This document shows positions 1 to 64,000 of a stretch of DNA of 64,000 nucleotides, one piece after another (within the stretch, counting starts at the first letter, position 1; every line of letters begins with the position of its first letter). The position numbers were made by a program, and so were the translations under genes. This DNA comes from Phycisphaerales bacterium. Its GTDB lineage: Bacteria > Planctomycetota > Phycisphaerae > Phycisphaerales > SM1A02. Below the pieces are notes generated by a model. That model did not search any database. It saw only the letters and a list, made by a program, of their open reading frames with translations, and was not told the DNA's origin. The DNA lies in the NCBI GenBank assembly GCA_009691805.1, contig SIAK01000004.1, positions 1-64,000 of the forward strand, written 5' to 3'.

Positions 1-1920
1 TTGCTGTGTGAGGAGGGCTCGGATCGTGCTGGCGATGCTTGTGGCGTCGAGGCCGGCTTCGGCGAGTTGTTCTGTTCGCTCGGCTTGGTAGATCCAGGTG
101 TCGGGCATTGCGAGGCGGTGGATTTTTCTGCTGTCGATGCTGTGGGTGTTGCAGGCTTCGAGGATGCAGGATCCGAATCCGCCTCGGATGGTGTGGTCTT
201 CGATGGTGAGTATGGGGATTTGTTTTTGTGCGAGTTGCTGGAGCAACTCGTGATCGATGGGCTTTGCGAATCGTGCGTCGTAGAGATCGACGTTGATGCC
301 TTCGCTTGCGAGTTCTTCGATTGCGGTGGCTGCTTCGATGGCCATCGTTCCGTAGGCGAGTACTGCCGCTGCTGGATGCTCGTGCGTGATCAGTGGTCGT
401 GCTTTGCCGAAGACGAATGCTGGGCACTGCTCGTTGGTGAACATCGCGCTCACGCTGTCGCGTGGGTATCGAACTGCGGTCAATCCTGCGTCGAACTCCG
501 CCATGAATTGCATCGCTGCTTTCAAACTTGGTTCGTCCATTGCTGCCATCAAGCACGCTTTCGGCAGTGTTGCGAGGAGCGCGATGTCGCAGAATCCGTG
601 ATGGACTGCGCCGTCGCCGCCGACATATCCCGCGCGATCAAGGCACAATCGCACGGGCAATCCTTGCAGCGCGCATTCTTGGAACGCTTGATCAAACGCG
701 CGTTGGAGGAATGTCGAATACACCGCGAAAAATGGCTTCCATCCAGTCTTTGCGAGGCCCGCAAGCATGTCGAGCGCGTGGCTCTCGCAAATGCCAACGT
801 CGAAACTTCGCTCTGGAAATCTCGCCATGACTTTCGCGACGCCTGTGCCGTCGGGCATCGCAGCCGTACATGCGATGACCTTTGGATCGCGCTCCATTAA
901 ATCGCCGAGCAACTCACCGAAGGCTGCGGTGAAACTGCGCGCGCCCTTTTTGAGTTCGACTCGGCAACCTTCGACTTCATACTTCACGCTAAATGCAGCG
1001 GGGGAGTGAAACGTCGTCGCGTCACCTTCTGCTGGCGAGAATCCTTTGCCCTTGATCGTCTTCACGTGCAGAACCATCGGTCGATCAAAGTGCGCGGCTT
1101 CGTTGAGGACATCAATGAGCGTGGGAATATCGTGACCATCCACCGGACCGACGGTGACGAGTCCGAAATGTTCGAACCACGCATCTTCGTTGATGAGCGT
1201 CTTGGAAACTTCGCCCATCGCGTGATACGCATCGCTCAGCGCATGACCGCCCGGAAGAACTTTCGCGAGTTCCTTCGCGCGTCGCTTGAATTCGCTGTAG
1301 GTGTGCGAGAGTCGCAAGCGATCGAAGTAGGCTGCCAGCGCGCCTTGTGGCTTCGCGATCGACATGCCGTTGTCATTGAGAATGACGAGGAATTGCCGTT
1401 TCAGCGTGCCTGCGTTGTTGAGCCCTTCCATCGCCACGCCGTTGCAAATCGACGCATCGCCAATGAGACTCACCACGCGGCGGCCGAGCGGTTGCGCAGT
1501 GCTCCAGCATTCACCATTGAGCGCATCACCACGCGCCATGCCGACGGCGGTTGAAATCGCCGTGCCCGCGTGACCAACGGAAAAAAGATCGTAACTCGAC
1601 TCGCTCGGTTCAGGGAAGCCAGCCATGCCACCGCGCGTGCGCAACTTCGAAAGCAGCGGATAGCGACCCGTCAGAAGTTTGTGCGGGTAGCACTGATGTC
1701 CAACATCAAAGAGCAAACGATCGTGTCCGAAATCAAACACGCGATGCATCGCGATCGTGAGATCTACAACGCCGAGGTTCGGCGCGAGATGTCCGCCGCT
1801 TTGTGCGACCTGATCGCAGATGGCACTTCGAATCTCCGCGGCGAGCTCGTTGAGCCCATCGAGCGAGAGGTGTCGAAGATCTGCGGGACTAGTGAGCCGT
1901 GGAAGTATGGATGGCTTCAT
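1..1920 (-). CDS. dxs: 1-deoxy-D-xylulose-5-phosphate synthase (C-terminus cut by window edge)
   Basis: Condenses pyruvate and glyceraldehyde-3-phosphate to DXP with thiamine diphosphate, the first step of the MEP isoprenoid pathway, in the cytoplasm. I translated the minus strand from the ATG at 1920: 640 codons are open with no stop, so only the last few residues are missing. The N-terminus carries FDVGHQCYPHKLLTGR and a GHAGTAIS stretch. The ThDP-binding region reads IGDASICNGVAMEGLNNAG followed by LNDNGMSIAKP, and the transketolase pyrimidine domain has DRAGYVGGDGAVHHG. The GDAS form replaces the commoner GDGA. It lies 123 bp downstream of the polyprenyl synthase on the same strand, which fits a shared isoprenoid unit. 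I see no strong ribosome binding site before the chosen ATG. Confidence 0.95.
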   Translation of the reverse strand, partial: MKPSILPRLTSPADLRHLSLDGLNELAAEIRSAICDQVAQSGGHLAPNLGVVDLTIAMHRVFDFGHDRLLFDVGHQCYPHKLLTGRYPLLSKLRTRGGMAGFPEPSESSYDLFSVGHAGTAISTAVGMARGDALNGECWSTAQPLGRRVVSLIGDASICNGVAMEGLNNAGTLKRQFLVILNDNGMSIAKPQGALAAYFDRLRLSHTYSEFKRRAKELAKVLPGGHALSDAYHAMGEVSKTLINEDAWFEHFGLVTVGPVDGHDIPTLIDVLNEAAHFDRPMVLHVKTIKGKGFSPAEGDATTFHSPAAFSVKYEVEGCRVELKKGARSFTAAFGELLGDLMERDPKVIACTAAMPDGTGVAKVMARFPERSFDVGICESHALDMLAGLAKTGWKPFFAVYSTFLQRAFDQAFQECALQGLPVRLCLDRAGYVGGDGAVHHGFCDIALLATLPKACLMAAMDEPSLKAAMQFMAEFDAGLTAVRYPRDSVSAMFTNEQCPAFVFGKARPLITHEHPAAAVLAYGTMAIEAATAIEELASEGINVDLYDARFAKPIDHELLQQLAQKQIPILTIEDHTIRGGFGSCILEACNTHSIDSRKIHRLAMPDTWIYQAERTEQLAEAGLDATSIASTIRALLTQQ

Positions 1921-2043
1921 AAGTGGAACGCGATGCGAACTCAGAGGGCAGCTCGTACCGCATCCGTCATGCTATCAGGGTTGGCGTGCGCGAACCCGAT
2001 TTTTGCGTGCGGGAATGCGCGCAATTGTGTTGCGCCGCAGGAC

Positions 2044-2925
2044 TCACTTTGTCCGCGAAACGCAGCGGTTGAGGAGCGATTCGATCCCTGCGGTGGAAGC
2101 GGCACTTGCGCGCTGAAGCCCGCGAATCCGCGCGATGGCAGCGTTTGCTTCGCCTTCAAGCCTTGCGACTTCGGCGCGACTTTGCGCGAGTCCGTGCACA
2201 ACGGGATACGTGAGTTTGCCCGCTTCGCGATCTTTGCCGGTCGCTTTGCCAGCGTGTTCACTGCTCTGGGTTTCGTCGATGATGTCGTCGACGACTTGAA
2301 ACATGAGCCCGAGCGACGCGCCGAAGTTTCGCAGTGCAGCGAGGAGCTCTTCTGATACGCCCGCCGTCATGCCGCCCATGACACAGGCGCATTCGATCAG
2401 TGCGCCGGTCTTGTTGCGATGGATGAGTTCAAGTTGCGCGGCGGTGTTCGTGTTTGTTGGAAATCCGCCGAGCGTGTCGAAGCATTGCCCGTTGATCATG
2501 CGCGTGGTTGCGCGCGAAAGTTCGCTGACGATCTTCGGCGCGTGATCGCTTGACGAAGCCGCAACGAACGCGAGCGTGAGCAACGCATCGCCCGCGAGAA
2601 TCGCGAGTGCTTCGCCGTACTTGGCATGGACTGTGGGAAGTCCGCGACGCACAAGATCATTGTCAAGCGCGGGAAGATCATCATGCACGAGCGAAAACGC
2701 GTGGACGAGTTCGATCGCCGTCGCCGCCGCAAGCGCAGATTCGGTTGAGCCACCAGCCGCGCGCGCGCTCTCCATCACGAGCAAAGGGCGCAAACGCTTG
2801 CCGCCTCCGAGGAGCGCATGTCGGCATGCGTCCCTCAATTGCGGCGCGAGATCGGCGTGCTCGATCGTCGCGGCGAGCGAGGCCTCGATGTGCTCTAAAA
2901 GTGCAGCGTGCGTCGCGTGGTCCAT
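2044..2925 (-). CDS. ispA: Polyprenyl (farnesyl/geranylgeranyl-type) diphosphate synthase
   Basis: Chain-elongating prenyltransferase that adds isopentenyl diphosphate to allylic diphosphates. The 293-residue length is typical. The first aspartate-rich motif HDDLPALDND is at residues 81-90, the GGGKRLRPLL substrate loop is near 40-49, and the second aspartate-rich motif QVVDDIID is around 215. An Ala/Leu-rich helical background fits the all-alpha prenyltransferase fold. It is followed on the same strand by dxs, so precursor supply and chain elongation are probably co-transcribed. Product length cannot be read safely from the motif, so FPP versus GGPP synthase is open; the symbol is a best guess. 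Confidence 0.9.
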   Translation of the reverse strand: MDHATHAALLEHIEASLAATIEHADLAPQLRDACRHALLGGGKRLRPLLVMESARAAGGSTESALAAATAIELVHAFSLVHDDLPALDNDLVRRGLPTVHAKYGEALAILAGDALLTLAFVAASSSDHAPKIVSELSRATTRMINGQCFDTLGGFPTNTNTAAQLELIHRNKTGALIECACVMGGMTAGVSEELLAALRNFGASLGLMFQVVDDIIDETQSSEHAGKATGKDREAGKLTYPVVHGLAQSRAEVARLEGEANAAIARIRGLQRASAASTAGIESLLNRCVSRTK

Positions 2926-2995
2926 CCGTTGAGAGACTAGCAGACGGTCGTCTCGAGGCGGGACGGATGCTGCGCGCTCGGAGTACTATGGTTCG

Positions 2996-3631
2996 ATGCC
3001 GTTGGAACCGTCTGATTTTCTCAAAGTCATGGACCGTGGTGGTTGGGTCATGTGGCCCATGCTCTGCCTCAGCGTCATCTCGCTCGCCTTCGCGATTGAA
3101 CGCGCGTGGTTCTGGTGGAACCTCCATCGTCCAAGCCGCGTCGAGCGATACCGCCAATTGCTTACAGCGCTCCGTGCAGGACAACGCGACAAGATCGAGG
3201 CGTTGATTTCGAAGGACGATGACCTCTACAGCGAGCTTGCCAAGCGCATGCTTGATGACGGAAGCGATGACGCGATCGCGATGGAAGGTGTTGAAGATGT
3301 GCGTCCACGCATCGATCGATTCATGAACATTTTTTCGACGACGATCACTGCGGCACCGATGCTCGGGATTCTTGGCACGGTGACGGGCATCATTTCGTCG
3401 TTTGATCTTTTGGGCGGTGTCGGTGGCGGAGGCGTCGATCCACGCGATGTTTCAAGCGGCATTGGTGAAGCGCTGATCACCACCGCGAGCGGTCTTGCGG
3501 TCGCGCTCGCCACGCTGTTTCCGTACATGTTCTATCGCGCGCAAGCGGAACGCGCGCTCGGGCGACTCGAGTCTCTCATCGCTGCCGCGAAGATTGGTCT
3601 CGGTCCCGTACGCAACTGGTCCACCCGTTAA
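2996..3631 (+). CDS. MotA/TolQ/ExbB proton channel family protein
   Basis: Inner-membrane channel subunit that uses proton motive force to drive a partner (ExbD/TolR type). In 211 residues it has one hydrophobic segment near residues 17-37, a cytoplasmic stretch, and two further segments at about 118-140 and 160-182. The conserved channel region is TAAPMLGILGTVTGIISSF followed by a Gly-rich loop and GIGEALITTASGLAVALATLF. It starts 70 bp after the divergent prenyl synthase. No ExbD/TolR-like partner lies beside it: the next gene is a TraB-like secreted protein only 21 bp downstream, so the two may be co-transcribed. The true partner is unknown from this window. Confidence 0.9.
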   Translation: MPLEPSDFLKVMDRGGWVMWPMLCLSVISLAFAIERAWFWWNLHRPSRVERYRQLLTALRAGQRDKIEALISKDDDLYSELAKRMLDDGSDDAIAMEGVEDVRPRIDRFMNIFSTTITAAPMLGILGTVTGIISSFDLLGGVGGGGVDPRDVSSGIGEALITTASGLAVALATLFPYMFYRAQAERALGRLESLIAAAKIGLGPVRNWSTR

Positions 3632-3652
3632 CGCGAAAGTTGAGTCTCAAAC

Positions 3653-5056
3653 ATGCGTTTCTCTCGATGGATCTGCCTTGTTGCACTGTTGTTTCCACTG
3701 TCGCTCGCCTCGCATCTCACGGCGCAAGATGCGGCTGCGTTGAGCGTGACACCACCGCCGCGCTTCATGCGCAGCGAGTCGTTTGGAAAATTCGCAGCGT
3801 TCGAAACGATCGCGCTTGCGTATCAACGCGCCGATCACACGGGACCGATCGTGTGGCTTGTTGGTGCGGTGCATGTCGGAGATGCCAAGTACTACGAACG
3901 GCTTGAGCAGTTTCTTGATGGCAAGGACCTTGTGCTCTTTGAGTCGGTGCTGCCACGCGGAGCGTTTGGCGCATTCGGCGCGACCGACAGCGCGCGCGCG
4001 CGTTCGACGCAAGATGCGATGCTCTTTCTTCGCGGCATTCTCGAGCGATACGCGCGAGAAAAGGGCGGGTATCCGGCGTCGCTTGCCGATGCGCGCGCGT
4101 TTGCAACCAGCGAAGACTCGCGTTTATCCCGTCCTGTCGAACTGAGTCGCACGGATGCTTGGGGTCACGCCCTTCGATACAGCGCGAGCGCGGATGAGTA
4201 TGCACTTGCGTCGTGGGGCAGCGATGGTTGCGAAGGCGGAACGGGCGCGGCGCTTGATCTTGTGCTGCACGCGCGTGCGGATTTGCGCGCGCCAGCGTTG
4301 TCGAAAGACATGGCAAAGAGTCCGCAGCATCGCAAACCCAAAGGCGATCTTTACAAAGATCTCGCGGATGCGCTTGGAGTTTCTTTGCAGGTGAAAGAGA
4401 TGTGCTATGACAAGGCGAACTGGACGCCTGCGGATCTTCCACTCGAGAGCGTGCTTGATCGACTTGACGCGAAGGGCGTTAGGAGTGCGACGGTTGAAAT
4501 GTTGACACGCGAAGATTCGCTGTTGAATACAGTCGTGCGATTCGGGCTTGCGATGGCTTCGAAACTGCCTGATTTCAAGCGGATTGTGATCGAGGCACTC
4601 GGCAGCGCGGGGGCGGGTGTTTCGAACACGAGCGCTGGTGCGGAAGAAGGCAAAGATGAATCGAGCGTGATCATCGGCGAGCGCAATCGCGCCGTGCTTG
4701 ATCGATTGCGAATGGAACTCGACGTGCCATCGCCGCCGCGCTCGATTGCGATCTTCTACGGCGCAGCGCACATGGCGCAGTTCGATGAGAGACTCTTAAG
4801 CGAATTCGGGATGACGCGACTTGACGATTCGCTGCGCACGTTTCGCGCGATGGAGACTGGCGAACTGAGTCTCGCGCAACTTCGCGCGCAACTTACCGCA
4901 GCAGAGGCTGCGTACCTCCAAGCGCTGACATGGACTGCCGAATCGGGCGGAAAGAAGCCGAGCCCGAAGCGCATGGCTTCTCTCGAGCAACGCGTGAAGC
5001 ACTTCACCTGGCGCGTGGACCGCGCACAGACAAATGCAGTGTTTAGCGATTCGTAG
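3653..5056 (+). CDS. TraB/PrgY-like secreted protein with an inserted pseudopilin (GspG)-like segment
   Basis: A 467-residue protein with an N-terminal signal peptide (residues 1-24, ending near LTAQ). Residues about 63-104 (VWLVGAVHVGDAKYYERL then LVLFESVLPRG) match the conserved start of the TraB/GumN-like superfamily, and residues about 363-373 (SIAIFYGAAHM) match its C-terminal motif. Between them, residues about 118-195 look like the C-terminal half of a type II secretion major pseudopilin: a helix, then KGGYPASLADA, then DAWGHALRYS, then YALASWGSDG. The function of the family in bacteria is poorly defined; a hydrolase-like role is only a guess. It sits directly after the TolQ-like channel gene and converges on the prepilin-like gene. 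Confidence 0.7.
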   Translation: MRFSRWICLVALLFPLSLASHLTAQDAAALSVTPPPRFMRSESFGKFAAFETIALAYQRADHTGPIVWLVGAVHVGDAKYYERLEQFLDGKDLVLFESVLPRGAFGAFGATDSARARSTQDAMLFLRGILERYAREKGGYPASLADARAFATSEDSRLSRPVELSRTDAWGHALRYSASADEYALASWGSDGCEGGTGAALDLVLHARADLRAPALSKDMAKSPQHRKPKGDLYKDLADALGVSLQVKEMCYDKANWTPADLPLESVLDRLDAKGVRSATVEMLTREDSLLNTVVRFGLAMASKLPDFKRIVIEALGSAGAGVSNTSAGAEEGKDESSVIIGERNRAVLDRLRMELDVPSPPRSIAIFYGAAHMAQFDERLLSEFGMTRLDDSLRTFRAMETGELSLAQLRAQLTAAEAAYLQALTWTAESGGKKPSPKRMASLEQRVKHFTWRVDRAQTNAVFSDS

Positions 5057-5062
5057 CGCTGC

Positions 5063-6157
5063 TCAGTTGCCCGTGACCGTGCCGTTTGTGCCTTGCGTCA
5101 CCGTATCTTCGTGCTCGAACAGCTCGCTGTCGAAATTGCCTCGATACGCAGCGTTAATCCACTTGCGCTGATCCATCAGGTCATTGATCATCGAGACGTT
5201 TGTGTTGCCGTCAGCGTGCAGGAGTTGCACGAAATTGCTGATGCGGCGGAGGGGAACTGCGTCCGCTTCGTAGACGGAAATCGCTGCATTGCCGCCTGTT
5301 CGAATCGAACTTCCACCGAGCAATTGCGCCGCCATGTCGGAAATCGAAAGGTCGAATGCGCGCGCGGTTGCACCTGCCGAGAAACGCGTATCAGTGTCGA
5401 GCGAAGCTTGGATGCTTTGGAACTGCGCGCCGTCGCTCGCTTCCCAGATGAGTGTCTTTGCAACGCGATGCGGAACAACCCACGGTGCGCCGACCATGTG
5501 TTCTTCTTGCTCTTTGTACAAGCCAGGAGCTGCTGCGAAACTTGACGCGAAGGTAATCATCGCGTCGGGATGGCTGATCTGACTGATCGCGTTGCAGACG
5601 AGTCCGCCGCGCACCATCACATTGTTATTCGTGAGATATCCGCCTGATCCGTATCGCATCTGCGATGCACCGTTTGGCTGCGTCGTCCACCAACCGCCGA
5701 GATAAATCGCGTTGTATCCAAACGCAGGTTGCTGCGCGACGATCGCCTGATGACCTGTGGGGTTGCCATCGTTCCAATCGGGAAGATCAATCTCAAGATA
5801 GTCGACAAGCAACGGGAAGGAATAATCCATGAACGGAAGCAAGCGCCACGGATACATCACCGCATTCGCTTGCGCGATCTGATTGCCCGACTTGTCCTTG
5901 TATCGCACGCGCCACGCGGTCTGCGTTCCCGGATCGATCGCGCCAGGAAGGCAACGATCGTCGTAGGTGTTCGCGTAGGAAATCCAGGCGAGTCCAACCT
6001 GCTTGAGATCGGAGAGCGATCGTGTCTGCCGGCTCTTGCGGCCGGCAGCAGAGAGTCCAGAACTGAGAAGCGAGAGAAGGAGTGCGATGACACCGATCAC
6101 GACGAGGAGCTCGACGATGGTGAATCCAGCGTTGGGTTTCTGGCGATGCTTGGTCAT
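5063..6157 (-). CDS. Prepilin-type N-terminal methylation domain protein (planctomycete type)
   Basis: A 364-residue protein beginning with a short basic leader and the type IV prepilin cleavage motif GFTIVELLVVIGVIALLLS at residues 11-29; cleavage is expected after Gly11. The remainder is a large extracytoplasmic domain with many aromatic and Gly residues, including ADGNTNVS near the C-terminus, which resembles the ending of the planctomycete pseudopilin-like families. Such proteins are abundant in planctomycetes and their individual roles are unknown. It converges with the TraB-like gene, separated by 6 bp. No pilus assembly genes are nearby. Confidence 0.85.
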   Translation of the reverse strand: MTKHRQKPNAGFTIVELLVVIGVIALLLSLLSSGLSAAGRKSRQTRSLSDLKQVGLAWISYANTYDDRCLPGAIDPGTQTAWRVRYKDKSGNQIAQANAVMYPWRLLPFMDYSFPLLVDYLEIDLPDWNDGNPTGHQAIVAQQPAFGYNAIYLGGWWTTQPNGASQMRYGSGGYLTNNNVMVRGGLVCNAISQISHPDAMITFASSFAAAPGLYKEQEEHMVGAPWVVPHRVAKTLIWEASDGAQFQSIQASLDTDTRFSAGATARAFDLSISDMAAQLLGGSSIRTGGNAAISVYEADAVPLRRISNFVQLLHADGNTNVSMINDLMDQRKWINAAYRGNFDSELFEHEDTVTQGTNGTVTGN

Positions 6158-6270
6158 GCGGACTTTCCTTGAAGGCAGAGTTCGGAGGCAGTAGCCGTAC
6201 TAGGCAATATACGAAGCCTGCTTCGAATCAGCGGCAGGTTCCGCTCGAGATCGTGAAAGCTATGCGGCTC

Positions 6271-7089
6271 TCAGTACGGAAGTGGCGAGGCTGGGAAGCA
6301 GGTGACGGTCGGTTCGCCGCGCAATCGTCGGGCTATATCGGACAGAATCCGCTCATCGGTAAAACCGCTGAAATGTCCGTACTGCCCCGGTTGGACGGGG
6401 ACCCACCAAAGCGGCCACGCTGCGGGTGCGGCAAACTCCTCGCCCACGGTGACGTCGTCCGTCACGGCGTAGCAGTGGAGTTCGTAGCAGCAGTTTGGAA
6501 GTTCTTCGTCGAGTTCGACGAGAAAATCTGAGGTGATTTGCATGTCCTCCGATTGCGGAAACTGAAACGGCACGGAGGCAACGCGAGCGCCTAGGTGAGG
6601 CGTCGAGATCGTGTAAAGCTGGCGGATGGGGATGCGCTCGCCGCCATGCTTGGTGCAGGCGGCATCGCGTGCGACGAGTCCGCCCATCGAAAACGCGATG
6701 ACGTCGACTTCAGGAATTGCGTCTTCTGCTCCGAGATGCAGCCCCGCGCGCACAGATTGAAAAAGGTGCTCGCGCGCTTCCGCGAAGGTCGTCGTGCCGA
6801 AGAAGTCGACTTCGACGACTGTCGTGTCCTTCAGCGTTGGCGCGATGACCGCGAGGATCGACTCGCTTGAAATGCTTGGGTCGGCGATGCCACCGATGAT
6901 GATCACGCTTCGCGCCGCGGGTTTGGGGTCAGCGCGCATCCGTTCGAAGTCACGATGCGCGGCATCGACGGAGACTGGGAACGACGGATTACTTTCGCGC
7001 GGTGGTGAAAAACATCCGATGAGCGCGACGGGAAGAAACGGCGCGATGCATCCGATGAGGAGTGATCGCAGAGATCTCGATGCGTGCAT
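6271..7089 (-). CDS. Alpha/beta-hydrolase (lipase/PGAP1-like) lipoprotein
   Basis: Putative esterase/lipase anchored as a lipoprotein. From the ATG at 7089 the protein starts MHASRSLRSLLIGC and reaches a second lipobox-like site ALIGC with Cys26, so it is probably exported and lipidated. The nucleophile elbow is VIAFSMGGLVARD with Ser at residue 134 (an SMGG variant of GxSxG), preceded by a core strand SVIIIGGIAD. A later YTISTPHLGARVAS segment is typical of lipase-like hydrolases. An upstream ATG at 7101 is possible; the longer frame to 7212 would run into ispG and is unlikely. It follows ispG by about 11-23 bp, so it may be co-transcribed. Substrate unknown. Confidence 0.75.
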   Translation of the reverse strand: MHASRSLRSLLIGCIAPFLPVALIGCFSPPRESNPSFPVSVDAAHRDFERMRADPKPAARSVIIIGGIADPSISSESILAVIAPTLKDTTVVEVDFFGTTTFAEAREHLFQSVRAGLHLGAEDAIPEVDVIAFSMGGLVARDAACTKHGGERIPIRQLYTISTPHLGARVASVPFQFPQSEDMQITSDFLVELDEELPNCCYELHCYAVTDDVTVGEEFAAPAAWPLWWVPVQPGQYGHFSGFTDERILSDIARRLRGEPTVTCFPASPLPY

Positions 7090-7111
7090 GGCAACGATCA
7101 TCGCGCGCGGC

Positions 7112-8365
7112 TCAGGTCTTTCCGATCGTGATCTGCTCGACGAATCCTGCTCGGATTTTCGCGACGCCCGAACCGAGTTCACCGATCGGATCGGGCGGCA
7201 CGATCGTGACAAGTTTCTGTCCGAGCGTTGCCTCGCCGCGTTTCACTTTCGCCTCAAATTCTCGGCACTCGAGGAGTAATCGATCGAGAATCTCTGCCTC
7301 GGGAACATTCGCGACGCGCTGACCCTGCACATAGATGATGCCGCGTCGATCGCCTGCAAACACCGCAACATCCGCGCCCTCTGCTTCGCCAGGACCATTC
7401 ACGATGCAACCCATCACCGCGACTTTCAGCGGCAGCGTGATTTCCGGCATGAGTATGCGTTCAACTTCCTTCACGAGTGTGAAGAGATCGACTTGGATTC
7501 GCCCGCAGGTTGGACACGCGATGAGGTCGATGCCCTTGCGTTCGCGCTTGCCGAGGCAATAGAGAAGTTCGAGTCCATCTTTCACTTCATCGAGATGGTC
7601 GCTGGCGTAAGAGATGCGGAGCGTGTCGCCGACACCATTCGCAAGCAGCGTGCTCAACGCGGCGATCGATCGAATCGCGCCAGTGTCGCGCGGTCCCGCA
7701 TGGGTGACGCCGAGATGCAACGGGTAATCGAAGCGCTTCGAGATCTCTGTGTAGACATCGATGACCAACGCAGCGTCCATCGATTTAGCGCTGATCGCAA
7801 CATCGTGAAAGTCGCGCGCGTCGAAAATGTCGAGATACTCTTCGAGTTTCGCAATCATGAGCGCAATCATGTGTCCGCTCTTGTGACTGGCGAAGAACTT
7901 GCCGAGTTCCTCCGCGCGGCGCAGCTTGTCCTTGCGCTCAATGATCGAGCCTTCATTCACACCCACGCGAATGGGAATGCCGCGTTCTTTACACGCATCG
8001 ATGACCTGATTCACCTGCTCGCGATCGGTGATGTTGCCTGGATTGAGGCGAATCTTGTGGACACCAGCCTCGATCGCTTCAAGCGCGCGTTGATAGTGAA
8101 AGTGCACATCCGCGACGATCGGTACAGACACTTGCGCGAGGATGTGGCGAAGTGCCTCGGTGTCCTTGCGCTCGGGAACCGCCACGCGGACAACATCCGC
8201 TCCAGCCTTCGCATACCGCTCGATTTCCGCCACGCACGCGTCGATGTCATGCGTGTACCCAGCAGTCATCGTCTGCACGGAAATGGGCGCGTCGCCACCC
8301 ATACGCACGCGTCCCACGCGGTCGTCGCCAATGGTGATCTGCCTTGTTTTCCTGCGCTCAAGCAT
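7112..8365 (-). CDS. ispG: 4-hydroxy-3-methylbut-2-enyl diphosphate synthase (flavodoxin/ferredoxin)
   Basis: Iron-sulfur enzyme of the MEP pathway converting MEcPP to HMBPP. I chose the ATG at 8365 (MLERRKTRQITIGD), which gives 417 residues and the normal family N-terminus; the open frame extends to 8545 but the extra 60 residues look non-coding. Conserved parts include GGDAPISVQTMT, ADVHFHYQRALEAI, HKIRLNPGN and the [4Fe-4S] cysteine motifs ACPTCGRIQ and VMGCIVNGPGEAEGADV. Together with dxs and the prenyl synthase it makes three isoprenoid genes within 8.4 kb, though not in one operon. It is divergent from the MFS transporter. Confidence 0.95.
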   Translation of the reverse strand: MLERRKTRQITIGDDRVGRVRMGGDAPISVQTMTAGYTHDIDACVAEIERYAKAGADVVRVAVPERKDTEALRHILAQVSVPIVADVHFHYQRALEAIEAGVHKIRLNPGNITDREQVNQVIDACKERGIPIRVGVNEGSIIERKDKLRRAEELGKFFASHKSGHMIALMIAKLEEYLDIFDARDFHDVAISAKSMDAALVIDVYTEISKRFDYPLHLGVTHAGPRDTGAIRSIAALSTLLANGVGDTLRISYASDHLDEVKDGLELLYCLGKRERKGIDLIACPTCGRIQVDLFTLVKEVERILMPEITLPLKVAVMGCIVNGPGEAEGADVAVFAGDRRGIIYVQGQRVANVPEAEILDRLLLECREFEAKVKRGEATLGQKLVTIVPPDPIGELGSGVAKIRAGFVEQITIGKT

Positions 8366-8525
8366 CGGATGCCGAGTATAGGCGCAACGCTTCGAGAGCG
8401 GTCTTGCGTTAGGATCGCACGCAGTGGTGTCGTTCGCCACAATTCCACGGATGGAGTTCACGCACATTGCGCACTGGCCGCGCGCGTTGAACTGAGGCAT
8501 ACGCCAGTCTTTTGGAGACCTCAGC

Positions 8526-9845
8526 ATGGATGGTTCGAGTGTCACCCCTTATGTGCGATCGCGCCTGTCGTTCATGATGTTTTTGCAGTACGCGATTTGG
8601 GGAGCATGGCTTCCGATCCTGTATCCGTTCCTTATGGGCTATCGAGGATTTTCGCTTGATCAAACCGGCATGTGTTTGATGGCGGGCGCGGTGGGCGCAC
8701 TCGCTGGTCCATTCATCGCAGGGCAACTTGCGGATCGATCCGTTGCGACGGAGAAGTTACTCGCATTGAGTCATCTCATTGGCGCAGTACTCGTGTTCTT
8801 CCTCACCACTGCAGCAGACTTCGACACATTCCTCGGGTTGAGTTTCCTCTACGGACTCGTCTACGCACCGACGCTTGCGCTGACGAACTCGATCTCATTT
8901 GCAAATCTCCCCGATCGCGATCGTGACTTCGCGCCGGTGCGTTTGTGGGGCACGATTGGTTGGATCGCTGCAGGAATCTTCGTCGGTCAAGTGCTCTATC
9001 GATTCCATACACCGAGCGGTGAAGGCGTCACACCCGATGCAATAAGCGCCGCGCAAAACGCTGGTCGCGTTGTTGCGTTCCAAGTGAGTGCGGTGCTCGG
9101 CGTCATCATGGCGGTCTACTGCCTCACGCTGCCGTCGACGCCTCCCACGAAGTCCGCGAAAGAACGCACAGCCTGGCTTGAAGCACTCAATGAAGTTCGC
9201 AAGCAACCGCTCGTGACACTCTTCCTGATCGCAGTGCCGATCAGCATGATTCACCAGTTCTACTTCGTGTTCACCGCAGATTTTGTGACTAGGGTTCAGA
9301 ACGCCGCAAACAACGAGAATGCAAACGCGTTCGCAAAGATGGTGAACGAAGTCCTCGGTGTCGGTGGTGGTGGATTGATGACCATTGGTCAGATGACAGA
9401 AATCGTAGTGCTCGCACTGATGCCATTCATCGCCTTGACGTTTTCGCGCAAGACACTACTGCTCACAGGCATCGCCGCCTACGCGCTTCGCATGGCACTC
9501 TTCGCCTACGCGCCCGAGTTGCCGTTCGTCCTCATGGGCATCGCGCTGCACGGCTTGTGCTTCGGCTGCTTCATCTTCGTCGCCTTCATGATCGTCGACG
9601 AAAACACCACGCCAGATGTTCGCGCAACAACGCAGAACCTCTTCAACTTCGTGATCATCGGTATCGGCATCATCGTTGGCAGCCTCTTCGCAACCAGCGT
9701 CGCAGGAAGATACGCACAGCCCGACGCGGCAATCCCGATGGACTATGTGAAACTCTTCTCCGTCCCGATGTACATGGCGCTTGGATGCTTCTTGTTGATG
9801 CTCGCGTTCTATCCATCAAAACAACTGGCTCGCACGCAAGCCTGA
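8526..9845 (+). CDS. MFS transporter, nucleoside:H+ symporter-like
   Basis: A 439-residue polytopic membrane protein with about 12 hydrophobic segments. The N-terminus FMMFLQYAIWGAWLPIL and the following DQTGMCLMAGAVGALAGPFIAGQLADR loop resemble the nucleoside:proton symporter branch of the major facilitator superfamily; LWGTIGWIAAGI is also typical of that branch. A GGAG ribosome binding site lies about 9 bases before the ATG. The substrate could be a nucleoside, but in planctomycetes this branch has expanded and the substrate is not safe to name. The gene ends just before a strong bidirectional terminator at 9874-9908. Confidence 0.8.
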   Translation: MDGSSVTPYVRSRLSFMMFLQYAIWGAWLPILYPFLMGYRGFSLDQTGMCLMAGAVGALAGPFIAGQLADRSVATEKLLALSHLIGAVLVFFLTTAADFDTFLGLSFLYGLVYAPTLALTNSISFANLPDRDRDFAPVRLWGTIGWIAAGIFVGQVLYRFHTPSGEGVTPDAISAAQNAGRVVAFQVSAVLGVIMAVYCLTLPSTPPTKSAKERTAWLEALNEVRKQPLVTLFLIAVPISMIHQFYFVFTADFVTRVQNAANNENANAFAKMVNEVLGVGGGGLMTIGQMTEIVVLALMPFIALTFSRKTLLLTGIAAYALRMALFAYAPELPFVLMGIALHGLCFGCFIFVAFMIVDENTTPDVRATTQNLFNFVIIGIGIIVGSLFATSVAGRYAQPDAAIPMDYVKLFSVPMYMALGCFLLMLAFYPSKQLARTQA

Positions 9846-9873
9846 GTCGAGTGTTGAGAGCTGCACCTCTGCA

Positions 9874-9908
9874 ACGGACGCCGCGATGAATATCGCGGCG
9901 TCCGTTTT
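9874..9908. terminator. Bidirectional rho-independent terminator
   Basis: A perfect 13-bp stem (CGGACGCCGCGAT with its complement) closes a short AT loop and is followed by TTTT on the plus strand. It sits between the MFS gene (plus) and the convergent 75-residue gene (minus), so it can serve both. Confidence 0.85.
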
Positions 9909-9926
9909 CATTGCGTGCGGTTTGGG

Positions 9927-10154
9927 TCAGTAGCTGCTGTGGTCGCTGCACTCCGCGCGGATCCGTCGCAGCGTTTCGTCCATTGCTTCGAGCGCGTTTC
10001 CTGCGGAGTGGAGTGCGCGGTCGATGGGCTCAATCGAGCGTTCGTAGAACGCACGCGAGACATCATCGCGCCAGGACTCCTTCACCTGCATCCATGCCGC
10101 GAGAAGGTCTTTGTGCGCGCCCGAAAGTTGCAGGCGCGTGTCGTTCATACTCAT
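9927..10154 (-). CDS. Small helical protein with W-R-D-x5-F motif (WXG-like cassette, third gene)
   Basis: A 75-residue, wholly helical and charged protein that I do not recognise by name. It contains SWRDDVSRAF, with Trp followed by Arg-Asp and a Phe exactly eight positions after the Trp. The first gene of the cassette (10778-11050) has TWKDQEQQKF with the same W-[KR]-D-x5-F spacing. No signal peptide, membrane segment or cysteine cluster is seen apart from a single Cys near the end. Its start overlaps the 3-prime end of the 199-residue gene by 4 bp, so translation is probably coupled. A WXG100-like helical hairpin that pairs with its neighbour is my inference. Confidence 0.7.
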   Translation of the reverse strand: MSMNDTRLQLSGAHKDLLAAWMQVKESWRDDVSRAFYERSIEPIDRALHSAGNALEAMDETLRRIRAECSDHSSY

Positions 10155-10750
10155 GCTGCACCACCTTCGGTTGACGTTGTCTCTTCAGTCTCGGGCGCGG
10201 TTTCGCCGGAGCGGCGCATCGAGCGAATCGAGTCGTTGGCTTGTTCGAGTTGTTGCGCGAGCGTGGGCGTTGGAGTCGCCACATACGCTTCAAGCGCGAG
10301 CACCATGTTGCGAAGGCGCAAGATCGCGTTCGGCATATCGCGGTCGATCATTCCCGCTGCAGATCCGACCGCACCTTTGTAGATCGCAAACTCACGCTCG
10401 AGTGCCACGTGCCAACGCTTGGCGGCATTGAGTCGCTGTTGTGCGTCTTCAAGCACGCGAATCGCTTTCTGAATCGCCTTCTTCTCATCGATGATGGAAG
10501 GGCGCGCCGTGCCGCCCATGGTTTGCAACTCTTTGCGAAACTTCGCACCCTTCGCGGAGTTCAGTTCTTCTGCGAGTTTAGGAATGACTCGCTTCAAGTG
10601 TGGAATGCGCTCGCGTTCAAGCCACACGAATGTGCCGCGAATCTCGCTCTCCGCGCTTGAGAGTGCGATCATGCACTGCTCACGAAATCGCACGATCGCA
10701 TGACGGAAGCGCTCGAGAGCCTCAATAGAAGTGACGTTGGCTGGTCCCAC
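10151..10750 (-). CDS. Coiled-coil protein of the WXG-like cassette (second gene)
   Basis: A 199-residue, strongly helical protein rich in Arg, Lys, Glu and Ala, with a long central coiled-coil (about residues 70-135, including EKKAIQKAIRVLEDAQQRLNA broken only by charged heptads). There is no signal peptide or membrane segment. The C-terminal 25 residues are Ser/Thr/Glu-rich and probably disordered. I recall proteins of similar size and pattern beside WXG100-type genes in other phyla, but have no assigned function for them. It lies between the two small W-[KR]-D-x5-F proteins, 27 bp after the first and overlapping the third by 4 bp, so the three most likely form one operon. Confidence 0.7.
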   Translation of the reverse strand: MGPANVTSIEALERFRHAIVRFREQCMIALSSAESEIRGTFVWLERERIPHLKRVIPKLAEELNSAKGAKFRKELQTMGGTARPSIIDEKKAIQKAIRVLEDAQQRLNAAKRWHVALEREFAIYKGAVGSAAGMIDRDMPNAILRLRNMVLALEAYVATPTPTLAQQLEQANDSIRSMRRSGETAPETEETTSTEGGAA

Positions 10751-10777
10751 GACGGCGATACTCCACGAAGGCGTTGT

Positions 10778-11050
10778 TTAGCGCTGTTTGAAGTATTCCT
10801 CAACGCGATCAGCCTTGCGCGCGAGGAACGGAACATGCTGCTCACTCACGCGAAGGAACTTCACGAGTACCTTCATCGTGTTCTCGAACTCTTCTTGAAA
10901 CTTCTGCTGCTCCTGATCCTTCCACGTCTGATTGAGCGAACCCATCTTCGCGCCCATCGCAGAAACTTGCGCTTGCAGTTCCGTGTTGAAACGGTGAAGG
11001 TCCGCGGCGAATCGCCGCATTTCGGCTGGATCAACGATGGCTTTCGACAT
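10778..11050 (-). CDS. WXG100-like small helical protein (first gene of cassette)
   Basis: A 90-residue protein with the size, all-helical composition and central Trp of the WXG100/ESAT-6 superfamily. Helix one spans about residues 8-35, a turn carries LNQTWKDQEQQKF (Trp-Lys-Asp in place of Trp-x-Gly), and helix two continues to the C-terminus, ending VEEYFKQR. Classical WXG100 proteins are dimers exported by type VII secretion, but no EccC/EssC-type ATPase is in this window. The gene leads a three-gene operon and is divergent from the aldehyde dehydrogenase across 56 bp. A GGAG lies about 10 bases before its ATG. Confidence 0.7.
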   Translation of the reverse strand: MSKAIVDPAEMRRFAADLHRFNTELQAQVSAMGAKMGSLNQTWKDQEQQKFQEEFENTMKVLVKFLRVSEQHVPFLARKADRVEEYFKQR

Positions 11051-11106
11051 AGAGGGGGCTCCAACTTGTCATACTACGGTCTCATTCATCAAAGAGGGAG
11101 TTTCAT

Positions 11107-12549
11107 TTGGACTTTGCACCCTGTCTCATCGATGGTTGCCTCCACACCGCAAGTGATGGCGCACCGCTGGAAGTCAAGAATCCCGCGACAAACGAGGTCA
11201 TAGGCGTGATGCCGATGTGCTCTGCTGCGGATGCGGCGTCTGCAGCCGATGCTGCAGTGCGCGCGTTTGCGAGTTGGAAGCGCACGACCGCTGCCGAACG
11301 CGCGCGTCTCCTTCGCACAGTGGCGGCAAGGCTGCGCACTGCGCGTGATCTGTTCGCGAAGACGATCACGCTTGAGTGCGGGAAGCCGATTCTCGAAGCG
11401 CGCGGCGAGGTGGAATACTCCGCGAGTTTTTTCGACGCTGCAGCGAGCGCGGGGGAGATGCTCGAGGGGAGCACGATTGCCTCGCGCATCGCCGATCGAC
11501 GGGTGTTTGCTGTGCGAGAACCGCTCGGCGCGACCATGGCGATTACGCCGTGGAACTTCCCACTCGCGATGATCGCGCGCAAGACCGGTCCGGCGCTTGC
11601 AGCAGGTTGCACGCAGGTGGTGAAGCCGAGTGAAGAGACGCCCTTGTCCGCGTCGCTGCTTGCGCAAGCGATGCTCGAGTGCGGCATTCCTGCGGGAGTT
11701 TTCAATTGTGTGACCGGAGATGCAGCGACGATTGTCGGCGCTCTGCTCAAGCACGAGGGCATGCGCAAACTTTCTTTCACAGGTTCGACGGAAGTCGGTC
11801 GTTTGCTCGCGCGGCAAGCCTCGGATCGATTGGTGAAGTGTGCGCTTGAACTCGGCGGTAATGCGCCATTTATTGTGTTTGCCGATGCGGATCTTGCGCG
11901 CGCGGCCGAGCAACTGATCGCAGCGAAGTTTCGATTCATGGGGCAGACATGCATCAGCGCGAATCGTGTGTATGTCGAACGCGGTGTGCTTGCGCAGTTC
12001 ACTGCGCTGCTCGAAACAAGAATGGACGCGCTCACTATCGGAGATCCGCTGCTTGAGTCCACGCGCATCGGTCCACTTATCAATGATGCGGCGGTTGCCA
12101 AGGTGCAACGTCACGTGGATGATGCGATCAAGCACGGTGCGAAGTTGCGTCGCGGCGGAAGCGTTGCACGCCTTGCAGGAATGTCGCGACGATTCTTCGA
12201 GCCAACCCTGCTCGAAGGCGGATCGTCTTCGATGGCGTGTGCATGCGAGGAGACGTTCGGCCCTGTGCTCACGCTGCACGCATTCGACTCAGAGCAAGAA
12301 GTCATCACCAGCGCGAACGCTGTTTCCGTCGGGCTCGCGGCGTATGTCATGACGCAGGACTCCGATCGACTCTGGCGGGTGGTTGAACAACTCGACGCAG
12401 GCGTCATTGGCGCCAACGACGGCGCACCGAGCGCTGCCGAAGCACCGTTTGGCGGATTCAAAGAATCCGGCTACGGCAAAGAGGGCGGTCGCATGGGCGT
12501 GGAGGAGTACACGCGCGTGAAGTACATCTCCATGCGCGTTCGCGGTTGA
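11107..12549 (+). CDS. NAD(P)-dependent aldehyde dehydrogenase (succinate-semialdehyde dehydrogenase-like)
   Basis: Oxidises an aldehyde to the acid. The start is a TTG at 11107, supported by an AGAGGGAG ribosome binding site about 7 bases upstream; no ATG fits the family N-terminus. The 480-residue protein has ITPWNFPLAMIARKTGPALAAG, the Rossmann glycine motif FTGSTEVGRLL, the catalytic glutamate in ALELGGNAPFIV, the catalytic cysteine in GQTCISANRVYVE, and the C-terminal PFGGFKESGYGKEGG. This pattern fits the GabD/SSADH branch, but the substrate is not proven. It converges with rpoD through a shared terminator. Confidence 0.9.
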   Translation: MDFAPCLIDGCLHTASDGAPLEVKNPATNEVIGVMPMCSAADAASAADAAVRAFASWKRTTAAERARLLRTVAARLRTARDLFAKTITLECGKPILEARGEVEYSASFFDAAASAGEMLEGSTIASRIADRRVFAVREPLGATMAITPWNFPLAMIARKTGPALAAGCTQVVKPSEETPLSASLLAQAMLECGIPAGVFNCVTGDAATIVGALLKHEGMRKLSFTGSTEVGRLLARQASDRLVKCALELGGNAPFIVFADADLARAAEQLIAAKFRFMGQTCISANRVYVERGVLAQFTALLETRMDALTIGDPLLESTRIGPLINDAAVAKVQRHVDDAIKHGAKLRRGGSVARLAGMSRRFFEPTLLEGGSSSMACACEETFGPVLTLHAFDSEQEVITSANAVSVGLAAYVMTQDSDRLWRVVEQLDAGVIGANDGAPSAAEAPFGGFKESGYGKEGGRMGVEEYTRVKYISMRVRG

Positions 12550-12585
12550 TCGAATGACCTTGGGTGGTGCGTGAACGCATCGAAA

Positions 12586-12620
12586 GAAAAAGGGGTCGCC
12601 GATGTGGCGACCCCTTTGAA
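12586..12620. terminator. Bidirectional rho-independent terminator
   Basis: A 12-bp GC-rich stem (AAAGGGGTCGCC with its complement) and a short loop, flanked by an A-run on the left and CTTTG on the right, so a T-run follows on the minus strand. It lies between the convergent aldehyde dehydrogenase and rpoD. Confidence 0.85.
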
Positions 12621-12652
12621 GAGTGCTGCTTTTTCGATCGCGGAAGCAGTCG

Positions 12653-14587
12653 TCAGTCGGATGCCATCTCGACGTCCAACACTTCGATCGTCTCTTCTTC
12701 GGGTGAACCTGGGAGGAAACTCGCGAGGCGCTGGCGGCGCACAGGGTGCTGCAACTTGCGGATCGCCTTCGCTTCGACCTGGCGCACGCGCTCGCGCGTG
12801 ACCTTGAAAATGCGACCGACTTCTTCGAGTGTGTAGATGTAGCCGTCGCCGATGCCGTAGCGCAACTTCAGAATCTCGCGCTCGCGATACGTGAGGGTCT
12901 TGAGCACATCGCTGATGCGTTGGCGCAACATTTCGTTGGTCGCGCTTTCCGCAGGGCTCTCTTGACGCTCGTCTTCGATGAAGTCGCCGAAGTGCGAATC
13001 TTCGCTTTCGCCGACAGGACGATCGAGCGAGATCGGATGACGCGAGATCTTCATCACGCGACGCGTCTCGTCGATCGGCATCTTCGCCTTCACGGAAATC
13101 TCTTCCATTGTCGGCTCGCGACCGAGCTCTTGGAGAAGACCCTTCTGAATGTTGCGAAGCTTCGACATCGTCTCGATCATGTGGACGGGCACGCGAATCG
13201 TGCGCGCATGATCGGCAATCGCGCGGGTAATCGCCTGGCGAATCCACCACGTCGCGTACGTCGAGAACTTGTAGCCTCGCTTGTACTCGTACTTGTCGAC
13301 AGCACGCATGAGTCCCGTGTTGCCCTCTTGAATAATGTCGAGGAAGGGGAGGCCGCGATTGCGATACTTCTTCGCGATCGACACGACGAGTCGCAAGTTG
13401 CCGCCCGAAAGATCGCGCTTGGCTTGTTCGTACTCGACGAAGACGCGGCGCAAGTCAAGCATGCGACGATCGAAATCTTCGTTGCCCTCCATGACGAGGC
13501 TGCGAAGACCTTCGTGCTCTTCGCGCATGACGAAAATATCTTCAGGGTCGTATCGCTCTGGATGGCGCGAGGCCTTCTCGACGGACTTTTCGACTTCCTT
13601 GATCTTCTTCGCGATGCCGACCAACTTGCGGTACATCGGAATGATCTTGCCTGTGCGGAGGGAACACTCTTCGAGCAGCGTGCCGATGCGGCGACGACGA
13701 AGCGCAACTTCGCGAACATGCTCCGCGCGAGCAGCAGCGGAGAATTTGCCTCTTTCAGACTCTTCCCAAACTTGCTGATTCAGTCGAAGCAGTTTTTCGA
13801 TCGTCGGAAGATTGTTCGGGATGCGCTTCTCAATGCGCTGCTTCGCGTGCGGCTCCGCAGTGGAGATGCGCATCGTGCGATCGAACGGCAGCTTCTGCGC
13901 CATGACATCTTTGAGGGTGTCGACGGCCATGCGGCCTGCGTAGTCGCTCTCGAGCGTGCGACGGCGGAAGATCATGCGCGTCGTTTCGATCTTCTTTGCA
14001 AGGCGAATCTCTTCTTCGCGAGTGAGCAGCGGAATCGTGCCCATCTGCGTCAGGTACATGCGGATCGGATCGTCGATGCGCTTCGAGCCTGCTTCGGCGA
14101 GTGCGCGTTCGACCACTGCTTGCACTTCCGAGTCATCGAGAATGTCTTCATCGACATCGAAGTCATCTGCCTCTGCCTCTTCCGGTCCCTTGCCATCGAT
14201 CTTGCGCTTCTGCTTCGCTGCTTCCGCGCGCGCGAGCACGCGAGCTTGCTCGTTCTTGAGTTTCTGCGCGGCAGCTTCTTTCGTCTGCTTCGTTTCCTTC
14301 GCAGGTTTTCCATCTTTGTTCTTGCGCGGTTCATCGCGTTGGAACTTCAAGTTCGTTTGCAGTGGTGCGACGAAGCACACGAGGTTGCCTCGGCGGATCT
14401 CACCTTCTTCGAGCAGATTGATATTGCGCTCACCGATGAAGACCAACAACTCATCGAGCCGTTCTGGATCGACGAACTCATCCGGAAGGCAAGTGTTGAG
14501 TTCTTCGTAGCTGATCCATCCACGCGAAGTTCCATGCTCGAGCAACTCGCGAAGGACTGGGGTAAACGATTCGATGGACATGCTCAC
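12653..14587 (-). CDS. rpoD: RNA polymerase primary sigma factor (sigma-70)
   Basis: Principal sigma factor directing promoter recognition. The 644-residue protein has a region 1.1-like N-terminus ([18 protein letters not shown]), then a Lys/Glu-rich linker of about 60 residues, region 1.2 ([21 protein letters not shown]), a non-conserved spacer, region 2 ([20 protein letters not shown], then the -10 reading helix around [17 protein letters not shown]), region 3 and region 4 ([17 protein letters not shown] and the helix-turn-helix [19 protein letters not shown]). The GTG start at 14587 overlaps the dnaG stop (GTGA); an ATG two codons later is an alternative. Gene order dnaG-rpoD is the classical macromolecular synthesis operon. 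Confidence 0.96.
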
Positions 14588-16992
14588 GGGTTGGCTCCAA
14601 GATTCCCCGACTTTGGAAGTCGGCGGATGGCTGTCGGGTCAGCGCCACGGGCGCGCATGTTGTGCATTCGGGTTTCAGTTAACGCATCTGCGGACGAGCA
14701 GACTTTGTCGACTGGTGGGACAAAGACTGGTGGGACAAAGACTGGTGGGACAATGACAGGTTGGACGACGTTGGCCGGGGCCGTTTCAGCGCTGTCAGAT
14801 TGGACGGGGAGGACGCTATCGGCATTCTGAGATGTTCTGCCTGACGAGTCGACGACGGTCATGGTGGATGGGGCCAATGAAACCGTCGTCGTGGGACGCA
14901 TATGGAAATGTGGGTCGGACGTTAGGGTCGAATCTGTCTGGTCTGCGCGGTCGCTGTCGTGAAAAAAATCACCTCGTACTTCGGTCAGCCCATTCGCACG
15001 CACTCGATCGCTTTCGTGCCCCGTTCGAGGCGCATGATCGCGTGCAAGCAAGCCACCATCTAACCGTTCCATCGGGCTTGAGTTGCTTCCAAATGCGTTT
15101 GGCTGATGCCGCACGCTGAGACCTTCAAGAATCTTCCACGCCGAGCGAAGCGCGGCGCGAAGTTCATCAATCGTAGGCTCCTCACTTCTCGGAGGCACTC
15201 CGACAAGTCCGTGAGGCCGCAGAATCTTGTCGAGTTCTAAGACGAGTGCACGCGCAGTGCGCTGCGCTTCCGATCCTTCAATTTCTGAAAGAAGCGAAGC
15301 AAACCTCAGCGTTTTGTTTGACTCTGCCGCTTCCACAATCGCGCGCCATATCTCGCGATGCTCGGGGAGCACAAAGGACTCGAGGGCGAGTGCTTCCGAA
15401 ATCGGAAGTGATCCTTCACCAGCGATTGCGACGGGAGTCTTCGCGAGTGATGGATCCGTCACGAGTGGTGCTAAGAGATGACCTTGCGCGCTGATTTGCG
15501 CGCGTTCCTTCGGGCTTCGCGTTGCGATCGAACGTCCAACAGGAGTGTTTGCCGCAGTCGATGCAGTGGCGAGTGGGGATTCACCTGATTTGCCGCGCGC
15601 GCTCATCTTCGCAGCGAGCGCGAGGACTTCAGTTTCGAGATCTTTCGACGAGATGCGCAGCGTCGGCGCGAGCGTATCGAGCACGAGTTGCCGACGAATG
15701 CCTGGCATATTCGCGAAGCCCAACTCCGCCAGTCGGAGCGCAGTTTTTTCAGCGAGCGATTGCGTCTCCGAAATGCCGTCACATTTCTCTGCTTGCTTGC
15801 GCAGTCGAGTCAACATGTAGTTGAGCGCGGTCACAGACTTGCGCATGGCTTCTTCGAAACGCGCGGGTCCGTTTTCTTGCTTGAGCAGGTCATCGGGATC
15901 GAGTCGATCGGGAAGCGTGCAGATATGCACGTCGATCTTCACTTGGAAGAAGACTTCAATCGCGCGATCGGCGGCCTTCTGTCCTGCCTCGTCGCCGTCA
16001 AAGAGCAGCGTGACGCGAGGCGCCATGAGTGCGAGTTTCGTGGCGTGTTCACGCGTGAAGGCAGTACCAAGCGTCGCGACAGTATTGGTATATCCCGCGC
16101 GATGACAGGCGATGACATCGGTGTAACCCTCCGTCACGATCGCGACACCACGATCGATGATCGATCGGCGCGCTTGATGCAGCGCGTAGAGGGTGCGGCT
16201 CTTGTGAAACACCGAGGATTCAGGGCTATTGACGTACTTCGGCTCGTCTTCAGGCTTGAGCCGACGACCGCCAAACGCGATAGGTCGACCGATTTCGTCG
16301 AAGATCGGAAAGATCAATCGGTTGCGGAGAAAGTCGTAATGTCCTTCGCCACGCGTGGACGCGCGAAGCAATCCAGCGGCGACAAACGCTTCGAAGGGTG
16401 GAACATGATCTCGCCACTGCGGGTCTGAACGCGCACGTTGGTAGGCTTCGAGAAGACCGTCGGATCGATCTGGCGCTGCGCCGAGTTCGAACTGTTCGAG
16501 AACGTCTTGGCTGTAACTTCGCTTCTGCGCTTCGCTGCGCGCGACCGCGCCTGCGGGCTCTTGCAGAATGCGGCGAAAGAATTTGAGTGCGAGAGCATTG
16601 GCGCGAATGACTTCTTCTCGCGTTGGTTCACCCACCGCACGCGCCGTCGGCTTCCACGCCGTCAACTCATAGTTGATCCGTGCGGCCAGGAACTTCAGCG
16701 CATCAATGAACTCCATCTTGTGGTAGTTCATCATGAAGTCGTAGCAATTCCCGCCAGCACCACACGCGAAGCAGTTGTAGAAGCCCGATCCCTTGTGCGT
16801 GATCACCGCAAACGACGGTGTGCGATCCGCATGGAACGGACAGAGCCCAACGAACTCGCGGCCCTTGGGCTTGAGCTGAATCGATTCGCCGATCAACTCG
16901 ACGAGATTCGTTCCCTCAAGAACGCGATCGCGGTCGCGGCTTCGATCGCCATTGCCATCGAATCGAGCAGATTGTGAATTGCTTTGAGACAC
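14584..16992 (-). CDS. dnaG: DNA primase
   Basis: Synthesises RNA primers at the replication fork. The CHC2 zinc-binding domain is present ([13 protein letters not shown], then [14 protein letters not shown]), followed by the primase core with [20 protein letters not shown] and the TOPRIM segment [20 protein letters not shown] and [18 protein letters not shown]. At 802 residues it is about 150-200 longer than usual: after about residue 620 the tail is Ser/Thr/Pro-rich and carries tandem VFVPP repeats. The start is a GTG at 16992 without a clear ribosome binding site. The gene is translationally coupled to rpoD and preceded by a 592-bp gene-free region. Confidence 0.95.
14711..14770. repeat. 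15-bp tandem repeat inside the dnaG tail
   Basis: Unit ACTGGTGGGACAAAG occurs at 14711-14725 and 14726-14740, with one mismatch at 14741-14755 and a degenerate copy at 14756-14770. On the coding strand each unit encodes five residues of a Val-Phe-Val-Pro-Pro type, so length changes keep the dnaG frame. Confidence 0.9.
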
Positions 16993-17584
16993 AGGAGAGA
17001 GAGAATGGAGGCGAGAGATGCAGCAGGTCGAGAGAGGCGCTATCAGCAGTCGGGCGGGCGGAGATGGTCAGGCGGCAGGCTGTGTTCGCAGACGAAACAA
17101 CTGTCCTCATGCATACGGAAACTGTTCGAACCTCAACCTAGTCGCACGCAAAAGAATTCGAGCACTCACACTTCGCGTGTTTCGCCGTCACAAAAAAAGG
17201 GGAAGAACGGTGAAGTTCAACTCCAATGCCTGCAACGCAAGATGCAGACTCCAGTGCGTGAACGAACCACAAGCGAACGAACTTCAAGTTCGCCGAGGAC
17301 GCCGACACGCTGGAACGCAGCCAGAAACACAGACGACTAGGATGACAGGGCGCTGAGTGGTTGTTCGGCCCGACGATGCGGTGCAACGAACGAGGGTCGC
17401 CCTGTTACTGCATGGACGATAGCGCGAAACGGAAAGGAGGCAACTGAACCGAACTCTTTTTCGAGTTGATTTCAAGGGGTAAACCGTGAATTTTCAAAAT
17501 TCTTCACGGCGATGAAACACAACAACCCTTCGCGAGAAGGGTCGTTGGAAAGATCGAGAGGGCAAACTCTAAAAAACGCGGCGT
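16993..17584. other. Gene-free 592-bp region between rpmB and dnaG with inverted repeats
   Basis: No convincing protein gene on either strand: the short open frames here have no family signal and no ribosome binding site. It holds a perfect 15-bp palindrome at 17278-17292 (CGAACTTCAAGTTCG), an 8-bp inverted repeat ACAGGGCG / CGCCCTGT enclosing about 46 bases at 17343-17404 with a nested GTTCG / CGAAC pair, an AT-rich palindrome GAATTTTCAAAATTC near 17488-17502, and the rpmB terminator at 17521-17550. On the minus strand it would form a long dnaG leader. No known riboswitch consensus was recognised. Confidence 0.5.
17521..17550 (-). terminator. Hairpin downstream of rpmB
   Basis: Inverted repeat CAACAACCCTTC ... 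GAAGGGTCGTTG (12 bp with G-U pairs on the RNA) around a short CGCGA loop, about 35 bp after the rpmB stop on the minus strand. It is followed by TGTTTC, a weak T-run. Confidence 0.6.
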
Positions 17585-17863
17585 TTAGACGGCCTCGCCA
17601 GCCTTGAGGCGGCGGGTGTACGCGAACTTGCGCTTGATTGGCTTGATGACAAGGCCCTGACGGATCGCGCGAGTGCTTGCCTTCACGCGCGTCGGAACGC
17701 CGTCCACGAGTGTGGTGACGTTCTGAAGGTTGGGCATGAAGGTGCGCTTCTTGCGAGAAGTCGTCTTGATACCGATTCCGCCGAGGTACTTCGCCTTACC
17801 GCGGTACTTGCAGATGAATCCGGATGTGGTCTTAGCACCAGTGAAATAACAAACGCGCGGCAT
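17585..17863 (-). CDS. rpmB: 50S ribosomal protein L28
   Basis: Large-subunit ribosomal protein, 92 residues from the ATG at 17863. I chose this start because the protein then begins MPRVCYFTGAKT, as the family does, and TTGGAG lies about 6 bases upstream; the open frame runs four codons further to 17875. Family features are TSGFICKYRGKAKYLGGIG, SRKKRTFMPNLQ and the basic C-terminal region. It precedes the long dnaG leader on the same strand but is separated from it by a hairpin terminator. Confidence 0.93.
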   Translation of the reverse strand: MPRVCYFTGAKTTSGFICKYRGKAKYLGGIGIKTTSRKKRTFMPNLQNVTTLVDGVPTRVKASTRAIRQGLVIKPIKRKFAYTRRLKAGEAV

Positions 17864-17914
17864 GACTGACTCCAAAAGGTATTCGCTGAGGTGAGCCCCA
17901 CAGTATAGCGAAAC

Positions 17915-18495
17915 TTACGCTTTCGGCAAGCAGTCAGCTCGCACTTTTAGAGGTCGGTCGAGGAGATCTGCGGCGCGAAGGATTTTTGAGATCCCAAGCG
18001 CGTCAGCTTCCGTGAAGCAGCAGGTCTCGAAGCTGTCGAGATCGAGCACACCGATGCAGTTTCCGTCGGTGAATATCGGAACCACGAGTTCGGAGCGGTC
18101 GCGCGGATCGCAGGCGACGTACTGGGTTCCTAGGAGTTCGACATCTTCGACGAGGCGGATGTGCTCCTCAAGAAACGCCTGCCCGCAAACGCCGTGCAAT
18201 TCGATCGGGGAACAAGCCGGTTTGGGCTGTCGAGCGATGAGGAGGAGCGAACTCGGATCGGTCGCTCCAGCGTGCAGGTAGAAACCAACCCACGAGCAGC
18301 CACGGGATGCGAGCGCTGTCCAAAGCACATCGGTGAGCGCATGCAATCGCGCGTGTAAGTCTGGATGTGCGACGGCGAGGTGGCGCGATTGTTCGCAGAG
18401 TGATTCGTAGAACGCTTCGTCGCCCAAGGCCGAGCCATGAACTGAACCATGAACTGAACCATCAGCTGAACCACGCGCGCAATCACGCGCGCTCG

Positions 18496-18499
<4 letters not shown>
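17915..18499 (-). CDS. GAF-domain free methionine-(R)-sulfoxide reductase-like protein
   Basis: Likely reduces free methionine-R-sulfoxide with a thiol mechanism. The 194-residue protein is one GAF domain with all three family cysteines in the right contexts: [12 protein letters not shown] and [17 protein letters not shown], followed by [15 protein letters not shown]. The N-terminal 25 residues contain a repeated Gly-Ser-Val-His unit and look disordered. The GTG start overlaps the clpX stop (GTGA), so the reductase is made with clpX, which suggests a link between protein quality control and oxidative damage repair. A signalling GAF protein is the alternative, but the cysteine set argues for the enzyme. 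Confidence 0.8.
18435..18470. repeat. 12-bp tandem repeat in the 5-prime end of the GAF reductase gene
   Basis: Two exact copies of CCATGAACTGAA (18435-18446, 18447-18458) and a third with two changes (18459-18470). In the gene frame they encode Gly-Ser-Val-His units, so copy-number changes would not break the reading frame. Confidence 0.85.
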
Positions 18500-19953
<1,454 letters not shown>

Positions 19954-20107
19954 GGAAAATCAAGTGGAGGGCGGAAAGTGCAGGCTTCGCTGTGGTGGGA
20001 GAATATCGTCAATTCTGAGCATGACCATTGCGACTCGAAGTAGAAGTCCGCGTGATCTGTTGAATTGCGCAGCGGGGAAAACTCCTCAACGTTCGTCGGG
20101 ATCGAAG

Positions 20108-20449
20108 TTACCGCCCGCTTCGACCTGTTCGTGGACTCTTCTTTCCAGAAGCGGGTGTTCCTGCATCTGGTTCGACCGGTTGCGCTTCGCGGCGGACACG
20201 CTCTTTCAAGAGGGCGGTTGCTGAGGCGAGTTCTTCGGCCGAGAGTTTGCCTTCTTTATGAAGTTGGCGAAGATCGTGCAGGGTAAAACCGTCGGCAGCA
20301 TCCACTGTTTTCGAGTTGGCGCGAAGACGCATCGCGATCAAGAATCCGATCACCGTGGCGACGAGAAGTCCCGCGAGCGGAATCCAAATCTCTGTCGAAG
20401 CCAACAGCGGTGATGCGAAGGTTGTCGCTGTCATCGCGCTTGCAATCAC
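20108..20449 (-). CDS. Small membrane protein with SHOCT-like C-terminus
   Basis: A 113-residue protein with one clear membrane segment (IWIPLAGLLVATVIGFLIAM, about residues 22-41) and a cytoplasmic tail containing LHDLRQLHKEGKLSAEELA (about 59-77), a helical motif of the SHOCT kind (short C-terminal domain with a Gly-x-[IL]-[ST]-x-E-E-[FL] core). The last 25 residues are basic and Pro/Gly-rich. Its ATG overlaps the tig stop (ATGA), so it is translationally coupled to trigger factor. It occupies the place where clpP often lies. Function unknown. Confidence 0.7.
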   Translation of the reverse strand: MIASAMTATTFASPLLASTEIWIPLAGLLVATVIGFLIAMRLRANSKTVDAADGFTLHDLRQLHKEGKLSAEELASATALLKERVRREAQPVEPDAGTPASGKKSPRTGRSGR

Positions 20450-21843
20450 TTCGTGGTTGCGGCCTTTGCCTTCTCGTTGACGAGTGTGTTCCAGTCGTCT
20501 GCGGCGACGTCTTCGGTCTTCGCATTGACGAGCAAGCGATCAGCGACCTTCGCTTCACGAATGACGTGCATGACTTCGCCCATGCGATTGTTCTTCTCGA
20601 GATCCTTGCGAAGGACTTCGGGGCGAACGTTCTGCTGTTGAGCGAGTGACGCGATGCGTCCGTTGAGTTCCGCTTCTGTGACGGTCACACCGAATTGCTC
20701 GGAGAGTTTGCCCACGATGAAGAAGAGCTTCAATCGTCGACGCACTGCATCGCTGCTTCCCGATTGCATTTCGGCAACGCGACGGTCGGCCGCTTCTGGA
20801 TCAACGCCGCGCGAGAGCAGGTTGTAACGCTGTTGCTCGAGTGTGCGCGCGACTTGCATTTCACCGAGCTTTTGCGGCATTTCGAAGTCCGTTGCATCGA
20901 GAATCGCTTCGAAGACTTGCTCGCGCATCGCGGCGCGTTGCTCGCCATCGCGGCGTTGCTCGAGTGCATCGTTCACTTGTTCGCGCAGCATCGCTTCGCT
21001 CTCAAGTCCGAAGAGTTCAGCAAGTTTGCTTACTTCTTGCGGCGTTATGCGCTCTGCTTCCTTGATGGTGTAGGTGACGGTGATCTTCTTGCCGCGAAGT
21101 TCTTCGCGCTCGTGCGCATCGGCGCCGATCACGCTCACTTCGATGGTTGCGCCAATACTCTTTCCGAGCAGCGCGGCTTCGAGACCTTCGAAGATCATGC
21201 CGAGGAGCGCGCCCTTGCCTTCATCTTCCTTCGCAGGAACCACGCAAAGAGCATTCTCGGATTCGAAGTACACGCCGTCACGGCCTTCCACAGTCACGAC
21301 AGCCTTGCCGACCATGCGATCGAGGTGCTCGAACGCGCCTTCGATGCGTGCAGGTGTACCGAAGCGGTAGCACTGGCGGAGCAACTCTGCGTTGATGTGC
21401 TCGTCCTTGATCTCAATGATGGGGCGCTTGACGGACAGTGATTCCGTGCCCTTCACTTCAAAGTCAGGAAGCGTTTCGATATCGACTTGGAAAACGAACG
21501 CCTTGCCGCGCTCGAGTTCAGGAATCGCGGTGCCTTCGACCTGCATCGGCTCAGAAATGGGGCGCAAAGACTTGGAGTCAATCGCCTTCTGATACGCCTC
21601 GCTCATGAGTTGTTGGCGCGTCTCGCTCCCGAGCGAGCTTCCGAGTTTCTTCTCCAAAAGTGCGCGTGGAGCCTTGCCCTTGCGGAAGCCAGGAACCTGC
21701 GCGCCCGCGGCAAACGTCTTGAACGCGGCATCGAGGCGAGCGTTCACAGCTTCTGCCGGAACAGTCAGCGTGATGCGCTTGGCGCATGGCGCGGTGTCAG
21801 CAACTTGGATGTCAACATCGATCGATTCAACTGTGGTGGTCAT
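20446..21843 (-). CDS. tig: Trigger factor (ribosome-associated chaperone and prolyl isomerase)
   Basis: First chaperone to meet nascent chains at the ribosome exit. The 465-residue protein has the ribosome-binding N-terminal domain with the signature loop VPGFRKGKAPRALLEKKLG (about residues 54-72), a degenerate FKBP-like domain around residues 160-245 (RMVGKAVVTVEGRDGVYFES ... GMIFEGLEAALLGKSIG), and a long helical C-terminal domain. The length is a little above the usual 430. It heads the tig - SHOCT-like - clpX - reductase cluster. Confidence 0.93.
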   Translation of the reverse strand: MTTTVESIDVDIQVADTAPCAKRITLTVPAEAVNARLDAAFKTFAAGAQVPGFRKGKAPRALLEKKLGSSLGSETRQQLMSEAYQKAIDSKSLRPISEPMQVEGTAIPELERGKAFVFQVDIETLPDFEVKGTESLSVKRPIIEIKDEHINAELLRQCYRFGTPARIEGAFEHLDRMVGKAVVTVEGRDGVYFESENALCVVPAKEDEGKGALLGMIFEGLEAALLGKSIGATIEVSVIGADAHEREELRGKKITVTYTIKEAERITPQEVSKLAELFGLESEAMLREQVNDALEQRRDGEQRAAMREQVFEAILDATDFEMPQKLGEMQVARTLEQQRYNLLSRGVDPEAADRRVAEMQSGSSDAVRRRLKLFFIVGKLSEQFGVTVTEAELNGRIASLAQQQNVRPEVLRKDLEKNNRMGEVMHVIREAKVADRLLVNAKTEDVAADDWNTLVNEKAKAATTK

Positions 21844-22001
21844 GGGCCTAAAATCCTACATACGGGCAAGTGGAGTGAGCCGAGCAAGGTAGCAAAGCCA
21901 ACGCGCGAAGGCAAAGGCGAGGCACTGACTTCTGGAGATATCCATCCATCAGTGCCGTCGTACTTCATCCGCAATCGCGGGATGTGCGAGGGGATTCGGA
22001 A

Positions 22002-24170
22002 TCAGTGGGTTGAAAACAACAGTTCGGCGTAGGTCGGCAATGGCCAATGATCCGCAGGCATGCGGCGCTCGAGTGCGTCGGAGCAATCGCGGACCTTTGC
22101 CATCGCCACGACGACATGGTCGCGCATGAATTTCATCTGCTTCTCTGCGTCGCTCTCGTGATGCGTCAGCGACTTCTCAAGTTCCTGCAAACTTGTACGA
22201 AGTTGATCCGCCATCTTCACGAACTCGCGCAAATCAAGTTCGGTGGATGGGCATTCCACACCCGCGCCCTGCGTTGCCGAAACCACATCCGCAAGTTCCG
22301 CTTGCGCACGAAGCGCAGCAGGAAGCAAGAGTGTGCGCGTCATCGACGCCAGCGTGCGTCCTTCAATCGTGAGCAATTTGTTGTACTGCTCGACGAGGAC
22401 TTCCGTGCGCGCATCGAGTTCGCGCTTCGAAAGCACGCCGTACTTCGCGAAGAGATCGGCAACCTTCTTCGGGCGCAGTGCCGCGAGCGCTTCTGGTGTG
22501 GAGCGCAGATTTGCGAGTCCACGCTTGGCGGCTTCCGCTTGCCACGCTTGCGAGTAGCCATCGCCGTCGAAGCAAATGCGACGGTGTTGCTTGATGATTT
22601 CTTTCAGCAGCGCCTTCACCGCGACTTCGAGCTTCGCCTGTGATGGATTCTTGCCCGCGCGTTTCTCGAGTTGCGTGGAAACGTAATCGAGACTCTCCGC
22701 AATGATCGTGTTGAGCACGGTGTTGGGCCAGGCAACTGCTTGCGAACTTCCCACAGCGCGGAACTCGAACTTGTTGCCCGTGAACGCGAACGGAGAAGTG
22801 CGATTGCGATCGCTTGAGTGCTTCGGAATCTGCGGCAACGTCGTCGCGCCCAGATCCATCTCGCCACCCTTCATCGTCTTCTTCGCGTCACCGATCTCAA
22901 GCTGATCAATGATGTCCGTGAGCATGTCGCCGAGGAAGATCGACATGATCGCGGGAGGTGCTTCGTTCGCGCCAAGTCGGTGATCATTCGCTGCACTCGC
23001 GATGGAGGCGCGGAGCAATTCCGCGTGGAGATCAATCGCGCGCATCACCGCACACAGCACGGTGAGGAACTGCATGTTCGAATGCGTGTCATCGCGCGGA
23101 TCCAGCAGATTCGCGCCGGTATCTGTCGAGAGCGACCAGTTGTTGTGCTTGCCGGAACCATTCACGCCTGCGAAAGGCTTCTCGTGAATCAAGCACACAA
23201 AGCCGTGCTTCGGCGCGGTTTCTTGCAGGATCGTCATCGTGAGCATTTGATGATCGACGGCGACGTTTGCATTTTCAAACGTCGGTGCGATTTCAAACTG
23301 CGCAGGCGCGACTTCATTGTGTCGCGTCTTCACAGGGATGCCGAGTTCGAACAATCGACCTTCGAGATCTGCCATGAATGAAAGCACGCGCTCCGGAATC
23401 GCACCAAAGTAGTGATCTTCCATCTGCTGGCCCTTGGGCGCGCTTGTGCCCACGAGCGTGCGACCACAGATCTTCAGATCAGGGCGAGCTTGCGCGAGTT
23501 CGGCGTCGATCAAGAAATACTCTTGTTCCACGCCGAGTGTGGAGATGACTTGCTTCGTCGTCGTGTCACCAAAGAGGCGCACGAGTCGGAGCGCCTGCTT
23601 GGAAACCGCTTCAATCGAGCGGAGGAGCGGAGTTTTCTTGTCGAGCGCTTCGCCCGTGTAGCTCACGAACACGGTGGGAATGCAGAGCGTCGCGTGCGCG
23701 CCAACTTTGTGAATGAAAGCAGGGCTCGTCGCGTCCCACGCGGTGTAGCCACGCGCTTCATACGTATCGCGAATGCCACCGTGCGGAAAACTTGACGCAT
23801 CAGGTTCACCTTGCACAAGTTGCGAACCGCTGAACTTTTCAATCGCGCTTCCGTCTGCGTTGATCGAAAGGAACGCGTCATGCTTTTCTGCGGTCAACCC
23901 CGTGAGCGGTTGGAACCAGTGGCAATAGTGCGTGACGCCATTCTCAATCGCCCAATCCTTCATCGCGCAGGCGACGGTGTTGGCGATCTTGGGGTCGAGT
24001 GCGGAACCTGTTGTGATCGTCTTCTCGAGATTCATGAAGACATCAGGCGGCAAGCGCTTGAGCATCACATCTCCAGAAAAAACGAGACAACCATAAGTGT
24101 CGGAGACGCGTCGCTGTGGCATAGAACGATCCTTCTGACCCGTGGTGTTGGCGGGCATTGACTGTGGCAT
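22002..24170 (-). CDS. glnN: Glutamine synthetase type III
   Basis: Makes glutamine from glutamate, ammonia and ATP. The length (722 residues) and motifs are those of [25 protein letters not shown] (ATP/glutamate site), [27 protein letters not shown] and [24 protein letters not shown]. The frame starts at 24170, but the ATG at 24122 ([11 protein letters not shown]) is equally plausible and fits the domain start better. It is the only nitrogen-assimilation gene in the window and stands apart, with about 150 bp free on each side. Confidence 0.93.
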
Positions 24171-24317
24171 GGGCGGCAGTTTCGCGTGCGGAATGGAAGG
24201 GGCAACTCGAGAGGATCCGTCCTCTCAGAAGCAAAGCAGTATCGGAGGCATTGCGCTCTGTTGCAAGGCGGTAAACACCGATGTTTTCTGCATCGGAGCT
24301 CCGCGGCAAGGCGTCTG

Positions 24318-25502
24318 TCACCGCTGTCGCGCGATGGGTGTTGGTGAGGCGCGAGCGATGCGTCGAGCGCGCCCCTTCCGAAGGTGGGAGAGTCCCACAA
24401 GCCCCGCGAGTTCCTGCGCGAGAGTCTCGGCCGCCTGCTTTCGTTCAAAGCGCGCGAGCGTTCCGATCCATCCCTTGCGCCAGAAGAACCAGAGGAAGGC
24501 GAGTGCGACGGTGCCCATCGTGCCGAGCGCGTAGAGATATCCGTACTCCCACTCCAGTTCGGGCATGTTCCACGGACTGCTTGCACTGTGCACGAAGTTC
24601 ATTCCGTAGACACTCGCGATGAACGAGAGCGGCATGAAGATCGTGGAGATGATGGTGAGGACCTTCATGACCTCGTTGGCGCGATTCGCTATCGCGTTGA
24701 GGTAAAGATCCATGAGCCGCTGCACGCGTTCGCGTTGAAAGTCCACCACCTCTTGGAGTGCGGCGAATTCATCCTCAAGCTCGCGCAACGAGAGCCGAGT
24801 TTCGTTGAGCGATGTGAGAGGCTGCGCGAGAATCTTCGCGATGGAGTCTCGCAGCGGGCTGACGCAATCGCGATAGGTCAACAGATGCACACGCAGGTAG
24901 TGAATCTTGTGGAGCATCGTGCGGTCGGCGCGCATAGAGAGCGCGTCTTCCAACTTGTCGACCTTCTTCTCCAGTTCCGTAATGAGCGGTCGGTAGCTCT
25001 CGGCGATTGCGCGACCGAGTTGCAGGAGGAGGAATTGCGGCCCAAGCGCGCGCACCCGTCCCGTGCCATCGCGGAGTTGCTCGCGCACCTTTGTGAAGCA
25101 ATCTCCTGGGCGCTCTTGCACGGTGACGAGCAGACGATCTGTCGCGACGAAATCAATCACTTCCGTCACTTGCGCACCATGAATGAAGATCATCGTCGCC
25201 AAGAGGTGCGTACCAAAGTCTTGCACTTTCGCCCGCGCGGGTCCATTGCGCAGCGTGTCTGCTGCAATCGGATGCAATCCGCATAACCGCACGAGATCGG
25301 GCTCGATCAACGACATCGGCGCACACTCAATGTCGAGCCACGCGCAACCTTCCCATTGCTTCAGTATGTCGTGCGCAGACTCGAGCGTGTCAAGCTGCTC
25401 TTGACGGAACTCGCGCGGATTCCAAAGGATCAGGCGGTAGAGGGGAGGACGGATCTCGCTGCTGTCGATCGGCGATGGAATTGTGGAAGGTGCATCACTC
25501 AT
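24318..25502 (-). CDS. corA: CorA-family magnesium/divalent cation transporter
   Basis: Pentameric membrane channel for Mg2+ or related divalent metals. The 394-residue protein has a large cytoplasmic alpha/beta domain, long helices (about residues 190-290), then two C-terminal membrane segments: TIISTIFMPLSFIASVYGMNF with the diagnostic YGMNF signature and YLYALGTMGTVALAFLWFFW. It lies on the same strand as the type III glutamine synthetase, about 150 bp upstream of it. The basic C-terminal tail is longer than usual. Confidence 0.9.
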   Translation of the reverse strand: MSDAPSTIPSPIDSSEIRPPLYRLILWNPREFRQEQLDTLESAHDILKQWEGCAWLDIECAPMSLIEPDLVRLCGLHPIAADTLRNGPARAKVQDFGTHLLATMIFIHGAQVTEVIDFVATDRLLVTVQERPGDCFTKVREQLRDGTGRVRALGPQFLLLQLGRAIAESYRPLITELEKKVDKLEDALSMRADRTMLHKIHYLRVHLLTYRDCVSPLRDSIAKILAQPLTSLNETRLSLRELEDEFAALQEVVDFQRERVQRLMDLYLNAIANRANEVMKVLTIISTIFMPLSFIASVYGMNFVHSASSPWNMPELEWEYGYLYALGTMGTVALAFLWFFWRKGWIGTLARFERKQAAETLAQELAGLVGLSHLRKGRARRIARASPTPIARQR

Positions 25503-25599
25503 GGTGAAGGAGAAGGGCGAACGTTCTGCGCGAGCGCTTTGTCAAGCGTGTGCACGATAGTGGGATTGGCGCACCGGTGTCTAACCGCAATTGTTGACA

Positions 25600-25627
25600 G
25601 GGACGCCACCCGTCCCGCCTAGGCGGG
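25600..25627. other. Two overlapping, mutually exclusive inverted repeats
   Basis: GGGACG-CCACC-CGTCCC at about 25600-25616 and the perfect palindrome CCCGCCTAGGCGGG at 25614-25627 share the CCC bases, so only one can form at a time. They lie between corA and the phosphodiesterase gene. There is no T-run on either side, so I do not call a terminator. Confidence 0.5.
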
Positions 25628-25660
25628 GGATCTCGAAAAATGCGAGCGGGCAACTTCGCG

Positions 25661-26161
25661 TTAGAGCGAGTGACTGTCGTCGACTTCGATCCACTCTGCC
25701 GCGCCCGTGTCTGGTTCGAGCAGCAAGACCGTAAAGCGTCGCGCGCGATCGAGTGCGCCAGGATTCATGCAGCGCGTAGAGCCCACGCGCTGATCATGTG
25801 CTTCGTGCGAGTGTCCGCTGAGGAGATAGTCGACGTGTTCGTTGAGAAGGAAGTCGATCGCTTCAGGAAGATGACCGTGCGTGACGCCGATGCGTTTGTC
25901 ACCACACTGGACGACACCAACGGGATGCTTCGTTTCGATGCCGAGAAAATCCGCGTATCGACGGAGCGGTTGTTCGTCATCACAGTTGCCGAAGACGACA
26001 GTCGCCTCAAGTCCCACAAACATGTCAAGGACTTGTTCGCTCCCGACATCACCAAGATGCACGAACTTCGTCGCACCTCGACTTGCGAGTGCAGCGATAG
26101 CGGCGCGTGTTCGTTGCCAACGGCCGTGAGAATCTGAAAGTACACCAATGATTTGGCCCAT
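25661..26161 (-). CDS. YfcE/MJ0936-type metallophosphoesterase
   Basis: Small calcineurin-like phosphodiesterase. From the ATG at 26161 (MGQIIGVLSDSHG) the protein has 166 residues; the frame opens five codons earlier at 26176. All metal-site motifs are present: SDSHG, HLGDVG, FGNCDDE and the late GHSHEA, with VTHGHLPEAID between them. Family members hydrolyse phosphodiester or nucleotide substrates; the physiological substrate here is unknown. It is divergent from gltX across about 50 bp. Confidence 0.85.
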   Translation of the reverse strand: MGQIIGVLSDSHGRWQRTRAAIAALASRGATKFVHLGDVGSEQVLDMFVGLEATVVFGNCDDEQPLRRYADFLGIETKHPVGVVQCGDKRIGVTHGHLPEAIDFLLNEHVDYLLSGHSHEAHDQRVGSTRCMNPGALDRARRFTVLLLEPDTGAAEWIEVDDSHSL

Positions 26162-26210
26162 GTTGCGAGCCTCCAATTAGGTTTCCTGCTTCCACGGTAC
26201 CCTGTCTTCG

Positions 26211-27914
26211 ATGGATTCCAACAGCGAACCTCTGATTTCTCCTCCAGTTACTAGATTCGCCCCATCGCCGTCAGGTCACCTGCACGTGGGAGGCGCAAGA
26301 ACTGCCTTGTTTTGCTGGGCCTTTGCGAAGGGGCGCGGCGGCAAGTTCGTGATCCGAATCGAGGACACGGATCAGAAGCGTTCAAGCGATGCTGCGAGCG
26401 TTGGGTTCCTCAAGGATCTTGAATGGCTGGGCATTCGGTGGGATGAAGGGCCTGTCTACAACGCGCCTGATGGCAGTGCAGTGGGGGGAGGTCCCCATGG
26501 TCCGTACTTTCAATCCGAGAGGTTGGACCTCTACAACCACCACATTCAACGCCTCCTTGATGCAGGCTCGGCCTACGAAGCGTGGGATTCTGCCGAAGAA
26601 CTAGAAGCGTTCCGCAAGGACTCGCTCGCTCGCAAGGAAGCATTCCGTTATCGATTCCGTGGCGAACCGACTGCGGAGGAGCGTGCGAAGTTTGCCGCAG
26701 AAGGCCGCATTCCTGTCGTGCGTTTTCGTTCCGCACTTGTAGCTGTGACGATTCCCGACGAAGTGCTTGGACACACGGTGTTGCCTGCAGGTGAAGTCGA
26801 TGATTTCGTCATCCGGAAGAAGGATGGATTTCCAACCTATCACTTTGCCGTGGTGGTCGATGACGAATTCATGTGCGTGACGCATGTGTTCCGCGCGCAG
26901 GAGCATTTCACCAACACCGCGAAGCATGTGCTTCTGCAAGACGCGCTTGGGTTCCGTCGACCAATCTATGGGCATCTTTCGATCATCAAGAATCCTGATG
27001 ATTCGAAGATGAGTAAGCGCGACAAGGACAAGGTGCTGCGCAAAGCGGTGAAGGAGCAGGGGCTCAGCGCGCCGCCGGCGAACACCGTGACGCACGAAGA
27101 GTGGTCGAGCTGGCTTGCGAGCGACAACGTGCAGTTGTCACTCGACGGCGCAATCGCGCTCGCAACGGCGTTGCAGGTAGTGCTGCCGGAAATCAATGTC
27201 GATGACTTCCGACGCAGCGGCTATCTGCCCGAAGTCATTTGCAACTTCCTCGCGCTCAATGGCTGGAGCCCTGGCCACGACATCGAGAAGTTCGACAACG
27301 CATTCTTGAAGGAGCGATTCGGGCTCGATCGCGTGTTGAAGACGCCGGCGAAGTTTGATCGCGTGAAACTGCTGGCGTTCAACACGGATGCGATGAATGC
27401 GATGGCGCACGATGATTTCGTCACGCGTTGTAGAGCGCACGCGGTGATCTTCCGACCAGAATTTCTCGCGCGTTTGAACGCCGAGCAATTCAAGTTGCTC
27501 ATGCTTGCAACCAAGGAGCGATCGAAGACGCTCGATGAACCTTTCAAGAGCAATGCGTTCTTGCTCGAGAGCGACGAGTCGCTTCCGTTCAAGGACGACA
27601 AGTCGGTGCGCAAAGCGCTCGGCATCGGAGCAACGCTTGAAGCGGGCGCGAAGTCGGGACTCGATCACTTGCGCGCGATGCACTCGATTCTCGCGGCATG
27701 CGCGTGGGAACACGACGCGCTCGAACACGCTGCGATGGAGTACGCCAACGTGCACGCAGGCGGAAAAATTGGTTCCGTCGCGCAACCACTTCGCATCGCA
27801 GCAAGCGGCGCGACAGTGAGCCCTCCGATTTGGGACACGCTGCTCCTCGTCGGTAAAGCAGGCACGTTACGCAGACTCGAACGTTGCATCGAGTGGGCGG
27901 AAGCGCTTCGATAA
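26211..27914 (+). CDS. gltX: Glutamyl-tRNA synthetase
   Basis: Charges tRNA-Glu. Class I signatures are FAPSPSGHLHVGGARTALF (HIGH-type, about residues 18-36) and DSKMSKRDKDK (KMSKS-type, about 263-273). Other family segments are FVIRIEDTDQKRS and DFPTYHF-like DGFPTYHFAVVVDD. At 567 residues it is about 70-90 longer than the common form, mostly through an insert straight after KMSKR and before the YLPEVICNFLALNGWS segment. It is followed by a tRNA gene for a different amino acid (valine). Confidence 0.95.
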   Translation: MDSNSEPLISPPVTRFAPSPSGHLHVGGARTALFCWAFAKGRGGKFVIRIEDTDQKRSSDAASVGFLKDLEWLGIRWDEGPVYNAPDGSAVGGGPHGPYFQSERLDLYNHHIQRLLDAGSAYEAWDSAEELEAFRKDSLARKEAFRYRFRGEPTAEERAKFAAEGRIPVVRFRSALVAVTIPDEVLGHTVLPAGEVDDFVIRKKDGFPTYHFAVVVDDEFMCVTHVFRAQEHFTNTAKHVLLQDALGFRRPIYGHLSIIKNPDDSKMSKRDKDKVLRKAVKEQGLSAPPANTVTHEEWSSWLASDNVQLSLDGAIALATALQVVLPEINVDDFRRSGYLPEVICNFLALNGWSPGHDIEKFDNAFLKERFGLDRVLKTPAKFDRVKLLAFNTDAMNAMAHDDFVTRCRAHAVIFRPEFLARLNAEQFKLLMLATKERSKTLDEPFKSNAFLLESDESLPFKDDKSVRKALGIGATLEAGAKSGLDHLRAMHSILAACAWEHDALEHAAMEYANVHAGGKIGSVAQPLRIAASGATVSPPIWDTLLLVGKAGTLRRLERCIEWAEALR

Positions 27915-27974
27915 AATGGATGGCATCAACAGTATTTACAAGCGCATCCGCGTTGGCTATACTCTTCGCCCGAC

Positions 27975-28048
27975 GGACCATTGGCGCAGTTGGTTAGCGC
28001 GTCTCCATGACACGGAGAAGGTCACTGGTTCGAGTCCAGTATGGTCCA
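27975..28048 (+). tRNA. tRNA-Val (GAC anticodon)
   Basis: Full cloverleaf by eye: acceptor GGACCAT / ATGGTCC, D-stem GCGC / GCGC with loop AGTTGGTTA, anticodon stem TCTCC / GGAGA with loop ATGACAC giving anticodon GAC after T33, and T-arm ACTGG TTCGAGT CCAGT. The discriminator is A and no CCA is encoded. It is 60 bp downstream of gltX. Confidence 0.93.
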
Positions 28049-28060
28049 CTGAGTCTCTCA

Positions 28061-28088
28061 AGGCGCGCCCACATTGGGTGCGCCTTTT
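28061..28088 (+). terminator. Rho-independent terminator after tRNA-Val
   Basis: GC-rich stem AGGCGCGCCC / GGGTGCGCCT around ACATT, followed by TTTTCT. It begins 12 bp after the tRNA. Confidence 0.85.
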
Positions 28089-28177
28089 CTATTTCTTGTA
28101 AAACTGTGATGGTTTCTGCGGCGGCTTACGCGTTCGAGTTAGTCCATTTCGTAGATCAGGTTCCAAGGAGATTCGTC

Positions 28178-28345
28178 ATGGCGAGGTTGAAAAAAGATGG
28201 CACGGAAGACAGGCGTTTCAAATCCGGTGGCTGCTCTTCATGCATGTTGAAGGCGGGCTGCCTGGTGATCTTGCTCATAGGAGTCGGAGTCTTCGTCCTT
28301 GGCCGTTGGGTCTGGGAGAGTTTCGAAGCATGGCAGGCCAGTTAA
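28178..28345 (+). CDS. Small single-span membrane protein
   Basis: A 55-residue protein starting at the ATG at 28178, with AAGGAG about 8 bases upstream, which is why I prefer this start over the longer frame that would run through the tRNA. It has a charged N-terminus, a cysteine cluster CSSCMLKAGC just before one membrane segment (LVILLIGVGVFVLGRWVW), and a short tail. I do not recognise a family. The cysteines beside the membrane could bind a metal or a lipid, but that is speculation. Confidence 0.7.
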   Translation: MARLKKDGTEDRRFKSGGCSSCMLKAGCLVILLIGVGVFVLGRWVWESFEAWQAS

Positions 28346-28354
28346 GCGCGCCTC

Positions 28355-28888
28355 TCACGAGTTCTGGCACTTTGAAGCGATGAGTGCGCAGGCGCGTGCG
28401 TCGCTGAGTGCGTCGTGATGCCGTAGCGGAATCTGCAGATGCGCGGAAACGACGTTCAGCGTGTGCTTGGGAAGCTGTGGGAAAGATTTGCGTGCAAGCC
28501 TGACGGTGCATTCGAGGTGGAAGGGAAGCGCGCTCCCGAGCGCGGCCTCAAGTTGTCCTCGGTCAAACGGCGCGTTGTGCGCGACGAATCGCGCGGTTGG
28601 CTCCTCGGTTGGATCGAACGCAAAGAGCCGAGGTGGCGAGCACTCCATCCGTGCTTGCGTGATGAATGCGAGCACTTCGTTCCATGCGCTCTTGATGCTC
28701 GGTTTCCCACGCACGTCTCGTTCGGTGATGCCGTGAATCCCTGTGAAACGCGGGTCAAACGCGCTTTGTGGATTCAGGAGCCAGTGCCGATCGCGCACGA
28801 CCACGCCGTGCGTCACGACCGCGACGCCGATCGCGCAGATCGCGCCCGCCTGCGAGTTCGCAGTCTCCACATCGATCCCGATGATCAA
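28355..28888 (-). CDS. DEDDh-family 3-prime to 5-prime exonuclease
   Basis: A 177-residue exonuclease domain of the DnaQ/epsilon type. Catalytic motifs are IGIDVETAN (Asp and Glu of ExoI), VAHNAPFDRGQL (ExoII) and HHDALSDARA (ExoIII with the His-Asp pair). The IHGITERDVRGKPS segment is typical of DnaQ-like proteins. It has no polymerase or helicase domain, so it is a stand-alone nuclease, either a proofreading-like subunit or an RNase T/oligoribonuclease-like enzyme. Its ATG overlaps the stop of the upstream membrane protein gene by 4 bp. Confidence 0.88.
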   Translation of the reverse strand: MIIGIDVETANSQAGAICAIGVAVVTHGVVVRDRHWLLNPQSAFDPRFTGIHGITERDVRGKPSIKSAWNEVLAFITQARMECSPPRLFAFDPTEEPTARFVAHNAPFDRGQLEAALGSALPFHLECTVRLARKSFPQLPKHTLNVVSAHLQIPLRHHDALSDARACALIASKCQNS

Positions 28889-29640
28889 GGTGAAAACCCT
28901 GCGCCAACGAATGCGCGCTTGAGTTCTGCAGTTCCACGAACGCCGAGCAGCACGAGTTCGATGTGACCATCTGGATGCACGACGACGATCGTTGGTCGCA
29001 CTCCCGCTGTTTCAAGCGGCGGTGGAAGTCGCTGCGTTCCGTAGGCGGTGGGAATGTTCGCTGCATCGGCGCCGAGAAATGCATGTCCACTCGCGAGCGT
29101 GTCTTCAGGCGCAATGCCGAGCAGGGTCACTTCATCAATTCCGTCTGCTGCTTCGATTGCGTGCGCAACGCCTTCTTTGCAAGGATCAAACGCGCTCGAC
29201 CAGAAGAGCAACACCAGTCGATGCGTTGGATGTTGTTCGCGAAATGCTGCGAAATCGAATGAGCTCTCACTGTCGAGTTGCAGCGTGAATGGCTTGATTT
29301 CTCGCCCTCGCCAAATCACTGCATCGCGTTCTGCTTCGCGACTCATCAAGATGGTCGCGAGCATTCCGCCCCACACGAGTGCGGCAACGATCGAGAGCGT
29401 CAGTCCGATCACACTCAAGGTCATGCCGCCAGAAATCAAGATGCCGCGAAATCCAATGCGTCGCGCGTCGATGGATGTGCGTAGACCAAGCGCGCCAGGA
29501 AGGAGTCCGATGATGAAAGGACTCAACAGCAGGGACGCGAGTCCGAGCGCGCCGCAGAGCAGCGGAAGGTTCGACGCGCGAGTCGAAGTCGGTTCGGGAG
29601 ATGTCGTCGCCTCGTTGCTCACGCGTGCATTCTCGCGCAT
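28885..29640 (-). CDS. Membrane protein with C-terminal thioredoxin-like domain
   Basis: A 251-residue protein. After a Ser/Thr/Glu-rich start it has two or three hydrophobic segments (LPLLCGALGLASLLLSPFII about residues 24-43 and MTLSVIGLTLSIVAALVWGGM about 72-93). The C-terminal half looks like a thioredoxin fold: LVLLFWSSAFDPCKEG in place of the usual WCxxC, and VRPTIVVVHPDG with a cis-Pro-like site. Only one cysteine is present at the active-site position, so disulfide exchange by a CxxC pair is not possible. It is coupled to the downstream exonuclease gene. Confidence 0.7.
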   Translation of the reverse strand: MRENARVSNEATTSPEPTSTRASNLPLLCGALGLASLLLSPFIIGLLPGALGLRTSIDARRIGFRGILISGGMTLSVIGLTLSIVAALVWGGMLATILMSREAERDAVIWRGREIKPFTLQLDSESSFDFAAFREQHPTHRLVLLFWSSAFDPCKEGVAHAIEAADGIDEVTLLGIAPEDTLASGHAFLGADAANIPTAYGTQRLPPPLETAGVRPTIVVVHPDGHIELVLLGVRGTAELKRAFVGAGFSP

Positions 29641-29667
29641 TCTTGTCGAGAGGTGCGGAGCGAAGGT

Positions 29668-29967
29668 TCAATGCGAATGGCGTCGAAATTTGCGCATGAA
29701 CCTGCGCAGCCATTGCGGGAGTTTCGCATCGCCCCAGTTCACAAGTCGGCGCATGCTCTCGCTCGCTGACGCAAGCAGGATCAGTCCAAGCATCGTGAGT
29801 GGAAATCCTGGAAGCACGGGGACAGGACCGAGTGCGAGCCCCGCGATGATCAGCAGCGTTCCTGCAATAGCCAAGAGGATGCGTCGAAGTGTGGAGTGGC
29901 GCTGCTCTCGCCGAGCGATGAGTTCGTCGCGGATTTCTTCGGGTTTGGGAGGCGGAGGCGACGTCAT
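29668..29967 (-). CDS. Small membrane protein (PGPGW-like)
   Basis: From the ATG at 29967 the protein has 99 residues: a Pro-rich cytoplasmic start, then a hydrophobic hairpin LLAIAGTLLIIAGLALGPVP with VLPGFPLTMLGLILLASAS, and a basic tail rich in Arg and His. The GPVPVLPGFPLTMLGLILL segment resembles the PGPGW family of bacterial membrane proteins of unknown function. The frame opens earlier at 30021, but that start lies within the hairpin following tRNA-Arg, so I prefer the internal ATG; no clear ribosome binding site decides it. Confidence 0.6.
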   Translation of the reverse strand: MTSPPPPKPEEIRDELIARREQRHSTLRRILLAIAGTLLIIAGLALGPVPVLPGFPLTMLGLILLASASESMRRLVNWGDAKLPQWLRRFMRKFRRHSH

Positions 29968-29980
29968 AGCAGCCAGTGCC

Positions 29981-30026
29981 GAAAAAAACCAAACGAGCGC
30001 GGGATGTCGAAGTTTCGACATCCCGC
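29981..30026 (-). terminator. Hairpin and T-run after tRNA-Arg
   Basis: A near-perfect inverted repeat GCGGGATGTCGAA / TTCGACATCCCG at about 30000-30026 lies 29 bp after the tRNA on the minus strand. A run of seven T follows about 11 bases after the stem, so the terminator is imperfect in spacing. Confidence 0.6.
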
Positions 30027-30054
30027 ACCTGATTCAGCACCCGCGTGCAACAAA

Positions 30055-30128
30055 CGCGATCGGCAGGAATCGAACCTGCAACCCCGAGCTTCGTAGGCTC
30101 GTGCTCTATCCAATTGAGCTACGATCGC
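30055..30128 (-). tRNA. tRNA-Arg (ACG anticodon)
   Basis: Read on the minus strand: acceptor GCGATCG / CGATCGC with G discriminator, D-arm GCTC AATTGGATA GAGC, anticodon stem CGAGC / GCTCG with loop CTACGAA giving ACG, and T-arm GCAGG TTCGAAT CCTGC. No CCA is encoded. The A34 would need deamination to inosine to read CGN codons. Confidence 0.94.
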
Positions 30129-30190
30129 AACTGAGGGGGAGGATTATAGCGGTTCCCACGCCGCATTTCTGACCCTCTTCAAGAAGAAAT

Positions 30191-31810
30191 TCAGCGGTCG
30201 AGAAGAACGGTTTTCATGCCGTCAGTTGTCTGCGCTGTCGGCTCATCCGCTGCGGCTGCGCTCACCGTTGCCACGCCGAAAGCTCCGCTGGCTGCTTCAA
30301 GGATTGGTTGCGCAAAGACGGCGAGTCCGAGGATGCAGACGCCTCCGATGACTGCAGCAAGCTTTGGCCATGGTGATTGCAGCGCGGTGACAGTTTCGCT
30401 GCGCGGATTGGAATGCGCGAGCATCGGCAGGATGACAAGTTGCAGGTAGTAGAAGACGGAGACGGCGCTGTTCACTGCCGCGATGATCACGAGCGCCGTC
30501 TGTCCTTGTTCGAGGACGGCGGTGAAGAGATAGATTTTTCCGAAGAAGCCGATCATCGGCGGAAGTCCGATGAGGCTGCCTGCAGCTATCGCGAGCATCC
30601 ACGCGAGCATCGGATGACGGTTGCGAAGTCCCGCGATGTCTTCGAGTGTTTCGACTTCTTCGCCATTGCGTTCGAGCGAACACAGCACGGCGAGCACCAC
30701 AGTGTTCATCACGCCGTAGCCGACGAGATAGAAGAGCACTGCGTTGAGACCAGCTCCCGGTCCCGCGAGCAATCCCATCATCAGATAGCCCGAATGCGCG
30801 ATCGAGCTGTAACCGAGCATGCGTTTGATATTGCGTTGCAGCAGCGCACCGATGTTGCCGAGCGTCATCGTCAGCACGCTCATCATCCAGAGCATCGCAG
30901 CAATCGGTGCAGGAAGTCCTTGTAGCTCGACTTCTTGTCCGTGCAACACAGCAGCATGTCCGCTCCAACCCAAGAGCGACAAGACCGTGATCAAAGCGAG
31001 AATTCCCGCGGCTTTCGGCATGAAGCCGAGGAACGCAGTGACGGGACCTGACGCGCCTTCATACACATCAGGTGCGTAGAAGTGCATCGGCACCGCGGCG
31101 AGTTTGAAGGAGATGCCGAGCACCGCCAGGACTGCACCGATGATCGCGAGTGTCGAAACGCCATTCGTCGCCGCTTGCGTGGCGAGTGTGTGCGCGATCT
31201 CCGTGCATTGCAAACTTCCAGTCGCACCGTAGAGCAACGCGAATCCGTAGAGGAAGATCGCGCTCGACATCGCGCCTAAGAAGAAGTACTTCACGCCTGC
31301 TTCTTGCGCTTTGCGAGCGTGTCGACCGACTGCGACCATGACGTAACTTGGAAGACTCGAAAGTTCGAGTGCCAGGAAGAGCCAGATGAGATCGGTCGCT
31401 GATGCGATGAGCATCGTGCCGGCAACACTCAGAAGCAAGAACGCATGGAATTCGCCGCGCAAGACGCGCACCGCTTCAAACGGCACGCGTCCAGATTCGA
31501 AGGCTGCTTCGAGTCGACGATCCACAGAAGTGCCGCCGAGCATCACCAACAAGATTGCAACGCATGCGATGAGCGGTTTCGCGAACGATCCGAGGTACGG
31601 CAAGAGGAGACCACTCGACTCCGCTGCGGGTGTCGAGTAACTCCACATGCATGCAGCGACGCTGACCGCGAGGAACAGCGCAGCAACCATGGGCACGCTG
31701 CGACGCAGCGAGGCGTTGCGCGTGAGTCCGAGCACTGCCACGACAACAGCGCCGAAACAGAGCACCATTTCAGGTGCGATGAGAGTGAGCTTGGCGGTAG
31801 TCGGATCCAT
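30191..31810 (-). CDS. nuoN: NADH-quinone oxidoreductase subunit N
   Basis: Antiporter-like proton-pumping subunit of complex I. The 539-residue protein has about 14 membrane segments and family motifs MVLCFGAVVVAVLGL, LELSSLPSYVMVAVGR, GVKYFFLGAMSSAIFLYGFA and YSSIAHSGYLMMGLL. The C-terminus after the last helix is a polar Ala/Thr tail of about 30 residues. It is the last gene of nuoJKLMN and ends 62 bp before the tRNA-Arg gene on the same strand. Confidence 0.94.
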   Translation of the reverse strand: MDPTTAKLTLIAPEMVLCFGAVVVAVLGLTRNASLRRSVPMVAALFLAVSVAACMWSYSTPAAESSGLLLPYLGSFAKPLIACVAILLVMLGGTSVDRRLEAAFESGRVPFEAVRVLRGEFHAFLLLSVAGTMLIASATDLIWLFLALELSSLPSYVMVAVGRHARKAQEAGVKYFFLGAMSSAIFLYGFALLYGATGSLQCTEIAHTLATQAATNGVSTLAIIGAVLAVLGISFKLAAVPMHFYAPDVYEGASGPVTAFLGFMPKAAGILALITVLSLLGWSGHAAVLHGQEVELQGLPAPIAAMLWMMSVLTMTLGNIGALLQRNIKRMLGYSSIAHSGYLMMGLLAGPGAGLNAVLFYLVGYGVMNTVVLAVLCSLERNGEEVETLEDIAGLRNRHPMLAWMLAIAAGSLIGLPPMIGFFGKIYLFTAVLEQGQTALVIIAAVNSAVSVFYYLQLVILPMLAHSNPRSETVTALQSPWPKLAAVIGGVCILGLAVFAQPILEAASGAFGVATVSAAAADEPTAQTTDGMKTVLLDR

Positions 31811-31849
31811 GATGATCAGTTGAATAGCAATGCTTCGGTGGGTGAACGC

Positions 31850-33568
31850 TTACGGCTGCGAGGCACTGGCCATCGGTGGTGCTTCGGAGCCTGACTCAAG
31901 CAGTGTGCCAGCTTTGAGATAGCGCTCCACGAGCGCGGGATACGGTGCGAGCATGTTCTTCACGCTCGGTTCAATCGCTTTGAGCATCGGCTCCGGGTAG
32001 AGACCGAGCACGAGGCAGAGAATGGCGATGGGAACCAAGATGCCGATCTCGCGCGCGCCGATGTCACGCGACAATGTTGTTGCGCGGTCGTTCGTCGTTG
32101 CGTGTGCGCCATGAGCATGATCGTGCGCATGATCACGAGCTTGAGCATGAGCCTGGCCATGAGCATGTCCATGAGCGTGATGCGCGTCATGGTGCCCTGG
32201 TTCTCGCAGCGGCCCCCAGACGAGACGGCCCACCAACATGAGCAGGTACATCGCAGCAGCGATGAGTCCGAGTCCCGCGATGATCGCGTACCACGGGCCC
32301 ATCAAGCCTGGGTAACCCGTCATTGCAGTGTCTTCAGCGGTGAACGCACCAACGAGACAATAGAACTCGCCGACGAAACCGTTGAGTCCTGGCAAACCCA
32401 AACTGGCGAGCGTGAAGAAGACCATGAAGAACGACCAGATCGGCATCGTGCGATACAGACCGCCGAGCTCGTCCATGTCCTTCGTGTGGTAGCGCTCGTA
32501 AATCATGCCGATGCAAAGGAAGAGCGCGCCTGTCGAAAGTCCGTGGCTGATCATGTACATGACCGAACCTGTCACACCAATCGAGTTCAACGAGAACATG
32601 CCAAGCATGCAGAACGCGATGTGTGTCACGGAGCTGTAGGCAACAAGTTTCTTCGCGTCGTGTTGCACCCAACAGATGAGCGCCGCGGCAACGATGCCGA
32701 TCAGACAGAGCACGCAGAGCACGCCGTTCCATTCGACGGCGCCGATCGGTGCCATCGGCATCGCGATGCGGAACTCACCGAAAGTGCCTAGTTTCAGCAA
32801 GGTTCCTGCGAGGATGACCGAACCGCCCGTGGGCGCTTGATCATGCACCAAGGGAAGCCATGTGTGGAATGGAACGAGTGGAATCTTGACTGCAAATCCC
32901 GCCATGAGCAGGATGAAGACCCAGACTTGTTCTGATGCGAGCATCTCGGTCGAGCAGAACGCCGTCATCGAGGCGATGCCGAAATCCCACGAGCCCAATG
33001 CCGCGTGCATCTTCATCGCGATGTAAAGCAAACCGACGAGTGTCAGAATGCCGCCACCGAAAGAGTAGAGCACGTACTTCACCGCCGCTTGGCGGCGTTG
33101 AGCGCCACCCCAGTTGGCGATGAGGAAGAACATCGGGATCATCGTGAATTCATAACTCACGAAGAAGATGACGGCGTCGCGCGCGAGGAACGCGCCGAGC
33201 ATCGATGCTTCGAGGAGCATGAACCAGAAGAAGAAATCCTTCGGTCGCTCGGTGATCGAGGTGAACGACCCAATCAGAATGAGCGGCATCAAGAATGCCG
33301 TCATCAAGATCAAGAGCAGCGCGACGCTGTCGGCACCGAGGGCAATCGACACGCCCATCGCGGGGAACCAATTCGCCGCATCGATATCAGGTGCGTAGAG
33401 ACCGTCGGTCCAGTGGGGGAATGTCCACGCGAAGAGGAGTGCAACAGCGAGCGTCGCAAACGCGCCGATCGTGCCAATCCACTTCGCCATGGGTGCAGGA
33501 GAGAATCCCACGATCGCCGCGAAAGCGATCGGGAGAACGATAAGAAAATACGCGAGCGTGCCTTCCAT
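31850..33568 (-). CDS. nuoM: NADH-quinone oxidoreductase subunit M
   Basis: Antiporter-like proton-pumping subunit of complex I. I chose the ATG at 33568 because it forms a TGATG overlap with the nuoL stop; the frame opens 12 codons earlier. Motifs include KDFFFWFMLLEASMLGAF, VKIPLVPFHTWLPLVHDQAP, YSSVTHIAFCMLG and GLPGLNGFVGEF. Between the last two membrane segments there is a His/Ala-rich loop (His residues coded at about 32098-32205) that ordinary NuoM lacks. The general length is otherwise normal. Confidence 0.94.
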   Translation of the reverse strand: MEGTLAYFLIVLPIAFAAIVGFSPAPMAKWIGTIGAFATLAVALLFAWTFPHWTDGLYAPDIDAANWFPAMGVSIALGADSVALLLILMTAFLMPLILIGSFTSITERPKDFFFWFMLLEASMLGAFLARDAVIFFVSYEFTMIPMFFLIANWGGAQRRQAAVKYVLYSFGGGILTLVGLLYIAMKMHAALGSWDFGIASMTAFCSTEMLASEQVWVFILLMAGFAVKIPLVPFHTWLPLVHDQAPTGGSVILAGTLLKLGTFGEFRIAMPMAPIGAVEWNGVLCVLCLIGIVAAALICWVQHDAKKLVAYSSVTHIAFCMLGMFSLNSIGVTGSVMYMISHGLSTGALFLCIGMIYERYHTKDMDELGGLYRTMPIWSFFMVFFTLASLGLPGLNGFVGEFYCLVGAFTAEDTAMTGYPGLMGPWYAIIAGLGLIAAAMYLLMLVGRLVWGPLREPGHHDAHHAHGHAHGQAHAQARDHAHDHAHGAHATTNDRATTLSRDIGAREIGILVPIAILCLVLGLYPEPMLKAIEPSVKNMLAPYPALVERYLKAGTLLESGSEAPPMASASQP

Positions 33569-35724
33569 CAGCCATTGCCTCGCAACCAGATCCAGAAAAC
33601 CCAACCAGCGATCAGAACGAATCCGCCCGCCATCGTGGCTGCGTATCCCTGCAGCACGCCGTTGTAGAGCGGTTGGAACAGTCGCGCGACCGCGACGGGA
33701 ACTCGACCAGTGCCATCGACGAGGAACCCGTCGACAAACGTCTTGTCAAAGAAGTGCAAGATGTGTGAGGCGACCCACAGCGGCAATCGGAAGAGCGCGT
33801 GGTAAATCTCATCGACATACCAGCGGTTCTCGAGCGTTGCGGGGATCCAACGGGTGAGGAAGAATCCGCGCAGTGCCGCTCGCGCGCGATCTGCAGCGGA
33901 GCGATCTCTGAGATGCGTCCAGTACGCGATCGCGATACCGAGCAGACATGCACTGGTGCCGACGATCGACGTCATCCGATGCGCGCTGAGCCCGAAGATT
34001 TCGCGTCCATGGACTTCGCCTGCGCCTTGCATCGCGCTTGAATGCATCATCATCGATTGCACCCAGTTTTCGCCGTGGAAGAACAGCGCGTCGTAGCCCG
34101 GCCAACCCGCAGCCACGACGCCGAGCGCAATCACGATGAGCGGAATGCGAATGCCAAGACGCGGTCCATGTGGATGGAACTCTGACTTTGCATGAGCGTG
34201 CGAAGCCGTTGCATGTGAGTCATGCGCATGATCATCATCGTGATGATCGTCGCCTGCTTCGAACTGCACAGGTCCAGCGAACGCGCGGAACCAGACGCGG
34301 AACGTGTAGTACGCGGTGAGGAACGCAGTGAAGAGTCCGAGCCATCCGAGGAATTGGAAATCGCTGCGTTCAGATCCGAGTGCTGTGGTGAGAATCGTGT
34401 CCTTCGAGAAGAACGCCGCAGAGAAGGGCAGCGCGGAAAGCCATAAACATCCGAGCAGCGCGAGCCAACTCACAAGTTTGAAGCCAGGCACACGGCGCAA
34501 GCCGGAAAGTTTGCGGATGTCAATCTGCCCCGCGAATCCGTGCATCACCGCGCCCGCTGTGAGAAACAACAGTGCCTTGAAGAACGCGTGCGTGAAGACG
34601 TGGTAGCCCGCGCCAAACGTCGAGCCCACACCGAGACCAAGGAACATGTAACCCAACTGCGAAATCGTCGAGTACGCCCACACGCGCTTCATGTCGTACT
34701 GCGCCATGCCGATCGTGGCCGCGACAAACGCGGTGAGTCCACCGACCCAAGCAACCGTTGCGAGCGCATCGGGATGCAGTTCGAAAAGTGGATAGGTGCG
34801 CGCGATGAGATAGACGCCCGCCGTCACCATCGTCGCGGCGTGAATGAGCGCCGACACAGGAGTCGGACCTTCCATCGCGTCGGGCAACCATGTGAAGAGC
34901 GGCAACTGCGCGCTCTTGCCAAACGCGCCGAGCATCAAGAGGAATGGAATCGCGCTCGGCATCCAATCGCCTTGCGTCGCGAGTGGTCCCGCTTCGAGCA
35001 CTCGAAAGAGCGTTGCGTAATCGACCGTGTCGTAGTTCACCCAAATCAAACCGATGCCGAGCGCGAGCCCGAGGTCACCGATGCGATTCATGATGAACGC
35101 CTTCTTCGCGGCAGCGACTGCGGAAGGCTTGGCGTAGTAGTAGCCAATCAAGAGGTAGCTTGCGAGACCGACGCCTTCCCAACCGAGATAGAGGACGACG
35201 AGATTGCTTGCCATCACAAGCGTCGCCATTGCCGCAAGGAAGATGCTCACGCCACCGAAGAATCGCGTGTAGCCCTTGCCAACATCGCTCTCCATGTACT
35301 CACTCGCATAGATCGCGATCAGCGAGCCAAGCCCTGTGACGAAGAGCATCCAGAAGAGCGTGAGCGCATCGATGTAGAGCGCGAAGGGCGCTGCGAAAGA
35401 TTGGAATCGATCGCCCGTTCCCCAACTAAAACTCATCCATTCAAAGAGCCCAACCACGCGCGGTGTGCCTTCGCCCACTTGGCTGAAAAGCATGCACGTG
35501 AGCACGAACGAACCTAAGAGCGCAATGATCGTGATCAGCGCGGGCAATTTGCTCCGCAGTTTCAGTGCGCCGCAAAGAAGGCAAAGCAGCGCCGAAAGTG
35601 CGGGGAGCCCAATGATGAGTCCAGCCCAACGAAGATCGGGCGCATCGATGGCAGCTGGAATCGCAAGACTCGCCGCGGTCGCTGCGTGATCATCGGCAAG
35701 CGCGAGAAGGGAAAAACTCAGCAT
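33568..35724 (-). CDS. nuoL: NADH-quinone oxidoreductase subunit L
   Basis: Largest antiporter-like subunit of complex I, with the long lateral helix at its C-terminus. The 718-residue protein has FFGGVSIFLAAMATLVMASNL, GWEGVGLASYLLIGYYY, AQLPLFTWLPDAMEGPTPVSALIHAATMVTAG (key Lys and His channel region, given here in part only as a landmark) and YSTISQLGYMFLGLG. A His/Asp-rich loop lies near 34165-34260, before the C-terminal third. The start ATG overlaps the nuoK stop by 7 bp. Confidence 0.95.
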   Translation of the reverse strand: MLSFSLLALADDHAATAASLAIPAAIDAPDLRWAGLIIGLPALSALLCLLCGALKLRSKLPALITIIALLGSFVLTCMLFSQVGEGTPRVVGLFEWMSFSWGTGDRFQSFAAPFALYIDALTLFWMLFVTGLGSLIAIYASEYMESDVGKGYTRFFGGVSIFLAAMATLVMASNLVVLYLGWEGVGLASYLLIGYYYAKPSAVAAAKKAFIMNRIGDLGLALGIGLIWVNYDTVDYATLFRVLEAGPLATQGDWMPSAIPFLLMLGAFGKSAQLPLFTWLPDAMEGPTPVSALIHAATMVTAGVYLIARTYPLFELHPDALATVAWVGGLTAFVAATIGMAQYDMKRVWAYSTISQLGYMFLGLGVGSTFGAGYHVFTHAFFKALLFLTAGAVMHGFAGQIDIRKLSGLRRVPGFKLVSWLALLGCLWLSALPFSAAFFSKDTILTTALGSERSDFQFLGWLGLFTAFLTAYYTFRVWFRAFAGPVQFEAGDDHHDDDHAHDSHATASHAHAKSEFHPHGPRLGIRIPLIVIALGVVAAGWPGYDALFFHGENWVQSMMMHSSAMQGAGEVHGREIFGLSAHRMTSIVGTSACLLGIAIAYWTHLRDRSAADRARAALRGFFLTRWIPATLENRWYVDEIYHALFRLPLWVASHILHFFDKTFVDGFLVDGTGRVPVAVARLFQPLYNGVLQGYAATMAGGFVLIAGWVFWIWLRGNG

Positions 35725-36110
35725 TCCTTGAGCTCCGACCAGGCTTCGCTATCGAGCGTTTCGCGCCGTCGATAGAGCAGCACGACAAGACCCAGTGCGA
35801 GCGCTGCCTCTGCAGCTGCGATCGTCAAGATGAAGATGACGAAGGTTTGTCCATCCGCGTTTCCATGCACGCGACCGAACGCGATCATCGCGAGCGCGGC
35901 GCCTTGGAACATGAGTTCGGTGCAGAGGAACATGACGATCATGTTGCGCCGCGAAAGGAATCCGATGAGTCCGATGCCAAAGAGCAGGGCACTCGTCAAG
36001 AGTGCTGCGTCGACGGCGGAAGCGTCGTATTGGGCGAGGGTGGAAGTCATCATCGAAGTCATCGTCGAAGTCATCGTCGAAGTCATCATCGAAGTCATCA
36101 TCGAAGTCAT
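35718..36110 (-). CDS. nuoK: NADH-quinone oxidoreductase subunit K with reiterated start region
   Basis: Small three-helix membrane subunit of complex I. The core (LLTSALLFGIGLIGFLSRRN, MIVMFLCTELMFQGAALAMI, TIAAAEAALALGLVVLLYRR) is typical, with the conserved Glu of the first and second inner helices visible. The frame opens at 36110, overlapping the nuoJ stop (ATGA), but the first 24 residues are tandem MTSM/MTST units coded by 12-bp repeats, giving many in-frame ATG codons. The true start could be any of these. Without the repeats the protein would be about 107 residues, closer to the usual 100. Confidence 0.9.
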   Translation of the reverse strand: MTSMMTSMMTSTMTSTMTSMMTSTLAQYDASAVDAALLTSALLFGIGLIGFLSRRNMIVMFLCTELMFQGAALAMIAFGRVHGNADGQTFVIFILTIAAAEAALALGLVVLLYRRRETLDSEAWSELKEC

Positions 36111-36113
36111 CGA
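36047..36113. repeat. 12-bp tandem repeats over the nuoK start codon
   Basis: About 5.5 units of a 12-bp element (plus-strand forms GTCATCATCGAA and GTCATCGTCGAA). On the coding strand each unit contains one or two ATG codons in the nuoK frame. The array begins exactly at the nuoJ stop / nuoK start overlap. Confidence 0.92.
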
Positions 36114-37117
36114 GAGGCTCCCGAGTCGGGTTCGACACTCAATCGCGAGAGTCCTGCAAGTTCGCGCCGCTCATCTTCGCCGAGTTCGACTTGCTTGCGC
36201 GCAAGGACGACTGCGCCGAAGAGCGCCATCGTGAGGATCACGCCTGCTACTTCGATCGACGCGGGAAAATCATTGACGAGCGTTGCGCCGACAACCTGCG
36301 CATTCACAGGAAGATCTGTATTCGTCAACATCACCCGATGGTCTTTTCCATCGACTGTTGCAACGACAAAGCGTGTATCGCCCTCTATCTGAATGAGCGC
36401 GCTGCGTTCACCCGCAACGAATTGCACAGGCGCATCTTTCGCGAGCTGCAATCGTTCGCGCGTTATGACCTTGAGTTGCTTCGGCATCCCTGCGAGCGTC
36501 TCCCAGAGTTGCGCTTGCGTCTGCGCTTCGCCCTGCACGCTGCTCGCCACTCGGCGCGCTTCTTCATTCGGATTGAAGAGCACCTGCGCGAGCGTTGCGA
36601 CCATGACGAATCCGATGATGACGCACGAGACCGCTTCACGCGGAACGCGGTCGTACCAATTCGCGGTCGCGTCTCCCTCCACGGGAGATTGCTGCGCGAG
36701 CATGAGCACGAACATGTAGGTCACCAAGATCGCGCCTGCGTAGACGATGATGAGCGCAAACGCCATGAAATCAGCGCCAAGCAGAAGGAAGAGCCCAGCG
36801 GACGCGACGACGACGAGGATGAAATAGACGGCGGCAAAGACGGGGCGAGGATGCGTCATCACACGCGCGGCGCCGGCAATTGCAGTCACGCCAAAGAGGA
36901 CAGGAAGGATGGGCGGAATCCCGCCGCCACCGGACGCGAGTTTCAGTACTTCAACAAAAAGTCCCGCGACTCCCGCCAAACCGAGCACGCTGCCCGCAAG
37001 GCGAAGCGAACGGGCACCAGGGCGCATCAAGAGCACGAGGCCCGCGGAAGCAAGAGCGACGAGACCGAGCATCACGGTGGAGCTCGAGAGCAAGTCGGAA
37101 GGCGCTGACTGATCCAT
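36107..37117 (-). CDS. nuoJ: NADH-quinone oxidoreductase subunit J
   Basis: Membrane subunit of complex I. I chose the ATG at 37117 (MDQSAPSDLLSSS), giving 336 residues; the frame continues upstream to 37231 but would overlap the divergent pgsA start. The family core is ARVMTHPRPVFAAVYFILVV, then LLGADFMAFALIIVYAGAILVTYMFVLML. The C-terminal 150 residues form a periplasmic or cytoplasmic extension containing FVVATVDGKDHRVML and a final membrane helix, making it longer than the usual 170-200 residues. It is the first gene of a five-gene nuoJKLMN run; nuoA-I are not here. Confidence 0.9.
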   Translation of the reverse strand: MDQSAPSDLLSSSTVMLGLVALASAGLVLLMRPGARSLRLAGSVLGLAGVAGLFVEVLKLASGGGGIPPILPVLFGVTAIAGAARVMTHPRPVFAAVYFILVVVASAGLFLLLGADFMAFALIIVYAGAILVTYMFVLMLAQQSPVEGDATANWYDRVPREAVSCVIIGFVMVATLAQVLFNPNEEARRVASSVQGEAQTQAQLWETLAGMPKQLKVITRERLQLAKDAPVQFVAGERSALIQIEGDTRFVVATVDGKDHRVMLTNTDLPVNAQVVGATLVNDFPASIEVAGVILTMALFGAVVLARKQVELGEDERRELAGLSRLSVEPDSGASR

Positions 37118-37189
37118 CAAGTGATCCAAAAGGGTGAGTGACAAGAGTCTGCGAGGAGGTCCAAGAACCCATCGCAATCGAAGGGGGGA

Positions 37190-37960
37190 ATGTATGGGCG
37201 GACCACCGAACTCGCAACCGACCACGCGCAACGAATTGTTGCTGCACTCTTCGATCTCGCCGCTGCTCTACCATTGCGCACCATGCCGAGCGCGACGCAG
37301 GGATTTCGACGCACCATTCCCAACGCGATCACGCTTTCGCGGCTCGCGCTCGCACTTGCATTCTTCGTGGGTCTTGAATTTGTCGATCGAACAGGGGACA
37401 AGGAACGCGCCGCGAGTCTGGGTTTTTTCTGCGCGATGCTTTTCGCGGTTGCTGCGGGAACGGACTACTTCGATGGATATCTCGCGAGGCGATGGAACGT
37501 CGTCAGCGCGTTCGGTCGTGTCGCGGATCCGCTCGTCGACAAGATTCTGATCCTCGGAGGATTCATTTACCTCGCCGCGCCGATCTTCGCGACGGAGCCC
37601 ACGCAAGGTTTTCTCGGCAGCGGTATCCAAGCGTGGATGGTGGTTGTGATTCTGTTGCGCGAGTTTCTCGTCACCAGTCTGCGCTCGATGATTGAGTCGA
37701 TGGGCATTCCCTTTGGTGCGGACATCTTTGGCAAAGTAAAGATGGTGATCCAATCCTTCTGCGTGCCGTGGTGTTTGTTTACTGCAACGCGTCCGAATGC
37801 AGCGGGGGAGATGTCCTGGATCGTCGTGCGCGACGTGGTCATTTGGATCACGATTGCCGCGTCGCTGTTATCTGCGATTCCATATCTGTTCCGAGCGATG
37901 CGCATCTTGAGTGCGGCATCGATGCACGCAAGCACAACGAAGCCGAAGGATCCCGCGTGA
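37190..37960 (+). CDS. pgsA: CDP-diacylglycerol-glycerol-3-phosphate 3-phosphatidyltransferase
   Basis: Makes phosphatidylglycerophosphate from CDP-diacylglycerol and glycerol-3-phosphate at the inner membrane. The CDP-alcohol phosphotransferase motif is complete: DYFDGYLARRW, then FGRVADPLVD, giving D-x2-DG-x2-AR-x8-G-x3-D-x3-D. The family N-terminal motif RRTIPNAITLSRLALAL is at about residues 40-56, so the ATG at 37283 (MPSATQ) is an alternative start; the ATG at 37190 has a G-rich ribosome binding site close by. It is divergent from nuoJ and its stop overlaps the pgpA start (GTGA). Confidence 0.92.
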   Translation: MYGRTTELATDHAQRIVAALFDLAAALPLRTMPSATQGFRRTIPNAITLSRLALALAFFVGLEFVDRTGDKERAASLGFFCAMLFAVAAGTDYFDGYLARRWNVVSAFGRVADPLVDKILILGGFIYLAAPIFATEPTQGFLGSGIQAWMVVVILLREFLVTSLRSMIESMGIPFGADIFGKVKMVIQSFCVPWCLFTATRPNAAGEMSWIVVRDVVIWITIAASLLSAIPYLFRAMRILSAASMHASTTKPKDPA

Positions 37961-38472
37961 GCGCAACTGAAAAAAGTTCGAATGCAGGTGGCTTCCGTTT
38001 GTACGCGTGCGAAGTCTTCGGACTTGGGCGATTGCCCTTCGCGCCAGGATCGTGGGGTTCGTTGCCGCCGGTCGTGCTCGCGTTCGGGTTGACTTTGCTC
38101 GGCACATCTGGCCGCGAGATCGATATGTCGGTGGGATTGCTCGGCATCCTCTTCGGTGTGATCTGTTTAGTGTGGGGCGATCATGCGGAGAAATGCATCG
38201 GCAAGAAGGATCCAGGTCGCGTGGTCGCGGATGAAGTCGCAGGCCAAGCGATCGCGCTGATGTGGTTGCCGTGGAGTTCGAACTGGGCTCGCAACTTTGC
38301 GATCTGCTCGATCGCGTTTGTTGCGTTCCGAATCTTCGATGTGATCAAACCGCCACCGGCGCGAAGACTGCAGAAGATTCACGGCGGAGCGGGCATTCTT
38401 GTGGACGATCTGATTGCAGGTCTCTACGCACTCGCGTTGACGCAAATCATCGTGCGAACTGCAAACCTCTAG
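37957..38472 (+). CDS. pgpA: Phosphatidylglycerophosphatase A
   Basis: Dephosphorylates phosphatidylglycerophosphate to phosphatidylglycerol, the step after PgsA. The GTG at 37957 overlaps the pgsA stop, giving 171 residues; the open frame extends further left but only as out-of-frame pgsA sequence. Family motifs are FGLGRLPFAPGSWGSLPPV, CIGKKDPGRVVADEVAGQA and FRIFDVIKPPPARRLQKIHGG (shown in part) with the acidic GILVDDLIAG. Four hydrophobic segments are visible. Pairing of synthase and phosphatase in one coupled unit is a strong functional context. Confidence 0.93.
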   Translation: MSATEKSSNAGGFRLYACEVFGLGRLPFAPGSWGSLPPVVLAFGLTLLGTSGREIDMSVGLLGILFGVICLVWGDHAEKCIGKKDPGRVVADEVAGQAIALMWLPWSSNWARNFAICSIAFVAFRIFDVIKPPPARRLQKIHGGAGILVDDLIAGLYALALTQIIVRTANL

Positions 38473-38490
38473 CGCCTACACTCAAGACCC

Positions 38491-39405
38491 ATGCGGGAGT
38501 TCGATCTCCTCAATCGCGTCTTCGCTCAGAACACAAGCCTTCCCGCGAGTGTCACGTTGCCACCTGGCGATGACATGGCGGCGATGCGTCTTGCACTGCA
38601 CACGTCGACGATTCTCGCTGCTGCGGACAGTGTTGTCGAAGGTCGACACACGCCGCTCGGTGGTGACGCGTACGCGATGGGACGCAAGGCGATCTTGCGC
38701 AATGTCTCGGATGTCGCAGCGATGGCGAACGCGCAACCGCTCGCGACACTTGCATGCGCGATGATTCCTGCAGGCACGGATGAAGCGCGTGTTTGGCGGT
38801 TGTTTGAAGGGCTGCGCGAGACGGCGCTTGCATGGAATGCGCCGCTCATTGGTGGCGACACAACGGTGGTGGGTGCGGAGAGTGCGATGAGTGTTGCCGT
38901 CACGATTCTCGCAACGCCCCTTGACTGCAACGCAGCGCTCGCGACGAGAACTGCCGCACGTGTCGATGACGGTGTGTATGTCACCGGCAGTATTGGTGGC
39001 GCGTGGGATCGAGCGACTGGACTCGGACGCCACTTGGATTTCACGCCGCGACTTCGCGTTGCGCAGGAACTCTTTCGCACGCTCGGCAGTCGGCTGCACG
39101 CGATGATTGATGTGAGTGACGGGCTCGCGCAAGATCTCGGACACATTGCGCGAAGTTCGTCTGTCACGATTGATCTTGAACTCGCGCGCGTGCCGATCGC
39201 GAGCGGTTGGAATCCGCGCGACGCGATCGCGCACGGCGAAGATTACGAATTGGCATTCACTGCAGTGGGCGAGGTTCCTGCGATGCTCGAAGGCGTCGCG
39301 ATCACGCGCATCGGCGTGGTCACAAGCGGTGAGGGTGTGGTGATCCTCGTCGATGGTGCGCATCGAGAGCGATCGACGAACGCTGGATGGGAGCATGTTG
39401 CATGA
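38491..39405 (+). CDS. thiL: Thiamine-monophosphate kinase
   Basis: Phosphorylates thiamine monophosphate to thiamine diphosphate. The 304-residue protein has PPGDDMAAM near the start, the RNVSDVAAMANAQPLA segment, PLIGGDTTVV, the Gly-rich VTGSIGGAW, and MIDVSDGLAQDLGHI followed by GEDYELAFT. This is the complete set of ThiL landmarks. Thiamine diphosphate is the cofactor of DXS encoded at the left end. It follows pgpA by 18 bp and overlaps the next gene by 4 bp (ATGA), so it belongs to the pgsA-pgpA operon. Confidence 0.95.
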   Translation: MREFDLLNRVFAQNTSLPASVTLPPGDDMAAMRLALHTSTILAAADSVVEGRHTPLGGDAYAMGRKAILRNVSDVAAMANAQPLATLACAMIPAGTDEARVWRLFEGLRETALAWNAPLIGGDTTVVGAESAMSVAVTILATPLDCNAALATRTAARVDDGVYVTGSIGGAWDRATGLGRHLDFTPRLRVAQELFRTLGSRLHAMIDVSDGLAQDLGHIARSSSVTIDLELARVPIASGWNPRDAIAHGEDYELAFTAVGEVPAMLEGVAITRIGVVTSGEGVVILVDGAHRERSTNAGWEHVA

Positions 39406-40175
39406 ACGACGCGCAGACGTGGATACTTTCGTTTGTCGCACGCGATTGCAGCGAGACGGAGCAACTCGCGTTCGTCATCGGCGATGTGTTACGAAGTCGC
39501 ACGCCGCGCCAGCGCAGTGCCTCGCACGCGATCGTCGTAGCACTCGTCGGTGAACTCGGCGCAGGAAAGACGGCATTTGCGCGAGGACTTGCGAGCGGGT
39601 TTGGCGTTGAGCAATCGCAAGTGAGTAGCCCGACGTTCACACTGCGCATGGATCACTCCGCAGAGCGCGCCTCACCAGCGGCACCCGAACTCTTCGCACA
39701 CTTGGATTGCTGGCGCATGCAAACAGGCGCGCTTGAGAGTGTTGGATTTGATGCGCTCTTGCAAGAAGCTGGCGCACTTGTCGCAATCGAGTGGCCACAG
39801 AAAATTGCGGCTGCGCTGCAGGATGCGCGACGCATTGATGTCACGCTCTTGCATACGGAATCCGTAGGCGAGGGCGCAAGTCCGCAGTCGCGCCGAGTTC
39901 ATGTGGATTGCAGCGCGTTGGCGAAGATCGATCCATCGCTTGCGATGCGCGTACTGGATGCATTGACATTGCTTGCGCAAGCACCGCGCGTCAGTAGTCT
40001 GCAGTGCGCGCGTTGCGGAGTGGCGGCGATGGCCACGACGTTCGCGCCCTTCTGTACTGCGCGTTGCAGATTGTTGGATCTCGGCGATTGGCTTCGCGGC
40101 GCTTACGTCATCAAAGGCGCGCCTGGCTCCGGCGATCCGCTTTCAGAGGACGCAGCATCGGGCGAGATCGCGTAA
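39402..40175 (+). CDS. tsaE: TsaE (tRNA t6A ATPase) fused to a YacG-like zinc finger
   Basis: The N-terminal part is TsaE, the ATPase needed for threonylcarbamoyladenosine in ANN-decoding tRNAs: Walker A VGELGAGKTAFARGL (about residues 48-62), SSPTFTL, and LFAHLDCWRM. The C-terminal part (about residues 200-245) is YacG-like: CARC, then FAPFCTARCRLLDLGDWLRGAY, giving C-x2-C-x12-C-x3-C. YacG binds and inhibits DNA gyrase in E. coli. I chose the ATG at 39402 because it overlaps the thiL stop. No stop codon separates the two parts. The 3-prime end overlaps the convergent fur-like gene by 73 bp. Confidence 0.88.
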   Translation: MNDAQTWILSFVARDCSETEQLAFVIGDVLRSRTPRQRSASHAIVVALVGELGAGKTAFARGLASGFGVEQSQVSSPTFTLRMDHSAERASPAAPELFAHLDCWRMQTGALESVGFDALLQEAGALVAIEWPQKIAAALQDARRIDVTLLHTESVGEGASPQSRRVHVDCSALAKIDPSLAMRVLDALTLLAQAPRVSSLQCARCGVAAMATTFAPFCTARCRLLDLGDWLRGAYVIKGAPGSGDPLSEDAASGEIA

Positions 40176-40672
40176 ATCTGAAATCGATGTCCGACTGCAC
40201 TCCAACCGAGTTCGGCGCAGAGTCGATTGCGCAGCGCGACAAGTTCTGGCGAATGAAACTCAAGGTGTCGGCCGCTCTTCATGCAGACCATCGAATCACG
40301 CGCAGCCTTGCCGTAAATCAATTGATAGTGGCTCTGCTTGGAATCAAAGAGCGTCTGTTGAATGATGCCAGCGTCAAGCAGCAAACGAATCGTGCGATAG
40401 ACAGTCGCTTTGGAAACGAGATGTTCTTGACTGCGCAGATCGAGCATCAACTCTTCCGCTTCGAAACTTCCGTCACGCGCGATGATTGCTTCGAGGACGT
40501 CTGCGCGCTCTTGCGTGTACTTCAAATCACGCGAGCGAAGGAAGCGGCGGAAGACCGAGCAGAGTGGCGCCCAAGGGAGCGGCGCATCGGTTGGCATGCT
40601 CGCGTTGCCAAGGATGCCGGCGGTTGAAGTTTGTGGTGCGGAAGTCACAACGCCGATGCTATCCGCGGACAC
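40103..40672 (-). CDS. Fur-family transcriptional regulator with degenerate metal site
   Basis: Winged-helix DNA-binding regulator of the Fur/Zur/PerR superfamily, 189 residues. The DNA-binding part has LKYTQERADVLEAI and the recognition helix VSKATVYRTIRLLLDAGII. In the dimerisation part the usual HxH...CxxCG...EF reads RDSMVCMKSGRHLEF: the HxH and the second Cys are gone. The last His (GHRFQIYAI) is kept. An N-terminal extension of about 35 residues precedes the domain; the ATG at residue 26 is a possible start. It overlaps the tsaE-yacG gene tail to tail by 73 bp. Confidence 0.88.
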   Translation of the reverse strand: MSADSIGVVTSAPQTSTAGILGNASMPTDAPLPWAPLCSVFRRFLRSRDLKYTQERADVLEAIIARDGSFEAEELMLDLRSQEHLVSKATVYRTIRLLLDAGIIQQTLFDSKQSHYQLIYGKAARDSMVCMKSGRHLEFHSPELVALRNRLCAELGWSAVGHRFQIYAISPDAASSESGSPEPGAPLMT

Positions 40673-40726
40673 ACGGCGACTCTTGGAATGCCTTGATTCA
40701 AAGGCTTTCTAGACATCCAAAGTCCG

Positions 40727-40740
40727 ATAATGTGCATTAT
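40727..40740. promoter_or_regulatory. AT-rich inverted repeat upstream of the fur-like gene
   Basis: ATAATG-TG-CATTAT, a 6-2-6 inverted repeat 55 bp upstream of the fur-like start and 87 bp downstream of lysC. AT-rich palindromes of this kind are typical operators of Fur-superfamily regulators, so autoregulation is inferred. Confidence 0.45.
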
Positions 40741-40827
40741 GTAAAGTGGAACAGATGCTGGCGAAACAAGGGCAATGCGCCTCAGCATCCATGCCGATGG
40801 CCAAGGATTGGACAACGCCCTCTTCGT

Positions 40828-42096
40828 TCAGCCTGCGGTCGTCTGTTGCATCGACGCACCCGCGAGTCGTTCAAGTCCGAAGCGGTCATGCACCGCGAGC
40901 AGCGCCTTGTCACCGTCCTGCTTGCGGACGATGCACGAGATCTTGATCTCGCTGGTGGTGATGTTCTGAATCGCGACGCCTGCATCGCCAAGCGCTGCAA
41001 ACATTCTGCTCGCCACGCCAACATGCGTCTTCATGCCTGTGCCGACGACGCTGACTTTCGACAATCCAATCTCAACGGCGAGTTCGCCCGTGCCGATGCG
41101 GTCAAGCACTTGACTTGCCACGATCTTGACATCCGCGAGATCTCCGTGATCCACCGTGAACGACAGCGTTGCAACTTCGCCAAACTCTGTCTGCACGATG
41201 TCATCCACCATGATGCCTGCGTTGGCGATCGACTCGAAGATCATCGCTTGCATGCCAACATTGTTTGGAATGCGGCGCAGGCTCACGCGACCCAAGTCTG
41301 CCTTGAGTGCGGCACCAACAACGACAACATCTTCCATCTCGGTAGTCTCCTTGCAGATGATCGTGCCTTCATCTGAACGCTGACTGTGACGAACATGAAT
41401 CGGAACGCCGTAGCGCTCACCAAAGAGCACTGCGCGCGGATGCATGACCTGCGCACCTTGCAGCGCGAGTTCAAGCATTTCTTCGTAACTGATGCGCGGA
41501 AGTTTCACCGCGTTCGGGACGCGGCGCGGATCGGCGGTGTACACACCTTCCACATCCGTGAAGATCTCGCACGTGCCGCCTGTGCTCGCAACTTTGAGCG
41601 CGGACGCGAGCGCGACAGCAGTCGTATCCGAACCCCCGCGACCAAGCGTCGTAATCTCGCCATCTTCGCTCGCGCCTTGAAATCCAGCCACAACCGGCGT
41701 GCGACCCGCAGCAAGTTCGCGTTCAAGCCGCGCGCAATGCACCGAGAGAATGCGTGCTCGTCCAAAGACACCATCCGTCGCAATGCCCGCCTGTTGCCCT
41801 GTGAGACTGACCGCGGGAACGCCGATTCGCTCGAGTGCAGTGGCAACGAGCGAGATGGAGACCTGCTCGCCTGTTGTCATCAACATGTCGAGCTCGCGCT
41901 TGGAGATCGCGCCAGAACTTCCCGCAACGCGCGTCGCGAGTTCGATGAGTTCATCCGTCGATTGCCCCATTGCACTCACGACAACCACAATCTGATGACC
42001 CTGCTCTCGACGTTCACGAATACGCGCAGCACAGCGCGCGATCCGCTGAGGATCGGCAACTGAAGTACCACCAAATTTCTGCACGAACAAAGCCAT
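40828..42096 (-). CDS. lysC: Aspartate kinase
   Basis: Phosphorylates aspartate at the head of the lysine, threonine and methionine pathway. From the ATG at 42096 the protein starts MALFVQKFGGTSVADPQRI, the family N-terminus, and has 422 residues; the open frame extends 18 codons further without family signal. Other landmarks are VVVVSAMGQSTDELI, LGRGGSDTTAVALA and FTDVEGVYTADPR. Two C-terminal ACT domains follow (around KADLGRVSLRRI and LSKVSVVGTGMK), so feedback inhibition by amino acids is expected. Its upstream region carries the 98-bp repeat array. Confidence 0.95.
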   Translation of the reverse strand: MALFVQKFGGTSVADPQRIARCAARIRERREQGHQIVVVVSAMGQSTDELIELATRVAGSSGAISKRELDMLMTTGEQVSISLVATALERIGVPAVSLTGQQAGIATDGVFGRARILSVHCARLERELAAGRTPVVAGFQGASEDGEITTLGRGGSDTTAVALASALKVASTGGTCEIFTDVEGVYTADPRRVPNAVKLPRISYEEMLELALQGAQVMHPRAVLFGERYGVPIHVRHSQRSDEGTIICKETTEMEDVVVVGAALKADLGRVSLRRIPNNVGMQAMIFESIANAGIMVDDIVQTEFGEVATLSFTVDHGDLADVKIVASQVLDRIGTGELAVEIGLSKVSVVGTGMKTHVGVASRMFAALGDAGVAIQNITTSEIKISCIVRKQDGDKALLAVHDRFGLERLAGASMQQTTAG

Positions 42097-42156
42097 AGAT
42101 TGCGCATCCGAGGATATCGAAAATCGCCCGCCACGGCTAGAGCCACGCATCGCCGG

Positions 42157-42447
42157 ATTTCAGGCGTCTGCGATGCATCGCAGCGCCTGAGTCGAAAGCG
42201 ATTGCAGTGTTTTCGCCGCCGCGGCGAGAAACCTGCATGAGCGCTCAACTATGAATTCAGGCGTTCGCGATTCACTCGCGACGCCTGAGTCGAAAGCGAT
42301 TGCAGTGTTTTCGCCGCTGCGGCGAGAAACCTGCATGAGCGCTCAACTATGAATTCAGGCGTTCGCGATTCACTCGCGACGCCTGAGTCGAAAGCGATTG
42401 CAGTGTTTTCGCCGCTGCGGCGAGAAACCTGCATGAGCGCTCAACTA
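42157..42447. repeat. 98-bp tandem repeat array with conserved hairpins
   Basis: Copies begin at 42185, 42283 and 42381 (period 98 bp); the third is partial and a partial fourth precedes the first from 42157. Copies one and two differ at one base. Each unit holds hairpin A (TCGCCGC-T-GCGGCGA, extended by GTTT / AAAC) and hairpin B (GGCGTTCGCGA ... TCGCGACGCC). In the leftmost copy hairpin B reads CTGCGA / TCGCAG instead, with both arms changed so pairing is kept. The array lies between the typA stop and the lysC start. As 98 is not divisible by three, coding is unlikely. Confidence 0.92.
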
Positions 42448-42453
42448 CGCGAC

Positions 42454-42484
42454 GGAATTTGTCCGCGCTTCGCGGCAAATTTCG
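42454..42484 (-). terminator. Hairpin downstream of typA
   Basis: Inverted repeat GAATTTGTCCGCG / CGCGGCAAATTTC around CTT, beginning about 10 bp after the typA stop on the minus strand. The right arm continues into AT-rich pairs but there is no T-run, so termination is only likely. Confidence 0.5.
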
Positions 42485-42493
42485 CGCAAGCAC

Positions 42494-44356
42494 TCAAACA
42501 TTGGCAGCCATGCGGTCTTTGTCGGAGCGTTCCGAACGCTTGCGCGCGCTCTCGTCGAGAATGCGCTTGCGAACGCGGATGGACGATGGCGTCACTTCGA
42601 CGAACTCGTCTTCTTCGATGTACTCGAGCGCCATTTCCAACGTCAGCGTGCGCGCGCCCTTGAGAACGACCGTTGCTTCCTTCACGGTTTCGCGGAAGTT
42701 CGTGAGATGCTTCATGCGAGTGCAGTTCACGACAATATCGTTGTCGCGATTGTGCTCGCCGACGATTTGCCCCGCGTACACCTGATCGCCAGGCTTCACC
42801 GAGAAATATCCGCGATCGGAAAGGCCTTGCAGCGCGTGCTCGGTGATGCGACCACCCTCGAGCGAAATCATCACGCCGTTTCCTCGCTTCCGAACGGCGC
42901 TTGAGCCCGCTCGGTAGCCGCTAAACGTGTGGTGCATGGTCGCGTCGCCTTGCGTGGCTGTGAGCATGCGTGTGCGCATACCGATGAGGCCGCGCGCAGG
43001 AATATCGGCTTCGATATGCATGCGAGTGCCCCGCTGATCCATGCCCTTGATATCCGCGCCACGCGAACCGATGAGTTCGAGAGCGGCGCCGAGCGATGGA
43101 GTTTGCACATCGAGCGAGAGTCGCTCCCAGGGTTCTTGCGTCACACCATCAATCTCGCGCTCGATGACTTCAGGCTTGCCTACGCAGAGCTCGAAGCCTT
43201 CGCGGCGCATGTTCTCGAGGAGCACGCCGAGGTGCAACAGACCACGACCCGAAACGTGGAACTCTTCCTTTGAATCGCCTGGGCTGACCTTGAGCGCAAC
43301 ATTGGATTCCAATTCCTTCTGCAACCGATCCGAGATTTGTCGGGTCGTGACGTACTTGCCTTCGTTGCCAGCAAACGGACCATCGTTGACACGGAAGAGC
43401 ATGTGCAGCGTGGGTTCATCGACCTTCACGCGTGGGAGTGGAAGAATGTCTTCGACGCGACAAATCGTGTCGCCGATTTCAATGTCCGTAATGCCTTCGA
43501 CCGCGCAGAGATCTCCCGCGAGCACTTCAGCGACTTCGTAACGACCAAGTCCTTCGAAGCGATTGACCTTCGCAATCTTGCCGCGGCGCGTTGATCCATC
43601 ACTCTTGCAAGCGACGATGTTGCCTGGCTTGAGTCGACCACCGAAGACGCGACCGATCGCGATGCGACCGATGTAATCGGAGTAGTCGAGATTCGTGACG
43701 AGGAATTGCAGCGGACCTTCCGTGTCGTTGCTCGGCGCAGGGACGCGCGTGACGATCTCTTGGAAGAGTTCGTCGACTCCCCTGTCTTGCACGTTGCGAT
43801 CGCGCGCAGCCCAGCCATCACGACCCGATGCGTAGACGACCGGAAAATCGAGCGCGTGATCATCCGCGCCGAGATCGACGAGAAGATCGAACACTTCGTT
43901 GATGACTTCGTCGATGCGCGCATCGTGGCGATCGCACTTGTTGACGACGACGATTGGTTTGAGACCAACTTCAAGCGCCTTGCTGAGCACGAATCGTGTC
44001 TGCGGCATCGGGCCTTCCATCGCGTCGATGAGCAGCAGGCAACCATCCGCCATGCGGAGGACGCGCTCGACTTCACCACCGAAATCGGCGTGGCCAGGCG
44101 TGTCCAGAATATTGACGCGGAAGACCTCGCCGCGCATCGCACCCGCACGAATCGTGTAGGTGACGGCGCAGTTCTTCGCCAGAATTGTGATCCCGCGTTC
44201 GCGCTCAAGCGGATTCGAATCCAAGAGGCAGGGATGCTCGCCCTCGGCGAGTTTGATGACTCCGGATTGAGCGAGCATGGCATCAACAAGCGTCGTCTTC
44301 CCATGGTCAACGTGCGCAATGATGGCGATGTTACGAAGGTTCTGATCAGCGGTCAT
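42494..44356 (-). CDS. typA: Ribosome-associated GTPase TypA/BipA
   Basis: Translational GTPase involved in ribosome assembly and stress. The 620-residue protein has G1 IAHVDHGKTTLVDAML, the switch ERGITI, G3 DTPGHADFGGEVERVL, G4 NKCDRHDAR, and the downstream GRGLLHLGVLLENMRREGFEL with the TypA-specific C-terminal domain (VRKRGNGVMISLEGGRITEHAL, quoted in part). It starts MTADQNLRNIAIIAHVD. It stands alone, 122 bp after the M32 carboxypeptidase end and before the 98-bp repeats. Confidence 0.95.
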   Translation of the reverse strand: MTADQNLRNIAIIAHVDHGKTTLVDAMLAQSGVIKLAEGEHPCLLDSNPLERERGITILAKNCAVTYTIRAGAMRGEVFRVNILDTPGHADFGGEVERVLRMADGCLLLIDAMEGPMPQTRFVLSKALEVGLKPIVVVNKCDRHDARIDEVINEVFDLLVDLGADDHALDFPVVYASGRDGWAARDRNVQDRGVDELFQEIVTRVPAPSNDTEGPLQFLVTNLDYSDYIGRIAIGRVFGGRLKPGNIVACKSDGSTRRGKIAKVNRFEGLGRYEVAEVLAGDLCAVEGITDIEIGDTICRVEDILPLPRVKVDEPTLHMLFRVNDGPFAGNEGKYVTTRQISDRLQKELESNVALKVSPGDSKEEFHVSGRGLLHLGVLLENMRREGFELCVGKPEVIEREIDGVTQEPWERLSLDVQTPSLGAALELIGSRGADIKGMDQRGTRMHIEADIPARGLIGMRTRMLTATQGDATMHHTFSGYRAGSSAVRKRGNGVMISLEGGRITEHALQGLSDRGYFSVKPGDQVYAGQIVGEHNRDNDIVVNCTRMKHLTNFRETVKEATVVLKGARTLTLEMALEYIEEDEFVEVTPSSIRVRKRILDESARKRSERSDKDRMAANV

Positions 44357-44405
44357 AATGAGTCAACTGAGGGGGAAACCGACGATCGTAGCCGAACCGA
44401 CGCAT

Positions 44406-44440
44406 GAAAACCCTCACTGCTTACGCAAAGAGGGTGAAAC
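44406..44440 (-). terminator. Rho-independent terminator after the M32 carboxypeptidase
   Basis: Stem AACCCTC / GAGGGT(T) around a 14-base loop, followed by TTTT on the minus strand. It is about 40 bp after the gene stop and before typA. Confidence 0.65.
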
Positions 44441-44478
44441 CACATGAAGGCGTAGCATTCTGCGTGCTGTCGGTTCGA

Positions 44479-46002
44479 TCACATGCCGTAGAGCGGTCGT
44501 AGTTTTCCTTCGAGGTGCCGCATGAGTGGCTCTGCGGACAGTGGTTTTCCTGTCACGCGCATGACGAGTTCCGTCGGGCTGAACTGTCGTCCATGCTGGT
44601 GAATCTCGCGATTGAGCCATGTCTTCAGCGCGCCGAATTCCCCGCGCGTGATCTGTGCATCGAGATCAGGAATCGCGTACTTCGCTGCTTCGAAAAATTG
44701 CGCGGCGTAGAGATTGCCGAGCGTGTACGTCGGGAAGTAACCCATCGAGCCCATCGACCAGTGAATGTCCTGCATGCAACCGCGACGATCGTCAGGCACG
44801 GTGAGTCCGAGGTAATCGCGATAGAGGCGATTCCATTCCGCGGGAATGCCTGCGACCTCAAGGTCACCGCGCAGAATCGCGCGCTCAATCTCAAAGCGCA
44901 CCATGATGTGCAGGTTGTAGGTTGCTTCATCGCTCTCTACCCGAATGAGTCCGGGCTCGACAATGTTGGCTGCTTCGTAGAGCGCATCGAGGGAGAATCG
45001 CGTCGGCTCGATACCGAGTTCACTCTTGAATGTCCCCTGCGCCCACATCCAGAACGCTTTGCTGCGACCGACTTGATTTTCCCACATGCGGCTTTGACTC
45101 TCGTGAATGCCGAGGCTCACAGATTGCCCACTCGGCAGACCAACTTGCGAGAAATGCAGCCCTTGCTCGTAGATGCCGTGGCCAGATTCATGCAGCGTGG
45201 ATCCCAGTCCATCGTTGAGGCAATGCGTCGCGTAGCGCGTCGTCATGCGAATGTCGTTGCAATGCGAGCCTGAGCAGAATGGATGCGTTGAACGATCGAG
45301 GCGACCTCGCGAGAAGTCGAATCCGATCTTCGCAGCGACGAACTTGCAGAATGCTTCCTGCTTCTCGATAGGAATCTCAAACTCGTTGAAGGCGTTGGAA
45401 GGCTTGCGCGTTGCGCTCGTGAGTTGCGCGACGAAGGTTTGCAATCGTCCGCGCAAGGGTGTGAACACACCTTCCACCATCTTCGCCGTGCAGCCCGGTT
45501 CGTAGAGATCCGCGAGCGCATCCCACGGTTCACCATGCGCGCGATCCCAACCGAGGCATGCTGCTTTCTCACGCAGCAGCGAGACAAGTTTTTCAAGCCA
45601 TGGTTGAAAACGCTTGAAGTCATTTGCCGCGCGCGATTGCGCCCATTCGTGTTGCGCGATGCTCGCCGTCTTTGTGAGTTCTTCGACGAGCCGTGCGGGA
45701 ACTTTGCAAGCACGCGTGTAATCGCGACGCGCTTCGCGCACGATGCCCGCGCGCACGGGATCGGCGAGCACGTTGCTGTCCTCTTCACATGCTGCGATCA
45801 GTTCGCCGCGTGCATTCGTCTGATCGCGCTCAGCAACAAGTCGTGCGAGCAACGCAAGTTGACGCGAGCGATATTCCACGCCGCCTTCAGGCATCATCGT
45901 CTCTTGATCCCACCCAAGAATTTGTTCCGTGCTACTGAGGAGCACGGACTCGCGAAGGTCGGTGGCGAGTTCGTCAAATGCCGTGCACGTCGCAGTTGTC
46001 AT
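44479..46002 (-). CDS. M32-family (Taq-type) metallocarboxypeptidase
   Basis: Zinc carboxypeptidase removing C-terminal residues from peptides. From the ATG at 46002 (MTTATCTAFDEL) it has 507 residues, as in the family; the frame opens 19 codons earlier. The zinc motif is STLHESGHGIYEQG (HExxH) with the second conserved block IHESQSRMWENQVGRS. The N-terminal QILGWDQETMMPEGG and the late RYDLxLT-like YRDYLGLTVPDD segments also match. Cytoplasmic; no signal peptide. Confidence 0.92.
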   Translation of the reverse strand: MTTATCTAFDELATDLRESVLLSSTEQILGWDQETMMPEGGVEYRSRQLALLARLVAERDQTNARGELIAACEEDSNVLADPVRAGIVREARRDYTRACKVPARLVEELTKTASIAQHEWAQSRAANDFKRFQPWLEKLVSLLREKAACLGWDRAHGEPWDALADLYEPGCTAKMVEGVFTPLRGRLQTFVAQLTSATRKPSNAFNEFEIPIEKQEAFCKFVAAKIGFDFSRGRLDRSTHPFCSGSHCNDIRMTTRYATHCLNDGLGSTLHESGHGIYEQGLHFSQVGLPSGQSVSLGIHESQSRMWENQVGRSKAFWMWAQGTFKSELGIEPTRFSLDALYEAANIVEPGLIRVESDEATYNLHIMVRFEIERAILRGDLEVAGIPAEWNRLYRDYLGLTVPDDRRGCMQDIHWSMGSMGYFPTYTLGNLYAAQFFEAAKYAIPDLDAQITRGEFGALKTWLNREIHQHGRQFSPTELVMRVTGKPLSAEPLMRHLEGKLRPLYGM

Positions 46003-46028
46003 GCGTGCACTGTAGAGGGATTTCGCGG

Positions 46029-46072
46029 TAAAAAAGCCCCTCGCGCGATGGTGTATCACGCGAGGGGCTTTG
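46029..46072 (-). terminator. Rho-independent terminator of the DUF1573-ankyrin gene
   Basis: A 12-bp GC-rich stem AAGCCCCTCGCG / CGCGAGGGGCTT around a 13-base loop, followed by six T on the minus strand. It lies about 35 bp after the stop of the ankyrin gene and just before the carboxypeptidase gene. Confidence 0.9.
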
Positions 46073-46106
46073 CTTGAACAGAGGAATCGAACGGCAATCG
46101 CGAGCG

Positions 46107-47927
46107 TTAGGACTTCGAAGGAGCAGCAACTGCTGCACCTGTTGGCACTGGTGTCGTTGCATCCGCGGTATGAGGCGCAGGCGAGATTGGCGCGAGGATC
46201 TCGAGGATCTTCGCGCGTTCACCATCGCCACGGATCGTTGCGTAGTCGAGTGCGGACCAACCCTTCGCATCAAGCGCCATCGGATCAGCCTTGCCCGCGA
46301 GTAGGATCTGCACCTTCTCCGCAGTGCCGCTTGAAGCTGCAGCGTGGAGTGGAGTCATGCCAGTCTTGTTGCGCACATTGGGCTGCGCGTTTGCTGCAAG
46401 CAGAAGCGTGATGCTCTTGCTGCTCGTAGCACGGCGTGATGCGCGATGCAGCGCAGAATCAGCGGTTTGCGTGTCAACGAGATTTGGATCGCAACCTGCA
46501 GCGAGCAAGAGTTCGACGGTCTCAGGCGTTCCAATGTTGGTGGCCCAGAGCAGCGCGCTCATGCCGTTCACGTCGATGATCTTCGCATCAGCACCCTTCG
46601 AAAGCAGGAACTCAACGGTCTTCGCGTTGCCAAGGCCCGAAGCCCAGAGCAATGGATTGCCCTTGAGCGCGTCGCGCACATTGACGTCTGCACCGCTCTC
46701 AACGAGGAAGGCGCAGACTTCATAATTGCCTGCTTGAGCAGCGAACGAGAGCGGAGTTTTGCCTTGACGATCGCCTGCGTTCACGTTTGCCTTCGACGCA
46801 ACGAGAATACGCGCCATATCCAACTTGCCTTCCTTCGCTGCCCAGTGGAGCGCAGTCTGGCGTTGAATCTGATCTTGCTCGTTGATGTCCTTCGCCTTTG
46901 AGATTTCTTCCGCGAGCTTGCTTGGGTCGCCGCTACGAACAGCAGTGACGAGTGGAGGCGTGTTCGCCGAAGTTGGTGGAGACGGAGGTGCAATGGCGGA
47001 GCGGTCATCGAGTGAGCGCTTCACGATGAGCATGAGATTCGCAGCCTTCGGATGATCGGTACGGATCGCCAACTTTGGTCCCTTGCCTGTTGCAGCCCAC
47101 GCATCCCAATCGATGTGCACAACCTGCTTGAGCGCAGCATCGGGCGACATGTCTTTGATGATCGGAGGAGCAGACTCGATCACTTTGAATGGCGTGCCAT
47201 CCACGCTCTCGAGCACGATTTCACCGCTCTTGATGAGCGCTTCCGCACCCTTCTCTGTCGGCGATGGCGCTTCGATGAGGTCGGGAGAAATCGTCACGAA
47301 TGCAACGACGTTTCCTTCGACGGTGAGAATCGCTGGAGGTGCGCCTTCGATTTGAAACGTCACGCGCTTGCTGAGCTTGATGCCCGCCTTCTGTCCTGGT
47401 TTCAGCGTGATTTCAGTCTCGCCGTACTCGCCTGGAAGAATCGGATCCTTCGGCCATGTTGGTGTCGTGCAACCACAACCTGGGACCGCCTTCGTGACTG
47501 TGATCGGCTTGTCCGAGATGTTGAAGATCTTGACTTTGCCCGTCTTCGGAATGTCCGCAGTCATGTCGCCGAGATCAAGCGTCGCTGGTTCGAATCTCAC
47601 AACAGCAGGACCTGTTGGAATGATTTGCTCAGGTTGCGATGCGAGTTGTGCACTGTCTAATCCACCGTTCGCTGGTGGCGCGTGAGGGCTCAATGAATCG
47701 CTGCCGCGAACCGGCACGCGTCCTCCTAGCGTTGGCTTCGCAGGTGCATCGACCATCGGATGACTCGGCGAGATGAGGGTCGGCTTGGTCGCCGGTCCCA
47801 ATGTAGGAGGCGTGGGTGCAATCGTTGGCTTCGGCGCATCTTGCGCGGCGCACAATGGATTCGAGAGCGCGGCAATCGCGGTGCCAACGGTGAGGAGTGA
47901 GAACAGGTATCGGCACATCGGACGCAT
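46107..47927 (-). CDS. Secreted DUF1573 protein with C-terminal ankyrin repeats
   Basis: From the ATG at 47927 (MRPMCRYLFSLLTVGTA), supported by a GAGG ribosome binding site, it has 606 residues with a signal peptide of about 27 residues. A Pro/Thr-rich linker leads to a DUF1573 domain (DLGDMTADIPKTGKVKIFN, then VPGCGCTTPTWP and LPGEYGE, about residues 115-210), a fold for envelope-exposed Ig-like domains. After a second poorly defined region, about residues 375-590 contain seven ankyrin repeats (for example GKTPLSFAAQAGNYEVCAFL and MTPLHAAASSGTAEKVQILL). The open frame continues upstream to 48122 without family signal. Binding partner unknown. Confidence 0.82.
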   Translation of the reverse strand: MRPMCRYLFSLLTVGTAIAALSNPLCAAQDAPKPTIAPTPPTLGPATKPTLISPSHPMVDAPAKPTLGGRVPVRGSDSLSPHAPPANGGLDSAQLASQPEQIIPTGPAVVRFEPATLDLGDMTADIPKTGKVKIFNISDKPITVTKAVPGCGCTTPTWPKDPILPGEYGETEITLKPGQKAGIKLSKRVTFQIEGAPPAILTVEGNVVAFVTISPDLIEAPSPTEKGAEALIKSGEIVLESVDGTPFKVIESAPPIIKDMSPDAALKQVVHIDWDAWAATGKGPKLAIRTDHPKAANLMLIVKRSLDDRSAIAPPSPPTSANTPPLVTAVRSGDPSKLAEEISKAKDINEQDQIQRQTALHWAAKEGKLDMARILVASKANVNAGDRQGKTPLSFAAQAGNYEVCAFLVESGADVNVRDALKGNPLLWASGLGNAKTVEFLLSKGADAKIIDVNGMSALLWATNIGTPETVELLLAAGCDPNLVDTQTADSALHRASRRATSSKSITLLLAANAQPNVRNKTGMTPLHAAASSGTAEKVQILLAGKADPMALDAKGWSALDYATIRGDGERAKILEILAPISPAPHTADATTPVPTGAAVAAPSKS

Positions 47928-48214
47928 GAAGACCTCGCAAAACTTTTTGAGCGCTCGACGAATTCGAGACGCCCTGATTCCATAAAATCGAACACAACTC
48001 AAGTGGAACTTCCACAGGAGTCCCCCGCTCACATCTTGACGTGGGTTCGCTCTTGATCGGTCAAATAGCGGTTCCAAGTTCGAAGGTTCGGCAAACAGGA
48101 GGGAAGATTGTACAGACCACATGCAATCGTCGGTTGCACCGAGGGCGCGACGGAATCTCGAATTTATTCCCCGCTACACTCCCCGATTCACTTTGACGCC
48201 TTACGGAGCGACTG

Positions 48215-49465
48215 ATGAGCGACACCCTCGGAACCCAGGAATTCCCCCCCCACATCCTCAGACCCGAGCTTCGCCCGATCAGGATCATGCCTCTCAGCGA
48301 CGATCAGGGGAAGTTTCTCGGACTCCGGCTCATGGACCCCTACCACGGTCAGGGGCTCGATGTGCAGATTCCTTCGCCGCAGCACCTCCAAGGCATGCAG
48401 GCACTCTTGCAGTGCTTCCGCGGCCAGCACACGGTGCATGAAATTGCCGAGCAATTGCAGACGCCTGAAATTAAGCCCGTGACGGAATTGGCGAACGCGC
48501 TTGAGGCGCGCGGCCTTCTGTGGGGACCGACGAGCGAGGATCTCGAGACGAAGATGCGCGAACAGCTTCGCAAGGCAGGCGCATTTCCTGCGACTGTTTC
48601 CCGCGCTCTCGGTGAAGATGAAGCCGCATGCCGCGCGAAGATCGAATCGATTCTCGCGGAAGCGGACGATCCGGAACTTGAAGGCTCGCTTGCGGGCATT
48701 GTGGTGACGCATCTCGATTACGAGCGCGGTCGCGCGGTGTATGCAACGAGCTACAAGGCGTTGAGCGCCGCGATTGCGAAGGGTCAGCAGTTTGACCGCG
48801 TTGTGATTCTCGCGACACCGCACTTAGCACTCGGTGATGGCGTGACGATCTCCGATGTTGGATTCGACACCTCGCTCGGACGTTGCCCCGCCGATCTGCC
48901 GACGATCGCAGCGATTCGCGCAGCTGGTGAAGAACGGATGTTCATCGATCTGCTTGATCTTTGCCCTGAGCACTCTGTGCAGTGTCATGTGCCGTGGATC
49001 CAAGCGATTCTTGGCAACGTGCCCATCGTGGGCGCGATTCTTCCGGACCCGACTGCGAAGCTTCTCGCCGATGACGGCAAGCGCGCGACGGTCGCAGAGT
49101 TTGTCACAGCGATGCAAAAGGCACTTGGCGCTGACCTCGCCCGGACGTTGTTCATCATCAGCGCGGAGCTCGCGCATGTTGGACCGCAGTTTGGTGACGC
49201 GAAAGCGATCGATGACACGCGCAAGAAGGAAGTCAATCAACTCGATCGCTCGCTCTTGAAGAGTTACATCGGCGGCGATGGGCAAGCCTTCCTCGGCGCA
49301 GTTTCGACCGACGGCAATCCTTTGCACTGGGATTCACTCGGCGCGTTGTGGGCTGGATTGACGCTGCTCAAGGGAACAACTCCTGAGTTGCTCGACTACT
49401 ACCAATCGTGTGAAGCAGACGGCAGTCGCATGGTGAGCGCTGCATCACTCGCGTTCGTCAGATGA
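48215..49465 (+). CDS. Memo-family protein (AmmeMemoRadiSam system protein B-like) with PqqD-like N-terminal domain
   Basis: A 416-residue protein with GGAG about 8 bases before its ATG. The C-terminal part (about residues 145-416) is a Memo domain: VVTHLDYERGRAVYATSY, FDRVVILATPHLALGDGV, FDTSLGRCPADLPTI and EHSVQCHVPWIQAILG are the family metal-site and core segments. The first 105 residues (RPELRPIRIMPLSDDQGKFL through ALEARGLLWG) resemble a small PqqD-like winged domain. Memo proteins are linked to a radical SAM and an AMMECR1 partner; neither is nearby. The role is unknown. It precedes dtd on the same strand. Confidence 0.8.
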   Translation: MSDTLGTQEFPPHILRPELRPIRIMPLSDDQGKFLGLRLMDPYHGQGLDVQIPSPQHLQGMQALLQCFRGQHTVHEIAEQLQTPEIKPVTELANALEARGLLWGPTSEDLETKMREQLRKAGAFPATVSRALGEDEAACRAKIESILAEADDPELEGSLAGIVVTHLDYERGRAVYATSYKALSAAIAKGQQFDRVVILATPHLALGDGVTISDVGFDTSLGRCPADLPTIAAIRAAGEERMFIDLLDLCPEHSVQCHVPWIQAILGNVPIVGAILPDPTAKLLADDGKRATVAEFVTAMQKALGADLARTLFIISAELAHVGPQFGDAKAIDDTRKKEVNQLDRSLLKSYIGGDGQAFLGAVSTDGNPLHWDSLGALWAGLTLLKGTTPELLDYYQSCEADGSRMVSAASLAFVR

Positions 49466-49588
49466 TTGCGTCGTGGAGCACTCGCGCAGTTTTTTGCTTC
49501 CGAGCAGGCAAAACACTGCACTCACTCAGATGGAGCCGCGGTCGCCGCAGCCGATGCAGCGGCCCAATCCGACGATTGGATCCTTCGA

Positions 49589-50032
49589 ATGATCGCCGTT
49601 GTGCAACGTGCATCGCAAGCGAGTGTGACCAGTGACGGTGCGCACTGCGGTGCTCTCAGCGCGCGTGGTGGGCTGTGCATTCTCCTTGGTGTGGAGCGAA
49701 CGGACACCGCCGAGATCGCCGATCGCTTCGCCGAAAAACTCGCGAAGTTACGGATCTTCGACGATGCTGCGGGCAAGATGAATCTCTCCGTGCGCGATGT
49801 CGATGGGAGTGCACTTGTCGTGAGTCAATTTACACTCGTCGCGGACACCTCAGGCGGCAATCGACCGAGTTTCATCGAAGCCGCGCCCCCTGCCCTCGCC
49901 GAACCACTCGTCGATCGCGTCGTCGAACAGCTGCGAATACTCGGCGTTCCAACCGAGACCGGTCGCTTCCAAACGACGATGCAAGTTTCGCTCGTCAATG
50001 ACGGCCCCACAACGATCATCCTCAAACTCTGA
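49589..50032 (+). CDS. dtd: D-aminoacyl-tRNA deacylase
   Basis: Removes D-amino acids from mischarged tRNA. From the ATG at 49589 (MIAVVQRASQASVT) it has 147 residues, the normal length; the frame runs further left from a TTG without family signal. Motifs are the catalytic VVSQFTLVADTSGGNRPSF (SQxxL) and VSLVNDGPTTIIL, the second motif near NxGPxT. It follows the Memo gene by 123 bp and converges on the uracil-DNA glycosylase gene. Confidence 0.93.
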   Translation: MIAVVQRASQASVTSDGAHCGALSARGGLCILLGVERTDTAEIADRFAEKLAKLRIFDDAAGKMNLSVRDVDGSALVVSQFTLVADTSGGNRPSFIEAAPPALAEPLVDRVVEQLRILGVPTETGRFQTTMQVSLVNDGPTTIILKL

Positions 50033-50049
50033 CTCCGCGCAAAGCGCGC

Positions 50050-50979
50050 TCAACGACTCAATTTTTCCATCACTTGTTTGAGATCGCTCCAGACGGCGGC
50101 GCGGGTTTCTGCGGTGTAGTTGCGCAGGAGGTACGCGGGATGGAAGGTTGGCATGACGGGGATCGATTTGCCTTCGATCTCGAATGCTCCCCAAATTCCG
50201 CGTAGGCGTGTGATGCCGAGTTCACTTGCGAGCACGTGCTTCGTTGCTGGTCCGCCGAGCGTCACGATCACTGTTGGTTGGATGATTTCGATTTGCGCTC
50301 GAAGATACGGCGCGCATTGCGCGAGTTCGAGTGCGCTTGGCGCGCGGAGTTCTGGTAGTCGCGTCTTGAGCACGTTGGCGAAGTACACGTCTTCGCTGCG
50401 CAACTTCATCGCGCGAATCATCTCTGCGAGTTTCTCACCGCTCTGCCCTGCGAGTGGTCGTTCTGAGGCAACTTCGGCATCGGTGGGAACTTCGCCGACG
50501 AAGAACACGCTCGCGCTCGCGCTGCCTTCACCGAAGATTTTCACACTGTCGTGAACCGCGCAACAGAATGGACACTCTGCATCGTGCGTGCGCTGGAGTG
50601 CATCGAGTCGCGCTTGTGCGTTCTTGCCCGTTGGAAGCACGATCTTCGCGGTGATGGCAGTTGAGGTTGCGATCGGTGGCGCAGGCGCGATCTTGATCGT
50701 CACACCTCTCGTGATTTCGTGAGGCGTGATGGGCGCAGACTTCACGCTCGTCGCCGTGCTTGACGTCGGCCTTGTCATTGGGCTTGTCATCGTGCTCGCG
50801 AGTTTCACTTCGCGTGCGTCGAGTGGTTGCTCTTGCGAAGGAATGCTCGCAACCGCCGGCGCCAACACGACATCTTCAAACCCGAAAAAGCGGTCTGTCT
50901 CCACGAGGACACGGCTTGCGTTCGCGTTCTGCGTGCTCAAGTTCAAGATTCGCTTTCCGAGTTCGGCGCTCGGCGTCAA
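50050..50979 (-). CDS. Uracil-DNA glycosylase family 4-like protein
   Basis: A 309-residue protein; the first 130 residues are Thr/Pro/Ala-rich and not conserved. The glycosylase domain follows: ECPFC, SVFFVGEVPTDAEVASERPLAG, QSGEKLAEMIRAM, VYFANVLKTRLPELRAPSALE, LAQCAPYLRAQI and PTFHPAYLLRNY. The second half matches family 4 enzymes that excise uracil. However, the usual GEAPG is GEVPT, and the third iron-sulfur cysteine (KCRPP in the family) is Thr (KTRLP), so the [4Fe-4S] cluster is doubtful. The gene converges on dtd. Confidence 0.8.
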   Translation of the reverse strand: MTPSAELGKRILNLSTQNANASRVLVETDRFFGFEDVVLAPAVASIPSQEQPLDAREVKLASTMTSPMTRPTSSTATSVKSAPITPHEITRGVTIKIAPAPPIATSTAITAKIVLPTGKNAQARLDALQRTHDAECPFCCAVHDSVKIFGEGSASASVFFVGEVPTDAEVASERPLAGQSGEKLAEMIRAMKLRSEDVYFANVLKTRLPELRAPSALELAQCAPYLRAQIEIIQPTVIVTLGGPATKHVLASELGITRLRGIWGAFEIEGKSIPVMPTFHPAYLLRNYTAETRAAVWSDLKQVMEKLSR

Positions 50980-50983
50980 AGGA

Positions 50984-51745
50984 TTAATGATCGCGTGAGC
51001 GCTTGGTCGTGGTTGGCTTCGTTGCCGTCGCGCCAGCCTTCGGTGTCACGAGTTGCAACATCGATTGCGTGCGAAGCACGAGTCCGCAATCGCTGCGGAG
51101 GTGGTAGCCCTGAATGTGCACTTCGGTGCGGAAGCGTTGCACATCAATGACGGAAAGATTTTGCTTGCCACAATGATCTGTCCAAGACGAGAACAACGAA
51201 TTGTTCTCGCGGGCGTGTTGCATGAGTTCCTTGTAAGTGCCCACATACAGGTGATCGCTGAGTTGCTCGGTCTGCATGGTTGTCATGTAGAGCAGATTTT
51301 CCGCGACCTTCTCTTCGAAGTCGCGCTCACCCGCGCATGGCAGCGCTGCAATCAAACCACGATCTGGAATCTGGTCGATGTGCTCGTACACAACTTCGCA
51401 AAGTGTTTGACCACCGAGTTGGAATCGCACGGCGTGACCGCCCTTGAAAACCCACGATTCAGTTTCGTACTCGCCGTGCTGCACGCGTCGACGACCTTCG
51501 ATGCCGAAGAACTCAGGATGCAGCGCCTTGCGGAACAAGAGGAGGTGGTAGTTCTGCAGAGTCGCAAATCGTGACGAGGTCGGACTCGCTCCCATCGTTT
51601 GACTTACAGCCTGTGTCTCGGTCGTCTGCACGATCGGTGTGGAGTTGCTCGAAGCTCCTGCTGGAGTTCCCGCGCCACTCGCCTGAGCGAGGGAAGCGTT
51701 CACGGATGCGTCATTGGAATTGGGGTTGCGGTCACGGTTCGTCAT
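50984..51745 (-). CDS. Conserved hypothetical protein
   Basis: A 253-residue protein I do not recognise. The first 55 residues are Asn/Ser/Thr-rich and the last 20 Lys/Thr-rich, so both ends look disordered. The middle is a mixed alpha/beta domain with YHLLLFRKALHPEFFGIEGRR, then WVFKGGHAVRFQLGGQTLCE, and repeated aromatic and acidic residues, suggesting a soluble beta-barrel-like or nucleotide-independent fold. No signal peptide or membrane segment. It ends 4 bp from the glycosylase gene start on the same strand, so the two may be co-transcribed, which would link it to DNA repair only by context. Confidence 0.6.
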   Translation of the reverse strand: MTNRDRNPNSNDASVNASLAQASGAGTPAGASSNSTPIVQTTETQAVSQTMGASPTSSRFATLQNYHLLLFRKALHPEFFGIEGRRRVQHGEYETESWVFKGGHAVRFQLGGQTLCEVVYEHIDQIPDRGLIAALPCAGERDFEEKVAENLLYMTTMQTEQLSDHLYVGTYKELMQHARENNSLFSSWTDHCGKQNLSVIDVQRFRTEVHIQGYHLRSDCGLVLRTQSMLQLVTPKAGATATKPTTTKRSRDH

Positions 51746-52041
51746 AGATGGTCCTCACGGGCGGCGGTGGTTCGAACAAGGCTCTCGAACGTCGTCGCGG
51801 TTGTCTCGACTCTTCCTGCCTTCACCGCATTTGGGAAGTACTCACAGGAGTGGAGCATTCTTGCGGCGAGTTTGTGAAAGTAAAGAACAATCTTCCAAGT
51901 TCTTCGTCCAATATATTGTGGTCGGCTCGCCAATCTTCCACAAGATGCGGTTATACGGGCGTGAGCCTCTCGAAGAGCATGAGGTTGGTGAGCAAGTTCG
52001 ACCCTCCCATTTTCGCTTCTCTCGACCTCGCGCTACAGTGG
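51746..52041. other. Intergenic region between the hypothetical gene and rnpB
   Basis: About 296 bp with no gene on either strand. It must hold divergent promoters for rnpB (plus) and the hypothetical gene (minus). Candidate -10-like AT-rich hexamers (AATATATT near 51908 and TTATAC near 51951) are visible but I cannot assign start sites with confidence. Confidence 0.4.
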
Positions 52042-52443
52042 TTCTGGTGTCAGGCAGTCGCCCGTTGATCCGTCAACGGGAGGAAAGTCCGAGCACGGTA
52101 GGACATGGTGGTGGGTAATCCCCACCGGCCCGTGGCTGCGGGTCAGGGACAGTGCCACAGAAAATAAACCGCCATTCCCACGAAGGTTTTCCGAGAGGAT
52201 TTCCGAGTGGGTTCGGTAAGGGTGCAAAGGTGCGGTAAGAGCGCACCGCTCAATCGGTGACGATTGAGGCAGGGCAAACCCCACCTCGTGCAAGCGCAAG
52301 CAGCTTCCGCTTCGGTTTACCGAGGTTCCCGTGGTCCGCGGGTGTGAAGCGGGTCGCGTGCTAGACCCAAGTGGCAACACTTGGGCGAGAGAAATGGCTG
52401 CCAAACTAGGCAACTAGTTCCAGAACTCGGCTTACGACACCAA
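52042..52443 (+). ncRNA. rnpB: RNase P RNA, bacterial class A
   Basis: Catalytic RNA of tRNA 5-prime maturation. The conserved core is visible: GAGGAAAGTCCGAGC near 52081, ACAGAAAATAAACCGCC near 52156, GGTAAGGGTGCAAAGGTGCG near 52214 with GGTAAGAGCGCACCG, and the 3-prime CCAGAACTCGGCTTACG near 52420. The outer stem pairs GGTGTC at 52046-52051 with GACACC at 52436-52441, which sets the ends. The length of about 400 bases is normal for class A. Confidence 0.95.
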
Positions 52444-52455
52444 TGCAGCCGCCAA

Positions 52456-52486
52456 CCGTCGCCCCGAAAGGGGCGACGGCCTTTTT
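52456..52486 (+). terminator. Rho-independent terminator of rnpB
   Basis: Perfect 9-bp stem CGTCGCCCC / GGGGCGACG with a GAAA tetraloop, followed by GCC and TTTTT, 13 bp after the RNA 3-prime end. Confidence 0.93.
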
Positions 52487-52543
52487 GGAGAACTCTCCTC
52501 GCAAGGAAGCGCAAAACGGTAGACGTTCTGATACGATCGACGA

Positions 52544-52565
52544 TCCACCCGACTTCATTGGGTGA
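52544..52565 (+). other. Small hairpin in the rplU leader
   Basis: CACCC / GGGTG around a 9-base loop, ending 14 bases before the rplU ATG and just before its AAGGA ribosome binding site. It could affect translation, but I recognise no known leader class. Confidence 0.35.
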
Positions 52566-52579
52566 CTTAAGGATTTCCT

Positions 52580-52894
52580 ATGTACGCGATCATCGAAGAC
52601 TCCGGCACCCAGATCAAACTCTCCAAGGGCGACGTCATTGACATCGACCTCCGCGAAGCCGAAGACGGCGCGGTTCTCACCCTCGACAAGGTCCTCGCGA
52701 TCGGCGATGGGAACAAGGCTGCAAAGCTTGGTCTCCCCTACATCGCTGGCGCAAGCGTCACGGTGACGGTGCTCGGCGAGAACGACGGCGACAAGATTCG
52801 CACCGTGAAGTACAAGCGACGTAAGGGCTATCGCAAGACGATCGGTCACCGTCAGTCGTACCTCAGCGTTCGCGTTGATGCGATCACGGGCTGA
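52580..52894 (+). CDS. rplU: 50S ribosomal protein L21
   Basis: Large-subunit ribosomal protein of 104 residues, start ATG with AAGGA about 7 bases upstream. Typical parts are MYAIIEDSGTQIKLSKGD, KVLAIGD, and the basic KYKRRKGYRKTIGHRQSYL near the C-terminus, which contacts 23S rRNA. The partner rpmA (L27), which usually follows rplU, is absent: a terminator follows at once. The neighbouring rnpB also lies upstream with its own terminator, so rplU is a single-gene unit. Confidence 0.93.
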   Translation: MYAIIEDSGTQIKLSKGDVIDIDLREAEDGAVLTLDKVLAIGDGNKAAKLGLPYIAGASVTVTVLGENDGDKIRTVKYKRRKGYRKTIGHRQSYLSVRVDAITG

Positions 52895-52921
52895 TTTGAA
52901 CTGCACTTGAACTTTCGAAGA

Positions 52922-52949
52922 GGCGCGTCGTTAGACGCGCTTCTTTTTT
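52922..52949 (+). terminator. Rho-independent terminator of rplU
   Basis: Stem GCGCGTC / GACGCGC around GTTA (52923-52940), followed by TTCTTTTTT. It lies about 27 bp after the rplU stop and just before the convergent aminotransferase end. Confidence 0.93.
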
Positions 52950-54120
52950 ACGTTCGTTGCGCGGCAAGTTCTGGAAGTGAACGCAGTCGCTCGTTCGCAG
53001 CGTGCAATGTTTCGTCGCGCTTACAGAATGCGAAGCGAGCAAGTGTGCGCGCGTGCTGCTTGTTCTTGTAGAACGCGCCAGGCGGAATTGCGGCGATCCC
53101 GACTTTCTCCACGAGGAAACGGCAGAACGCGAAATCATCTTCAAACGCGTACTTCGAGTGATCCGCGAGGATGAAGTAACTGCCTTCGGGAACGATCGGA
53201 GTGAGTCCGCTCGCGCGCAATCCTTCCGCGAGAAGATCGCGTCGGCGTTTGTACTCCGCGCGAAATGCAGTGAAGTACGTTTCTGGCGCGCGGAGCGCTG
53301 CGGCGGCTGCGACTTGCAACGGCGTTGGTGCGCAGAAGGTTGTGAACTGATGCGCGGCGCGAATTGCGCTGATGATCGGTGCAGGACCGATGGCCCATCC
53401 GACCTTCCATCCGGTGAAGGAAAATGATTTGCCGAGACTTGAAAGCACGACCGTGCGCTCAACAAGCCCGTCTTCCATCGCGAGACTTTGGTGTGGCTGT
53501 GCGTAGAAAAGTTCTTCGTAGACTTCATCACTGAGCACGACGAGATCGTGCGCGTTGGCGACGCGTGCAATCGTGCGACGTTCTTCCGCGTCGAGCATGT
53601 GTCCGCTTGGATTGTGCGGCGTGTTCACGAGCATGACTTTGGTCTTCGTCGTGATCGCCGCTTCAAGCGATGCAGCTTCGATGCGAAAGTGTGGCGCGTG
53701 GAGCGTCACAATTTTCGCGACGCCCCCCGCCATCGCGACTGCTGCGGGGTAACTGTCGTAGAAAGGCTCGAAGAGGATGACTTCATCGCCGGGCTCGAGG
53801 AGCGCGAGCATTGCGTCGACGATCGCTTCCGTGCAGCCACACGTCACGACCGTCTGCTCGTCTGCGGCGATGGTGATGGCTGTCGTTTTGTGGAAGCGTT
53901 CTGCGATTGCGGAGGTCAGTTCTGGCAATCCCGTCATGCGTGCGTATTGACCGCGACCGTCGCGAATGGCTCGAATTGCCGCTTCCTTCACGAATTCTGG
54001 TCCGTCGAAATCTGGCGCCCCCTGCCCGAGATTGACAGCGTTGTGCGCGAGAGCGAGTCGCGTCATCTCCGCGAAGATTGTGGCACCGAACGGTCGCAAT
54101 CGAGAGTTCACACGAGTCAT
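52948..54120 (-). CDS. Class I/II aminotransferase (kynurenine/aspartate aminotransferase-like)
   Basis: PLP-dependent aminotransferase of fold type I. From the ATG at 54120 (MTRVNSRLRPFGATIFAEMT) it has 390 residues. The substrate-binding NLGQGAPDFDGPEFV, the NTPHNPSGHMLD Asn, the VVLSDEVYEELFY Asp, and the PLP-lysine SSLGKSFSFTGWKVGW are all present, plus ARFAFCKRDETL near the end with the carboxylate-binding Arg. The pattern fits the YbdL/kynurenine aminotransferase branch, but the substrate is not proven. Its stop lies within the rplU terminator region. Confidence 0.9.
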   Translation of the reverse strand: MTRVNSRLRPFGATIFAEMTRLALAHNAVNLGQGAPDFDGPEFVKEAAIRAIRDGRGQYARMTGLPELTSAIAERFHKTTAITIAADEQTVVTCGCTEAIVDAMLALLEPGDEVILFEPFYDSYPAAVAMAGGVAKIVTLHAPHFRIEAASLEAAITTKTKVMLVNTPHNPSGHMLDAEERRTIARVANAHDLVVLSDEVYEELFYAQPHQSLAMEDGLVERTVVLSSLGKSFSFTGWKVGWAIGPAPIISAIRAAHQFTTFCAPTPLQVAAAAALRAPETYFTAFRAEYKRRRDLLAEGLRASGLTPIVPEGSYFILADHSKYAFEDDFAFCRFLVEKVGIAAIPPGAFYKNKQHARTLARFAFCKRDETLHAANERLRSLPELAAQRT

Positions 54121-54206
54121 GCGACAGATGCTATCGCGCACGCGAGTCGCACATGCATGCGGCGAGTCTTGCTACACTTCGCGCCCAATTGGAGGTTTCC
54201 CAAGTG

Positions 54207-55148
54207 ATGATTTCGCTCTTGATCGCCGCGAGCACCCTCGCGACCCCGTCCGTCATGTTCGCTGTTCCACAGCAGAGCAGTTCGCAACTTTCCGCACCTC
54301 TCGCCAATCTCCAGATGGAGTACAACGCGCTCGGCTCCGTGACCGACACGGCGGGTCGTGGCACACGCGACGCGAACAAGCGCGTCGAGCTCATGAAGAG
54401 TTTCATGGCGACCAATGGTCTCGCGGATGAATTCGCGAAGACGACCTTCACCGCTCCCAAGAATCCTGGCTTGACGTTTATGCAGGCGTACCAAGTTGCG
54501 CTTCGACAAGCACAACTCGCAGGCACTTCGGTCAGCAGCGGATCTGACATCTCGACGCTCGCTCGCGAAGTCGGCGCGCAATCCACCCTCGCACAGGATT
54601 CCTTCACGAAGTACCAAGCTGCGCTCGCGTCCGCTGGTCAGGGCATCGGATTCTTGCAGAGCAAGGGTCAACTTGATGCGTACTACAAGTGGGCTGCGAC
54701 AAGCCAAGCAGACAAGCGCAACGCGCGTCTGGCACAAGAGGCTGCGCTGCGCGCGAAGACCGACGCTGCTGCGCAAGCACTCGAAGATGCGAATGTTGCC
54801 GCTGCACGCCGACTTCAACTCGCGTGGGATGAGCATCCGATCATCACTGATGGCAACGATTACTCGTGGCAGCCAAGTCAGTTCAACCCTGCTAACGAGA
54901 ACAACGGTGGCGGAACCTCGAATAATTACTCGAGCGGCAATGGTCTGCCGAACTACTGGCAAGGCTCGTATGAAGGTGGCTACGCCGATCCTTACTACGA
55001 CGTCAACGGATTCCCCAACGGCGTCGATCCCAACCGCAACGCGAATCACCGTTCGAGCGGCGGTGGTCGCGGTAGTGCAGGACCCATCGCGCCTCCGAGC
55101 GCACCTGCAGCGGGTGGACAGGATCACGCCGGTCACGATCATCGATGA
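54207..55148 (+). CDS. Secreted hypothetical protein with Asn/Gly-rich C-terminus
   Basis: A 313-residue protein from the ATG at 54207, with GGAGG about 11 bases upstream; a GTG one codon earlier would give better spacing. The N-terminus MISLLIAASTLATPSVMFAV looks like a signal peptide. The middle is an Ala/Gln-rich helical region (about residues 60-205), and the last 100 residues are rich in Asn, Gly, Ser, Tyr and Pro, ending in a His-rich HAGHDHR. No family recognised. A strong terminator follows. Confidence 0.6.
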   Translation: MISLLIAASTLATPSVMFAVPQQSSSQLSAPLANLQMEYNALGSVTDTAGRGTRDANKRVELMKSFMATNGLADEFAKTTFTAPKNPGLTFMQAYQVALRQAQLAGTSVSSGSDISTLAREVGAQSTLAQDSFTKYQAALASAGQGIGFLQSKGQLDAYYKWAATSQADKRNARLAQEAALRAKTDAAAQALEDANVAAARRLQLAWDEHPIITDGNDYSWQPSQFNPANENNGGGTSNNYSSGNGLPNYWQGSYEGGYADPYYDVNGFPNGVDPNRNANHRSSGGGRGSAGPIAPPSAPAAGGQDHAGHDHR

Positions 55149-55180
55149 TCGCTGATTGATGCATCACGAGAAGTATCCGA

Positions 55181-55217
55181 GGCGGGACGCGTGCGAATCA
55201 CGAGTCCCGCCTTTTTC
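55181..55217 (+). terminator. Rho-independent terminator
   Basis: Stem GGCGGGAC / GTCCCGCC around a 15-base loop, followed by TTTTTC, about 33 bp after the secreted hypothetical gene. Confidence 0.9.
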
Positions 55218-55276
55218 TTTGTGCCTCGCACGTGCAAGGAATCCATTTGTCGATCAGACTGCGCGAGAACTCTTCC

Positions 55277-56023
55277 ATGGCAATTCCAGTTCCCAATGCA
55301 AAGATGCGCCTCTCGATCGTCCATGAAGACGCGCGCGTTCTCGTCTGCGACAAAGCACCTGGTGTGGTGAGTGAACCTGGCCGTGGGCATTCCAACGACA
55401 GCGTGCTGAACGCACTCTTCGCAACGCGCGCGAAACAACTCGCATCTCTTGGTGAAGCGCGCGATTACGGCATGCTCCATCGACTCGATCGCATGACGAG
55501 TGGTTGTCTCTGCTGCGCGCTTGATCACGAGGCGTATGACTTTCTTCGGGGTGAATGGGAAGCGCATCGCGTGCGCAAGAGTTATCTCGCGATTGTGCGC
55601 GCGTCGCACAAACTCGGTGGCGTTGGGCAACTTGGCGCGTGCGAACGTCCACTTGCGGAGAAGCGCGTGCAAGGGCGGCTCGTCAGCGTTGTCGATGCGC
55701 ACGGCAAATCAGCGTCCACGCGCTGGCGCGTGCTTGCCTGCGCCGAGCGCGCGATGTTGATTGAGTGCGAGCCTGTCACCGGTCGATTGCATCAATTGCG
55801 CGCGCACTTTGCGAGCCTTGGCGCACCGATCGAAGGCGATCCGATCTACTCGATGTACGACAAACTGCTTCCACTCTCGAAGGCGGAAGAACCACCGCTC
55901 GGATTGCATGCGTGGAAACTTTCCTTCGCGCACCCTGATGGTGTGATGGTGCACGCAGAGGCGCCGCCGAGCCGCAAGTTCATCGACATGCTCTCCGCGC
56001 ATGGATTGACCTTCGACGGTTGA
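55277..56023 (+). CDS. RluA-family rRNA/tRNA pseudouridine synthase
   Basis: Isomerises uridine to pseudouridine in rRNA or tRNA. From the ATG at 55277 it has 248 residues; a GTG at 55232 would extend it by 15 codons. The catalytic motif is MLHRLDRMTSGCLCCAL with the essential Asp of HRLD; family members usually read HRLDxDTSG, so Met replaces the second acidic position. The substrate part KSYLAIVRA and the late PVTGRLHQLRAHFASLG with GAPIEGDPIY are typical. There is no S4 domain at the N-terminus. The exact target (RluA, RluC or TruC type) is not decided here. Confidence 0.88.
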   Translation: MAIPVPNAKMRLSIVHEDARVLVCDKAPGVVSEPGRGHSNDSVLNALFATRAKQLASLGEARDYGMLHRLDRMTSGCLCCALDHEAYDFLRGEWEAHRVRKSYLAIVRASHKLGGVGQLGACERPLAEKRVQGRLVSVVDAHGKSASTRWRVLACAERAMLIECEPVTGRLHQLRAHFASLGAPIEGDPIYSMYDKLLPLSKAEEPPLGLHAWKLSFAHPDGVMVHAEAPPSRKFIDMLSAHGLTFDG

Positions 56024-56053
56024 CGCGCGACCTCCGATGCAACATGCCCAATG

Positions 56054-56085
56054 AAAAAGGGTCGCTCTCCTGTGAGAGCGACCCC
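56054..56085 (-). terminator. Rho-independent terminator of hppA
   Basis: Perfect 11-bp stem GGGTCGCTCTC / GAGAGCGACCC around CTGT, with five A on the left side, giving five T on the minus strand. It lies about 25 bp after the hppA stop. Confidence 0.93.
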
Positions 56086-56109
56086 GTGTCATTTGACTTC
56101 GATGTCGAA

Positions 56110-58668
56110 TCAATCCTTCGCGTCGGTCGGAATGCGCATGCCGTAGAAGCTGCGCCAGACGAAGAAGAGTGCGACAGCGGCGCAGCCCATGCCGATCCAC
56201 AACTTCGCAGGGCTATCTCCCATCGCGATCGCGATCTCGACGGCGAGGAGGCCGAAGAGCGTCGTGAACTTGATGACAGGATTGAGTGCGACTGAGCTGG
56301 TGTCCTTGAATGGATCGCCAACGGTGTCGCCCACGACGGTTGCCGCGTGGAGATCAGTGCCCTTCATGCGCATGTCCACTTCGACGATCTTCTTTGCATT
56401 GTCCCAAGCGCCGCCAGCGTTCGCCATGAAGAACGCTTGGTAGAGACCGAAGAATGCCATCGCGATGAGGTAGCCGATGAAGAAGAACGGATCAAAGAAC
56501 GGCAGTCCAAGCGCGAAGAAGAAGACGACCAAGAAGATGTTCGTCATGCCCTTCTGCGCATAAATCGTGCAGATCTTGACGACTTCCTTCGCATCGTCGA
56601 CGCTGGCTTCGACCTTGGTCAGATCGATGTTCTTCTTGATGTACACGACAGCGCTGTACGCGCCTGTGACAACCGCTTGCGTTGCTGCGCCGGTGAACCA
56701 GTAGATGACTGCGCCGCCGACGAGGAGACCAAGCAACACTTCAGGCTGCACGATGGAGAGCTTGCCGATGACGATGTTCGCTGACTCTGTGAGCTGCGCT
56801 TCCGTCGCCGCTGCGCCGCCTTCGGCGCCCGACTTGATGAGTGCAAGGATGATGCCGAAGACCATCGTGGTTGCACCGACAACTGCAGTACCGATGAGCA
56901 CTGGCTTTGCCGTCGCCTTGAAGGTATTGCCTGCGCCGTCGGCCTTCTCAAGCGTGTACTTCGCAGTCTCAAAGTCTGGCGTGAATCCGAAGTCCTTCTT
57001 CAACTCTGCGGCGATGTTGGGAAGTGCTTCGATACGCGACAGTTCGTAGACGGACTGTGCGTTGTCAGTCACGGGACCAAAGCTGTCGACAGCGATGGTC
57101 ACGGGACCCATGCCGAGGAAGCCGAATGCGATGAGACCGAACGCGAAGATTGGTGCCGCGAAGGCGTACGCCTTGGGCATCACCTGCGCGAGATCGCCAT
57201 CCTTCGAGCACCACCATCCGAGCGCCATGAGACTTGCGATGACGAGACCCTTCCAGAACGCGGAGAAGTTGCCTGCAACGAAACCGGAAAGGATGTTGAG
57301 GGAAGCGCCGCCCTGCTTGGATGCGTTGACGACTTCCTTCACGTGTGCACAGTTTGTCGAGGTGAAGATCTTGGTGAACTCAGGGATGAGTGCGCCTGCG
57401 ATCGTGCCGCAACTGATGATCATGCTGAGTGCGAACCAAAGGTTCGGAAGCGCGTTGCCCTTATAGGAGATGTCACCGAGCAAGACCTTGCTTGCGACAA
57501 AGGTGATGACGATCGAGAGCAATGACGTGATCCACACGAGGCTTGTAAGTGGAGCCTCTTCGTGGAAGGACTTCAACTTCGCGAAACGCGCCTTGGAAAT
57601 GGCTTCATTCACATAGTAGGAAACCAAGGATGCCACGATCATGAGCGCACGCATGGCGAAGAGCCACACGATGAGCTTGCCGCACATCTCGCCTGCTTCA
57701 CCAATGTTGCCAAGCGAGTACGCAAGGAACGCGATGAGTGCAACGCCTGTGACGCCGTAGGTTTCGAAACCGTCTGCGGTGGGTCCAACCGAATCGCCCG
57801 CGTTGTCGCCTGTGCAATCCGCAATGACGCCTGGGTTCTTCGGATCATCTTCAGGAAGCTTGAAGACGATCTTCATGAGATCCGCGCCGATGTCGGCAAT
57901 CTTCGTGAAGATACCGCCGCAGATGCGCAGTGCAGAAGCGCCGAGCGATTCACCGATCGCAAATCCGATGAAGGATGGACCGACAAGTTCCGAAGGCAGG
58001 AACATCAAGATGCAGATCATGAAGAACAGCTCGACGGAGACGAGCAACATGCCAATCGACATGCCCGACATGAGCGGAATGCCCAGCACGGGAAGCGTGT
58101 ATCCCTTGAGCGACGCGAACGCGGTGCGCGAGTTCGCTTGCGTGTTGATGCGGATGCCGAACCAACTGACGCCGTAACTACCGAGGATGCCGAGGATCGA
58201 GCTCAGCAAGATCACGGTGACGTCGCGCATGCTCTTGTGTTCGAGGAAGCCGAAGTAAAAGATGATCGCGGCGGCGATGAGAATCCAGAGCACAGCGAGG
58301 AACTTGCCCTGCTGCCACATGTAACTCTTGCATGTCTCCCAGATAATGTTCGAGACATTCAACATCGACTTGTGCGCGGGAAGTGCAACCACCTGCTTGT
58401 ATTGCACAAGCCCAAAGAGTGCGCCAAGGACAGAGATGACGAGGCCGCCATACAGGAGGAAACTTCCTGTCATGCCGTTTCCAAACGCGACATCACTCAC
58501 GTTTGGAATCTGAAGATCGGCTTCGCCTGCGAAAGCCGCAGTGGTCATCGCCAAGAATGGCGCGGCGTACATTAGGACGCGAGAGTTGCGGGAAAGGGAA
58601 TGCTGCATCTCCAAGTTTTCTTCCTTCATCAAGGCCGCCTGTAGAGCTGGCGGCGTGTGCTTCTGCAT
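56110..58668 (-). CDS. hppA: Membrane-bound proton/sodium-pumping pyrophosphatase
   Basis: Couples pyrophosphate hydrolysis to ion pumping across the membrane. The very large, 16-helix-type protein has the catalytic blocks DCTGDNAGDSVGPTADGFE and SFGPVTDNAQSVYELS, and the C-terminal AAYDNAKK-type segment GGAWDNAKKIVEVDM. The K+-dependence position reads GAGNTFKATAK, with Lys where K+-dependent enzymes have Ala, so a K+-independent form is inferred. A stretch of about 20 extra residues precedes this motif. The start is unsure: ATG codons at 58668, 58629 and 58608 all precede the first helix, and MQHSL at 58608 follows a GGAG that is too close. Confidence 0.93.
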   Translation of the reverse strand: MQKHTPPALQAALMKEENLEMQHSLSRNSRVLMYAAPFLAMTTAAFAGEADLQIPNVSDVAFGNGMTGSFLLYGGLVISVLGALFGLVQYKQVVALPAHKSMLNVSNIIWETCKSYMWQQGKFLAVLWILIAAAIIFYFGFLEHKSMRDVTVILLSSILGILGSYGVSWFGIRINTQANSRTAFASLKGYTLPVLGIPLMSGMSIGMLLVSVELFFMICILMFLPSELVGPSFIGFAIGESLGASALRICGGIFTKIADIGADLMKIVFKLPEDDPKNPGVIADCTGDNAGDSVGPTADGFETYGVTGVALIAFLAYSLGNIGEAGEMCGKLIVWLFAMRALMIVASLVSYYVNEAISKARFAKLKSFHEEAPLTSLVWITSLLSIVITFVASKVLLGDISYKGNALPNLWFALSMIISCGTIAGALIPEFTKIFTSTNCAHVKEVVNASKQGGASLNILSGFVAGNFSAFWKGLVIASLMALGWWCSKDGDLAQVMPKAYAFAAPIFAFGLIAFGFLGMGPVTIAVDSFGPVTDNAQSVYELSRIEALPNIAAELKKDFGFTPDFETAKYTLEKADGAGNTFKATAKPVLIGTAVVGATTMVFGIILALIKSGAEGGAAATEAQLTESANIVIGKLSIVQPEVLLGLLVGGAVIYWFTGAATQAVVTGAYSAVVYIKKNIDLTKVEASVDDAKEVVKICTIYAQKGMTNIFLVVFFFALGLPFFDPFFFIGYLIAMAFFGLYQAFFMANAGGAWDNAKKIVEVDMRMKGTDLHAATVVGDTVGDPFKDTSSVALNPVIKFTTLFGLLAVEIAIAMGDSPAKLWIGMGCAAVALFFVWRSFYGMRIPTDAKD

Positions 58669-58816
58669 GAAATGAACGACAGCGACACTCCTAGGTCATC
58701 CTCTAAGAATGCTGCTATCAACGGACGCATCGGCGTCAGAGCGGCGGAACTATACCGCAAGGGCTCAAAGGGTGTTATCGGCGAATCTATCGACGGCGAC
58801 GAACGAAGAGGCGCGG

Positions 58817-60334
58817 CTACGCGAGCAACCCGCCGATCGGGTTCCCCAACACATCCGTGAGTCGGTAGTCGCGACCCTGATGCCGATAGGTCAGCCGTTT
58901 GTGGTCCATGCCCAAGAGATGGAGCATCGTCGCGTGGAGATCGTGCACATCGACTGGATTCTCCACGATGTTGTAGGAGAAGTCATCGGTCTTGCCCCAA
59001 CTGACGCCGGGCTTAATGCCGCCACCCGCAGCCCACGCGCTGAAGCAACGCGGGTGATGATCGCGACCGTAGTTCGTGCGCGAGAGTTGACCTTGGCTGT
59101 AGACAGTGCGTCCAAACTCGCCGCTCCACAAGACGAGCGTGTCTTCGAGAAGGCCGAGTCGCTTGAGATCTTTGACAAGCGCCGCTTGCGGTTGATCAAC
59201 CGCCAATGCCTGTGCGCGAATCTCCCCGGGCAGATTGCCGTGCTGATCCCAGCCGCGCATGTAGAGCTGCGTGAATCGAACGCCGCGCTCTGCAAGTCGA
59301 CGCGCGAGCAAACAGTTCGCAGCGAAACTTCCTGCGCGATGGACTTCAGGACCGTACATCTCGAGCGTCTCTTTGCTTTCCGTGCTGAAGTCCGTCAGTT
59401 CCGGCACGCTCATCTGCATCCGATACGCCATCTCGTATTGCGCGATGCGCGTCTGCACTTCGGGATCAAGACTCGCTTCGAACTCACGCGCGTTCATCGC
59501 TTGCACGGTGTCGAGCATCGTGCGTCGATCCTTCCGCGAAACGCCAGCAGGGTCCGTGAGATACAGCACAGGATCTGTGCCCGAACGCAACTTGCATCCC
59601 TGATGTTCACTCGGCAAGAAACCGCTGCCCCAGAAGCGCGCGGAGAGTGCCTGCATGTTGCCGACACCCTGCGTGATCATCACGACAAAGCTCGGCAAAC
59701 TATCGTTCATGCTGCCCAAGCCGTAGCTCATCCAACTGCCAAAGCTCGGTCGACCTGGTTGCTCAGAACCCGTTTGGAAAAACGTGATGCCAGGCTCATG
59801 ATTGATCGCATCCGTGTGCAGGGATTTGATGACGCAGATTTCTTTCGCGATGCTGCCTGTATGCGGCAGCAGCTCGCTCAACCACAATCCATCCTCGTTG
59901 TTTTCGTAGCGATCGAAGCGAAACATCGACGGCGCGACGGGGAATCGCGCTTGACCACTCGTCATCGTGGTGATGCGTTGACCGTTGCGAATGGAATCGG
60001 GAAGGTCTTTGTCGAATTGATCGGCGAGGGTTGGCTTGTGATCGAAGAGATCAAGCTGGCTTGGCGCGCCTTCCATGTGCAGATAAATCACGCGCTTGGC
60101 TTTGGGCGCGAAATTCGTGAGCGGCGGAATGCGCGGATCAATCTGCGGCGCACACATCGGCGCGAACATGCCTTCGGCGGTTTCGGAACCAAGTAACGAA
60201 GTCAGTGCAGCTCCGCCAATGCCTGCGGCGATGCCATTCGACAACGCGCCGAAGAATCGTCGACGGGTGAGATTGAGGAGATATCCCTCAAGTGGATCGA
60301 ATGGACCTTCGCGATGAAGTGGATTGCTTGGCAT
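58817..60334 (-). CDS. DUF1501 protein (secreted, sulfatase-like)
   Basis: Planctomycete-type DUF1501 protein of 505 residues with a twin-arginine-like N-terminus: LTRRRFFGALSNGIAAGIGGAAL (in part), so export by Tat is likely. The body has the family core VIYLHMEGAPSQLDLFDHKP, then YGRDHHPRCFSAWAAGGG and GDTDE-type KTDDFSYNIVENPVDVHD, ending in DHKRLTYRHQGRDYRLTDV. These resemble the alkaline phosphatase/sulfatase fold. It starts 7 bp after the PSD1 gene, so both are one transcription unit, the classical planctomycete pair whose function is not established. Confidence 0.93.
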   Translation of the reverse strand: MPSNPLHREGPFDPLEGYLLNLTRRRFFGALSNGIAAGIGGAALTSLLGSETAEGMFAPMCAPQIDPRIPPLTNFAPKAKRVIYLHMEGAPSQLDLFDHKPTLADQFDKDLPDSIRNGQRITTMTSGQARFPVAPSMFRFDRYENNEDGLWLSELLPHTGSIAKEICVIKSLHTDAINHEPGITFFQTGSEQPGRPSFGSWMSYGLGSMNDSLPSFVVMITQGVGNMQALSARFWGSGFLPSEHQGCKLRSGTDPVLYLTDPAGVSRKDRRTMLDTVQAMNAREFEASLDPEVQTRIAQYEMAYRMQMSVPELTDFSTESKETLEMYGPEVHRAGSFAANCLLARRLAERGVRFTQLYMRGWDQHGNLPGEIRAQALAVDQPQAALVKDLKRLGLLEDTLVLWSGEFGRTVYSQGQLSRTNYGRDHHPRCFSAWAAGGGIKPGVSWGKTDDFSYNIVENPVDVHDLHATMLHLLGMDHKRLTYRHQGRDYRLTDVLGNPIGGLLA

Positions 60335-60341
60335 GCGAACT

Positions 60342-63300
60342 TCAGTCTTTGACGATCACGGCATCACTTGCGAGGACGGTGTTTGCAAGCATGGTCCATG
60401 CGGCGAGTTCCGCAAGTGGAATTCCAACAGGAAGCGGAGATGCTCCCACAGCGAGGAGCGCTTTCGCATCCTCAGGCGCACTTCCATACCGCGCGCGGAA
60501 GGTCGCGAGCGCATCGCGCAGCACCGCACTCACATGAGCGTCAGGCGCGCCACCTGTCATCGTGCGAACGAGTACGCGAATGCGAGAGTCATCATCGAGT
60601 GCTGGTTGTGCGAGGCTCAGTGCTGCAGCGGCGCGTGCGGCTTCGACAAATTGCGGGTCATTCCAAAGAACGAGCGCTTGCAACGGCGTGTTCGTCGTTA
60701 TGCGGCGAGTCGTGCAGAATTCTCGCGTGGGTGCATCGAGCGTGAGCATCGTGGGCGGTGGAACGGCGCGTTTCCAATACGTGTACAGGCTGCGTCGATA
60801 GAGTGCTTCTCCTTCGTCTTGCATGTAGGTGCGCGTGTTGGATTGCAGCATCGCGACTTCCTCCCAGAGCCCGCTGGGTTGATACGGCTTCACGCTCGGA
60901 CCGCCGGCGCGTTCTTCGAGCAAGCCTGCAACGAACAGCGCTTGATCGCGAATCTGTTCCGCACCCAAACGCGCGCGAGGGAACCATCCGAGCAAGCGGT
61001 TGTCAGGATCGATCGCAGCAACTTCAGTGCGCAACTTTGAAGACTGCCGATAGGTCGCACTCAAGACAATCTTGCGCACAATGTGATCGACATTCCAACC
61101 ATGCTCTCGGAAATCGACCGCGAGCCAATCGAGTAACTCTGGATGCGTCGGCCATTCGCCTTGATAGCCGAAGTCTTCGACAGTGCGCACGATCCCTTGA
61201 CCAAAGAACTGCGCCCACAGCCGATTGACCGTCACGCGCGCGGTGAGCGGATTCTGATCGGACATCAACCATTGCGCGAGTCCGAGTCGATCGGGTGGCG
61301 CGCCTTCTGCGAGCACTCCTAGTGACTTAGGCACAGCACGCTGCACACGGCGGGTCGGATCTGGTTGGTTGTACAGACCGCGCGTGAGGACGAAGGTGTC
61401 GCGCGGCTTCATGCGTTCTTGCATGACCATGGTGCGCGGACTGTTCGCAACGAGTCCCGCGCGATCGGTTTCGAACGCTTTGAGTTCCGTGGTCAACGCC
61501 TGGTATCGCGGCGAATGTGAACTTCTCCACGCGATGTCGGCTGCGGCGAGGGCGGCTGCGCTCGCGCGATTTTCGGGAAGTGCAAACGCCAGCGTGGCGG
61601 GCGCGAGCGACGCGGCGCGTGGAACTTCGCGGTGATAGAAACCACCTGCGCCGCCGGTGTTCACGACCTTGCAGACGAGCGCGTTGGCGCCCTTGCGCAG
61701 TGGTAATCGCACGCGGTCGCTTTCAGGAGCAACGCTGCGCTCTACTTCGTTGCGATGCACTTCGGTGCCGTTGAGCGTGACGACAATGCCATCATCGCTC
61801 GACAGCAGCAACTCAATCTCACATTCGGTCGGCGCAAAAATCTCGCGCGCGACATACTCAGCGCCAACTCCCTGCGCGAGGGAGACTGACGAAGCTTCAT
61901 TGACGCCTGGCGCGAATCGGTACTCGAAATTCTTGTCGATGCCGAACTTCTCGCGCAGTGCAAGCGTGCCCCCCTCTTCTGGCCCGAAGCGCGTTGCGTA
62001 GAGTTCCTTGCTTGAGGTGTTGGGGAAAGGACCCACGATGTACCAGCGACTCGTTGCGACAGGAAAGGACTTCGCGAACGGTTCGGAGAACTTCGCAAAC
62101 GTCAAGCGAGGGCGAGCGAAAATGTGCTGCGCGTAGGGCGATTGATAGACAAGTCGCACGGTGATGTTCGTGCCGCCTTCGAAGCCAAACGGTTCTTGCG
62201 CGAGAAAGAGTGCCGCGCGAGGGGATGGTGGAAGTTCGTGCGCGTTCACCGCCCACACGCGACCATCATCGCGTCGCAGTGCATTGATCGCGTTGAAATC
62301 GTGGTTCTGTTGTTCGACATCCGCCCACGCCCACGACAATGGAACGCGGCGCGTCTCCCCCGTCTTCACGGAGGTTGCTTCCACTTCAATCGCATCGAGA
62401 ACTGCGTTTCCGTTGGGCGAACGACCAACGCGCGCGTTCGGATTCGCGGGATCAAGCAACGCTTCGAGCAGGATGCCGTCGATGTCGACATCTTCCGTGT
62501 GCAGGACGATGGTTTGCTCATCGACGCTGGGATTGCTACCAGACACAACAATCGATCCGTCAGCTTGCGCGGACATCACGGCGCCCTGCGCGGAAGTGGC
62601 ACTCACAATGGATGGTGTGACCCATGCGAGATTTTCACTCGAACGAAATCCTGCTTCAAATGCGACGCGCGCCGCGTTCTCCGCGTCATCCGGTGCGTCG
62701 CGGGAGTTGCGCAACTCCTTGATTTTTCCGTCGAGCGCTGCAACTTGCACCGCGTGCATGGGCGATGGAACTTCGAGCGCGGGTTCAAGCGCGCGCTTGG
62801 CATCGGGTACTTGCGAGTACACGCCGGGTTCTTCGATGGAATTGAAGAACGCGAACAGCGAGTAAAAATCTTCCGTGCTCACAGGATCAAACTTGTGATC
62901 ATGGCAACGCGCGCAACCGACCGTGAGTCCCAAGAACACCGCGCCCGTGGTGTTCGTGCGATCTGCGGCGTACTCCACGAGATACTCCTCGTTGATCGCG
63001 CCACCTTCATCGCTCGTGACGTGGCAGCGATTGAATCCGCTTGCGACCTTCTGATCGATCGTCGCATCCGGCATCAAATCGCCCGCGAGTTGTTCGATCA
63101 CGAACTGATCAAACGGCATGTTGGCGCGATACGCATCGATGACCCAATCGCGGTACGGCCAGATGGATCGCCCCGCGTCCATATGAATGCCCGCGGTATC
63201 CGCGTAGCGCGCCGCATCAAGCCACGGCACTGCCATCCGCTCGGCGTACCGCGTGCGATACGGTTCAGTCGTCAACAGCCGATCGACGAGTTGTTCGAAC

Positions 63301-63971
63301 GCATCGCTGCGCGTGTTCGCGAGAAATGCATCGAGCTCTTCAATCGTGGGCGGCAATCCTGTCAGATCAAGGAAGACGCGTCTCGCGAGCGTCTCGGGCG
63401 TCGCTGCATCAGAAGGTGCGATCCCTCGCGCTTCAAGCGACGCGAGTATGAAGGCATCGACTTCATTGCGCGCAACTTCGTCGTGCGCCACCTGCGGAGG
63501 CGTTGATTTCACTGGCGCTGAAAACGACCAGTGCGATTCATACGCGCCGCCCGCGTCGATCCACGCCGACAAGATTTCGCGCTCCTGCGTGGAGAGTGCA
63601 TGTTTCCCGCTATCGCTCGGGGGCATCGACTTCGAAGGATCCGCGCTCGCCACGCGTTGCATGAGCAAACTCGCGCTCGCATCGAACGGCACGATCGCTT
63701 GTCCATGTTCACGTTGCGCTGTCGCTGCTTCGAAACTATCGAGGCGAAGCCCTGCTTGCTGTTTCGCGCGATCTGGTCCATGACAGAGGAAGCATCGATC
63801 AGAAAGAATCGGTCGCACATCGCGCCCGAATCGAACAGGCTCCGCGCGAGCGTTCGATCCGAGTGATGTTTTCAATGCTCCCTCAAGATTCGTCGGTTGC
63901 ATCGACGCAATAGCCGAGACGCCCGCGAGCGCCAGCACACCGACCAAGACTGCCCGTCGTGGTGGACTCAT
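60342..63971 (-). CDS. PSD1 / cytochrome c / DUF1549 / DUF1553 protein
   Basis: Large exported planctomycete protein of 1209 residues. The N-terminal signal-anchor (about residues 7-24) is followed by a planctomycete cytochrome c domain with heme motif CFLCH at residues 60-64. DUF1549 follows (about 165-380, with RRVFLDLTGLPPTIEELDAFL in part and WLDAARYADTAGIHMD). A long central region includes a beta-sandwich segment (LLLSSDDGIVVTLNGTEVHR), and the C-terminal DUF1553 has TARVTVNRLWAQFFGQGIVRT and LLDWLAVDFREHGW. Paired with the downstream DUF1501 gene. Confidence 0.95.
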   Translation of the reverse strand: MSPPRRAVLVGVLALAGVSAIASMQPTNLEGALKTSLGSNARAEPVRFGRDVRPILSDRCFLCHGPDRAKQQAGLRLDSFEAATAQREHGQAIVPFDASASLLMQRVASADPSKSMPPSDSGKHALSTQEREILSAWIDAGGAYESHWSFSAPVKSTPPQVAHDEVARNEVDAFILASLEARGIAPSDAATPETLARRVFLDLTGLPPTIEELDAFLANTRSDAFEQLVDRLLTTEPYRTRYAERMAVPWLDAARYADTAGIHMDAGRSIWPYRDWVIDAYRANMPFDQFVIEQLAGDLMPDATIDQKVASGFNRCHVTSDEGGAINEEYLVEYAADRTNTTGAVFLGLTVGCARCHDHKFDPVSTEDFYSLFAFFNSIEEPGVYSQVPDAKRALEPALEVPSPMHAVQVAALDGKIKELRNSRDAPDDAENAARVAFEAGFRSSENLAWVTPSIVSATSAQGAVMSAQADGSIVVSGSNPSVDEQTIVLHTEDVDIDGILLEALLDPANPNARVGRSPNGNAVLDAIEVEATSVKTGETRRVPLSWAWADVEQQNHDFNAINALRRDDGRVWAVNAHELPPSPRAALFLAQEPFGFEGGTNITVRLVYQSPYAQHIFARPRLTFAKFSEPFAKSFPVATSRWYIVGPFPNTSSKELYATRFGPEEGGTLALREKFGIDKNFEYRFAPGVNEASSVSLAQGVGAEYVAREIFAPTECEIELLLSSDDGIVVTLNGTEVHRNEVERSVAPESDRVRLPLRKGANALVCKVVNTGGAGGFYHREVPRAASLAPATLAFALPENRASAAALAAADIAWRSSHSPRYQALTTELKAFETDRAGLVANSPRTMVMQERMKPRDTFVLTRGLYNQPDPTRRVQRAVPKSLGVLAEGAPPDRLGLAQWLMSDQNPLTARVTVNRLWAQFFGQGIVRTVEDFGYQGEWPTHPELLDWLAVDFREHGWNVDHIVRKIVLSATYRQSSKLRTEVAAIDPDNRLLGWFPRARLGAEQIRDQALFVAGLLEERAGGPSVKPYQPSGLWEEVAMLQSNTRTYMQDEGEALYRRSLYTYWKRAVPPPTMLTLDAPTREFCTTRRITTNTPLQALVLWNDPQFVEAARAAAALSLAQPALDDDSRIRVLVRTMTGGAPDAHVSAVLRDALATFRARYGSAPEDAKALLAVGASPLPVGIPLAELAAWTMLANTVLASDAVIVKD

Positions 63972-64000
63972 GACTGTCGAATACTACAGCCCATCGAGGA

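What the first reader, a model, noticed from the sequence alone, without database searches (positions are those of the whole stretch)
9927..11050. Three-gene cassette of WXG100-like helical proteins with a shared W-[KR]-D-x5-F motif
Two small proteins at both ends of the cassette (90 and 75 residues) carry the same signature, TWKDQEQQKF and SWRDDVSRAF, with Trp and Phe exactly eight positions apart. Between them is a 199-residue coiled-coil protein; the last two genes overlap by 4 bp. The sizes and the central Trp turn resemble ESAT-6/WXG100 proteins, but the usual Gly is Asp and no type VII ATPase is nearby. I recall similar pairs in other phyla but no function. It could be a type VII-independent secreted or intracellular complex, or part of a contact-dependent or structural system.
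Basis: partly seen in the sequence, partly recalled or inferred. Interest (0 to 1): 0.7.

Follow-up and report, generated by a model that had tools for sequence, protein, structure and literature searches.

The report
Gram-negative type VII-like secretion cassette
The three small genes are most of a four-gene, type VII secretion-like module conserved across planctomycete bacteria; its ATPase motor gene normally sits next in line but has moved elsewhere in this genome, so the cassette only looks like an orphan.

Summary
The 90-aa protein (W) is a WXG100-family protein (Pfam, 41 bits, cut-off 27.3); its closest solved relatives are Helicobacter pylori HP0062 and Bacillus anthracis EsxB. The 75-aa protein (D) is a divergent helical hairpin of the same fold. 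The 199-aa protein (C) is predicted to be a long helical hairpin.

In relatives the usual order is W-C-D-T, where T is a ~1300-aa inner-membrane FtsK/SpoIIIE ATPase closest to EccC/EssC. In this genome T lies on another contig. The dnaG-rpoD-aldehyde dehydrogenase-W-C-D neighbourhood survives in the window, so T was split off. All 61 W+ genomes among 101 relatives carry T and D, even where the genes are scattered.

T has three FtsK/HerA-like domains with only the middle one active. This is the "YueA-like ATPase" that a 2012 table footnote notes with solo WXG proteins in planctomycetes and epsilon-proteobacteria. New here: partners C and D, the fixed operon, apparent vertical inheritance, and an Imm33-like domain on some C proteins.

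Best reading: a reduced type VII-like export module of a diderm phylum. Secretion itself is inferred, not shown.

The parts
10778..11050 (-). Gene W: 90-aa WXG100-family helical-hairpin protein; W43-K44-D45, F51
   Evidence: PF06013 41 bits against cut-off 27.3; profile hits HP0062 3fx7 E 4.7e-12 and EsxB E 1.5e-9; W43, D45, F51 invariant in 25 homologues
10898..10927 (-). TWKDQEQQKF motif of gene W (residues 42-51)
10151..10750 (-). Gene C: 199-aa protein predicted as a long antiparallel helical hairpin (helices 9-77 and 87-158); some relatives carry a C-terminal Imm33-like domain
   Evidence: AlphaFold2 pLDDT 90.5; alignment A3; Imm33-like PF24719 in L002, L007, L027, L051, L053, L055, L130
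9927..10154 (-). Gene D: 75-aa divergent WXG100-like hairpin protein; W28-R29-D30
   Evidence: AlphaFold2 pLDDT 89.6, helices 3-25 and 30-72; best structural matches EsxB and HP0062; W28 and D30 invariant in 27 homologues
10047..10076 (-). SWRDDVSRAF motif of gene D (residues 27-36)
9874..9905 (-). Strong 14-bp hairpin just downstream of D, likely 3' end of the transcription unit (between convergent genes)
   Evidence: RNA fold -29.6 kcal/mol, z -5.9; no T-run on the minus strand, so not called by the terminator scan
11107..12549 (+). Context only: aldehyde dehydrogenase gene, divergent from W, part of the ancestral neighbourhood
   Evidence: same gene beside W in many relatives
12653..16992 (-). 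Context only: rpoD and dnaG, the conserved dnaG-rpoD flank of the W-C-D-T operon in relatives

Best explanation
The cassette is the W-C-D part of a reduced, type VII secretion-like module of Planctomycetota, of which the fourth gene, the ATPase T, has moved to another place in this genome (contig C88, 10459-14373 minus). Shown: W is a WXG100-family protein; D has the same predicted hairpin fold; C is predicted as a long helical hairpin; [quoted passage not shown] W, D and T are kept or lost together. Inferred: W (as a homodimer like HP0062, or paired with D) together with C docks on T at the inner membrane and is moved, or helps move C or another client, across the inner membrane by ATP hydrolysis. 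How anything would cross the outer membrane, and what the physiological cargo is, are not shown.
For: W over the WXG100 Pfam cut-off, with HP0062 and EsxB as best PDB relatives. D folds as a hairpin with EsxB and HP0062 on top; some D orthologues pass the WXG100 cut-off (G041:C4:145920, 27.4 bits), and 7 of 27 D members hit WXG100, best E 1.5e-6. T matches EccCa 127 bits and EssC 89 bits but FtsK translocase only 21 bits; best PDB hits are EccC of T. curvata (4nh0), EccC5 and YukB. The genome has a separate strong FtsK on C46 (196 bits). Two TM segments at 238-287; one Walker A and one Walker B. The C-terminal domain of T is homologous to the middle domain (probability 97%) and to the N-terminal one (95%). 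Order W-C-D-T in 73 loci, across several classes of the phylum. W+ genomes 61/101, all T+ (Fisher p 3e-23, uncorrected for relatedness; 4 T+ W- genomes are fragmented) and all D+. In G088 W, T and D lie more than 160 kb from one another on one contig yet all are kept. The ancestral neighbourhood dnaG-rpoD-ALDH-W-C-D-T is seen in e.g. L083, L084, L086; the window keeps everything up to D.
Against: No YukD (B. subtilis control rang) and no YukC over its cut-off in 31 relatives, so the known T7SSb partners are missing. No LXG effector, and W homologues are single copy with no WXG-domain toxin found. W has no C-terminal YxxxD/E signal: it ends EEYFKQR. No outer-membrane component was identified. 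Single-copy, synteny-conserved genes are unlike most effector-delivery systems. Secretion is untested.
Confidence: 0.6

Rival explanations
1. A non-secretory housekeeping complex: T is a membrane-anchored FtsK-like motor working inside the cell (chromosome, division or envelope organisation), with W, C and D as regulatory or docking subunits that are never exported.
For: Single copy per genome; inherited with the core genes dnaG, rpoD and, in several genomes, SMC; T and RpoD distances correlate at Spearman 0.78, 0 of 2000 permutations; no T7SS accessory components or effectors found.
Against: T is much closer to EccC/EssC than to FtsK translocases, and the genome has its own separate FtsK. WXG100 with an EccC-type ATPase is, in every studied case, an export pair (established knowledge).
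Confidence: 0.25
2. An interbacterial toxin or immunity device: C proteins with an Imm33-like domain protect against, or chaperone, toxins exported through T, with W and D as targeting factors like the small partners of LXG toxins.
For: Imm33-like PF24719 domain at the C terminus of C in several lineages, best E 1e-14; Imm33 is an immunity family of polymorphic toxins (PMC3482391); the layout of two small helical proteins plus one long hairpin recalls the dual targeting factors of LXG toxins (PMC9600955, abstract only).
Against: The window's own C has no such domain. No toxin gene was seen among the neighbour families that recur beside the operon. No LXG domain in 31 relatives. Low variability and single copy.
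Confidence: 0.1
3. A defence-type ATPase module: T belongs to the FtsK/HerA ATPases of anti-phage systems (SspH, mad8) and W, C, D are its cofactors.
For: PADLOC models SspH (103 bits) and mad8 (68 bits) hit the P-loop domain of T.
Against: The hits cover only the generic ATPase core; EccCa scores higher (127 bits). W, C and D hit no defence family. The locus is not in a variable island but in a conserved housekeeping neighbourhood.
Confidence: 0.04

Closest known systems
Helicobacter pylori HP0062 with its neighbouring FtsK/SpoIIIE-domain protein (PMC3397514; PDB 3fx7, 2gts)
   Same: Best sequence match of W among solved structures (E 4.7e-12); same W-R-D in place of W-x-G; diderm host; clustered with an FtsK/SpoIIIE protein according to the paper.
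   Different: I could not examine the Helicobacter gene cluster here, so orthologues of C and D there are not established. HP0062 was proposed as a chaperone or adaptor; its function is unknown.
'Solo WXG' with a YueA-like ATPase of three HerA/FtsK domains, only the middle one active (footnote 6 of Table 1, Zhang et al. 2012, PMC3482391)
   Same: Planctomycetes are named; the ATPase architecture agrees with T.
   Different: The footnote mentions neither C nor D nor a fixed operon, and calls these systems mobile. Here W is accompanied by a second WXG-like protein and C, and the set looks vertically inherited.
Type VIIb secretion (EsxA/EssC, Bacillota) and type VIIa/ESX (EsxAB/EccC, Actinomycetota)
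   Same: The two components shared by both, a membrane EccC/EssC ATPase and a WXG100 protein (definition in PMC11217815).
   Different: Only one active ATPase domain; a long coiled-coil N-terminal part on T; no YukD, no YukC over cut-off, no LXG; diderm host.
T7SSb LXG toxins with two small targeting factors (PMC9600955)
   Same: Two small helical proteins plus one long helical-hairpin protein.
   Different: C is not an LXG protein by Pfam and carries no toxin domain; analogy only.

Membership tests
WXG100 superfamily (PF06013), protein W | Score above the curated Pfam cut-off over nearly the full length | tested here: met
   41 bits against 27.3, residues 6-85
WXG100 superfamily (PF06013), protein W | W-x-G in the turn between two helices | tested here: not met
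   Gly is Asp (W-R/K-D) in 25/25 homologues. The accepted WXG-like protein HP0062 also has WRD (PMC3397514), so W is filed as a W-x-D branch of the superfamily, not as a classical WXG protein
WXG100 superfamily, protein D | Curated Pfam score | tested here: inconclusive
   Window D 15 bits, below cut-off; the orthologue in G041 reaches 27.4 bits, over cut-off; 7 of 27 members hit, best E 1.5e-6
WXG100 superfamily, protein D | Helix-turn-helix hairpin with Trp in the turn | tested here: met
   Predicted helices 3-25 and 30-72 with W28 in the turn. EsxB Z 8.8, rmsd 1.3 A and HP0062 Z 8.5 lead the list, but Z below about 13 is weak for helical hairpins
Type VII secretion system (general) | Membrane-bound EccC/EssC-type FtsK/SpoIIIE ATPase in the same genome | tested here: met
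   T at G000:C88:10459-14373 minus, two predicted TM segments, EccCa 127 bits. It is below the NCBIfam equivalog cut-off of 509, so it is EccC-like, not EccC
Type VII secretion system (general) | WXG100 protein linked to that ATPase | tested here: met
   Adjacent in 73 W-C-D-T loci; co-occurrence 61/61 in 101 relatives; not adjacent in this genome
Type VIIb | YukD/EsaB and YukC/EssB | tested here: not met
   0 of 31 genomes with YukD, 0 of 31 over cut-off with YukC; the B. subtilis control rang for both
Type VIIa (ESX) | EccB | tested here: inconclusive
   No hit in 31 relatives, but no control genome rang either
Type VII substrates | C-terminal YxxxD/E secretion signal | tested here: not met
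   W ends EEYFKQR / EEYLQQR with invariant Tyr but no D/E at +4; D has none. Many T7SSb WXG proteins also lack it (own knowledge)
Type VII secretion system (general) | ATP-dependent export of the WXG100 protein | not testable with these tools
   Needs an experiment
Solo-WXG/YueA-like ATPase systems (Zhang et al. 2012) | ATPase with three HerA/FtsK domains, only the middle one active | tested here: met
   Single Walker A and Walker B in the middle domain in the aligned members; flanking domains homologous to it or to each other
Solo-WXG/YueA-like ATPase systems (Zhang et al. 2012) | Described as mobile | tested here: not met
   Conserved dnaG-rpoD-ALDH synteny; T and RpoD distances correlated 0.78

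The most novel reading that the evidence does not exclude
W-C-D-T is a vertically inherited, single-copy type VII-like translocase of a diderm phylum. It lacks the tested accessory membrane components of T7SSb and uses a three-part WXG-like complex (W, D and the long hairpin C) with an EccC-type motor having one active ATPase domain, for a core envelope or housekeeping task rather than for effector delivery.
Probability: 0.3. Interest if true: 0.75.

Novelty: new variant of a known kind. Interest (0 to 1): 0.5.

Why it matters
Type VII secretion is usually treated as a Gram-positive and mycobacterial system; [quoted passage not shown] A conserved WXG100 plus EccC-like ATPase operon in Planctomycetota, with two hitherto undescribed partners, would show how small such a machine can be. 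It would also give the poorly understood H. pylori HP0062 a relative outside a pathogen in which its role can be tested. It corrects a natural annotation error too: the ATPase is missed when only the local neighbourhood is read.

Tried and rejected
BLASTP of W against D found nothing; only profile and structure comparison link them. An iterative HMM that merged W and D was not used as proof of homology because it can drift.

Fold search with C gave only generic coiled coils, and Pfam gave no consistent family for its helical part, so no relationship of C to LXG, PPE or EspB is claimed.

LXG toxins, YukD, YukC and EccB were sought and not found over cut-off; EccB is inconclusive because no control rang.

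T as the ordinary FtsK translocase was rejected: the genome has a separate FtsK on C46, and NCBIfam FtsK scores 21 bits against 127 for EccCa.

A promoter scan of the region gave nothing and its two terminator-like sites were no more than chance.

Non-planctomycete titles among the hits (L130 'Cyanobacteria', L114 'Chitinophaga', L068 'Limnohabitans') were judged probably mislabelled MAGs and are not used as evidence for other phyla; this was not tested with a tree.

Full report
WHAT IS THERE. The three genes exist as described, all on the minus strand, read in the order W (10778-11050, 90 aa), C (10151-10750, 199 aa), D (9927-10154, 75 aa); C and D share an ATGA overlap. A strong 14-bp hairpin follows D (9874-9905, z -5.9) before the convergent MFS-type gene, so the transcription unit probably ends there. 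W, C and D have no predicted transmembrane segment.

THE SHARED MOTIF. W-x-D is invariant in both families (25/25 W, 27/27 D); the Phe is invariant in W but only a hydrophobic position in D. The two window proteins do not match by BLASTP. Profile-profile comparison aligns 35 columns around the Trp turn (probability 51%, E 1.6e-4).

WHAT W AND D ARE. W scores 41 bits against WXG100 (cut-off 27.3). Against solved structures its profile finds H. pylori HP0062 first (E 4.7e-12), then B. anthracis EsxB and S. aureus EsxA. HP0062 also has Trp-Arg-Asp. D is below the cut-off itself (15 bits), but an orthologue in G041 exceeds it (27.4 bits) and 7 of 27 family members hit WXG100. The predicted D structure is a confident hairpin with W28 in the turn. 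Its structural ranking is led by EsxB, HP0062 and EsxA; Z near 8.8 is not decisive alone for a helical hairpin.

WHAT C IS. C is predicted as a long antiparallel hairpin, helices 9-77 and 87-158, with no specific fold relative. In several lineages C has a C-terminal Imm33-like domain (PF24719, best E 1e-14). Imm33 is an immunity family of polymorphic toxins (PMC3482391). The window's C lacks it.

THE MISSING FOURTH GENE. In relatives the cassette is followed directly by T, a ~1300-aa protein. Counted over fetched loci, 73 show W-C-D-T, 10 W-C-D (some at contig ends), 8 C-D-W; the loci include near-duplicates and sister species. In this genome T is on contig C88 at 10459-14373 minus, beside an hrpB-type helicase, a FlgI-domain protein and SMC. 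All four genomes of the genus have T on a different contig from the cassette.

T IS EccC-LIKE. NCBIfam gives EccCa 127 bits, EssC 89, EccCb 83 and FtsK translocase 21 (all below the equivalog cut-offs). The best solved relatives are EccC of Thermomonospora curvata, EccC5 and YukB. T has two hydrophobic segments at 238-287 and a single Walker A/Walker B pair in its middle domain. Its C-terminal domain is homologous to the middle one (probability 97%) and to the N-terminal one (95%). So it has three FtsK/HerA-like domains with one active. The genome has its own separate FtsK on C46.

CO-OCCURRENCE AND HISTORY. Among 101 relatives, 61 have W and all 61 have T. Four have T without W, all in assemblies of about 200 or more contigs. 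36 have neither (Fisher p 3e-23, not corrected for relatedness). D is in the same 61 plus G014. In G088 the genes W, T and D lie at 2,831,579, 2,493,957 and 2,330,610 of one contig, yet all are kept: linkage of function without linkage of genes. Over the phylum 60 of 392 genomes have W, almost always one copy, in many families. Relatives show dnaG-rpoD-ALDH-W-C-D-T (for example L083, L084, L086). The window has dnaG (14584-16992), rpoD (12653-14587), ALDH (11107-12549), W, C, D, and then no T, so T was separated from an intact operon. T and RpoD distances correlate across 27 loci (Spearman 0.78, 0 of 2000 permutations), as expected for vertical inheritance.

WHAT IS KNOWN. A recent survey gives the components shared by all T7SS as the membrane EccC/EssC ATPase plus a WXG100 protein (PMC11217815, abstract); one review holds that the system is absent from diderm-LPS bacteria (PMC3796261). 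HP0062 is described as WXG-like with an FtsK/SpoIIIE neighbour (PMC3397514). A table footnote of Zhang et al. [quoted passage not shown] T fits the ATPase description. What the footnote does not contain is C, D, the W-C-D-T operon, its vertical inheritance, and the Imm33-like fusion. I found no other paper in the searched open-access library that describes the planctomycete system; most subscription papers could not be searched.

HOW IT PROBABLY WORKS. Shown: parts, linkage, fold class, ATPase type. Inferred: W, alone or with D, and C form a helical complex that docks on T at the inner membrane, and the one active domain of T drives transfer of this complex or of an unknown client. Against a full T7SS: no YukD, no YukC over cut-off, no LXG toxins in 31 relatives, no YxxxD/E on W, no outer-membrane part known. 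The single copy and housekeeping neighbourhood leave room for a non-secretory role (0.25). The Imm33-like domains leave some room for a toxin-related role (0.1).

VERDICT.

Noticed in passing
L002, L007, L027, L051, L053, L055, L130 (C-protein genes): The coiled-coil protein C carries a C-terminal Imm33-like domain (PF24719) in several lineages but not in the window's genus; why an immunity-type domain sits on a conserved secretion-like subunit is unexplained.
   Followed up: partly
G088:C1 (L013, L043, L163): W, T and D are scattered more than 160 kb apart in one nearly finished genome, yet all are present.
   Followed up: partly
L152 (G203), 2958-6628: A possible minimal form: W followed directly by a shorter 1006-aa T, with no C or D recognised between or beside them.
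   Followed up: no
L061-L064, L066-L069: A sister group has the order C-D-W instead of W-C-D, and no T beside the cassette.
   Followed up: partly
L035:4282-6261 minus (G000:C88): 660-aa FlgI (flagellar P-ring) domain protein with HEAT repeats next to SMC and T; conserved beside SMC in several relatives. An odd fusion with no flagellar context examined.
   Followed up: no
G022:C508:19320-19553: Weak WXG100-like match (21.9 bits) inside a 2767-aa open frame: possible large client of the system in one relative.
   Followed up: no
G045:C188:7110-8839: Second, divergent W-like and D-like matches near this genome's T fragment, separate from its main cassette on C43.
   Followed up: no
window 14584-16992 minus: The dnaG gene encodes a Pro/Val-rich tandem repeat ([14 protein letters not shown]) near its C terminus.
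   Followed up: no
window 5063-6157 minus: Prepilin-like N terminus (GFTIVELLVVIGVIAL) on a 364-aa protein, typical of the planctomycete pseudopilin-like families.
   Followed up: no
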